DNA from: a virus
Direction: 5' to 3' (one strand)
IMG/VR virus record: IMGVR_UViG_3300043446_002218
Coordinates: 1-32,837 of that record
DNA: 32,837 nucleotides
The position numbers were made by a program, and so were the translations under genes. The notes below the pieces were generated by a model. The model worked only from the letters and a program-made list of their open reading frames with translations, ran no database searches and had not been told where the DNA came from. Shown here piece after piece: positions 1-32,837 of the stretch; the stretch's first letter is position 1; every line of letters begins with the position of its first letter.

Positions 1-127
1 TCAGTCCTGGGAGCGGTGTTCCGCTGCTCCCTGTTCCGCGCCATCGGCTACACCGAGGCGCTTCACCCTGCGGCTCACGCTCGAGTGATCCGCGTCTACG
101 CCCTGAAGGAGACCTCCGATGGTCAGT
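1..127. repeat. Terminal overlap, left copy (circle closure)
   Basis: These 127 bases are identical to positions 32,711-32,837. A reading frame entering from the right end (start 32,531) continues in frame through the copy and stops at 127-129, so the overlap looks like the duplicated end of a circular assembly. 127 is also a common assembler k-mer length. A genuine short direct terminal repeat, as in T7-like phages, is the alternative, but it would cut through a gene. Confidence 0.9.
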
Positions 128-129
128 AA
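1..129 (+). CDS. C-terminal part of small unknown protein that crosses the circle join
   Basis: This is the continuation of the gene that starts at 32,531. The frame is open from base 1 and ends with TAA at 127-129. On the circle the whole protein is 102 residues. Its last 11 bp overlap the start of the exonuclease gene at 119, which suggests translational coupling. I do not recognise the family. The visible part is a compact helix-rich sequence with no cysteines beyond one and no membrane segment. Its place between a serine recombinase operon and the YqaJ/RecT pair suggests an accessory role in recombination, which is inference only. Confidence 0.75.
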   Translation, partial: SVLGAVFRCSLFRAIGYTEALHPAAHARVIRVYALKETSDGQ

Positions 130-1078
130 AGTCACTCCGAATACGATGATGTCAGCCAGCCGGCTGCCGGCACTCATGGGCCTGTCGAAGTATCGCAGCC
201 CCAACGATGAGCTCACCGCCACGATCAGCGCCTTGAAGGGCGAAGACTGGCCCGACATCGGCAATGAGGCAATGGCCTGGGGCAACCAGTTGGAGCCGAT
301 CATCCTGCGTGAGGCTGCCCGCCGGCTCGAGCTCACCGACCTGATCACCGAGCACCCCGAGCCGTTCTTCCACCGCGACTTCCCGCTGGCCTGCAGCCTG
401 GACGGCAGCGCCGATGGCCGCGGCCAGGTGCTGCACACTGACCCCGACGCCGGGATCTACGTCGTCGGCCAGGACAGCATCCAGCTTGACGGCCTGGGCG
501 TGCTCGAGGCCAAGCTCACCAGCCAGCCAGCAGAAGACATGCCGCCGCTCTGGCGCGGGCCCATCCAGTTGCAGGCGCAGATGGCCATCCTGGGCGCGAA
601 GTGGGGCTGCATCGCCACGCTCTACCAGGGCACCGAGCTCCGGCTGTTCCTGTTCGCCCCGCACGATCAGACCCTGTCCGCGATCCGCGGTGCCTGCGAA
701 GACTTCCAGCGCCGGCTGCTGGTCTGGAAGGAAACCAACACGGTCGACTTCTATCCGCCGCAGGACAGCAAGGATGCCAACCGCATGTACCCGCAGGCCG
801 AGCCCGACTCGATCATCCATCTGGATGACACCGCGCAGGAGCTCGCGATGAAGATCCTGGCCGCCAAGATCAAGATCGACCAGGCCGAGACCGATCGTGC
901 TGACGCCGAGAAGAAGCTCAAAAAATTGATCGGCACCGCATCGAAGGCAGTCGCTGGCAACTACCTGGTCAGTTGGCCGATGCGCAACTACCAGGCGCAG
1001 CCAGCCAAGACCGTTCCGGCGAAGGAGGCCTACAGCATCCGGCAGTCAACGCTCTCGATCAAGGAGATCCGGCCATGA
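119..1078 (+). CDS. YqaJ-family viral recombinase (PD-(D/E)XK exonuclease)
   Basis: Predicted 319-residue lambda-exonuclease-like nuclease that would resect double-stranded DNA ends to single-stranded tails for the RecT annealer encoded two genes downstream. The family motifs are visible in order: Glu59 in WGNQLEP, Asp95 in SLDG, the catalytic E-A-K at 130-132 and the glutamine-rich helix QLQAQ at about 150-154. The length fits phage YqaJ proteins. The ATG at 119 follows a GAAGGAGA ribosome site at 106-113. The start overlaps the preceding gene by 11 bp, and the stop overlaps the next start as ATGA, so the recombination genes are translationally coupled. The last ~100 residues are a charged helix and a basic tail outside the nuclease core. 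Confidence 0.93.
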   Translation: MVSKVTPNTMMSASRLPALMGLSKYRSPNDELTATISALKGEDWPDIGNEAMAWGNQLEPIILREAARRLELTDLITEHPEPFFHRDFPLACSLDGSADGRGQVLHTDPDAGIYVVGQDSIQLDGLGVLEAKLTSQPAEDMPPLWRGPIQLQAQMAILGAKWGCIATLYQGTELRLFLFAPHDQTLSAIRGACEDFQRRLLVWKETNTVDFYPPQDSKDANRMYPQAEPDSIIHLDDTAQELAMKILAAKIKIDQAETDRADAEKKLKKLIGTASKAVAGNYLVSWPMRNYQAQPAKTVPAKEAYSIRQSTLSIKEIRP

Positions 1079-1254
1079 CCCCCCGCGACCTGACCAGCCT
1101 GGAAGACGCGCATGCCCGCGCCGTGCGGGCAGTACGCGCAGCCACCATCACTGCCAGCGAAGACGAAGCGATGGAGCTCGTCGACGCGATCACCCTGGTC
1201 GTATTGGAAACCATCAAGGCATACCTGCCGGAAGGCGAAGCATCATGCAACTGA
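1075..1254 (+). CDS. Small protein between exonuclease and RecT
   Basis: A 59-residue helical, acidic protein whose ATG at 1075 overlaps the exonuclease stop (ATGA). Its own stop lies 10 bp inside the recT gene. A longer version of the frame begins at 973 inside the exonuclease gene, but the coupled start is more plausible. I do not recognise a family. The conserved place between exonuclease and annealase suggests a helper of the recombination pair, or simply a packing gene. The protein has no membrane segment and no cysteine until its penultimate residue. Confidence 0.7.
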   Translation: MTPRDLTSLEDAHARAVRAVRAATITASEDEAMELVDAITLVVLETIKAYLPEGEASCN

Positions 1255-2324
1255 CCACCCATCGCGGGTTCGCACCCGCCACTCTCACCGAGGCCATGCA
1301 GTTCAGCGAGCACCTGGCCGCCAGCACGATGGTGCCCAAGCAGTACCAGGGGAAACCCGCAGACATCCTGGTCTGCGTGCAATGGGGCTATGAGATCGGC
1401 CTCGCCCCCATGCAGGCGCTGCAGAACATCGCTGTGATCAACGGCAAGCCCAGCGTGTACGGTGACGCGGCGCTCGCCCTGGTGCAGGCCTCGCCACTCT
1501 GCGAGGGCATCGATGAGCACATTGAGAATGAAGGCACCCCAAACCCGGTGGCCGTCTGCATCGCCCGCCGCAAGGGACGCATGCCGGTGGTCGCCAGGTT
1601 CAGCGTGGAAGACGCCAAGCGTGCCGGTCTATGGGGCAAGCAAGGCCCGTGGCAGGCCTACCCCAAGCGCATGCTGCAGATGCGTGCTCGAGGGTTCGCC
1701 CTGCGCGACGCCTTCCCCGACGTGCTGAAGGGACTGATCACTGCGGAGGAGGCCCAGGATTACCCGAGCGATGATCGGCAGCCGGCCAAAGACATCACGC
1801 CGCGCAACCCGCTCGATGCCATTAGCGCGCCTTCGCGAGCCTTACCGAGCGTTACCGAGCCGCCTCGCGTCGAGCAGACCAGCGACCCGATCGTCATCGA
1901 GCAAGTGTTCGCCGCCGACCAGGCCGCCGATGATGCAGCTGCCGATCAGGCCGAGGCCGACGCCGAGCGTGAGGCCATCATCGCCGAGTCAGGCGAGCCG
2001 CCAGCCGAGGCTGCACCTGGTGGCTTCCCGATCTGGGTGCCCGGCAAAGAGACGCCGCTTGCGGTCTACAAGACGCTGATCGAGTGGGCCGAGGCCTACG
2101 ATGCGCTGGGAGACAAGACGGCCAGGGCAGGCCGGGCAGGGGCTCGCACCAGGATGACCAAACTGCGCGAGCTCCGCGAGTGCAACGAAGAGCTCCTGCA
2201 GCGTGTCGACCTGGTGCGCAAGACCGCGCTGATGGCGAACTACAGCCAGCGGCTGGCGGCGCTGGGTGCAGCATTGACCCCCGAGGAGCGTGAGGCCGAG
2301 GCCGCCTCACGCAAGGTTGCTTGA
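1245..2324 (+). CDS. recT: RecT-family single-strand annealing protein with C-terminal extension
   Basis: A 359-residue RecT-like annealase that would coat single-stranded DNA made by the YqaJ nuclease and pair it with homologous sequence. The core is recognisable from about residue 10 to 170, with the typical stretches IGLAPMQALQNIAVINGKPS (51-70), GPWQAYPKRML and RGFALRDAFPDVLKG. After the core come a low-complexity Ala/Asp/Glu linker (about 205-260) and a helical C-terminal region with a Lys/Arg-rich segment, making it longer than a typical RecT of about 270 residues. The start at 1245 lies 10 bp inside the previous gene. The 3' end overlaps the endolysin gene tail to tail by 18 bp, leaving no room for an intergenic terminator. 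Confidence 0.93.
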   Translation: MQLTTHRGFAPATLTEAMQFSEHLAASTMVPKQYQGKPADILVCVQWGYEIGLAPMQALQNIAVINGKPSVYGDAALALVQASPLCEGIDEHIENEGTPNPVAVCIARRKGRMPVVARFSVEDAKRAGLWGKQGPWQAYPKRMLQMRARGFALRDAFPDVLKGLITAEEAQDYPSDDRQPAKDITPRNPLDAISAPSRALPSVTEPPRVEQTSDPIVIEQVFAADQAADDAAADQAEADAEREAIIAESGEPPAEAAPGGFPIWVPGKETPLAVYKTLIEWAEAYDALGDKTARAGRAGARTRMTKLRELRECNEELLQRVDLVRKTALMANYSQRLAALGAALTPEEREAEAASRKVA

Positions 2325-2837
2325 CCCGTCTGTCATCTTGCCGGCTGCGGTGGCCACCTCGGTCACGCGCCGGCCCCAGCCCTTGCCGAACGTCTCCCAG
2401 GTCGGCAGGCGCTGCAGGAAATCCAAGCGCACCGCTTGGTATTGGGACACGATTTCGTGGGCAGGCATGGCCGCGACAGCCCGCAACGTGCCAGGCCCGA
2501 TCGAACCATCAGCAGTCACGCCGACAACCTGCTGCAGCCACTTGGCCGCACGGCCTGGCCCGCTGTTGATGGCCGCATCGAACACGCAATAGTCGACGCC
2601 TGCCGGCAGATCGTCGCCGGAGATCTGGTTCCAATACTTGGCCTTGTAAAGCGGGGCGACATCCTCTTCAGTCAGCCCGCGCATGGTGGCCTCATCGACC
2701 GGATGGCCGACCCATTCTTCCCATACGCGCTGCGTCACCCCCCTGTTTGTGCGGCCACCTGGGTCTTTCGGGTGATCAACGTAGCCTCCTTCGTGGTGCA
2801 ACACGGCGGCTAATGCGGATTCAAAATTCTCTTTCAT
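2307..2837 (-). CDS. Endolysin, glycoside hydrolase family 108 (N-acetylmuramidase type)
   Basis: A 176-residue peptidoglycan hydrolase that should cut the glycan backbone at the end of infection. The N-terminus carries the family signature EGGYVDHPKDPGG with catalytic Glu16. Residues from about 82 to 125 fit the C-terminal peptidoglycan-binding domain usual in this family (FDAAINSGPGRAAKWLQ). There is no signal peptide, so release should depend on the holin encoded immediately upstream, whose stop overlaps this start. It is the last gene of the minus-strand unit and converges on recT with an 18 bp overlap. Confidence 0.95.
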   Translation of the reverse strand: MKENFESALAAVLHHEGGYVDHPKDPGGRTNRGVTQRVWEEWVGHPVDEATMRGLTEEDVAPLYKAKYWNQISGDDLPAGVDYCVFDAAINSGPGRAAKWLQQVVGVTADGSIGPGTLRAVAAMPAHEIVSQYQAVRLDFLQRLPTWETFGKGWGRRVTEVATAAGKMTDGSSNLA

Positions 2838-3247
2838 TTTTTCATCATGTCCTTCTGTTGCGAACTGTTTGATGAACCCAGCCAGAAGTTGTAGACCGAC
2901 GCGGTCTCACGGGCCAGCACGCCGAGCAGCAGCATCATCACGTCAGACCCGGTCAGCGCCATGTATCCGAGCGCAGACCCGACCAGCAGGCCAAAGAACC
3001 CTAGCACGGTGACAACCGACAGCAGCGCCGGGATGCGGCTGCGCGTGGCGATCTGCATCTGGCGGGCAGAGTCCGTGTTCTTGACGTTGAGCTCAAAGAT
3101 CTTCGTCTCGTTCGCCATGCGGGCGAGCTCGCCGTTCTGCTCGAGTTGAGCGAGCTCACGCTTCGCTGCTTCAGCAGCAGCTGGGTCAGGCAAGACCCTG
3201 TCGAGGATCTTGCCGCCTACCTCAAGCAGCGGGCCGAGTGGCAGCAT
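2834..3247 (-). CDS. Holin, 3TM (gene-transfer-agent type) family
   Basis: A 137-residue membrane protein of the family annotated as holin of 3TMs for gene-transfer release. After a charged amphipathic region (residues 1-70), it has a strong hydrophobic segment at about 74-96 and another at about 102-122, ending in a Ser/Gln/Lys-rich tail. It would form inner-membrane lesions that let the endolysin through. The gene overlaps the endolysin start by 4 bp and the preceding membrane gene by 26 bp. The family match is by pattern from memory; the position beside the endolysin strengthens it. Confidence 0.8.
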   Translation of the reverse strand: MLPLGPLLEVGGKILDRVLPDPAAAEAAKRELAQLEQNGELARMANETKIFELNVKNTDSARQMQIATRSRIPALLSVVTVLGFFGLLVGSALGYMALTGSDVMMLLLGVLARETASVYNFWLGSSNSSQQKDMMKK

Positions 3248-3512
3248 CGTCCTTCTCCTTGCCTATCATGTTGGCCGCGGCGTAGGCACCCTTGCGCCCG
3301 ACGATCCCGCCGACCGCGCCGATACACAAAAGCATCACGTCCTTGAGGATGGCCATGAAGGCCGTGTCGATCGGCGAGATCCGCTCCATGTCGTGCTCGA
3401 CGAACAGCACGCCCAGGATGATGCCGATCACGCTGGCAACCAGGATGCCGGTGAGCGATAGAGCGATCACCGCCCAGACCCGCACCTCCACCTCTTCCGT
3501 CGTCATCTTCAT
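3222..3512 (-). CDS. Two-segment membrane protein of the lysis cassette
   Basis: A 96-residue protein with two hydrophobic segments, at about residues 14-38 and 53-71, separated by a short polar loop, and a basic/acidic C-terminal tail. It may be a second holin or an antiholin, but I recognise no family. I chose the ATG at 3510-3512 because a GGAG ribosome site lies just upstream and the start overlaps, as ATGA, the stop of a 23-residue membrane peptide gene. A longer GTG-started frame from 3575 would contain that small gene entirely and has poor spacing from its ribosome site. Confidence 0.75.
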   Translation of the reverse strand: MKMTTEEVEVRVWAVIALSLTGILVASVIGIILGVLFVEHDMERISPIDTAFMAILKDVMLLCIGAVGGIVGRKGAYAAANMIGKEKDDAATRPAA

Positions 3513-3580
3513 TGCGAGATCTCCGCTAGCACGCTCATCAGGAGCGTGATTCCGATCATCAAAAAGATTAGCCACTTCAT
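3509..3580 (-). CDS. 23-residue single-pass membrane peptide in the lysis cassette
   Basis: A very short frame that starts with ATG at 3578-3580, overlaps the stop of the upstream gene as ATGA, and ends in a TGA that overlaps the ATG of the downstream gene in the same way. The peptide begins MKWLIFLMIGITLL and is almost wholly hydrophobic, with a polar end (AEISQ). AGGAG lies in the upstream gene just before its ATG. Double ATGA coupling and a clean membrane helix argue for a real gene. It could modulate the holins. No homolog is recognised. Confidence 0.6.
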   Translation of the reverse strand: MKWLIFLMIGITLLMSVLAEISQ

Positions 3581-4068
3581 TCTCCTGGCCACGCGCTGAT
3601 GATGTAGCTGACCAAGTGATACATGATGATGCCGCCGGTCGCGAGCACCATCGCGATCAGCGCCCGCTCTTTCTTCTGCTTGGCCAGCCGCTCACGCTCA
3701 CGCTGGGCGGCGAGCTCGGCAGCCTTGCGTCGCTGCACCACCGCGTTGTGCTCGCGCTGGATGTCATCCCAGACATCAGCCTGGCCGCTCCAGACCAGAA
3801 ACTCTCGGAGCTCCTGCGTCATCTCGCGAACCTTCTTGGCTGCAATGACGGTCTCGAGCGCCTCGCTCATCGCAGACTGCTGGCCGCCGCCGGCATCCTT
3901 CGCCTTGGCACGCTCGTCGGTTGATGCCTTCTGCAGCTGATCTTGCGCGTCGAACAACTTCATGAAATCGCCGAGACAGTCCTGCGCCTCGCGCCCAAGC
4001 TGGATCGCTTGCTTGATGCCAGCAACCGCAGCCTGCGCAGTTGCCAGAACAACCGCGACCTCGATCAC
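3577..4068 (-). CDS. Conserved phage protein: helical, coiled coil, C-terminal membrane anchor
   Basis: A 163-residue protein with an Ala-rich hydrophobic N-terminal helix, a central coiled-coil region rich in Ala/Glu/Arg/Lys (about 85-132), and one strong membrane segment near residues 135-158 (ALIAMVLATGGIIMYHLVSY). Proteins of this build and order of segments occur in lysis-end regions of aquatic podoviruses, as far as I can recall, without a known function. It starts with GTG one base after the XhlA-like gene, behind an AAGGTG ribosome site. Its topology does not match a classical inner-membrane spanin, which has its membrane segment at the N-terminus. Confidence 0.78.
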   Translation of the reverse strand: MIEVAVVLATAQAAVAGIKQAIQLGREAQDCLGDFMKLFDAQDQLQKASTDERAKAKDAGGGQQSAMSEALETVIAAKKVREMTQELREFLVWSGQADVWDDIQREHNAVVQRRKAAELAAQRERERLAKQKKERALIAMVLATGGIIMYHLVSYIISAWPGE

Positions 4069-4069
4069 G

Positions 4070-4237
4070 TCAGTTCACCTTCAGCACCAGGCCAAGCAGC
4101 AGCATGATGATGAACCCTGCGCTGCCGATCAGGATCGTCTCGAGCCGTTTGAGCCGGGCATTGATGCCCTCATAGCGCACCGCGCAAACCTCTTCGTGCG
4201 TCATCAATCGAGCCTCCACTTCATTCGCCGTTGCCAT
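4070..4237 (-). CDS. Small XhlA-like membrane-associated protein
   Basis: A 55-residue protein with a charged amphipathic helix (residues 1-32, ending RLKRLE) and a C-terminal membrane helix (TILIGSAGFIIMLLLGLVLK). This layout is that of haemolysin XhlA-type proteins, which act with holins in phage lysis. The family match is by pattern only. The ATG at 4235-4237 overlaps the previous stop by one base (TGATG), and the next gene starts one base after its stop. It opens the membrane-protein cluster that ends with the endolysin. Confidence 0.72.
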   Translation of the reverse strand: MATANEVEARLMTHEEVCAVRYEGINARLKRLETILIGSAGFIIMLLLGLVLKVN

Positions 4238-4686
4238 CACACACCCGCGAAGAAAATTGAATATTTAGATTGGTCGGCCATCATCGTTGGAAGCATTGTC
4301 CCTTCGATATATTGCTTTCTAGCAAGATTGTTCGATCCAGCCCATATCTGCAATGTGTAACTCAAGAAAGCAGTTGAATCAGCAAAACTAAATGTGCCGC
4401 TGTTATTGATGTCACCAAATTTTCTGCCGTTGATAACCTCATTAAACAAAGTCGCTTCTGGTTCTCCTCCAGATGATGCAGTCCCCAGCAAAGCAAGTAT
4501 CTGTTCAAAACTGGGATATGTCACAACTTCCTGCCATGACCCACTTTTGTACACACTGATCTTGCGCACTCGTTTCCAATATCCAGTGATCAAACCAGGA
4601 GAAGCGTTCGTGCTGTCATAGGCATATGCAAGGCTGGCCTGCTGCCATGTCGACTGATCTGAATACCAGAGATTATTTGTGGTCAT
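4237..4686 (-). CDS. Putative receptor-binding tip protein with dockerin-like calcium loop
   Basis: A 149-residue protein rich in Tyr, Ser, Asn and Thr, encoded by DNA of much lower GC than the rest (25 of 60 G+C in the line starting 4321). Residues 91-110 read GDINNSGTFSFADSTAFLSY, which fits a dockerin or EF-hand-like calcium loop with D92, N94, S96 and D103 at the expected spacing. It lies directly downstream of the T7-type fibre N-terminal protein, so it is probably the exchangeable distal part or an accessory of the tail fibre that meets the host surface. Function and calcium binding are inferred. The low GC suggests recent exchange. Confidence 0.7.
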   Translation of the reverse strand: MTTNNLWYSDQSTWQQASLAYAYDSTNASPGLITGYWKRVRKISVYKSGSWQEVVTYPSFEQILALLGTASSGGEPEATLFNEVINGRKFGDINNSGTFSFADSTAFLSYTLQIWAGSNNLARKQYIEGTMLPTMMADQSKYSIFFAGV

Positions 4687-4688
4687 GG

Positions 4689-5381
4689 TTAAACCTTCAG
4701 CCAGAGCGCCCCATCAACTGCCGTACCGCTGGGATCATTGGTGCTAACCGTGACAGGTTGCATCGCGTTCTGCCATGCGCCGCCACTGAATACTCGAATG
4801 GTTGATAAGGTCGTGCTGTAGTACAGGTCGCCAGCGACACGCGACGTGCCATCTGGTCTGGTGGTCGGATCGCTAGAGGCGCTGCCGTAATACAGCGTAT
4901 TCGGTGCGCCGGCTGATGCTGTTGGGTTGCCGTTGACATCGAATGACAGATACTTGTTCGCCCTGGTGGTACGGCCAGGCAGCGTCATGTTGATCGTGGT
5001 CGGGTCAGTCTGCGGTGCCTGCAGCGCACGGCCCAGACCCTCGGCGTTCTGCTGCGCGAAGATCGTCTGCTGGTCGAGCTCGTCGTTCAGCGTGTTGGCA
5101 AAGAAGTCGCCGCCGGTCACGAAGTCCGTCGTGCGCGAGATCGTCCGGTTTCCGACGATTGCGATCTGCGTCGCGCCGGTAGGCGTGGCAGTCAATGTGA
5201 CGAAACCGGTGCCGTTGGCGTTGATCGTGACCGTGTAGTCGGTCGTCAGCACCAGCAGCGTGTCGTCCCGATAGACCGCGATGTCGCCCGCCGCGAGGAT
5301 CTCGAACGTGAAGTTGTACGGGCCGGTGCCGCTGGCCGCGTAGACCACGCGCCGGGTGACGTTGTTGATTTGGATGGCCAT
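4689..5381 (-). CDS. Tail fibre protein with T7 gp17-like N-terminal domain
   Basis: A 230-residue protein. Residues 1 to about 115 follow the pattern of the T7 gp17-type fibre attachment domain: a beta-rich start (NNVTRRVVYAASG), a Tyr-Asn-Phe-Phe segment, the Asp-Tyr-Thr-Val strand, and a helix ending LNDELDQQTIFAQQ. This part would join the fibre to the tail tube. The rest is Gly/Ser/Thr-rich and ends in a short domain (WQNAMQPVTVSTNDPSG) also seen at phage fibre ends. It is far shorter than T7 gp17, so the receptor-binding tip is probably on the next gene. The ribosome site GAGGTAA overlaps the upstream stop. Confidence 0.85.
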   Translation of the reverse strand: MAIQINNVTRRVVYAASGTGPYNFTFEILAAGDIAVYRDDTLLVLTTDYTVTINANGTGFVTLTATPTGATQIAIVGNRTISRTTDFVTGGDFFANTLNDELDQQTIFAQQNAEGLGRALQAPQTDPTTINMTLPGRTTRANKYLSFDVNGNPTASAGAPNTLYYGSASSDPTTRPDGTSRVAGDLYYSTTLSTIRVFSGGAWQNAMQPVTVSTNDPSGTAVDGALWLKV

Positions 5382-5384
5382 CGT

Positions 5385-8312
5385 TTACCTCGCATAATTG
5401 CCCAGTCGCGGCAGGCGAATCTGGGCTGTTTCAATCCGGCGCTGAATGGCTGGCGCGAACTTGCTGTTCATCATCAGATCATTTTGCGCTGCCTTGACGT
5501 ATCCTGAATAGACATCGCGGATGTTGTCCTGCTGCACGTTCCGCGGGTCATCGCTGAAGCCTGGCGTGTTATACCGCTCGGCGATTGCATCTTTAAGACG
5601 CAGCCCGCGACCGTCTGCAATGCGGCCCAGCTGCTGCATCATGTATGCATACTCCTCGACCTCGAGCTTGATCGTCACGCCGGCTGCGGTGACGCTCATG
5701 TCAGGCTTCTTGAGCGGGATGCCCAAGCTGATGATGATCTTATCGGCAGGCCGCTGCTTCGTCTCGCTGTAGCGCACGCCAGTGGTCGATGCCAGCCAGG
5801 GATTGGCCGGATCGACATCGGTCATCGGCTCGCCCAGGTAATCGTATGTAACCGGCAGCCGCTCACTCAGGATCGGCGTGCGGGCCTGGCTGCGGTTGAC
5901 GCCCTCGAAGAATCCCTTGAGCACTGTCGGCGTGTTGGGCGACTCAGCGGTCATGCGCTTTGTTGGATCGACGCCGCGCTCGACCATTGCCCGCGCCGAA
6001 CTGAAGATCCCGACCGGCGAGCCCTCAATGATGTAGCTGGCAGCAGTCCCAGCCAGGCCATCGAGCGCATTCTTGAAGGCTTGCTTCGGATTCGGGATGG
6101 TGGCGCTAAACGCACCAGCCAGCGAACTGATGCCCTGCACGAATGGCATCTGGCCGACGTAGCCGTACAGCCCCCAGGTCGCACCCAGCAACACCTCGCC
6201 GACCAGATCCTGGTTGTCCTCGTAGCGGGCATACTCGACCGCGTCTGCAATCATGGCCATCGGGGCACCGACCGGGTCGATCCCGCGGAACGGAACATAA
6301 AGCCTGCCATCCTTGCTGATCGACGGATCGATCCGCATGCCGCTCAAGTATTTGACGAAGTCTTGATCCCATTCGCCGGCCTGGAAGACGAACGAATACG
6401 GACGCCAGCCGCTGTCCAGGTAGATCTTGCGCAGATTGTTGTCGCCAGGCCCGCCACCAGTCAAGCGGCCATCGGCCACCAGGCTGCCGGCACCGATCAT
6501 GATGCCGGTGCCCATGCCCCATTTGGCCATCGCGAGCTCACGTTTTGCCCCGCCGGCCATGAAGTCCTGCCGCCACTGCTTCGATAGCGGGGCGAACGCG
6601 CTGTGCTGCATGCCCTCGCTCACCACCCAGATCGGCGTCTTCACGAAGGGCAGCACGATGCGACCGAGCAAGTTCTCCTGCGCAAGCTCCTGGATCTGGG
6701 CGGCGCTGCCGGTCAACTTGCGGCTGAACGTGATCATGTGACTGAAGTCACGCGCCAGATCATCGAGCTCTGGCGGGGGGTCAGACAGGAGCTCACCCAT
6801 CCGCTTGAGGCCAAGCTGCTCGGCTTCCGCTGCAGGCACGCCGGCATCCCTGGCAGCGCGTCTGACCTGCTGCTCGGCACGATAGGCCTGGGCATAGAGC
6901 TCGGCCCGGTAGCCCATCGTCTTGAAGATCTCGTCCATCGCCATGATGGGGCGGCCGCCCAGCAGCGTGACGAAGTTCGCGTATGCGTTGATGCCCTTGA
7001 CCAGCCCCTCTGTCTCGATGCCGTAGTCGCGGGCATCGAAGATGTTGTACTGGCCCTCGAGCTTGGTGCCGGCGTCGCTGATGAGCTCGGATCCGGCCCG
7101 CATCTCGCGGGTGGTACCGGTGCGCAGTGCCGTGCCAGCCAGGCTGAACCCTTCGCGTAGGGAATGCACATAGCCGGCCACCATCGCGCCAGCCTCACCT
7201 AGTTCGACCTCGGCGCTCATTCCAACCGCACGCTTGGCAGATCCGGCCAGGCCGGCCAGCGCCCTGGTGGCCACCGAGCTCGCCAGGAATGTCGTGTTCG
7301 ATGTCAGGTTGACAACGTGCGTGCCGATGCCGGACAGCAGGCCGTTCTTCCAGGTGCGATCCCACAAGTCCATGATGAGCCCGGTCTTGCTCACCTTGTT
7401 GAGCAGACCCTCGCGAGCACCCTCATCCTGCAACTGGACGAACTTCTCGACCAGCGCCTTGAGCTCTGGCGCGACCTTTGGATCGGCTAGCATCGCCTTC
7501 ATCTCAGGGTCATTCGGCCCTGGGATCTTGGCTCCCTCGGTGACATCGAGGAGGCCGGCAGCGCGACCTTCGCTGATTTGTATGCGCCCGACAGCGGTGG
7601 CTTGTGCTGCGCGAGTGCGCGACAAGATATAGGCCTCGTTGATTACGTTCTGCCGGTTCAGCAGGTACAGCAGCTGCGCCTGCATGTCGACGTTGTCTGG
7701 GTTCAGATACGCCTGACGCGCCAGATCGTAAAATTCTTTGGCGTTCAGGTAGCTTCCCAAACGCATCCACATCATGTCGGTAGGGATCTCTCCGTACTGC
7801 TGTTTGAGCGCGGCTATGTCGTTGAGAAAATCCTGGCCAAACCCCTTCTTTTTGGCGGCGGCCTCAATCTGCTCGAACGTCATGCGCTCGATCTGAATGC
7901 CATTTGACGTGGCTAGAGATTCAACCGCCTGCTTGAAGTCAGCCGGCCCGTCGATCCGGTTCTGATTGATGAGCGTGGTCGGTGGGGTGCCGGCAGTGGG
8001 CGCTGCCTCGATCGTCTGCTCGATCTTCTGCAGCTGCTGCGGCAATGCCTCGAGGGGTTTTGCTGCTGGCGGCGCAGACTCTGCTGCAGCCTTGGCGGCG
8101 GCCCTGGCAGCCTCGCCTTCTTTGACGGCTTTGGCACCGCCGATGATGATGTTGCGCAGGCCTGCGACCTGCACCACATTGTCGTCACCAGTATGCGCGG
8201 GCTCGAATGCCGGGATCGGCTCATCCGGCTCTGCGCTCACCTCGCGCTGCTGCGGGGGAGGGGCGATCTCGTCGAGGCGCTGCTCGAGGGGGGCGTTAGG
8301 GATGGCCATCAT
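5385..8312 (-). CDS. Large internal virion (ejection) protein candidate
   Basis: A 975-residue protein, the longest of the genome. It has a Pro/Ala-rich N-terminal region (1-110), a helical middle, and a long stretch from about 310 to 640 with several amphipathic or weakly hydrophobic helices (for example LLSGIGTHVVNLTSNTTF and AKWGMGTGIMIGAGSLV). The size, helix content and place between the tail-tube genes and the fibre match internal proteins that podoviruses eject to build a channel across the envelope. I see no transglycosylase motif. The start overlaps the preceding stop as ATGA; a second ATG three bases on is equally possible with the GGAG site. Confidence 0.7.
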   Translation of the reverse strand: MMAIPNAPLEQRLDEIAPPPQQREVSAEPDEPIPAFEPAHTGDDNVVQVAGLRNIIIGGAKAVKEGEAARAAAKAAAESAPPAAKPLEALPQQLQKIEQTIEAAPTAGTPPTTLINQNRIDGPADFKQAVESLATSNGIQIERMTFEQIEAAAKKKGFGQDFLNDIAALKQQYGEIPTDMMWMRLGSYLNAKEFYDLARQAYLNPDNVDMQAQLLYLLNRQNVINEAYILSRTRAAQATAVGRIQISEGRAAGLLDVTEGAKIPGPNDPEMKAMLADPKVAPELKALVEKFVQLQDEGAREGLLNKVSKTGLIMDLWDRTWKNGLLSGIGTHVVNLTSNTTFLASSVATRALAGLAGSAKRAVGMSAEVELGEAGAMVAGYVHSLREGFSLAGTALRTGTTREMRAGSELISDAGTKLEGQYNIFDARDYGIETEGLVKGINAYANFVTLLGGRPIMAMDEIFKTMGYRAELYAQAYRAEQQVRRAARDAGVPAAEAEQLGLKRMGELLSDPPPELDDLARDFSHMITFSRKLTGSAAQIQELAQENLLGRIVLPFVKTPIWVVSEGMQHSAFAPLSKQWRQDFMAGGAKRELAMAKWGMGTGIMIGAGSLVADGRLTGGGPGDNNLRKIYLDSGWRPYSFVFQAGEWDQDFVKYLSGMRIDPSISKDGRLYVPFRGIDPVGAPMAMIADAVEYARYEDNQDLVGEVLLGATWGLYGYVGQMPFVQGISSLAGAFSATIPNPKQAFKNALDGLAGTAASYIIEGSPVGIFSSARAMVERGVDPTKRMTAESPNTPTVLKGFFEGVNRSQARTPILSERLPVTYDYLGEPMTDVDPANPWLASTTGVRYSETKQRPADKIIISLGIPLKKPDMSVTAAGVTIKLEVEEYAYMMQQLGRIADGRGLRLKDAIAERYNTPGFSDDPRNVQQDNIRDVYSGYVKAAQNDLMMNSKFAPAIQRRIETAQIRLPRLGNYAR

Positions 8313-10696
8313 TGCGCTCCAGACTGCGGAGCGCGGCCGCCCCTAGTTACTTGGCCGGTTTTTGTACCGGGGGTTGCGCCGGTTGTTTTGGCTCGGGTTG
8401 CGCGGCCGGTTGCTCCGGTGCCGGAGAGCTCGCGTTCGAGGAGCGTCTCAAGTTCGCGCCGTAAAGGATCGAAGTCGGCTGCGGCGCGTCCGAGACCGAG
8501 GTCTGCCAGCCTTCCCAGATAAGCTTGCCCATCTTTATCCTTCGTCCAATCATTGCGGGCCTTGATCAGGTCGGCTTCATATCCACGAACCCGAACCTGG
8601 AACTGGAGCCCGCTGACCATTTGCGACAACGGCCCTTCAATCGCCGATTGTACGCTGGACATTCGCCCTTCGCCACCTTTATCAACAAGCACGCGGATTC
8701 CTACCTGCCCTTCTGCTGTGCGGATTGGCTGATATCCAACAAACAGCCCGGTCGGGTCTGCTGCCATGACCTTCGCCCAGAAGTCCCTAAGCCCAGCATC
8801 GTTAGCCAGGTTGGCGCTGCCGTCTTCAACAAAGTCGATTGCAATCGCCTTGGGGTTCTTGGTCATTCCTTTGACGCTGTTTACCCAAACCTCTGTTTGT
8901 TGCAGCAGATAGCCAAGCAAATTGGCGGTCATCTCTGAGCCCTGCTTGGTGGCCAGCGCCTGTGCAACCGTGGCTGGATTCTGGAATGTCTGCCACCCGC
9001 CAGTGCCATGCACCATGCCGGTTACATCAACGCCGGTCATTCGGCTGGCTTGTTGAATCGCTTTGGCGGTAACGGTCTCGGTGATCTTTGCCTGTCTGTC
9101 TTGCGGCAGCGCAGCAAATTGAGCGCCGTATCGTTGTGCCCAGGGAGACCCTTCGCCTGGCGCAACTTCCATTGAAATCCTGCGAAGGTTTCTTTCAAGC
9201 GCGGTGGTCGTGTCTTCTGCGGCATTCGCTGTCAGCTTGGTCATAGCCATCCAGCCAACTGCCTGCACCTCGTGAGGCTTCCAATCGTTTCGGCCCTGCC
9301 ATCCGATGTCGTTCAAGTGCTGCGTCAATGCACGCCCGAAATCAGCCCGATTCTCGTATTGAGTATCGGTTGGCCCAGCTTGGAAGTCGGTTTTGATGTT
9401 GTTGCGATCAACGCGATAACCGACTCGCTCCAAGTGATTCAAGAGAATAGGATCGACCAACCCGGTGTCTCGAGCGGTGTGAATGTCAACGACAAACGGT
9501 GCGCCGCCAATCTGGTTGTTGCCGTAATAAGACCTCAATGTCTGCCCTTCCGCAGAGTCAACAAAGTCTGAAATCTTCGGCCCAACACCTTCTGTGATTG
9601 GTTCGCCACGCAGAGCACGTCTAGCCGCAACCGTTGCACCAGGAAGGCCGCCGGCTCGCATTGCGTCTTCTGGCACTCCTCGGGCAAATTGCTCTGCTTG
9701 TAAAAGCACATTGTTGAAAGCGCCATCGACGCCAATGTTTTGGTTTGCCACTAGCCATGCCCGCATATAAGCATCGGCTTTCGGCGTATCGTTGTTGGTG
9801 TACTTGAGGAACATGTCGCGAACATCCGCATACCAATTGGCATACTGACGGATCTCTTCTGGCTTGAGCATTGACTCAGTGCGGGTGATCCAATCTTGCG
9901 GCGTGATATTCCCAATGGCGAACGGAGGGAGGTTGCTACCCTCTGGTGGCTCAATGACAACACGGTCATTCTTTGGCCCACCTGGCAGCGGTTTGCCGTT
10001 TTGCAAGGCAACCATGCGTTGCGTCTTTAACCGTGCGCGGTCTGCAGTATCCGCAGCAGGAAACACCAACCCCTGGCGCTGAACAGCCTGCCCTCCGGCT
10101 GGCGCAACATCAAGCAACAGCCCCTGCTTGCGCAGGAAATCTTCTGCTAGCTCTCCGGCCTTCGGCGCGAGCTCGCGGCCGATTGCAGCGCCAGCCTGCG
10201 CAGTGGCTTTGCCGAGTCCGAGCGCCGTCTTGCCGCCACCGAATAACTCGCCCACCGTCTCGGTAACACCAGCCGATTCGCGCCGGATCTGATCGGTCTC
10301 GCCAGCCGGCACCAGCGGAACACCCAGCGTCTCGTCGAGGAACTTCTTCACGTCCTCGGTGGTGGGCAGGATGGTCGCGCCCTTGGTACCGCGTAGGAAC
10401 GCATCGAGGCGGCCTTCGCCAGGGTTGGGGCTGGCCGCTGCAGCAAGACCGCGCCCCAGCGAGATCAAGTCGCCAGGCAGGCCGATCGTTCCCTGCAGCG
10501 CACCCTTGGCCAGGCCAGCAGGAACATCCATCGCCATCTTGCCGAACGTCGACAGCGGGATGTTCTTGGCATTTTCGGGCAGCGTCATCATCGTCGCTGC
10601 TTCCTGCAGATCTGGCGCGGCCGGCTCGTCAGGGTAGGTGGCCTTGAGATAGCCGTCGACGATCCGCTGCTCGAACGGCGTATAGACTTCGCTCAT
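8309..10696 (-). CDS. Internal virion protein candidate with HhH-GPD-like glycosylase domain
   Basis: A 795-residue protein in the ejection-protein block. Residues 1-190 are Gly/Ala-rich helices. The region of about 280-490 looks like an enzyme domain: a helical segment (AWLVANQNIGVDGAFNN), then GVGPK at 370-374 and VVDIHTARD at 402-410. Endonuclease III-type glycosylases use a hairpin GVGRK with catalytic Lys and a VDTHxxR loop with catalytic Asp, so K374 and D404 are the matching candidates. The cysteines of the endonuclease III iron-sulphur cluster are absent. GC drops to about half in this part (30 of 60 in the line at 9361), unlike the flanks, suggesting an inserted domain. The virion location is inferred from context. 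Confidence 0.65.
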   Translation of the reverse strand: MSEVYTPFEQRIVDGYLKATYPDEPAAPDLQEAATMMTLPENAKNIPLSTFGKMAMDVPAGLAKGALQGTIGLPGDLISLGRGLAAAASPNPGEGRLDAFLRGTKGATILPTTEDVKKFLDETLGVPLVPAGETDQIRRESAGVTETVGELFGGGKTALGLGKATAQAGAAIGRELAPKAGELAEDFLRKQGLLLDVAPAGGQAVQRQGLVFPAADTADRARLKTQRMVALQNGKPLPGGPKNDRVVIEPPEGSNLPPFAIGNITPQDWITRTESMLKPEEIRQYANWYADVRDMFLKYTNNDTPKADAYMRAWLVANQNIGVDGAFNNVLLQAEQFARGVPEDAMRAGGLPGATVAARRALRGEPITEGVGPKISDFVDSAEGQTLRSYYGNNQIGGAPFVVDIHTARDTGLVDPILLNHLERVGYRVDRNNIKTDFQAGPTDTQYENRADFGRALTQHLNDIGWQGRNDWKPHEVQAVGWMAMTKLTANAAEDTTTALERNLRRISMEVAPGEGSPWAQRYGAQFAALPQDRQAKITETVTAKAIQQASRMTGVDVTGMVHGTGGWQTFQNPATVAQALATKQGSEMTANLLGYLLQQTEVWVNSVKGMTKNPKAIAIDFVEDGSANLANDAGLRDFWAKVMAADPTGLFVGYQPIRTAEGQVGIRVLVDKGGEGRMSSVQSAIEGPLSQMVSGLQFQVRVRGYEADLIKARNDWTKDKDGQAYLGRLADLGLGRAAADFDPLRRELETLLERELSGTGATGRATRAKTTGATPGTKTGQVTRGGRAPQSGAQ

Positions 10697-12432
10697 CGCG
10701 CCACCTCACGCAGAATGCGCTGCTGCTGCCGCAGGTAGTCAATGTCCTCCGGCTTCAGCTTGTTGTACCGTTTCGCAAGATCGTCTAGGTTGGTGTCTGC
10801 GTTGATCGTGATGCTGCCAGGCAGCTGCTTCTTCTCGATCAAGTCGCGCACCGTCCGATCGATCGCGGTGGTGGCGTTTGCTTTCCGGGCGTCTGCCTTC
10901 TCTGTTTTGTCGTACTGCTGCACGGCCTGGTCGGCCAGTGTGCGGAACGGGATGCGCTGGCCCGGATTGGTTGCTCGAAAGTCTTCGATCAGTGCGTCAA
11001 AGTAGCCATTGATCTTTTGCTCTTTGTCGATCTTGTGCTGATCGTCTTTGGTGGCAAACACGCTCACAACGTCAGGGGTGCCGGATGCCCGCCTGATAAG
11101 CCTGATTGCATCAGACCGCTCGCGATCCAGCGGTTGCTTGAGCTCTGCAGCCAGATCCTTGAACTGCTCGCCATTCATGCCGTGACGGTTGGACAGCGTC
11201 AACAGTTGCCCAAAGTCGGTGATGTCCCCGCGCTGGATCGCATACTTGGCTGCAGCGAACGCATACGGATCGCCAGGCTTTTGCTTCGGGTCGAGGAACT
11301 TCTCCAGCTGCTCGATTGACATGACGTTGAGCTTGGCCGCCTCGAATGCGATCTGGCGCTGCCGGGTGGGCGGCGTGCCAGGCGTGAAGTATTCGATCAT
11401 CAGGTCGTTGACTTTGATGTCGCGCTGGCGCTTATCCAGTTTCTCTGCATCCTCGCGCTGGGAAATGCGGGCAGACACCTCTGCGCGGAACGTCTTGACG
11501 ATGTCATCGACTGCAGCCTGGTCAGTCGCAACCAGGCCGATCAGCATGTTGTTGTACTTGTTGCCCATGCCGAGCGATCCGCTGCGGATGTCGGCGATCG
11601 TCTGCGTGGTGTTGGTGAAGTAGGCGTCGTTCTGCAGCTGGTTGGTGATGACCGAGACCTTTGCGGCCCTGACCATCTTCTCGAACTTGTCACTGTACTC
11701 CTTCTGCACGCCGAGGTTGCCCAGCGTCAACGCGGTCGTGCTGATGTTCCGGCGATGAATGTCAGCCAGCGCATCGAACTGATCGGGCACCTGCGTCGCA
11801 GCGGCATAGAGCAGCTTGCCGACGTTGTCGATGTCCATGTCCAGCTTGATGAGCTGCTGCTGCTGGTTGCGCTTCATCTGCGCTTCGTAGGCCGCATTGA
11901 GCACGGTGTTGCCGTGCGTGGCCATCGTCGCCCTGAACTTGATCGCAGCCTCGGCATCCTGGCTGGCCAGCGCCTTGCTGTACCCGTCGGTGAACGTGGC
12001 GATCTTCTGGCTCACCTGCTCGCCGGTGGCCTTGCCGTTCTGCACGTCGGTCAGTAGCTTCGCGAGCTCGTTGCGGCCCTCGATCTCGAAGTGAGCCGCT
12101 AGCTGCAGCCCGCGGGCCTTACGCAGCGCGTCGGTGTAGATGTTGCCCGCCAGGCCAGGGACGATCGTCGCACCGTTCTTGGCGAGCTCGATCTGCTCTG
12201 GCGTGATCGGGTTGTCGGCGGCGAACTGCAGCGCCTCTTGCTGTGCGAGCTTGCCGGCCTGCTGAAACGCACTCTCGCTCATGCGGTCGAGCATCTGCGC
12301 CAGCGTGCCTGCTTGCTGGGCTGCAGCGCGTGCGGCGATCGGCTCGGCAACCTGCAGCTGCGGCTGCGCCATCGGCACGCCACCCTGCGCACCGCGCAAC
12401 ATGATCTGACCGGATTCGAGCATCGTCGCCAT
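10693..12432 (-). CDS. Helical internal virion protein candidate
   Basis: A 579-residue protein, almost wholly alpha-helical and rich in Ala, Gln, Lys and Asp. A Gln/Ala-rich start (residues 20-75) is followed by long heptad-like stretches (150-230 and 280-360) and a charged C-terminal half. It has no cysteine and no membrane segment. By position and build it fits the middle ejection protein of podoviruses (the T7 gp15 position), which lines the ejection channel, but I see no specific motif. The gene overlaps both neighbours by 4 or 1 bp, showing a tightly coupled structural operon. Confidence 0.65.
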   Translation of the reverse strand: MATMLESGQIMLRGAQGGVPMAQPQLQVAEPIAARAAAQQAGTLAQMLDRMSESAFQQAGKLAQQEALQFAADNPITPEQIELAKNGATIVPGLAGNIYTDALRKARGLQLAAHFEIEGRNELAKLLTDVQNGKATGEQVSQKIATFTDGYSKALASQDAEAAIKFRATMATHGNTVLNAAYEAQMKRNQQQQLIKLDMDIDNVGKLLYAAATQVPDQFDALADIHRRNISTTALTLGNLGVQKEYSDKFEKMVRAAKVSVITNQLQNDAYFTNTTQTIADIRSGSLGMGNKYNNMLIGLVATDQAAVDDIVKTFRAEVSARISQREDAEKLDKRQRDIKVNDLMIEYFTPGTPPTRQRQIAFEAAKLNVMSIEQLEKFLDPKQKPGDPYAFAAAKYAIQRGDITDFGQLLTLSNRHGMNGEQFKDLAAELKQPLDRERSDAIRLIRRASGTPDVVSVFATKDDQHKIDKEQKINGYFDALIEDFRATNPGQRIPFRTLADQAVQQYDKTEKADARKANATTAIDRTVRDLIEKKQLPGSITINADTNLDDLAKRYNKLKPEDIDYLRQQQRILREVAR

Positions 12433-13091
12433 CAGAGCGTCCTCGCAGCGCCAATAAGGCCTTGTGTCAATGTCGCGCCAGCAAGTAGACCGCCAGTCCG
12501 GCGAGCAGTGGCTGCAGCGAACTCAAGCCCACCTGCCTGTCGCTGGGCCTGGAAGCGCGAAAGGGTCGCCTGCAGTTCTGTCGACTGCAGCATGGCCGAC
12601 GCATCCTCGAACCCGAGCACCTGCGCCGTCAGCGCGTTGAGCTCGGCGATGTCCACGTCGCGCATCACAGCCTGCACGTTGGCATTCTGGATGCCCTGGA
12701 TGCTGCCCTCGCCAAGCGCCACCCCAGAGGCTGCAGCCCGAGCACGCGCCGCCGCGTTGGTCTTGCGGAGATTGCGTAGCAGCGTGTTGCCAGCGATCTT
12801 GTAGTTCATCGCCTCCATGTCGGCACGCCGCAACATGCGGCCGGCCTGGATGGTGGCGTACTGCTCCGACATGTCGGCCCTGATCTCGGCCACCGCGAGC
12901 GTGTCTCGGGCCTGCACCAGGTACGCGGTCTGCTGGTTGATCGCTTGCGCTTGCTGCGCCTGCGCTGCGCCATACGCTCCGATCAGACCAGCGACGCCAT
13001 ACATCTGCCCAGTGGACAGGAACGGAGCGGCTGCAGCTGCAGCTGGTGCGCCTCCTACAGAACCCGGATCGTAGCCACCAACGTCGGCCAT
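12432..13091 (-). CDS. Small internal virion protein candidate, Ala-rich with glycine zipper
   Basis: A 219-residue Ala/Gln-rich protein. Residues 20-50 form a hydrophobic Gly/Ala helix (GQMYGVAGLIGAYGAAQA), followed by a long helical part and a second small hydrophobic Gly/Ala segment at the C-terminus (GLLAGATLTQGLIGAA). It takes the position of the smallest ejection protein (the T7 gp14 position), which is thought to insert in the outer membrane. I chose the ATG at 13,089-13,091, one base after the upstream stop and behind a GGGGA site. A TTG start at 13,127 would overlap the upstream gene by 35 bp. Confidence 0.68.
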   Translation of the reverse strand: MADVGGYDPGSVGGAPAAAAAAPFLSTGQMYGVAGLIGAYGAAQAQQAQAINQQTAYLVQARDTLAVAEIRADMSEQYATIQAGRMLRRADMEAMNYKIAGNTLLRNLRKTNAAARARAAASGVALGEGSIQGIQNANVQAVMRDVDIAELNALTAQVLGFEDASAMLQSTELQATLSRFQAQRQAGGLEFAAATARRTGGLLAGATLTQGLIGAARTL

Positions 13092-13092
13092 C

Positions 13093-15366
13093 CTATGTCC
13101 CCGAATAAACCGCGATGCGGTAGTCAAGACCCAGCAGCGTCATCTTGAGCGGCAGCGTCTGCGAGATCTCGATCGCCTGCTCGCGGTCGTAGCCCAGCAC
13201 TCCGTTCACGCGCTTGATGCCGGTGAAGGTCGGCACCGGCTCGTCGAGCAGCGGGTTGTCCATCAGCCGGAACGCAACCGGCTGGTTGTTGATCTCGAGC
13301 TCCTGCGTGTCCTTCACCACCGCGCTGATCTCGACAATCCGCTTCTTGAAACTCACGCGGCTGCCGGTCTGCAGCTGGATCTCAGCCGGCATTGTTTTGG
13401 CGTACACGGTGAAAGGCAGGCCGACCTCGTAGCTGAAGACCGAGGCCCGGTCGAAGGTCACCGTGCCAGTGCCGCTCACCACCTCGTTGCCCTGCGGCAC
13501 GCCGTCGCAGATCACGTTCACCGTCTTGCGGGTCATCACCAGGCTGGACGCGCTGGCAGCAGCGCCGCCGGTCACCGCGCAGTCGGTGTACACCGCATCG
13601 TCAAACAGTTCGATCAGGTACTTGGTGCCCGCGAACTCCTGCACGATGCCATCACCGCCCTCGGTTAGGATCTCGCTCCCAGACTCTAGCAGCAGCGCAC
13701 CGGAAGCCACGCGCTCGGCCACCGTGTAGATGTCCGTCACGTCCACGCCGACATCGATGAACTCGCCATCGGTCACGAACTCAGACGGCGCGGTGATCTG
13801 CTGGCTGCGCATGATGCTGAATGCCGCCATCGTGCCGTCGGTGGTGTTGGTGAGCAGCAGAAGATCGGCCTCGTCGGTGCTGGTGGCGCGTCTGATCGCC
13901 ATCCGCTGCGGGCCTTTCAGCAGGTGCCCAGACAGCAGCGAGATCCGCTGCGTGATGTAGGTCAGCTGCGTGTCGGCGAACACGAACTCGTTGAGCGACT
14001 TGCCCTGGCGCTGGATGAAGACCGTGCCGCTCTCGACCGACTGCACCCGCGTGCCAGGCTTGATGCCGTTGCGGGACACGTTCTTGAACGTGAACGTCAA
14101 CGGGGTGATCGGATCTGATCCCTGCTGCGGGACGAAGAACTCGCCGCCGGTGGTGAACACCTGGAAGTCGCGGCCGCTGATGATGTCGGTGATGACGTTC
14201 AGATCATTCGTGTCGAGCGTCGCCTCGACTGCGTCATCGTCCAAGTTCTCGGTCGGCACGAACTCGTAAAAGAGCCCGATCTTCGACCCCCAGACCGTGC
14301 TGGGCCTCGACTTGCTGCCCCCGAAAAAGAGCCGGCCCTCGTGAAATGTCACCGTCCTCGGCCACCCGCGATTGGCAGACCAGACATCCTCGTAGTTGTG
14401 CTCGAGCTCCCAGCTGCCGGCAGCAACCGCCGACGTGTTGAAGAACGGGTACTCGACCACCGCGTTGACCACGCTCGCGCTGACGTACTGGACAATCCGC
14501 GCACGGCCCTGCGGGCTCACGTTGACGTACTGATTGACCGATTGCGTCGTCCATGTCGTGAGCGAGTAGGTGCTGGTGTTGTCGGGCGCGGGCGAGAATG
14601 CGACATCCACCGTCGCGACCTTCGTCGAGCCGACATAGTCCTCGATCAGCCGAATCTGGCCAGACCCTGTGCCGCCAGTGATCGTGACGTACATGCCGTT
14701 GTACTGATCATCCGTGCTGCTGGCGGTCGACTTCAGCGTGATCGTTGTCGTTGTCCCGGCCTGCGCTGTCCCAGTGTCGTGATGCGTGGTGGATGCCGTC
14801 AGCGTGATGTTGCCGCTCACCGCGCTCGGCGTCAGCGTCGATCCGTTGTTCGTATGGAAGTCGATGTTGAATGCGTACTTCGGGATGCTGTCGAACGTGA
14901 TCGTGGTGGCCGTCCAGGCGCTGTCGCTGGTGCGCTGGATCTGCACCGGCTGCAGGTCGGGATGCACCACGATCAGCGTGTCAGCCGATTGTGTCCAACA
15001 CATGTCGTCGACAATCGCGCTGGTGATGCTCGAGACAGACAGGTAGTTATTCCCGCTGCCGTTGATGTTGGTGATCAGCGAGCCATTCTTGATGACGTAC
15101 ATGCGCTGATGCACGAAGCAGAGCATGTAGCTGTCGTCGACAGAGAACTGGAACGACACCAGGCGCACCCCGTCCGATGCGTTGCTCGGGAGCTCTGCGA
15201 CATACTTGGTGCCAGGCCGGCGGCGCATGCCACCCTGCGGCTGGATCAGGACATTGGTGGCCTTGGCCAGCGCGTTGTTGTAGGCCTGCAGGTCGACTCG
15301 GGCCCGCAGCAGGGGATCGAGCTCGCCCGTCGAGAAGTTGCTCTGCAGGTCGACGAAGCGCGGCAT
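13093..15366 (-). CDS. Tail nozzle protein (tail tubular protein B-like)
   Basis: A 757-residue beta-rich protein. Its start (FSTGELDPLLRARVDLQAY followed by an Asn-Val-Leu-Ile-Gln-Pro-Gln-Gly-Gly run and RRRPGTKYV) is the hallmark of podovirus tail nozzle proteins equivalent to T7 gp12. The middle holds Ser/Thr/Gly-rich beta segments, as in other nozzles. It would form the distal tail tube that docks fibres and the ejection channel. The ATG at 15,364-15,366 shares one base with the stop of the HNH gene; a longer frame from 15,402 runs into that gene and lacks a good ribosome site. Confidence 0.88.
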   Translation of the reverse strand: MPRFVDLQSNFSTGELDPLLRARVDLQAYNNALAKATNVLIQPQGGMRRRPGTKYVAELPSNASDGVRLVSFQFSVDDSYMLCFVHQRMYVIKNGSLITNINGSGNNYLSVSSITSAIVDDMCWTQSADTLIVVHPDLQPVQIQRTSDSAWTATTITFDSIPKYAFNIDFHTNNGSTLTPSAVSGNITLTASTTHHDTGTAQAGTTTTITLKSTASSTDDQYNGMYVTITGGTGSGQIRLIEDYVGSTKVATVDVAFSPAPDNTSTYSLTTWTTQSVNQYVNVSPQGRARIVQYVSASVVNAVVEYPFFNTSAVAAGSWELEHNYEDVWSANRGWPRTVTFHEGRLFFGGSKSRPSTVWGSKIGLFYEFVPTENLDDDAVEATLDTNDLNVITDIISGRDFQVFTTGGEFFVPQQGSDPITPLTFTFKNVSRNGIKPGTRVQSVESGTVFIQRQGKSLNEFVFADTQLTYITQRISLLSGHLLKGPQRMAIRRATSTDEADLLLLTNTTDGTMAAFSIMRSQQITAPSEFVTDGEFIDVGVDVTDIYTVAERVASGALLLESGSEILTEGGDGIVQEFAGTKYLIELFDDAVYTDCAVTGGAAASASSLVMTRKTVNVICDGVPQGNEVVSGTGTVTFDRASVFSYEVGLPFTVYAKTMPAEIQLQTGSRVSFKKRIVEISAVVKDTQELEINNQPVAFRLMDNPLLDEPVPTFTGIKRVNGVLGYDREQAIEISQTLPLKMTLLGLDYRIAVYSGT

Positions 15367-15893
15367 CAGAGCTTCTCTATCCGATTGCGAACTGCAGCCC
15401 AAGTAACGCCATAGTCATTGGCGATGGACTGGTACGATTCACCAGCAGACCGGCGCAAAACGATGGCAGGGAGATCGCTTCGCGGTATTTTGATTTGCCG
15501 AGGCTTTCGATTGCGTGCGCGATATGCATCTATAGATGCTTGCCTGCAAACCTTGCAAACACCCGCGACTAAGCTGTGACCTCGCTTGCATAGCTGTTTG
15601 CGTCTGCGAGGCTTTTGAGCCTTGATGTTTTCGCTATGCGTCACAGCTTTAAGATGAGTCGGGTTCACGCATATCCTGTTGTTGCAGATATGGTGGACAT
15701 CATGACCATCAGGGATCTTCCCGGTAAATGACTCATGAGATGCGCGATGGGCTCCCATTCTTCTGCCTTGATAGCTGATCGTTCCATACCCAGCAGAATT
15801 GGGCGACAACATCCAAAGCCAGCATCCGCTCATAGGCTCGGCAATGCTTCGCTCACGAATGAGATCTTGAAGCGGTTTGTCGTGCGCCTTCAT
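15366..15893 (-). CDS. Free-standing HNH homing endonuclease
   Basis: A 175-residue nuclease. The HNH core is clear: DVHHIC at 65-70, then NNRICVNPTHL with N77 and H80. Cysteine pairs (C70/C75 and C102/C113/C116) could hold structural zinc. The C-terminal 35 residues (SYQSIANDYGVTWAAVRNRI) form a helix-turn-helix likely to read the target site. The gene sits between the two tail-tube genes, which are normally adjacent, with one-base spacing on both sides and lower GC than either (29 of 60 in the line at 15,481). This is typical of an invading mobile endonuclease gene tucked between essential genes. It probably cuts the same junction in related phages. Confidence 0.9.
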   Translation of the reverse strand: MKAHDKPLQDLIRERSIAEPMSGCWLWMLSPNSAGYGTISYQGRRMGAHRASHESFTGKIPDGHDVHHICNNRICVNPTHLKAVTHSENIKAQKPRRRKQLCKRGHSLVAGVCKVCRQASIDAYRARNRKPRQIKIPRSDLPAIVLRRSAGESYQSIANDYGVTWAAVRNRIEKL

Positions 15894-15894
15894 C

Positions 15895-16509
15895 TCAAAA
15901 TCTCACAGCCACGAGGGTATAGTCCTCTATCACCCGGCTTGGGTTGCCCTGCGCATCCATCTGGCAGGCCTGCCGGAAGTAGCCCCCGCGCATGTTCTCA
16001 GCCGGGTCGCCAAGCGCCACACGCTGCCAGCGCAGAGATTTGTCCTGCTGCTCGGTGATTGCCTCGGCAATGTGCCAGGCCATCTGGTATTTCAGCAGCT
16101 GCACGAAGTATTGCGGCATCGCGTACTCGGGCACGCTGTACTGGTAGTCGATGAAGACTGCGGTCAGGTTGGTGAGCAACTGATCGCCCTGGATCTCCCA
16201 GTCCTTGTCGATCGGGGTGCCGACGTTGCTGCTCGGATAGACCGCCATCGGGTTGCCCAGGCGATCGCCAGGCAACTGGTAGGCGTACTTCCAGTAGCTG
16301 CCTGGCGCGGTCACCAGCTGCGCCAGCGCGATCTTCTTCATCGAGAAGCTCCACCGGTACATCGTCAGGGTGGAGTCGCGGACATTGGGGTAGAGCCGGT
16401 CGCAGACCGAGCTCGAGTCGGTGCCGTCGTTGAATGAGGTGATCGCCTTCGCGCCGAGCAAGAGCAGCGCGTCCGAACAGATCCTGACTCCCGTATCACC
16501 TGCAGCCAT
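15895..16509 (-). CDS. Tail tubular protein A-like (gatekeeper/adaptor)
   Basis: A 204-residue protein matching the tail tubular protein A pattern (T7 gp11 position). It has an N-terminal helix ICSDALLLLGAKAITSF, an acidic turn, then a helix with the Tyr-Pro and Arg-Asp of CDRLYPNVRDSTL and a WSF segment. Its C-terminal half has helices with many Gln and Trp, as in other adaptors. It should form the ring between portal and nozzle. The ribosome site GAGAGG precedes the ATG. A hairpin lies just upstream on the same strand, so expression is probably lowered relative to the capsid genes. Confidence 0.88.
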   Translation of the reverse strand: MAAGDTGVRICSDALLLLGAKAITSFNDGTDSSSVCDRLYPNVRDSTLTMYRWSFSMKKIALAQLVTAPGSYWKYAYQLPGDRLGNPMAVYPSSNVGTPIDKDWEIQGDQLLTNLTAVFIDYQYSVPEYAMPQYFVQLLKYQMAWHIAEAITEQQDKSLRWQRVALGDPAENMRGGYFRQACQMDAQGNPSRVIEDYTLVAVRF

Positions 16510-16528
16510 CGCGGCCTCTCAATGTGCA

Positions 16529-16565
16529 AAGGGCCAGCCTCCGCTCGAGGCGAAAGCCGGCCCTT
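16529..16565 (-). terminator. Compound hairpin, likely leaky terminator or attenuator
   Basis: The outer arms AAGGGCC (16,529-16,535) and GGCCCTT (16,559-16,565) pair, and inside them GCCTC (16,537-16,541) pairs with GAGGC (16,547-16,551). On the minus strand the hairpin is followed by only a short TTT, so termination should be partial. It lies between the decoration gene and the tail-tube gene, where phages often step down expression after the capsid. Confidence 0.6.
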
Positions 16566-16580
16566 CTGGTTGCTGCTCAG

Positions 16581-16862
16581 TTAGCGGCTGTCGGTGACAG
16601 TCAGAGCGGTCGTGTCGGAGACATCGACCACCGTGCCGGTGTTCGACAGCACGACATGCCAGCCGGCAGTCGAGACAGCGCCCGCGCTCGTCGTCACGCG
16701 ATAGATCAGATCGCCAACCTTCAGGAGCGACGCCACCGAGTTGAAGTAGCCCTCGGTGTCGACAGTGGTTGCGCTGTCATCGCAGGTGTACGCCCAGACT
16801 TGCGGCGCATTACCAGCCTTGGAACCCGCGACCAGCGTGAGACCCGTTGCAGAAAATGCCAT
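16581..16862 (-). CDS. Probable capsid decoration (cement) protein
   Basis: A 93-residue, beta-rich, Ser/Thr/Val/Gly-rich protein with one Cys and no membrane segment. It directly follows the major capsid gene, with a strong AAAGGAG ribosome site eight bases before the ATG, so it should be made in large amount from the capsid promoter. In BPP-1-like podoviruses the gene after the capsid protein encodes a cement protein; I use that only as a positional analogy, since the sequence itself is not recognised. A small head fibre protein is an alternative. Confidence 0.6.
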   Translation of the reverse strand: MAFSATGLTLVAGSKAGNAPQVWAYTCDDSATTVDTEGYFNSVASLLKVGDLIYRVTTSAGAVSTAGWHVVLSNTGTVVDVSDTTALTVTDSR

Positions 16863-16874
16863 GATCGTGCTCCT

Positions 16875-17714
16875 TTACTCGCGGCAGGTGATCTGGACGA
16901 TGCCCTCGGCGTCAATCGCGATCGCGTTGGCGCTGAAGACCTCGTTCACCAGCCAGGAGGTTTTCTCCGGGATGTAGTTGATCTCGGTGCGCATCGCGAT
17001 GCCCTCGCCGTAGCCAATTGCCTGCTGATGGAACGCGAAGACCTTGCGGTCGCTCGAACCATCGATCGGCAGCCCGCCCTCGGCACGGTCGCCCAGAACG
17101 TGGAAGGTGAAGCCCAGGAACGTGTTGAGCTCGCCCTGAACCAGCGCCTTGACCGTGTTGAAGTCGCTGCTGGTGACCGAGGTCTCAGACAGCAGGTTCG
17201 ACAGGCTGTTGGCGTGGATCACAATGTGACGGCCCTCGGGCGGCACATTGTTCTTGTCGAGCAGGCGCTTCGCGTCGCGGAGCTTGGCCAGGTTCAGGTT
17301 GGTGTTCGACCCGCCGATGCTGTTCGCAACGGTGGCGGTCGTTCCCGAGTTGACCAGCGCGTCGATGATCATCTGATCCTGACGGCGGCCGACAGCGGCT
17401 GCGACAACCTGCACAAGCTCCTGGCGCTCGTCGAAGTTGACCTTGGCCTGGCTGAAGATGTCCGAGTATTCGGCAGCATTCCAGTCCTGCAGGGTCAGCG
17501 TGACTTGCGAGAAGCTCGCGTTGATGGGGGTAACGTCGGTTTGCGGAACGCGCAGGGTAGCGGTGCCTTTGCCGACCTTGGGGAATTTGACGATAGAACC
17601 TTCGACTCCGCGACGCGCCCTGGTGGCCCCGACAAGCATTGCCTTGCCTTGGTAGGCTTGCTTGACTTCTGCGTCGAACAGAGTGACGAAGGCATTGGAA
17701 AGACCGATTGCCAT
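16875..17714 (-). CDS. Major capsid protein
   Basis: A 279-residue protein with the features of HK97-fold podovirus capsid proteins: an N-terminal helix, the loop segment GSIVKFPKVGKGTAT, a long spine helix with ERQELVQVVAAAVGRRQDQ, and a C-terminal beta region (TEINYIPEKTSWLVNEVF). It has an excellent ribosome site (GAGGTGAT), its own sigma70 promoter and a terminator immediately upstream, as expected for the most abundant virion protein. The scaffold precedes it and the probable decoration protein follows. There is no fused protease or N-terminal propeptide, so assembly should rely on the separate scaffold. Confidence 0.9.
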   Translation of the reverse strand: MAIGLSNAFVTLFDAEVKQAYQGKAMLVGATRARRGVEGSIVKFPKVGKGTATLRVPQTDVTPINASFSQVTLTLQDWNAAEYSDIFSQAKVNFDERQELVQVVAAAVGRRQDQMIIDALVNSGTTATVANSIGGSNTNLNLAKLRDAKRLLDKNNVPPEGRHIVIHANSLSNLLSETSVTSSDFNTVKALVQGELNTFLGFTFHVLGDRAEGGLPIDGSSDRKVFAFHQQAIGYGEGIAMRTEINYIPEKTSWLVNEVFSANAIAIDAEGIVQITCRE

Positions 17715-17859
17715 TTGATCACCTCATTCGGTTGAAAACTTGGGGTTCTCGCGCCGGTGGGCCTGCGTTGCACAGGGCCGATTGCTTGCTGGTTGCGCCA
17801 GCCACTCGTCAGCATCCGCTGCGGTGAGGGTCGGGTAAACCCGGTGGGCCTTGACGCCG

Positions 17860-17889
17860 ATTCTATTTCCTGATCGTCCCGTTTGACAA
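17860..17889 (-). promoter_or_regulatory. Sigma70-type promoter for the capsid gene
   Basis: Reading the minus strand, a -35 box TTGTCA (17,884-17,889) and a -10 box TAGAAT (17,860-17,865) are separated by 18 bases. The promoter sits just downstream of a strong terminator, about 145 bases before the capsid start. The leader holds a small hairpin (CGGGT/ACCCG at 17,832-17,843) and two copies of CCGGTGGGCC, at 17,754-17,763 and 17,841-17,850. Confidence 0.75.
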
Positions 17890-17896
17890 GTGGACG

Positions 17897-17924
17897 AAAA
17901 AAGACCCGGCGGGGAGGCCGGGTC
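17897..17924 (-). terminator. Strong Rho-independent terminator after the scaffold gene
   Basis: GACCCGGC (17,903-17,910) and GCCGGGTC (17,917-17,924) form a perfect 8 bp stem with a 6-base loop. On the minus strand the stem is followed by six T. It ends transcripts from the portal-scaffold block just before the capsid promoter, so capsid mRNA level is set independently. Confidence 0.88.
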
Positions 17925-17953
17925 AATCCATCAGGGAGGAGGAGACTACAGGG

Positions 17954-18727
17954 CTATTGTAGGACTGCTTGGAATAGTCTTTCAACCTTCTGACGGTAGG
18001 CGGCGTCCGTCTTGTATCGCGGGTCGCCCACCATCTGGTAGAGCTCTTCCTTGCTGGGCGCACCTTCCATCGGCGCGACCTCGATCGGGATCCGGCCCTC
18101 GTAAGACTCGCGCAGCTTCATCAGCGCACGGATGCCACCCGCGGTGCCACCCATGATCTTGAACTCCTCGAAGTCGTCCTTGCCCCAGACGCCCTTGTTG
18201 ACCAGGCCTCGCGCCCAGTCGACCATGCCGCCGATCACTGCGTTGGCATTCGGCCCCAGCTTCTTCATCTCGACAGCCGGGTCGACCATCTCGCCCTGCA
18301 TGAGCTCCTTGGCCTGAGACTGGAGCGTGCCGACCAGGTCGTCGAAGTCGGCCTGGCTGAGACCGCGCTCCTTCGCCCAGCCCGTCAGCGCGTTGGCCAT
18401 CGGGTTCTCGGCGTTGCCATCTCCGAACGCTGTCAGGTCGTACTTGCCGTCAGCCGGAGCGTTGTGCTGGCCCTTGCTGATCTTGGCTCGCAGATCGCGC
18501 CAAGACTTTGCAATGCCCTCAAGGTCGGGCTCGTTCGCGTCTTTCTTCCAGAAGTTCTCGGGCCAGTAGTCCGGGCGCTCGAGGGGATCCTCGGGTGCTG
18601 GTGCGCTGGGGTCAGCGGCGCGGTGATCGATCTGCGCTGCTTGGGGGCTTGCCGGCTTGCTGTCGTCTTCAACGGTAACGCTGTCGAGTAGGCCGGTGCT
18701 GCCGGGCTCGTTTGCAGTGTCGCTCAA
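17954..18727 (-). CDS. Capsid scaffolding protein
   Basis: A 257-residue acidic protein. A disordered Pro/Ala/Asp/Ser-rich start (1-50) is followed by RPDYWPENFWKKD, a segment typical of podovirus scaffold proteins. The middle and end are helical, with the C-terminal part (EELYQMVGDPRYKTDAAYR) probably contacting the capsid shell. It sits between portal and capsid genes, as is usual. It should be released or degraded as the head matures; no protease gene is visible. The start overlaps the Bbp19-like gene by 4 bp, and a terminator follows the stop. Confidence 0.88.
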   Translation of the reverse strand: MSDTANEPGSTGLLDSVTVEDDSKPASPQAAQIDHRAADPSAPAPEDPLERPDYWPENFWKKDANEPDLEGIAKSWRDLRAKISKGQHNAPADGKYDLTAFGDGNAENPMANALTGWAKERGLSQADFDDLVGTLQSQAKELMQGEMVDPAVEMKKLGPNANAVIGGMVDWARGLVNKGVWGKDDFEEFKIMGGTAGGIRALMKLRESYEGRIPIEVAPMEGAPSKEELYQMVGDPRYKTDAAYRQKVERLFQAVLQ

Positions 18728-18987
18728 AGGTTCCTCGCTCGTTTGATCCGCGCCTGGATGTCTCGCACCACCGACCGCTGACCGTCAGCGTAGAAGGCAT
18801 GCGAGGGGTCGGTGCCGGGCACGGCGATCGGCACGTCGACATACATTTGGCGCAGCCAGATCAGCAATTTCTGGCCGTCCTCGCCGTTGAATACACGCAG
18901 CACCAGGCGATCCAGGTCGTCGCGCTTCTGGTCTACGTCGCGGATGTCTGGCGTCGCGAGCGCCTCGATCTCTTCCCAGCCGCTCAA
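18724..18987 (-). CDS. Bbp19-like small phage protein
   Basis: An 87-residue protein resembling the small family named for Bbp19 of Bordetella phage BPP-1: an acidic start, RVFNGEDGQKLLIWLRQMY, an aromatic stretch near SHAFYADGQRSVV, then a basic helix. It lies between portal and scaffold, as in BPP-1-like phages. The function of the family is not known to me. It overlaps both neighbours by 4 bp, so it is translated together with the portal and the scaffold. The family call rests on pattern and position. Confidence 0.75.
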   Translation of the reverse strand: MSGWEEIEALATPDIRDVDQKRDDLDRLVLRVFNGEDGQKLLIWLRQMYVDVPIAVPGTDPSHAFYADGQRSVVRDIQARIKRARNL

Positions 18988-20576
18988 GCGGGCGCTCCTG
19001 CCGGCGCTGCAGCCTGGGCCTGCATGGCCGCCTGCTGCATGGCCATCGCTTCCATCTGCCGGTTCTGTGCCTCTTCCATAAGCACGGCACGCTCTTCGCG
19101 GGTGTTGCGCACAGTGGCCGGCACGCCGAGCTTGTCGCCGATGTAGTCAACCACCGCGTCACCTTTGAGCGCCAGCTGGCCGTCAGGCCCGAACGCTTGC
19201 ATCAATTGCGCGTACTGGAGGATGGCATTAACCTCCTCCATGTTCTGCGCTTGCGCGAGCGGCGCGACGGGGGTGACTTTTACCTCGAGACCGTTGACAC
19301 GCAACGGCAGGTCGATCATTCCGCGCTCGTCCATGACCTCGAGGATCTTGGCCACCAGCGGGATCATCGTCTCGTTGATCAACCGGCCGAACGCCGAGCC
19401 CAGGTTCTGCGCTAGCTCCTTCATCCGCTCGACGATCTCGGTAGCCGAGCGGGCGCTCATGTTGTCCGGCGGCAGCGACTCATCCAGCAGGATCCGCTTG
19501 ATGCTGCCCGTCAGGTCGTTGATCACCAGCTGCGACACGTTGAAGTCGCCGGAGCGGGGCAGGGGCTGCAGGCTCGCACCTTGGGGGCCGCCATTGCGTG
19601 CCACCGGGATGATCGCGCCCGGCACGATCTTGACCGTCGCGGGGTTCAGCACGCCATCGTCTGCAGCCGTGTAGACGCCGGCGACAGCGAGTGATGCGTT
19701 CTTGAGCAGGAGCTCTTTTGTCTTGTTGAGCGTCTTGATGTCGGGCAGCGCGGTGATGAGCGGCCCGCGGCCGTAGATCTCACCCGCGACCTTCATGTAG
19801 CGCGAGATCACCCAGGGCGAGGTCTTGCGCCGCCGGTAAACGATCTCCTGCTTCGAGATCTTGTCGATGACGTGATAGCAGTAGTCGCCGCGCTTGTAGT
19901 CGTGGATCGTGGCCTCGACCAGGTCGACATCATCGGTGGGCTTCTGCTCGATCCGCATCTGCACTTCAGCCGGCAGCTTCGCATCCGGCCACTGGCGCTG
20001 GATCGACTCGCCCTTCATGCGCATCTTGCGGTAGACGTTGTCCACCTGGCCGTTCGCGCCTTCCTCGTAGCAGACCAGGAACAGCGGCACCGGGATGAAG
20101 TTGATCGGCGTCACGTCATCGCCCGGCTGCACCATCATGCAGGCCGTGCCGACAGCGAGATCCAGCAGGAACTCGCCGATCGCGATGTCGAAGTTCGACT
20201 GCTTGAGCACGGCGAACATCTTGTCGCCGTATGCGTCCAGGATCGCCTGCGCTTGCTGCGTGCGCTCGATCGGGATCGACGGGCCAGGCTCAAGCCGTGA
20301 CCACTTGCGCTGCGGCGGGAAGACCACCGACTGCAGCCGGTTCGCAAACCGCTGGGTGCTGTTGATGGCGGTCGAGTCGAAGACACGCTGCATCTTCTTC
20401 GTGCCGGTGCTGCCACCCTCCCAGATGCCGTACAGCTGGCGCTGCGGGAGCGCGAACTCGTAGGCGTCCTGGTAGATCTGTTGGAACTCGTCCTTCTTCT
20501 TCTGGGCCGCGTCGTGGCGCTTGAGGATCTGCTCTGGCGTCAGCCGCATCCCGCCTGTGTTCTTGTCGTATTCCAT
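18984..20576 (-). CDS. Portal protein (head-tail connector)
   Basis: A 530-residue podovirus portal. Early family features include the segment QQIYQDAYEFALPQR and FANRLQSVVFPPQRKWSRLE. The stem region is marked by SATEIVERMKELAQNLGSAF followed by an Asn-Glu-Thr-Met-Ile-Pro-Leu helix. The C-terminus is Met/Gln/Ala-rich, fitting a barrel helix. Twelve copies should form the DNA entry ring at one capsid vertex and dock the terminase. I chose the ATG at 20,574-20,576, one base after the upstream stop; the frame stays open to 20,777 but that part overlaps another gene and looks like non-coding translation. Confidence 0.93.
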   Translation of the reverse strand: MEYDKNTGGMRLTPEQILKRHDAAQKKKDEFQQIYQDAYEFALPQRQLYGIWEGGSTGTKKMQRVFDSTAINSTQRFANRLQSVVFPPQRKWSRLEPGPSIPIERTQQAQAILDAYGDKMFAVLKQSNFDIAIGEFLLDLAVGTACMMVQPGDDVTPINFIPVPLFLVCYEEGANGQVDNVYRKMRMKGESIQRQWPDAKLPAEVQMRIEQKPTDDVDLVEATIHDYKRGDYCYHVIDKISKQEIVYRRRKTSPWVISRYMKVAGEIYGRGPLITALPDIKTLNKTKELLLKNASLAVAGVYTAADDGVLNPATVKIVPGAIIPVARNGGPQGASLQPLPRSGDFNVSQLVINDLTGSIKRILLDESLPPDNMSARSATEIVERMKELAQNLGSAFGRLINETMIPLVAKILEVMDERGMIDLPLRVNGLEVKVTPVAPLAQAQNMEEVNAILQYAQLMQAFGPDGQLALKGDAVVDYIGDKLGVPATVRNTREERAVLMEEAQNRQMEAMAMQQAAMQAQAAAPAGAPA

Positions 20577-20577
20577 A

Positions 20578-20901
20578 TCAAGCCTCGGCCTTGTACTTCT
20601 CGAGCAGATTGCGACCCTTCGCGGCCAGACGCTGCGCAGCAGCTGCGGTGCGCGGAGCAGGTTCGCCCCATGCTCGAGCCGCCAACGCAAGCCGCGTCGG
20701 CTCACCCTTGTCGTTGACCAGCGGGCCTGACGGATTGGTGTAGAACCGCGTGAGGAACGAACCCTTGCGGCGAGCACGCTGGCCGGTAGGGCTCGATTCC
20801 TTCACGCCGGGCTGGAGGTTTCCGCTCTCGCCCGTCGACTCGTAATGCCGCCTGCCGGCCTCTGTCAGCCCGCCCTCTGGATCCTTGTAGCGAGCCTTCA
20901 T
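20578..20901 (-). CDS. Small basic phage protein, DUF6321-like
   Basis: A 107-residue, strongly basic protein. The run GGLTEAGRRHYESTGESGNL, then a Lys-Glu-Ser-Ser-Pro-Thr-Gly stretch, RRKGSF, and GEPTRLALAARAW follow the pattern I know as DUF6321, found in many phages. Its role is unknown. The lysines and arginines suggest nucleic-acid contact, which is inference. It comes directly before the portal gene, with a single base between stop and start. Confidence 0.8.
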   Translation of the reverse strand: MKARYKDPEGGLTEAGRRHYESTGESGNLQPGVKESSPTGQRARRKGSFLTRFYTNPSGPLVNDKGEPTRLALAARAWGEPAPRTAAAAQRLAAKGRNLLEKYKAEA

Positions 20902-20913
20902 CGCTGGCGCTCG

Positions 20914-21165
20914 TCAGATTCGAGGAGCCGCCATCTGTGCCTGATACGCGGCAATCACTTCTGGCGTCCACGCGGCCTGGCACTGCGCCACCACGTTGGC
21001 AGGCTGGCCGGTGAGATCTTGTCCCGGCGTCAGCGTCCAGCGGTGAAACTTGCGAGCGAAGAACTCACCATCCTTTGTGATGGTCGTGCATTCGCGCACC
21101 TGCACGATGCCGATTCCAGTTATTTCGATTCGATCAATCTCAACGGTTTCTGCGAGCGTCATCAT
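20914..21165 (-). CDS. Small conserved phage protein of unknown role
   Basis: An 83-residue protein with a beta-strand-rich first half (EIDRIEITGIGIVQVRE) and a second half with WTLTPGQDL, then an Ala-rich helix ending in TPEVIAAYQAQ. Small proteins with this WTLTPGQDL...AAWTPEVIAAY pattern occur next to tail or portal genes in many phages, but I know no function. The first ATG (21,163-21,165) lies close behind an AGGAGA site; the second ATG three bases later has better spacing. It probably belongs to the virion or to tail assembly. Confidence 0.75.
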   Translation of the reverse strand: MMTLAETVEIDRIEITGIGIVQVRECTTITKDGEFFARKFHRWTLTPGQDLTGQPANVVAQCQAAWTPEVIAAYQAQMAAPRI

Positions 21166-21206
21166 ATTTCTCCTGGTTGTCCGTCCACACCGTCCGATGT
21201 AGATAC

Positions 21207-21860
21207 TTACGCTATTCTGTATGTGATAAATCCAGAGATTTGGTCACTTGTTGTCCATGTCATTGGGGTGGTTGCGTTTACAGTTCCTGTGGAAACATAG
21301 CTTCCACTTGCTGTTAACACTCTAAAATTGATTGTCGATGAACCGGAAGGGATCTGAGCAACTGCTGCGAATTGAATAGTCCCAGCATCAAGAATGTCGA
21401 TATATCCAGATGTTTGAATGTTGCTGGCAATCGGGAGCCCAGTTATATCAAGCATCGAACCAGTAACGGACGATGTAGAGCCCAATGTAATCAAAAACGA
21501 TACTGTTATGATATTTCCGACTTTGGTGTAGTAACCAGTTGCCGTGCCATTTCCAAGCGTGAAGTTAGACAGAGTTGGAGTCCAGGTTCCCTCTTCATAG
21601 TCATCCAGCGTGTTTGCATCGCTCGACGCAGACGCAGTCGCCGGGAACGAAATACCAGCACCCGACGCAGAAGGTGTGGCGCCGCCGACGCCGATCGTCG
21701 CGGGGAATCCCTTGATGTAGTTCTGCAGTTCCTGCGCGGTGATCTTCTTGCTGCGGTCTGCAGCAGAAGCCTCGCTGATGTCGACGATATAGAGCAAGTC
21801 GCCGGTCGCGGCGTTGGCACCCGTCAGAGACGTGAGTGCAGATACGGCTTTGTCAGTCAT
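21207..21860 (-). CDS. Fibre-type protein with beta-rich, low-GC C-terminal domain
   Basis: A 217-residue protein. The N-terminal part (residues 1-65) has a Thr/Ala-rich helix and VDISEASAADRSKKITAQEL, a common short attachment module of phage appendages. ASSDANTLDDYEEGTWTPTL at about 79-98 is a motif very frequent in tail fibre and spike proteins. The rest is a Ser/Thr/Gly-rich beta domain encoded by low-GC DNA (26 of 60 in the line at 21,301). It is probably a receptor-binding appendage or decoration. I chose the ATG at 21,858-21,860 behind GGAG; a TTG two codons earlier is less likely. Confidence 0.75.
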   Translation of the reverse strand: MTDKAVSALTSLTGANAATGDLLYIVDISEASAADRSKKITAQELQNYIKGFPATIGVGGATPSASGAGISFPATASASSDANTLDDYEEGTWTPTLSNFTLGNGTATGYYTKVGNIITVSFLITLGSTSSVTGSMLDITGLPIASNIQTSGYIDILDAGTIQFAAVAQIPSGSSTINFRVLTASGSYVSTGTVNATTPMTWTTSDQISGFITYRIA

Positions 21861-21862
21861 GG

Positions 21863-22168
21863 TCAACTCTCCAAAAGTAGAAGGTCAAGATCCTCAAGTA
21901 GGGCGTCGTACCCGTCCTCGAACTCAAGGTTGTCAAACAGCGATTCATCGTTCTCGTACAGCAGATAGGACGAATCCTCTAGCAGCACATTGCCGCCGTC
22001 CTCGAGCTCGACGTTGTAGGACAGGTAGTCGGTGCTCTCGAGGAGGATGTAGCCACCGTCCTCAAGCAGGATGCCGCCGCCGTCTTCCAGCTGCAACACC
22101 GCCGGGAATTCGATCCCGTTGCCGAGTCCACCGAACCGGCCTAGCCTGAGATTGATGCCGAGAAACAC
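21863..22168 (-). CDS. Very acidic LEDGG-repeat protein
   Basis: A 101-residue protein whose last 75 residues are degenerate repeats of LEDGG-x-ILLE (around residues 27-46, 55-64, 84-93). The first 25 residues are Gly/Leu-rich and basic. It has no cysteine. Short Glu/Asp/Gly/Leu repeats of this kind occur as linkers or small proteins beside phage appendage genes, but I know no function. The strongly negative, evenly spaced repeat could form a beta solenoid or bind calcium, which is inference. It starts with GTG and lies between the spike-base and fibre genes, so a virion role is likely. Confidence 0.65.
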   Translation of the reverse strand: MFLGINLRLGRFGGLGNGIEFPAVLQLEDGGGILLEDGGYILLESTDYLSYNVELEDGGNVLLEDSSYLLYENDESLFDNLEFEDGYDALLEDLDLLLLES

Positions 22169-22169
22169 G

Positions 22170-22424
22170 TCACACCAGGCCGACGATGCTGGTGGCGGTC
22201 GTACCGGTCGACCAGACCCGCACCGCGGTCACCGGCAGGATTGATCCAGCCTGCACGGCGTTGAAGGTGGTTGCATTGCCAAGCGCGTCAGTGATCTTCA
22301 CGTTGCCGCTGCCGCCAACGTAGAGCGCACGCACGGCCGCTGCCAGGTCACTGTCTGCAGGCGTGATCGCAATCGCGCCGATCGCGCATGAGTCTGGCGT
22401 GGTGGGGAAGGGTAGTTGCGCCAT
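22170..22424 (-). CDS. Spike base protein (RCAP_rcc01079-like family)
   Basis: An 84-residue beta-rich protein. The pattern AIAITPADSDLAAAVRALYV, GGSGNVKIT and VTAVRVWSTGTTATSIVGL is that of the small spike-base family first noted in the gene transfer agent of Rhodobacter capsulatus. There it helps mount a spike or head fibre on the particle. Here it precedes the acidic repeat protein and the fibre-type protein, which fits a small spike complex. The assignment is from remembered family pattern. Confidence 0.82.
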   Translation of the reverse strand: MAQLPFPTTPDSCAIGAIAITPADSDLAAAVRALYVGGSGNVKITDALGNATTFNAVQAGSILPVTAVRVWSTGTTATSIVGLV

Positions 22425-22425
22425 G

Positions 22426-22584
22426 TCACTTTCCTCGTTGTGCTGCTCGCATGTTGTCGACCAGGTTGGGGTAGGGCCGTCCTGCTTTCTTGGCCATCAT
22501 CTGCGCGGCCTTCTTCTGCATCGGAGAGAGCTCTTTAGGCTTTCCCAGATCCTTTGGTCGCGCTTTGTCCCAAACCTCTTTCAT
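22426..22584 (-). CDS. Small basic protein, copy A of a tandem pair
   Basis: A 52-residue basic protein. Its core MQKKAAQMMAKKAGRPYPN is closely matched by FQKKVAQMMAKRAGRSKPN in the neighbouring gene, so the two look like diverged tandem copies. Its ATG (22,582-22,584) overlaps that gene's stop as ATGA. Lys/Arg/Met-rich helices suggest nucleic-acid binding or packing, but I recognise no family. It would be missed by a 60-residue cut-off. Confidence 0.65.
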   Translation of the reverse strand: MKEVWDKARPKDLGKPKELSPMQKKAAQMMAKKAGRPYPNLVDNMRAAQRGK

Positions 22585-22775
22585 TTCTTCATCCCGTACT
22601 CGTCGAGTTCACTCTCGAGCTCGGCCGCCATCTTCATCTCGTGCTCGTTGGGCTTACTGCGCCCGGCACGCTTTGCCATCATCTGCGCGACCTTCTTCTG
22701 GAAGGCCGTCTGCTTCATGGCTTTCATCTCGTCGCCGCCGTTGCCGTTCGACTCGATCTCAATCTCGACTTTCAT
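22581..22775 (-). CDS. Small charged protein, copy B of a tandem pair
   Basis: A 64-residue protein with acidic ends and a basic centre (FQKKVAQMMAKRAGRSKPN, about residues 25-43) matching the core of the next gene downstream. An acidic N-terminal extension (MKVEIEIESNG) and an acidic C-terminus distinguish it from copy A. Both its start and its stop overlap neighbours as ATGA. Function unknown; possibly a small virion or DNA-associated protein. Confidence 0.65.
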   Translation of the reverse strand: MKVEIEIESNGNGGDEMKAMKQTAFQKKVAQMMAKRAGRSKPNEHEMKMAAELESELDEYGMKK

Positions 22776-22927
22776 TTCTTCTTGTACCCCGCCTCAGACA
22801 TCGCAATGGCCACGGCCTGGTCGCGGCTGGTGACCTTGTCACCGCTCGAGCTCTTCAACTTGCCGGCCTTGTACTCGCGCATCACCTTCGCGACCTTGGC
22901 CTTCATCTTGTCCTGCTTTTCCATCAT
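22772..22927 (-). CDS. Small basic phage protein, DUF6496-like
   Basis: A 51-residue basic protein (50 if the second ATG is used). The segment VMREYKAGKLKSSSGDKVTS followed by a Gln-Ala-Val-Ala-Ile-Ala helix and SEAGYKKK matches the phage family I know as DUF6496. That family is common near terminase and structural genes and has no proven role. The gene is ATGA-coupled on both sides and shorter than typical gene-finder limits. Repeated Lys and the Ser-Ser-Ser-Gly turn suggest DNA contact, which is inference. Confidence 0.75.
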   Translation of the reverse strand: MMEKQDKMKAKVAKVMREYKAGKLKSSSGDKVTSRDQAVAIAMSEAGYKKK

Positions 22928-23523
22928 GCCCCCTGCAACATTGGTCGCGAGCCCCTGCGACTCACTGCCGCCAGCCTGGCGGCGCGGCGCTCACCGAGCT
23001 CACGCTGCAGCCCAGACTCCAGACCCTTGCGCTCGGTCTCAAACGCGCTGGTATCGAACGCAGCGATCGTCGGTGCGGTCGGTGCTTCTGGCGCTGTCGG
23101 CTTCTTCTCAGTGAAGGTCGGCAGAGGCTTCGGTTCTTCGTAGGTGTAGGGCGTGCGACGGGTCTCGTATCCGGCCAGGCCGAATAGACCCCAGCGCGGA
23201 ACCCGCTCTTCAATGATTCCAGTCCGGGTCACGGTCGGGCTCGCCTTCACGGCTGCGAGTTCGCTCTCGTAGGCCTTCAACCGTTCGCTGTAGGCCGCCA
23301 TCTGGGCCTCGTAGGCCGGGAAGCTCACCGTCTCGTAGGTTGATTTGGCAGCCTCGAAGGGCTTCATCTGCTCTTTGACGCCGGCTTGGTAGGCAGCGAG
23401 TGAAGACTCCTGCTTGCCGGTGAGCGCCTCGATGTCTTTGCGGAACTGGGTAGATAGACGATCAATGCCAGCGGTCTTGCGACGCAGAGCGCGTTGCGCG
23501 AACTGTGGCAGTTGAGTTGCCAT
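22924..23523 (-). CDS. Coiled-coil virion-type protein
   Basis: A 199-residue protein. Its first half is helical with many Ala, Glu, Lys and Tyr (about 25-95), then comes a Pro-rich linker (about 128-155, with repeated Pro/Thr/Ala), then a basic helical end. I do not recognise the family. Its place in a block of small genes between the cupin and the spike-base genes, and its ATGA coupling, suggest a structural or assembly protein. A short stretch WGLFGLAGYETRR in the middle might contact a membrane or partner. Confidence 0.62.
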   Translation of the reverse strand: MATQLPQFAQRALRRKTAGIDRLSTQFRKDIEALTGKQESSLAAYQAGVKEQMKPFEAAKSTYETVSFPAYEAQMAAYSERLKAYESELAAVKASPTVTRTGIIEERVPRWGLFGLAGYETRRTPYTYEEPKPLPTFTEKKPTAPEAPTAPTIAAFDTSAFETERKGLESGLQRELGERRAARLAAVSRRGSRPMLQGA

Positions 23524-23969
23524 CAGAGCATCATCCCTGTGCCCAGCTGCGGGCCGGTGATCCCGAGCTCCGGCGTGAGGCGCTCTTGCGAGAGGAGCGA
23601 ACGTCTGCCGCCTCGCGTCCGGGCCTTGAGGGCCGACGCTTCAGCAGCCGCGGCCTTGCGGCGCTCTTCGTCTGCAGCGGCTTGTACCTCGCGGGCCTTG
23701 TTCTCCATCGCGAGCTTGTTCTCTTGATACTGGAGCTGGCTGGCCTGGAAGGCCTGCCGGGCGGTCTCAGCCTGCGTCTGGAGGGCTGCAGCCTGCTGGC
23801 CGTAGGTAGCAGTCTGCTGGGCGATTGCCTCGCGCATCGCAGCCGCATCACGCTCCTGCTGCTGCAGTTGGATCGCTTGCTGCTCACGCGCTGCACGGTT
23901 GGCCTGGCGTGCCTGGTTGGCCTGGTAGGCCGTACCGAGAAGAATCGCTCCAGCAATCAAGAATGGCAT
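23523..23969 (-). CDS. Membrane-anchored or core-type Gln/Ala coiled-coil protein
   Basis: A 148-residue protein with a short hydrophobic start (PFLIAGAILLGTAYQAN) and then about 90 residues of continuous coiled coil very rich in Gln, Ala, Glu and Arg. The end is basic and Gly-rich. Small proteins with this layout appear among podovirus internal or tail proteins. Since the main ejection block lies elsewhere, this may be an extra one, or a tail-fibre chaperone. The start shares one base with the preceding stop, and GGAGCGACTG ATG gives a good ribosome site. Confidence 0.62.
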   Translation of the reverse strand: MPFLIAGAILLGTAYQANQARQANRAAREQQAIQLQQQERDAAAMREAIAQQTATYGQQAAALQTQAETARQAFQASQLQYQENKLAMENKAREVQAAADEERRKAAAAEASALKARTRGGRRSLLSQERLTPELGITGPQLGTGMML

Positions 23970-24292
23970 CAGTCGCTCCTGACCAGCACTTCGTCTATCC
24001 GATCCAGGTCTGTTTCACTCGTTGCGTGAACACAGAACCAGACCGCGTCCTCGAGCGCCTCGATCCGGTGATGAACCCCAGCTGGTATCGTGATCACGGC
24101 CGGCGCTGTGTATCGCTTCTCGACACCGTCTGCCTCGACCGTCACCTCACCACTCGCCAGTATCGACAGGTGGTCATAGTGATGCGCGTGGGTCACCGCA
24201 AAGTGACCCCGCGGCAGCATCATCTGTCTCGCATACAACCCAGCTGAGAAGTGATGCCTGATCTGCAGATCTATGTCGATCATGCAGACCAT
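23969..24292 (-). CDS. Single-domain cupin protein
   Basis: A 107-residue cupin. The metal-binding motif is visible as HFAVTHAHHYDHLSILASGE, and the second as PAGVHHRIEAL. The domain fills the whole protein. Cupins can be isomerases, dioxygenases or simple metal-bound ligand sensors, and no substrate can be read from the sequence. Single cupins occur among structural genes of several podoviruses, where the role is unclear; sugar modification of host surface or virion is a guess. Start choices are 24,292 and the ATG at 24,283; neither has a clear ribosome site. Confidence 0.8.
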   Translation of the reverse strand: MVCMIDIDLQIRHHFSAGLYARQMMLPRGHFAVTHAHHYDHLSILASGEVTVEADGVEKRYTAPAVITIPAGVHHRIEALEDAVWFCVHATSETDLDRIDEVLVRSD

Positions 24293-24344
24293 TCTATTGG
24301 ATGTTGTACAGAGGAGGGAATAGCGCGGTATCGGAGCGGTATCG

Positions 24345-24530
24345 CTACTCGATAGACTTCAGAAACTGCCACTGCTCGACCGTCACCTCGTTCATCTCAT
24401 CATGGGGTTGTTTAATGTGCTCGCACATTTCCCAAGGTGGACAGTCGCAGTCACTCGATGGCAGCGAGTAATCGGTGCGTTGAGTCACTCTCGGTCGCGC
24501 TGTAGGTTCGTACCGTTTAGCTTTTCCCAT
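24345..24530 (-). CDS. Small Cys-containing unknown protein
   Basis: A 61-residue protein with a basic start (MGKAKRYEPTARPR) and a central CDCPPWEMCEH that could bind zinc with a nearby His. The ATG follows GTGAGG with good spacing. It is the first gene after the terminator downstream of the terminase and so leads the cupin-portal block. I do not recognise it. There are 52 bases without a gene between it and the cupin. Confidence 0.6.
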   Translation of the reverse strand: MGKAKRYEPTARPRVTQRTDYSLPSSDCDCPPWEMCEHIKQPHDEMNEVTVEQWQFLKSIE

Positions 24531-24558
24531 AGAACCTCACCCGTGGGGGGTGTTCTTT

Positions 24559-24586
24559 GACTGCGAGGGTTCGTGGTATCGCAGTC
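24559..24586. other. Perfect 8 bp inverted repeat in the leader of the cupin-portal block
   Basis: GACTGCGA (24,559-24,566) and TCGCAGTC (24,579-24,586) pair around a 12-base loop. The element lies about 30 bases upstream of the small Cys-containing gene on the minus strand. There is no T-run on either side, so it is not a simple terminator. It could be an operator or an RNA structure in the leader. Confidence 0.5.
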
Positions 24587-24762
24587 ATCAGACGCTCTGG
24601 TTTATCTAGGCTGGCTTCCGGTTTCCCGTCCACCCCGAGCAACTGGCCCCGTTCGCTTGCGCTACTGAAGCACCACCCGATTCGCCACGTTTATCCGAGT
24701 CGGTCGCGTCAACCTTCTCGAGGGCTGGGTTAATGGCCCCCGTTCCCGGTTGGCGTGGCACC

Positions 24763-24838
24763 AAAAGAAAAACCCTTGCAGCTGCACCCGGTGAGAACCC
24801 CTGGGAGACGTTCAGGGGCGGGCGCATGTGCAAGGGTT
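24763..24838 (-). terminator. Terminator after the terminase large subunit
   Basis: Outer arms AACCCTTGCA (24,771-24,780) and TGCAAGGGTT (24,829-24,838) form a 10 bp stem enclosing a second hairpin (CCCCTG/CAGGGG). On the minus strand the stem runs into TTTTTCTTTT, the classic terminator tail. It ends the early and packaging transcript. The gene-free stretch 24,531-24,894 holds this terminator, the inverted repeat at 24,559 and no convincing promoter or gene; the 75-residue frame there looks spurious. Confidence 0.82.
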
Positions 24839-24894
24839 CTGATGTCGGTTCTCACGCCAACGGTGCGTACACTATCCAAACGGCCCGGAGGCTG

Positions 24895-26439
24895 TCAAGC
24901 AAACACGTCGAAATCCGCACTGGCAGTGGTCTGATGAACCATCGGAGCGCCGGCCATGTTGCTTTTCCGCACCATCCGGTTGTACTCGCCGCCACCCAGC
25001 ATCAGGTAGCCGAACGAATCAGCGATATGTGAATACTCGTTCTTGTTGGGCGAATCCTTGAACCGCTCCTGTCCAGCGCCGATCGCCACCCTGCGGAAAA
25101 AGTAACCCCCTCCCAGAGCCTTTCTGAGGAGCTTGCAGGAGCGATTGACGATCAGCCCAGGCTTACCCATTACCAGCCTCTGCATGGGGCTTGCAGCGGC
25201 CTCCCTGCGTACCTTGAAGTCGTTGCTGGCAGTGGGTTGCGCCTTCAGTCCCAGGGTGCGCAGGAAGTCGAAGCTGGTCACCTCATAGATCGCGTCCCTG
25301 GCCATGCCGGCGGGATCCCCCCAGAGCATGACCTGGTGGTTGGGGTATCGCTGGTTGAGCTCTGCGAGCAGCTGCAGGCCGAACCGCTCGAGGCCCATGT
25401 CGAAGGTCACGATCTCGTGGTGGATCAGCCAGCGGCCGTTGGGCAGGCGCTGCCCGATGGTGGCTGCAGGGGTGAGACCAAAGTCCAGGCCCACCTGGAT
25501 GGGTACGCCAGGCTCGACCTCAGTCTCACCGCTCATGGTGGCGTCGTCGTACTCTGGCCAGACGGGTCTGCCCTCTTGAACGTAGGTGTACTGGCCCGCG
25601 GCATAGCACCGGATCCAGTCCAGGTTCTTACCCGGGAGCATCTGCTGGTAGTAGCCGGCGGGGAGGTTGTTGATGTTCTCTGCGGCAGGGTTGGTCTTCC
25701 ACCACTTGCCGGCAGCCAGCATATGGTCATTTGCCTCGGGATTGTCCGGCAGGTCGTCCGCGGGAACCTCGATGACGCCGCCTGGTTGCTTCCAGAACTT
25801 CCAGCCTCGGGGCTTTTCCTTCTCGGCCATGTTGTGCCACCAGTGGTCATCATCCATCGGGTTGGTATCCATCCAGATGCCGTGCCAGGACGCGCCACCA
25901 TCACGCTTGGTGGGATACCTGCCCACCCGGTGCGTGAGGCCGTCTATGACCGCTTTGGGGAGCTCACGGGCCTCGTTGACCCATGCGCCTGTCAGTTCGA
26001 GTGAGAGCAGCTTTCTGACGTCCTTGGGCTGGTCGAGCGCCAGAAAGATGACCTCGCAGTCGATACCGGCAGCATCACCGCGGGCGGGCAGCCGAATGTG
26101 ATGGGTGATGGGTGGCGTCCAGAGCATGTTGCCGAACGTCGACTCGGGGAAGAGATCCAGCCAGGTCTTGATGGTCGTGGTCTTCAGCATGGGGTAGCTG
26201 TTGCGTACCACTGCCCAGCGCGAGTACCGGATGTTGTCGATGGGGGAGGGCTTCTGTTTGACGGCCTGGATGAAGATCTTGGCCGCGCAGGCGTAGCTCT
26301 TCCCGGATCCCACCGGGCCCATGACACCAGCCACGAACTGCCGGGATTGGATGAAGTCGTAGACCACCGGGCTCTCGCTGAAGTCCAGCTTCAGTCCGGT
26401 GACGCCGACTTGCTTCGCGCTCTGTTCTTTGGTTCTCAC
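24895..26439 (-). CDS. terL: Terminase large subunit (ATPase-nuclease)
   Basis: A 514-residue DNA-packaging motor. Walker A is GPVGSGKS at 41-48, and a Walker B-like strand is LELTGAWVNEARE at about 147-159. The C-terminal RNase H-like nuclease has the acidic residues of GLDFG (D319), WGDPAG (D375) and HIADSFGY near 475. It cuts replicated DNA into genome units and drives it through the portal. The GTG start at 26,437-26,439 overlaps the previous stop as GTGA, behind AAGGA. The end of the protein is a short flexible tail. A strong terminator follows. Confidence 0.95.
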   Translation of the reverse strand: MRTKEQSAKQVGVTGLKLDFSESPVVYDFIQSRQFVAGVMGPVGSGKSYACAAKIFIQAVKQKPSPIDNIRYSRWAVVRNSYPMLKTTTIKTWLDLFPESTFGNMLWTPPITHHIRLPARGDAAGIDCEVIFLALDQPKDVRKLLSLELTGAWVNEARELPKAVIDGLTHRVGRYPTKRDGGASWHGIWMDTNPMDDDHWWHNMAEKEKPRGWKFWKQPGGVIEVPADDLPDNPEANDHMLAAGKWWKTNPAAENINNLPAGYYQQMLPGKNLDWIRCYAAGQYTYVQEGRPVWPEYDDATMSGETEVEPGVPIQVGLDFGLTPAATIGQRLPNGRWLIHHEIVTFDMGLERFGLQLLAELNQRYPNHQVMLWGDPAGMARDAIYEVTSFDFLRTLGLKAQPTASNDFKVRREAAASPMQRLVMGKPGLIVNRSCKLLRKALGGGYFFRRVAIGAGQERFKDSPNKNEYSHIADSFGYLMLGGGEYNRMVRKSNMAGAPMVHQTTASADFDVFA

Positions 26440-26633
26440 TTGCGTCCTTCAATCAGCATCTTCATGGCGATCACCAGATCACTGGCGGCCTGCTCGGTGA
26501 TGACAATCGTCTCGCTATCCTGGCTGATCTCAAAGTACACCGGGCCACCAGAGAGCGTTTCTGGGTCAATCTCGACCTCAATCCCAATGCCTGGCCCGTT
26601 GTCGATCTCGTAGCGTGTTGGCTTGATCTTCAT
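26436..26633 (-). CDS. Small acidic unknown protein before terL
   Basis: A 65-residue acidic protein, beta-strand-rich in the first two thirds (RYEIDNGPGIGIEVEID and VYFEISQDSETIVI) and ending in a helix with AASDLVIAMKMLIEG. The start follows GAGGTGAGAA and overlaps the previous stop. I recognise no family. Position alone, next to the terminase, hints at packaging, but other small genes in this chain look regulatory or unrelated. Confidence 0.65.
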   Translation of the reverse strand: MKIKPTRYEIDNGPGIGIEVEIDPETLSGGPVYFEISQDSETIVITEQAASDLVIAMKMLIEGRK

Positions 26634-26908
26634 TTCTCACCTCGCGCAGCCGCAATCCTGCTGATCAGAACGTACGGCCGGTAAGCCGCGGACATCTCGT
26701 TGTCGGTCACGTCGGTGCGACTTCCATCTGCGAAATTCAGAAAGTAGTAATCAGGCGCAATCGGTCGCTGCTGGTGAATATCGACTACCACGGCAACGTC
26801 ATGGGTCTCCTTGTCTGCCACGAAATCGCCAACCTGGAGTGACTCGTACCAGCGGGGCTCGATCGGGGTATAGCCGCCCGCCATGCGGATGATGTCGTCT
26901 TGGGTCAT
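26630..26908 (-). CDS. Small unknown protein with SH3-like beta pattern
   Basis: A 92-residue protein. After a short helix (DDIIRMAGGY) it has several predicted strands (LQVGDFVADKETHDVAVVVD and APDYYFLNFADGSRTDVT), giving a small beta-barrel look, then a basic helix. No family recognised. Both ends overlap neighbours as ATGA, so it belongs to the coupled chain between the terminase genes. Confidence 0.65.
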   Translation of the reverse strand: MTQDDIIRMAGGYTPIEPRWYESLQVGDFVADKETHDVAVVVDIHQQRPIAPDYYFLNFADGSRTDVTDNEMSAAYRPYVLISRIAAARGEK

Positions 26909-27180
26909 AGTGTGCCTCGTGCTTTTGCGATGGCGGCGCGGGCCTTGTCGTACACGTTCCCAAACTGGGATTGGTCAGTATGAATTGGGTGACTCAGTGA
27001 ATACCGCAGCAACAGATCCAGCGCCTCCAACAGATCAGGCGCGGCTGAGATCAGGCGGGCGTCTTCTGGTACAGACGGGCATCTCTTGTCGTCGTGGAAA
27101 ATCGTTTCGTTGTTCGAGCCGATCACTGTGATGTGCGTTGCGCTCTCTCGGATCGTCCACGGCCCTGGCGTGTGGTTCAT
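26905..27180 (-). CDS. Small conserved phage protein (HTPGPWTI type)
   Basis: A 91-residue protein. MNHTPGPWTI at the start, and DARLISAAPDLLEALDLLLR in the middle, are signatures of a small protein family very widespread in phages and prophages. Its function is unknown to me. I chose the ATG at 27,178-27,180 because the family begins there and the start overlaps the previous stop as ATGA; the frame is open to 27,270, inside another gene. Confidence 0.82.
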   Translation of the reverse strand: MNHTPGPWTIRESATHITVIGSNNETIFHDDKRCPSVPEDARLISAAPDLLEALDLLLRYSLSHPIHTDQSQFGNVYDKARAAIAKARGTL

Positions 27181-27401
27181 ATCTCCCCCTTGATCACTTT
27201 GGCTGCGTATGCGTAGTAGTTGTACTGCCCTCCAGATCGCTCGTGCAGGCGCTCTAGTATCAGCACACACCGATCACGCTCGGCAGCTGCAGCACGCTCT
27301 GCAAAGCGCATCAGAAAGGCTACATCTTTCTCTGGCGTCTCTGATAGCTCCCAGAACGCTCCGGCGTCCAGCGCCATCCGTAAGACCTCGTCCTTGCTCA
27401 T
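27177..27401 (-). CDS. Small helical unknown protein
   Basis: A 74-residue protein, helical and rich in Ala, Glu and Arg, with RFAERAAAAERDRC in the middle, a stretch common in small phage proteins of unknown role. AAGGAG five bases before the ATG at 27,399-27,401, and the ATGA overlap with the preceding stop, fix the start. A longer frame from 27,437 has no such site. Confidence 0.72.
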   Translation of the reverse strand: MSKDEVLRMALDAGAFWELSETPEKDVAFLMRFAERAAAAERDRCVLILERLHERSGGQYNYYAYAAKVIKGEI

Positions 27402-27577
27402 TGCCGCTCCTTGAAGTCTCCGCATTTCTTCTTCCACCCGTACATCCCTGTGTGCGCCTGGTGCATCGTGATGGGCTTATAGAACCGCGGCTTGTGTCCC
27501 AGCCTGCACATGTCCTTCACCTCCCAATACACCTCATGCTTGAAATGCTTGCAGTCATGGCACCAGACCGTCTTCAT
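27398..27577 (-). CDS. Small Cys/His-rich, probably zinc-binding protein
   Basis: A 59-residue protein with WCHDCKHF at 5-12, then a single Cys at 23 (DMCRLGHKPRFY) and a Cys near residue 52 (KKCGDF). Four cysteines and several histidines suggest one structural zinc. It is ATGA-coupled at both ends. The pattern resembles small zinc-ribbon phage proteins, but no family is certain. It falls below common length limits. Confidence 0.7.
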   Translation of the reverse strand: MKTVWCHDCKHFKHEVYWEVKDMCRLGHKPRFYKPITMHQAHTGMYGWKKKCGDFKERQ

Positions 27578-27765
27578 CTCTCCAACCTCCCATTCGGATC
27601 ACCATCATCCTCAACCTGCAGCGCCTCTGCGGGCACCTCGTAGGTCGACCACCGGTGCCCACACTCCACGCAATCCCTGAGACGCCACTTCCACCCGTAC
27701 CGGGTATCGCGCCTGGACTCCTTCACCCTCGACTTCCAGCTCCCACACTCCCCGCACGCACTCAT
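27574..27765 (-). CDS. NrdR-like zinc-ribbon protein without ATP-cone
   Basis: A 63-residue protein. CGECGSWKSRVKESRRDTRY followed by a Trp-Lys-Trp-Arg-Leu-Arg run and CVECGHRWSTYE closely matches the zinc ribbon of the ribonucleotide reductase repressor NrdR: two CxxC pairs, an S-R, basic residues, and TYE. The ATP-cone that follows in NrdR is missing; instead a short acidic tail ends the protein. It may bind DNA as a small regulator. No ribonucleotide reductase is encoded here. The start and stop overlap neighbours as ATGA. Confidence 0.75.
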   Translation of the reverse strand: MSACGECGSWKSRVKESRRDTRYGWKWRLRDCVECGHRWSTYEVPAEALQVEDDGDPNGRLER

Positions 27766-28184
27766 CCCTCTCCCCTGGGTGCCACCACGTTCACGTCAAT
27801 CACCGAGGGCTTCTCATCGTCTTCAGGCCTGTCCAGCAAGCCACTAGCCTTTGCCAGCAACCGCAGCACCTGAACCTTGTCGAAGAGCTCGATCTCGAGC
27901 GTCTGCTGCCCGTCCTTGCCCTTCGTCACCCTCACGTTCTTGATCGCCTGCAACGCATGCTCCGGGATCCTGCTGGCACCCTTGAACTTGACAGTGCCGT
28001 CATCATCCCAATCCATGATGTCCGTGATCTTCGTCTTCGCCATGCAGAGCAACAGGTAAGCAACAGCCTCCCGGTTCTCAACGATCGTGGCTGACCTCTC
28101 GAGCCTGCGCTGTACCGACCGAATCCCTCCCCACCCATCCAGACTCGGTATCGTCGCGCTGAACTTCTGCTTACCCGTAGGCAT
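27762..28184 (-). CDS. Terminase small subunit-like protein
   Basis: A 140-residue protein resembling podovirus terminase small subunits. It has an N-terminal helical DNA-binding part (IRSVQRRLERSATIVENREA), then KITDIMDWDDDGTVKFKGAS with IPEHALQAIKNVRV, and a C-terminal segment IELFDKVQVLRLLAKASGLL that is typical of the family. It would recognise phage DNA and hand it to TerL. The ATG at 28,182-28,184 sits behind AGGAG; an upstream TTG lies in the previous gene. Several small genes separate it from terL, which is unusual but not rare. Confidence 0.8.
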   Translation of the reverse strand: MPTGKQKFSATIPSLDGWGGIRSVQRRLERSATIVENREAVAYLLLCMAKTKITDIMDWDDDGTVKFKGASRIPEHALQAIKNVRVTKGKDGQQTLEIELFDKVQVLRLLAKASGLLDRPEDDEKPSVIDVNVVAPRGEG

Positions 28185-28195
28185 ACCAACACTCC

Positions 28196-28465
28196 TCAAA
28201 ACGGGATCTCTTCGTCCTGCTGACCCTGGTACCCATTGCTCTTGGCCTGCTCATGCGCCGACTGCTGCCCAGCCTGCTGCACCCGATCCCCCAGCGCCAG
28301 GCTGATCCACTTCTCACCCGCACTCGTCTCCTTCGTCCACCCACTCACCCAATACACACTCCCGTCCGGCAGCATCAACCGTCCCTTCAGATTCGGATGC
28401 CGCTCACTCGTCTTCTTCTCGTTCTTGAACAGACTGCCCTGCCCAGGTCTCATCTCGTACGCCAT
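28196..28465 (-). CDS. SSB-like protein with SSB-type acidic C-terminal tip
   Basis: An 89-residue protein. The first 60 residues (GSLFKNEKK, HPNLKGRLMLPDGSVYWVSG and KWISLALGD) follow a compact beta-rich pattern seen in a small phage family thought to be OB-fold-like. The last 30 residues are a Gln/Ser/Gly-rich flexible linker ending in DEEIPF, almost the DDIPF tip by which bacterial SSB recruits replication and repair proteins. It could coat single strands or mimic SSB to recruit host factors. The start at 28,465 follows AGGTGA; a possible second ATG is six bases upstream. The family call is inference; the tail is directly visible. Confidence 0.7.
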   Translation of the reverse strand: MAYEMRPGQGSLFKNEKKTSERHPNLKGRLMLPDGSVYWVSGWTKETSAGEKWISLALGDRVQQAGQQSAHEQAKSNGYQGQQDEEIPF

Positions 28466-28750
28466 CGTCATCACCTTTCTGTGGTTAGGAAAACTTCTAT
28501 AGGAAATACAGGGGAAAATTTTGGGGAGACCCCCACTCGCTACCGGTGAGGGGGAGGGGGCAAGGGTGCCTCGTCTCCGCGCCCGCATGACGCACCCCAC
28601 GCGCACGCCTAGCCGTATGACACCCGGCCTTGCGCCCGCCCGACACGCGACACGGCCTCCCGTGTACAGAAACCATACGTTCGTTTGAGTTTTGTACGGA
28701 ACCCATAGAACGGCCTACAACGCGCTGGGAGGGTGCCAGGCTATGTCCGG
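28466..28750. other. Gene-free region between SSB-like and winged-helix genes
   Basis: This 285-base stretch has no convincing gene. It contains two direct repeats at 28,663-28,677 and 28,693-28,707, a G/C-rich middle with long purine tracts near 28,550, and an AT-rich segment close to the SSB-like gene with a TATAGA (28,496-28,501) that could be a -10 box but has no good -35. A control region or replication origin is possible. Confidence 0.55.
28663..28707. repeat. Pair of 15 bp direct repeats, possible iterons
   Basis: TGTACAGAAACCATA (28,663-28,677) and TGTACGGAACCCATA (28,693-28,707) match at 13 of 15 positions and begin exactly 30 bases apart, about three helical turns. They lie just downstream of a winged-helix protein gene, which is a plausible binder. 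Confidence 0.55.
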
Positions 28751-29662
28751 TCATCCAGCGCCCCGGTCGTGCGCTGTAGGCGATCCTGGCGCGTTCTGGG
28801 CGGTGTCATACACGCCGTCGACAATGCGGTCGGCGTTCAGGTTGATGACCGACTCGAGCAGCGAGGCCAAGCGAGGCGGCGGCAGGCCCTCACCCTTGTG
28901 CCGGTCGAGCACCTCGTCAATCAACGCGCCAATCCGATCAACGTGAACATACTGATCGACAACTTGCATCAAACCTTCGCACTCCGTAGTTACTTCATAC
29001 CCCTTTGCCTTTAGTGTGATTGCGCAACCTTTTGTAGGCCTATTGCCTATTTTTTGAGCATCTTCACACTCGCCACTTTCAGGTTGTCTATGTGGCCGCT
29101 TCTTGAGGCCTTCCCTGATCCGTTTGACTGCCAGCGTTTCGCCCTTCGGCATGGTGTATCTCCTGGTCGGTTGTTGGTTGACCACGGGCTTGACGATGCC
29201 TGCCAGCATCTCCGCGATCATCTGTTGCTGCTTCTTCGGTGGGATCGACTGCATCTTCTCCTCGAGCTCCTTCAAGAATGGTGGCCGTGCGTCCTCTGTG
29301 GTGCTGGCCACCGCGATGGCGTCCAGCGTGCCGATCTGCGGGTCGTAGATCACCCTGATCGTGTCCCCGGTGTATCCCTTGAACCCCTTGCGGATCACCT
29401 CGATGTACCCGTGATCCTTCAGCTGCTTGACGTGCTTGTTGACCGCCTGGCGTCGGATGCCGGACTCCTGGGCGATCCGCTGCTGCGTCACCCAGGTGAT
29501 CCCGGCCCGGTTCGCCCAACTGCAGACCTTCGCCAGAGTCCTGACCGCACCATCTGTCAGCCTGCGGTCTTCCAGTGCCCTGATCGGGATCACTGCGAAC
29601 ATCCGACGTGATGGCGGCTTCTGCTTGACCCTGGCCTGCTTTGGGAGCCTGAGCTCAGTCAT
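28751..29662 (-). CDS. Winged-helix DNA-binding protein, probable replication initiator or regulator
   Basis: A 303-residue protein. After a basic start, residues 25-105 form a winged-helix domain (LTDGAVRTLAKVCSWANRAG, then WVTQQRIAQESGIRRQAVNK and HVKQLKDHGYIEVI) like the N-terminal domains of plasmid or phage replication initiators and lambda O-type proteins. A helical middle is followed by a basic stretch (AVKRIREGLKKRPHRQ) and a C-terminal helical domain. I see no helicase or primase motif. The ATG at 29,660-29,662 follows GAGGACGGGG and overlaps the previous gene by 8 bp; the frame is open further upstream. Direct repeats after its stop may be its target. Confidence 0.72.
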   Translation of the reverse strand: MTELRLPKQARVKQKPPSRRMFAVIPIRALEDRRLTDGAVRTLAKVCSWANRAGITWVTQQRIAQESGIRRQAVNKHVKQLKDHGYIEVIRKGFKGYTGDTIRVIYDPQIGTLDAIAVASTTEDARPPFLKELEEKMQSIPPKKQQQMIAEMLAGIVKPVVNQQPTRRYTMPKGETLAVKRIREGLKKRPHRQPESGECEDAQKIGNRPTKGCAITLKAKGYEVTTECEGLMQVVDQYVHVDRIGALIDEVLDRHKGEGLPPPRLASLLESVINLNADRIVDGVYDTAQNAPGSPTAHDRGAG

Positions 29663-29903
29663 CCCCGTCCTCGAGCCAACCTGCACCCATGCCACGCGGC
29701 ATCGGAGCCCATGCAATCACCCGCGGCCGGTCGATCGGGCTGCCTGCGCCCGCATCACGCCAGAGACGGCGCTCCCGGTCATACCAGCCAATCCAGACCT
29801 CAACCGGGTGGTCGAGCTCCACCAGCACCGTCTCATCGTCTGCCGGCAAGTGCTGCCGCGCCTTGCGCCACAGAATGAGCTCCTGCATCACTGGTCTGGC
29901 CAT
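29655..29903 (-). CDS. Small phage protein, DUF551-like
   Basis: An 82-residue protein with the pattern ETVLVELDHPVEVWIGWYDR, then WRDAGAG and VIAWAPMPRGM. The Trp-Gly-Trp-Tyr and the closing WAPMP are typical of small phage proteins related to DUF551, of unknown function. The acidic end DGDD overlaps the ribosome site and start of the winged-helix gene. Its own start lies inside the preceding zinc-protein gene. Confidence 0.72.
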   Translation of the reverse strand: MARPVMQELILWRKARQHLPADDETVLVELDHPVEVWIGWYDRERRLWRDAGAGSPIDRPRVIAWAPMPRGMGAGWLEDGDD

Positions 29904-30192
29904 TGCGCTCCTTCCACAGTTTCAGCATCACCGCCCGCAGCTGCTCCGCTGCAAGCTCCCCACGCACCCGCTGCACCTCGAGCAGGTAGCGTCGCTTCGT
30001 CCACCGTTTCGATCTCGGGCCAACACTGTCGGGCAGCCGCATGGCCCAGGTCGCTTCGCAATAGAGCCGGTACTGCTCGCTGTGGTTGCCCACCTGGCGG
30101 CCGTCCGGCAGCGTCACCAGCTTCGCGTTGTCGTGTACGTTCCCGCAGCCCATGCATGCAAGTGCCGCATAGCCACCTTCTGTTTCTGCCAC
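29833..30192 (-). CDS. Cys-containing unknown protein overlapping another frame
   Basis: A 119-residue protein. LACMGCGNVHDNAKLVTLPD, GNHSEQYRLYCEATWAMRLP and a basic helical end (SKRWTKRRYLLEVQRV) look like a real small phage protein with a CxxC and a later Cys. The GTG start at 30,190-30,192 follows GGAGGG at somewhat long spacing. Its 5' two-thirds overlap the frame 29,888-30,271 in a different phase. One of the two overlapping parts is probably non-coding, or the two are joined by a frameshift. Confidence 0.6.
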   Translation of the reverse strand: MAETEGGYAALACMGCGNVHDNAKLVTLPDGRQVGNHSEQYRLYCEATWAMRLPDSVGPRSKRWTKRRYLLEVQRVRGELAAEQLRAVMLKLWKERNGQTSDAGAHSVAQGAAALAGRR

Positions 30193-30271
30193 CGTTCAAC
30201 ACCCTCCACGCGCCACCCTCGATCGGGTTGCGCTGCTGACAGTTGCTGCACCACCGCGGCTCGTCGCTCAC
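29888..30271 (-). CDS. Zinc-finger protein whose 3' part overlaps another gene
   Basis: A 127-residue frame. Residues 1-50 look real: WCSNCQQRNPIEGGAWRVL with RRWLCGTC forms a CxxC...CxxC zinc site, and the ATG overlaps the rusA stop as ATGA. From about residue 52 onward the composition becomes Gly/Ala/Arg-rich, like a shadow of the other frame, and no clear domain is left. The gene may simply have a junk-like tail, or ribosomes may shift into the other frame, which contains its own CxxC. Confidence 0.55.
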   Translation of the reverse strand: MSDEPRWCSNCQQRNPIEGGAWRVLNGGRNRRWLCGTCMHGLRERTRQREAGDAAGRPPGGQPQRAVPALLRSDLGHAAARQCWPEIETVDEATLPARGAAGAWGACSGAAAGGDAETVEGAQWPDQ

Positions 30272-30693
30272 TCGAGCACCTCGTGCATGTAGACCTCGAC
30301 GCCAGGCTCGGTCGAATAGGCCTTGCTGACCGTCAGCCTGGCGACCTGCTTGTCATCGACGTAGGCGATGCCGTTGCAAGCGTCCAGGATGGCCTTGGCG
30401 ACGTTGTCCAGGTCAGGCTTGCCCGGCACCGCATCGCCGTTCAATGCGGCCACCTGGCGCTTCACCGTCCAACTGACAGGCACGCCGACCCGGATGTTGA
30501 TCCGCACCGCCATCGGGTGCTCTGACGGCTGCCAGGTGCCCATCGCTGACCTGCAGGCCTCGGCGACCAGGCGCTCCCATGCGACGGTCTTCGCCGGCGT
30601 GTACATGCGCGGCCGCCCGCCGATCGTGCTCACTCGAGGCCGGCCCTTGCCGACAGCCTGGCCCTCGACCGTGAAGTAGACCGCCAGGCTCAT
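30268..30693 (-). CDS. rusA: RusA-family Holliday junction resolvase
   Basis: A 141-residue endodeoxyribonuclease that cuts four-way DNA junctions made during recombination, needed before packaging of branched DNA. The motifs are clear: GKGRPR at 15-20, PDLDNVAKAILDACNG with D94, D96 and K100, and YVDDKQV with D114, which correspond to the catalytic acidic residues and lysine of RusA. It complements the YqaJ/RecT pair on the other strand. Both ends overlap neighbours as ATGA. Confidence 0.95.
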   Translation of the reverse strand: MSLAVYFTVEGQAVGKGRPRVSTIGGRPRMYTPAKTVAWERLVAEACRSAMGTWQPSEHPMAVRINIRVGVPVSWTVKRQVAALNGDAVPGKPDLDNVAKAILDACNGIAYVDDKQVARLTVSKAYSTEPGVEVYMHEVLE

Positions 30694-30893
30694 AGCGGCA
30701 GCCTGATGACGTGGCAGGAGTGATGCAGGGAGCTCTCGCGCCGCTCGCCATCGCGCAGCACTACATGCCGGGTGCCGCTGGGCGTGAAAGGCTCCCGCCG
30801 CACGAACGTGAAGACCTCCCGCGTGCGCTTCAGGATGAACCGGTCACCCGGCTGCAGATTGCGCACCCGCTTGCTAGCAACCAGGCCGCTCAC
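30690..30893 (-). CDS. Small beta-rich unknown protein
   Basis: A 67-residue basic protein with the pattern VRNLQPGDRFILKRTREVFT followed by more strands (TRHVVLRDGERRE) and a His pair near the end. Small SH3-like beta barrels of phages have this look. No family recognised. It lies between the ribbon-helix-helix gene and rusA, overlapping both by 4 bp, so it is an early gene. Confidence 0.65.
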   Translation of the reverse strand: MSGLVASKRVRNLQPGDRFILKRTREVFTFVRREPFTPSGTRHVVLRDGERRESSLHHSCHVIRLPL

Positions 30894-31078
30894 CGCCTGC
30901 CGCCCAGCATCCGGTCGATCCGATCGCGCACGTCGCTGTAGCGCGGCTGCAGGTGCTCCCGGATCAGCGCGTCGATCAGACTGGCCTTGCTGCGCCGCTG
31001 GTCTGTCGCCGCTCGGTCGAGCAGCTCATAGGTGGCCGGCCGCAGCCGCACCAGAAACGCCTTGTTCTGTTCGCTCAT
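30890..31078 (-). CDS. Ribbon-helix-helix DNA-binding protein (Arc/CopG-like)
   Basis: A 62-residue protein. A strand at FLVRLRPATYELLDRAA, then a helix and the turn RRSKASLIDALIREHL, give a ribbon-helix-helix fold, which dimerises and reads short palindromes. It is the first gene of the minus-strand unit and faces the recombinase operon across 195 bp that contains several palindromes, so it is the best candidate for a phage regulator, perhaps controlling both directions. No lambda-like CI or Cro protein is visible elsewhere. An AGATGAGGGGA site precedes the ATG. Confidence 0.8.
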   Translation of the reverse strand: MSEQNKAFLVRLRPATYELLDRAATDQRRSKASLIDALIREHLQPRYSDVRDRIDRMLGGRR

Positions 31079-31134
31079 GTTCCCCTCATCTGGAATCGCT
31101 ACGATACCAGTGACTTGGGAACTGGACTAGCCTG

Positions 31135-31166
31135 AAGTCAAAGACTTACGTTAGGGTTATCCCTAA
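31135..31166. promoter_or_regulatory. Adjacent palindromes, candidate operators
   Basis: AAGTCAAAGACTT (31,135-31,147, 5 bp arms, 3-base centre) is followed by TTAGGGTTATCCCTAA (31,151-31,166, 6 bp arms, 4-base centre), ending 22 bases before the -35 box of the rightward promoter. A third weak pair, CCAGT/ACTGG, lies at about 31,109-31,127. They fit binding sites for the adjacent ribbon-helix-helix protein. I could not find a clear leftward promoter. Confidence 0.55.
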
Positions 31167-31188
31167 TCGCTCTGTACCGTTTGGGTTG

Positions 31189-31217
31189 TTGACAGGCCAA
31201 AAAGACCGGCGTAGAGT
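31189..31217 (+). promoter_or_regulatory. Sigma70-type promoter of the recombinase-RecT operon
   Basis: A perfect -35 box TTGACA (31,189-31,194), a 17-base spacer and a -10 box TAGAGT (31,212-31,217) lead into a leader of about 50 bases before the ATG at 31,274. It should drive all plus-strand genes through the circle join to recT. Confidence 0.82.
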
Positions 31218-31273
31218 TCCGATCTGCGCTACCGCCGTGGTATCGCAAGACCACCGAGAAACAGGAGTCGAAA

Positions 31274-31537
31274 ATGAACATGGACGCAGCACTGATGACC
31301 CGCGACGAATTCATCGAGTTCGCTCACGGGATGACCAACGACGAATCAATCGCCATCCTTGCCGAGCAAGTAGCCGAGCACAACGGAGTCGTTGCGCTGT
31401 ACGGCGACGCCGGCCCAGGATCGGCTCTTCACTTGCACCGCGAGCTTGCCGATCTCCGCAGCATCGAGCGCCAACTTGCCCGCCTCGAGCGCCGCGAGCC
31501 CCGTGAGTTTTTCCTGCGCATTCGCGGAGCGCGTTGA
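31274..31537 (+). CDS. Small acidic unknown protein, first gene of the rightward operon
   Basis: An 87-residue helical protein, acidic in the first half (MTRDEFIEFAHGMTNDESIA) and basic at the end (RQLARLERREPREFFLRIRG). The ATG has an excellent site (CAGGAG, spacing about 6). As the first gene behind a strong promoter it should be expressed early and strongly, which is where phages often put host-takeover or regulatory proteins. No family recognised. Confidence 0.72.
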   Translation: MNMDAALMTRDEFIEFAHGMTNDESIAILAEQVAEHNGVVALYGDAGPGSALHLHRELADLRSIERQLARLERREPREFFLRIRGAR

Positions 31538-31539
31538 TC

Positions 31540-31653
31540 ATGCGCACCGCTGCCTTCATCGCCCTGGCGGCCGGCTTCGGTGCCGCCGCTGCAACCGGCT
31601 CACCCTGGGCGCTGCTGCCCGTTCTGCTGCTCGCGCCGTTCGTCATTCGTTGA
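31540..31653 (+). CDS. 37-residue hydrophobic membrane peptide
   Basis: A tiny frame starting two bases after the previous stop. It reads MRTAAFIALAAGFGAAAATG, then SPWALLPVLLLAPFVIR, giving one or two hydrophobic segments with basic ends. GGAG lies 11 bases upstream. The small size makes coding uncertain, but its position, tight spacing and clean membrane profile support it. No family recognised. Confidence 0.5.
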   Translation: MRTAAFIALAAGFGAAAATGSPWALLPVLLLAPFVIR

Positions 31654-31671
31654 TCCCAGAAAGAGGACGCC

Positions 31672-32328
31672 ATGACCAAGTTCGTTGCTTACTTCCGCGT
31701 ATCCACCGAACGCCAGGGCCAGTCCGGCCTTGGCCTCGAGGCCCAGCAAGCAGCTGTGAAACAATACGCCGACGCAATCATTCACAGTTTCACCGAGATC
31801 GAGTCAGGCAAACACGATGACCGGCCCCAGCTGCAGGCCGCTATCGCAATGTGCAAGCGCAGTGGCGCTGCCCTGCTGATCGCCAAGATCGACCGCCTCT
31901 CACGCCAGGCTGCGTTCCTGCTGACGCTCCGTGACTCAGGCGTGCAGATCGTCGCCGCCGACATGCCGCACGCCGGCACCCTCGAGTTCGGCATCCGCGC
32001 CGTCGTCGCCCAGCATGAGCGGGAGGAGATCAGCCGCCGCACCAAGGCAGCCCTGCAGGCCGCCAAGGCCCGCGGCGTGCGCCTGGGCTGCCCTACCCCC
32101 AGCATCGGCAGCGCAATCGGCGTGGCGGCCATCCAGGCCCGCGCTGACGCCTTTGCCGAGCGCCTGGCACCGGTCATCGCCGACATCAAGCGAGCCGGCT
32201 GCAGCACCCTGCGCGAGATCGCCGCCGCACTGCAAGCCCGCGGTGTAGCGACTCCCCGTGGCGGCACCACCTGGTCGCCGTCTCAAGTGTCCAACCTGCT
32301 TGCCAAACTGGAGACCGTCCATGCGTGA
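31672..32328 (+). CDS. Small serine recombinase (resolvase/invertase family)
   Basis: A 218-residue site-specific recombinase. Catalytic Ser11 is in YFRVSTERQ, with Arg9, Asp50-Arg51 (HDDRPQL), R75 and R78 in KIDRLSR, and the Glu/Arg helix AQHEREEISRRTKAAL near 113-128. The end is a helix-turn-helix-like recombinase segment (STLREIAAALQARGVATPRG and WSPSQVSNLL). It is much shorter than large serine integrases, which have long zinc-bearing C-termini, so resolution of multimers or DNA inversion is as likely as integration. No inverted-repeat crossover site is obvious beside it. AAGAGG precedes the ATG. Confidence 0.9.
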   Translation: MTKFVAYFRVSTERQGQSGLGLEAQQAAVKQYADAIIHSFTEIESGKHDDRPQLQAAIAMCKRSGAALLIAKIDRLSRQAAFLLTLRDSGVQIVAADMPHAGTLEFGIRAVVAQHEREEISRRTKAALQAAKARGVRLGCPTPSIGSAIGVAAIQARADAFAERLAPVIADIKRAGCSTLREIAAALQARGVATPRGGTTWSPSQVSNLLAKLETVHA

Positions 32329-32521
32329 ATCAACACCGCTGTCGAAGGTGCCGATCGGCACCCGCTGGGAGCCCCGCCCTCGCTCATCGATCACCGATGA
32401 GGAACTCTTCATCCAGGCCCACCTGCTCGCCAAACCTGCCCGCAACGGCGGCCGGATCGCCTGGGCGATTGCTTGGGTCACGGCCATTGCTGCGTACCTG
32501 GTCTTTGCGTTCACGCTGTAG
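32321..32521 (+). CDS. Small C-terminally anchored membrane protein
   Basis: A 66-residue protein with a polar, basic first half (PIGTRWEPRPRSSITDEELF) and a single C-terminal membrane helix (IAWAIAWVTAIAAYLVFAFT). The ATG at 32,321 overlaps the recombinase stop by 8 bp. Early tail-anchored proteins of phages may act on host membrane processes or exclude other phages, but nothing in the sequence proves this. The frame is open further upstream, inside the recombinase gene. Confidence 0.7.
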   Translation: MRESTPLSKVPIGTRWEPRPRSSITDEELFIQAHLLAKPARNGGRIAWAIAWVTAIAAYLVFAFTL

Positions 32522-32530
32522 GAGGCCGCC

Positions 32531-32837
32531 ATGCAACAGACCACCACCGGGCGCGAGCTCCGCGAGCAACAGCTTGCGCTCTTCAGTGTCTCGCACGCTG
32601 ATCTCCTGGAACGCTGCCGGCAACAAGCGGTGGCGATCGCCCTCAAGAGAGGGATCGTCAGCATCAACGACATCCGGGCCAGCATCGACCTGCCGCCCGG
32701 CGTCCACCCGTCAGTCCTGGGAGCGGTGTTCCGCTGCTCCCTGTTCCGCGCCATCGGCTACACCGAGGCGCTTCACCCTGCGGCTCACGCTCGAGTGATC
32801 CGCGTCTACGCCCTGAAGGAGACCTCCGATGGTCAGT
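32531..32837 (+). CDS. Small unknown protein continuing across the circle join
   Basis: The ATG at 32,531 follows GGAGG with good spacing. The frame is open to the end of the window and finishes with TAA at 127-129 of the left end, giving 102 residues on the circle. The protein is helical, starting MQQTTTGRELREQQLALFSV, with RCRQQAVAIALKRGIVSIND in the middle and a compact second half that could be a winged-helix-like fold (ASIDLPPGVHPSVLGAVFRC). I do not recognise a family. It overlaps the YqaJ gene start by 11 bp and probably works with the recombination genes. Confidence 0.75.
   Translation, partial: MQQTTTGRELREQQLALFSVSHADLLERCRQQAVAIALKRGIVSINDIRASIDLPPGVHPSVLGAVFRCSLFRAIGYTEALHPAAHARVIRVYALKETSDGQ
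32711..32837. repeat. Terminal overlap, right copy (circle closure)
   Basis: Exact copy of positions 1-127. Removing one copy gives a circle of 32,710 bp with an intact gene across the join. Confidence 0.9.

Follow-up and report, generated by a model that had tools for sequence, protein, structure and literature searches.

A candidate Arc-type switch from early to late expression at a divergent control region of uncultured phages

Layout of the genome and its divergent control region

The stretch analysed, hereafter the window, covers an entire 32,837-bp IMG/VR record. Since its first and last 127 bp are identical, it probably represents a complete podovirus genome assembled as a circle. In Pfam and PHROGs scans, the head-tail connector, tail and head genes, the terminase, RusA, a replication initiator and SSB were located on the minus strand, while the plus strand carries a serine recombinase gene and RecE-like and RecT-like genes, the last two being reached from the recombinase across the circular junction. 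An HNH endonuclease gene (15366-15893; PF13392, E 1.2e-12) lies between two tail genes, and a 63-aa protein (27574-27765) matches the NrdR zinc-ribbon domain (PF22811, E 4.1e-8). No tRNA genes were found in the window, which also had no match in Rfam. The nearest cultured phage by terminase was Methylophilales phage MEP301 (74% identity), and positions 30500-32837 had no DNA similarity to phage records.

The two gene sets diverge from a region for which an earlier, sequence-only reading had described a small ribbon-helix-helix (RHH) gene, two palindromes and a sigma70-type promoter facing the recombinase and RecT genes. All of these features are present:

30890-31078, minus strand: Arc-like RHH gene, 62 aa, heading the leftward operon (RusA, replication initiator, SSB, terminase)
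31135-31147, plus strand: palindrome 1, AAGTC-N3-GACTT; present, not conserved
31151-31166, plus strand: palindrome 2 (element C), TTAGGG-N4-CCCTAA with a TAGGG-N4-CCCTA core; conserved
31189-31217, plus strand: early promoter P_R, TTGACA-N17-TAGAGT; 10 of 12 matches to consensus, 0.2 expected
31274-31537, plus strand: first ORF of the early operon, 87 aa; unrelated genes stand in its place in relatives
31672-32328, plus strand: early-operon serine recombinase (PF00239, E = 1.1e-26; phrog_125)

A homologue search with the 87-aa ORF returned no relative, and BLAST showed it to be replaced in related genomes. Positions 31274-31537 are thus a swap site, at which the leader CCACCGAGAAACAGGAG is retained and the gene differs; it is a possible place for anti-defence or host-takeover genes. 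The genes at the divergent region are the RHH gene and this orphan ORF, and a helix-turn-helix repressor gene is absent there. A CI-type repressor was not detected in the proteins scanned, a subset of the ORFs (20 against Pfam, 20 against PHROGs). No antirepressor (ant) gene was identified beside the RHH gene; those neighbours that match a family belong to recombination, replication and packaging.

Palindromes and dyads of the control region

Judged on the window alone, the palindromes are not above chance: the region holds three with arms of at least 5, versus 1.3 in dinucleotide shuffles (P = 0.15), and one with arms of at least 6, versus 0.34 (P = 0.29). Their conservation was followed in relatives, collected as the best 80 of at least 319 confirmed loci in a recombinase search and the best 80 of 207 loci in an RHH alignment search. 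These gave 100 distinct upstream stretches, reduced to 98 by leaving out L145 (wrong start picked) and L101 (MEP301) before motifs were counted, and then to 35 representatives; relatedness was handled crudely, representatives being chosen to have few 8-mers in common. The RHH gene lies divergently upstream of the recombinase in 71 of the 73 regions with at least 400 bp upstream (window included), the two without it, L039 and L099, having short upstream stretches.

The conservation check proposed with the palindromes had a split outcome. Palindrome 1 was rejected as an operator; it occurred in none of the 35 representatives at up to one mismatch, and 3 of the 11 listed clade A loci have it disrupted. 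Palindrome 2, scored as TAGGG-N4/5-CCCTA, held in part, occurring in 16 of 35 representatives at up to one mismatch versus 0.20 in shuffles. Among the 11 representatives in which it and the early -35 were both scored, the distance between them was 33-37 nt in nine and 23-25 nt in two, classes about one helical turn apart, so that helical phase is kept. Such conservation and phasing are what would be seen if palindrome 2 were the main regulatory site, with a second regulator, either a host activator or a phage protein, acting on P_R from upstream. We consider this reading possible but doubtful, as palindrome 2 is unrecognised in 16 of 35 representatives even at two mismatches. It is also unseen in the regions of clades C, D and E, although the RHH gene is present there, and it was rejected on this ground as the main RHH operator. 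By its distribution, palindrome 2 is a separate conserved element and not a site travelling with the RHH protein.

The dyad that does travel with the RHH protein is, on the comparison of relatives, TATC-N5-GATA, which the sequence-only reading had not named. In an unbiased count of trinucleotide dyads over the 35 representatives, ATC-N5-GAT was the top symmetric dyad (22 of 35 versus 1.8 in shuffles), the higher-ranked words coming from the conserved leader that precedes the first early gene. Exact TATC-N5-GATA was present in 24 copies in 20 of the representatives, versus 0.05 in shuffles, and the dyad at up to one mismatch in 24 of them, versus 2.65; neither the same arms at spacings of 2, 3, 4, 6, 7 or 8 nor any of seven control words occurred in the 35. 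Eleven representatives lack the dyad at up to one mismatch. Four of these have a TAGC or TTGC variant instead, and a fifth has a TACC variant that is symmetric; L156, L122, L113, L127, L158 and L177 are not covered by the variant forms. Most sites occupy two places relative to the RHH start codon. The proximal site, about 19-27 nt before it, overlaps the RHH -10. The distal site, about 95-164 nt before it, is on or close to the early promoter: clades C and D have it between the -35 and -10 boxes, clades A and B beyond the predicted start.

In the window, the two places are occupied by the following predicted elements:

31094-31106, minus strand: predicted operator O_L, TATC-GTAGC-GATT, inside a 21-bp dyad (31090-31110)
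31101-31106, minus strand: probable RHH promoter -10, TATCGT, read from the sequence as an extended -10 (TGG-TATCGT) and lying inside O_L
31230-31242, plus strand: predicted operator O_R, TACC-GCCGT-GGTA, with symmetric changes from TATC/GATA in the two arms, immediately 3' of the predicted start

TACC-N5-GGTA, as at O_R, is a clade A form of the operator. The two sites fall in two ungapped 21-mers with dyad symmetry at 8 of 10 positions (31090-31110 and 31226-31246; two versus 0.08, P = 0.003, a measure chosen after looking), and all 11 listed clade A intergenic regions preserve the O_L 21-mer, with A or T as its centre base. The window's three sites, including the remote O3 described below, are all imperfect with respect to TATC-N5-GATA, with 1, 2 and 1 mismatches in O_L, O_R and O3, respectively. 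Because the window holds 70 sites at up to two mismatches versus 54 expected, the operators were not discoverable from it alone. The word GATACC has all 13 of its genome copies within 23050-31239, and the operators account for only some of these. The earlier proposal of a compact control region under a small RHH protein finds support here in an altered form, with TATC-N5-GATA operators in the place given to the two palindromes.

A third site at the late promoter

A scan of 20 records for the exact word gave 0 to 4 sites per genome. In four of five remote stretches examined, the site lay directly after the terminase gene, the exception being L186. The corresponding elements of the window are:

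24329-24341, minus strand: predicted operator O3, TACC-GCTCC-GATA, upstream of the late promoter
24291-24296, minus strand: -10 of the late promoter P_late, TAGAAT, ending 7 nt before the conserved ATG of a cupin-like gene

In the best 80 of at least 595 confirmed terminase loci, the exact word was present in 35 of 62 distinct stretches downstream of terminase (46 of 77 loci). The 68 distinct TAGAAT promoters of this set comprised 38 with an exact site, 8 with one mismatch, 15 with two, and 7 with three or more, one of these 7 being an unrelated TAGAAT in the window. Exact and one-mismatch sites lay at a nearly fixed distance, 42-45 nt upstream of the TAGAAT -10. Over 49 distinct late-promoter sites, information content was 0.96-2.0 bits at the arm positions versus 0.1-0.8 bits in the core, of which 35 versions occurred. 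Within clade A, both late-site arms were changed to TACC/GGTA in L190 and L198, one arm in the window and L197, and none in L194. A TAGAAT promoter with such a site after terminase was not found in MEP301, L273, L274, L288-L291 or L293. Because the P_late -10 ends so close to the conserved ATG, the late messages may be leaderless; the -10-to-ATG distance (24281-24296 in the window) is similarly short in most relatives printed.

O3 has its centre about 49 bp upstream of the predicted start and adjoins a poorly matching -35 (TTGCAT-like). From this position and the poor -35, we give activation of P_late by the RHH protein an even chance. A site at the late promoter fits a switch from early to late expression better than one between lysis and lysogeny. 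The sequence-only reading had offered either a lysis-lysogeny or an early switch without a CI-type repressor; the early switch remains as a candidate, and no evidence of lysogeny was found. Among the proteins scanned with Pfam and PHROGs, there was no integrase beyond the small resolvase-like serine recombinase. A search of a genome collection for prophage relatives of the RHH protein gave 351 peptide-pattern stretches and one with a six-relative RHH alignment gave 79, of which none was confirmed, such pattern searches missing distant relatives.

These observations bear also on a scheme in which the RHH protein would repress all three promoters, the late one included, and so act as a lysogeny or carrier-state repressor, as F55 does for the archaeal virus SSV1. 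O_L and O_R do overlap promoter elements or the start region, and an RHH protein is able to maintain a viral carrier state, as F55 does on the partial account available in PMC9608457. O3, however, stands upstream of the -35 at a fixed distance and not over the promoter. Together with the lack of confirmed relatives in the genome collection and of an integrase among the scanned proteins, this makes repression at all three promoters unlikely.

The RHH protein, its predicted operators and a proposed switch

The 62-aa protein matched an Arc-like repressor PHROG with E = 0.0032 and was unmatched in Pfam at E 0.1. RHH_1 was matched by 4 of 10 relatives (best E 0.002), and the Pfam Arc model by neither the window protein nor these 10. 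A profile comparison with Arc aligned 42 columns at 21% identity (P 1.8e-4, probability 49%). A single-sequence structure model was weak (pLDDT 68) and was set aside for one based on an alignment of 24 sequences, in which AlphaFold placed helices at 14-27 and 31-59 (pLDDT 82); the strand was not formed in this monomer model. The best Foldseek matches were mostly RHH proteins (among them Arc 1PAR, AmrZ and CopG), with probabilities up to 0.99 and none at E <0.001; the Arc-operator complex 1PAR was rank 4 among PDB folds. Arc contacts bases through Q9, N11 and R13, according to the accessible part of PMC12645479, and S35 lies at its dimer-dimer interface, according to an excerpt of PMC2812701. 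On alignment to Arc of the P22 record, R13 and S35 are shared (R11 and S33 of the window protein), whereas Q9 and N11 are replaced by A7 and L9. S33 is invariant in the RHH alignments.

Co-variation was counted over 97 distinct upstreams, L060 (truncated gene) also having been left out. The R13 position was kept in 90, N11 was replaced in all 97, and Q9 was kept in 8. With L, M, I or F at the N11 position and R at the R13 position (n = 79), exact TATC was present in 49 and TATC at up to one mismatch in 71, with exact TACC in 12 and exact TTGC in 5. With T at the N11 position, all 11 upstreams had exact TAGC-N5-GCTA, versus 0 of 79 and 0 of 7 in the other classes. Where K stands at the R13 position, TATC-N5-GATA was missing from all 7 upstreams even when one mismatch was allowed, and TTGC-N5-GCAA with one mismatch was present in all 7; each deviating class is one clade, so that the co-variation amounts to two clades and about two events. 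Because the operator variants go with substitutions at Arc contact positions, the site and the RHH protein are linked, and the RHH protein is very probably what binds the sites. That another phage or host protein binds TATC-N5-GATA, the RHH gene being merely its neighbour, seems quite improbable given this co-variation, the Arc-like geometry of the site and its place on the RHH gene's own promoter; the conserved palindrome 2 does make at least one further binder in the region likely.

In the mechanism that we propose, RHH dimers would recognise 4-bp half-sites with the spacing of the P22 Arc operator (TATC-N5-GATA), and through them the RHH protein would run the divergent control region. At O_L it would block its own promoter, giving autoregulation, and at O_R it would block the early recombination promoter P_R, from between the -35 and -10 boxes in clades C and D and from immediately beyond the predicted start in clades A and B, the window included. 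Repression at these two sites is probable. The dyad of clades A and B, lying after the predicted start, could pair as RNA (in clade B with G-U pairs allowed), but a hairpin in the 5' leader as the function of clade A O_R is very unlikely, since clades C and D carry the motif between -35 and -10, where it is not transcribed from P_R. At O3, next to the weak -35 box, the RHH protein would most likely activate the late promoter of the virion genes, so that one 62-residue protein would switch the phage from early to late expression. We assign a probability of about 0.7 to this explanation as a whole, an Arc-type repressor of the early operon and of itself that is probably also a late activator. 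Its extension to a large group of uncultured podoviruses is a bolder claim, for which we judge the odds to be slightly below even: an Arc-type RHH protein would be their single early-to-late master switch, repressing the early operon and itself and activating late genes, with several protein-operator pairs of changed specificity (TATC, TACC, TAGC, TTGC).

Phage proteins that activate middle or late promoters from near the -35, as the RHH protein would at O3, are phi29 p4 and, on the partial descriptions available, Mu C and Mor. The resemblance is in mode only, and none of the three is known to be an Arc-type RHH protein.

The closest parallel to the control region itself is Arc of P22 immI, likewise a small RHH protein with two 4-bp half-sites 5 bp apart. 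In the P22 record, the Arc operator (14798-14818) overlaps the arc/ant promoter and the divergent mnt promoter, and its half-sites, TAGA-N5-TCTA, follow shortly after TTGACA, between -35 and -10. O_R of clades C and D is likewise placed between the -35 and -10 of the early promoter, whereas O_R of the window comes after the -10. The half-site also differs, being TATC (or TACC, TAGC or TTGC) instead of TAGA. Unlike arc, the RHH gene here has no identified antirepressor gene beside it and heads a replication-packaging operon, and there is a third site, at the late promoter. If the proposed mechanism is true, Arc-type control, in P22 confined to the immunity side-branch immI, would here govern an entire lytic programme. 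The relatives would then also form a natural RHH series, in which operator words change with strand residues, showing how an RHH strand chooses bases.

F55 of SSV1 is a viral RHH protein that controls its own and several early promoters without CI, binding an 11-nt sequence present in several copies (ATAGATAGAGT), as described in the available portion of PMC9608457. With F55 already known to regulate early promoters in a virus, a viral switch built on an RHH protein alone has a precedent. The F55 system differs in keeping a carrier state, in having host RadA as a partner and in using archaeal transcription, and in the same portion of PMC9608457 a late-promoter site is not described for it. MEP301 resembles the window in having recombinase, exonuclease and annealing genes opposite the rest, but its RHH-like protein is distant and placed elsewhere, and the operator and late-promoter signature was not found in it. 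A literature search found no description of this regulator or of its operators in MEP301-like phages. The group spans hundreds of public viral contigs, by the confirmed recombinase and terminase loci, and if the mechanism is true, its order of expression could be tested using a single protein of 62 residues and its three short sites.

Right after the terminase gene, the minus strand also carries a candidate structured RNA (24740-24875) with its own predicted promoter (TTGACA 24893-24898, TAGTGT 24869-24874). It has no match in Rfam and folds far better than shuffles (z -6.7), and homologues were found in L191/L192/L195, L196, L269, L187/L273, L203 and L197. Two interleaved helices, in pseudoknot order, are predicted from seven sequences, in which 95.8% of cells are paired and 8 of 17 pairs are changed on both sides; none of 500 shuffles was as good.
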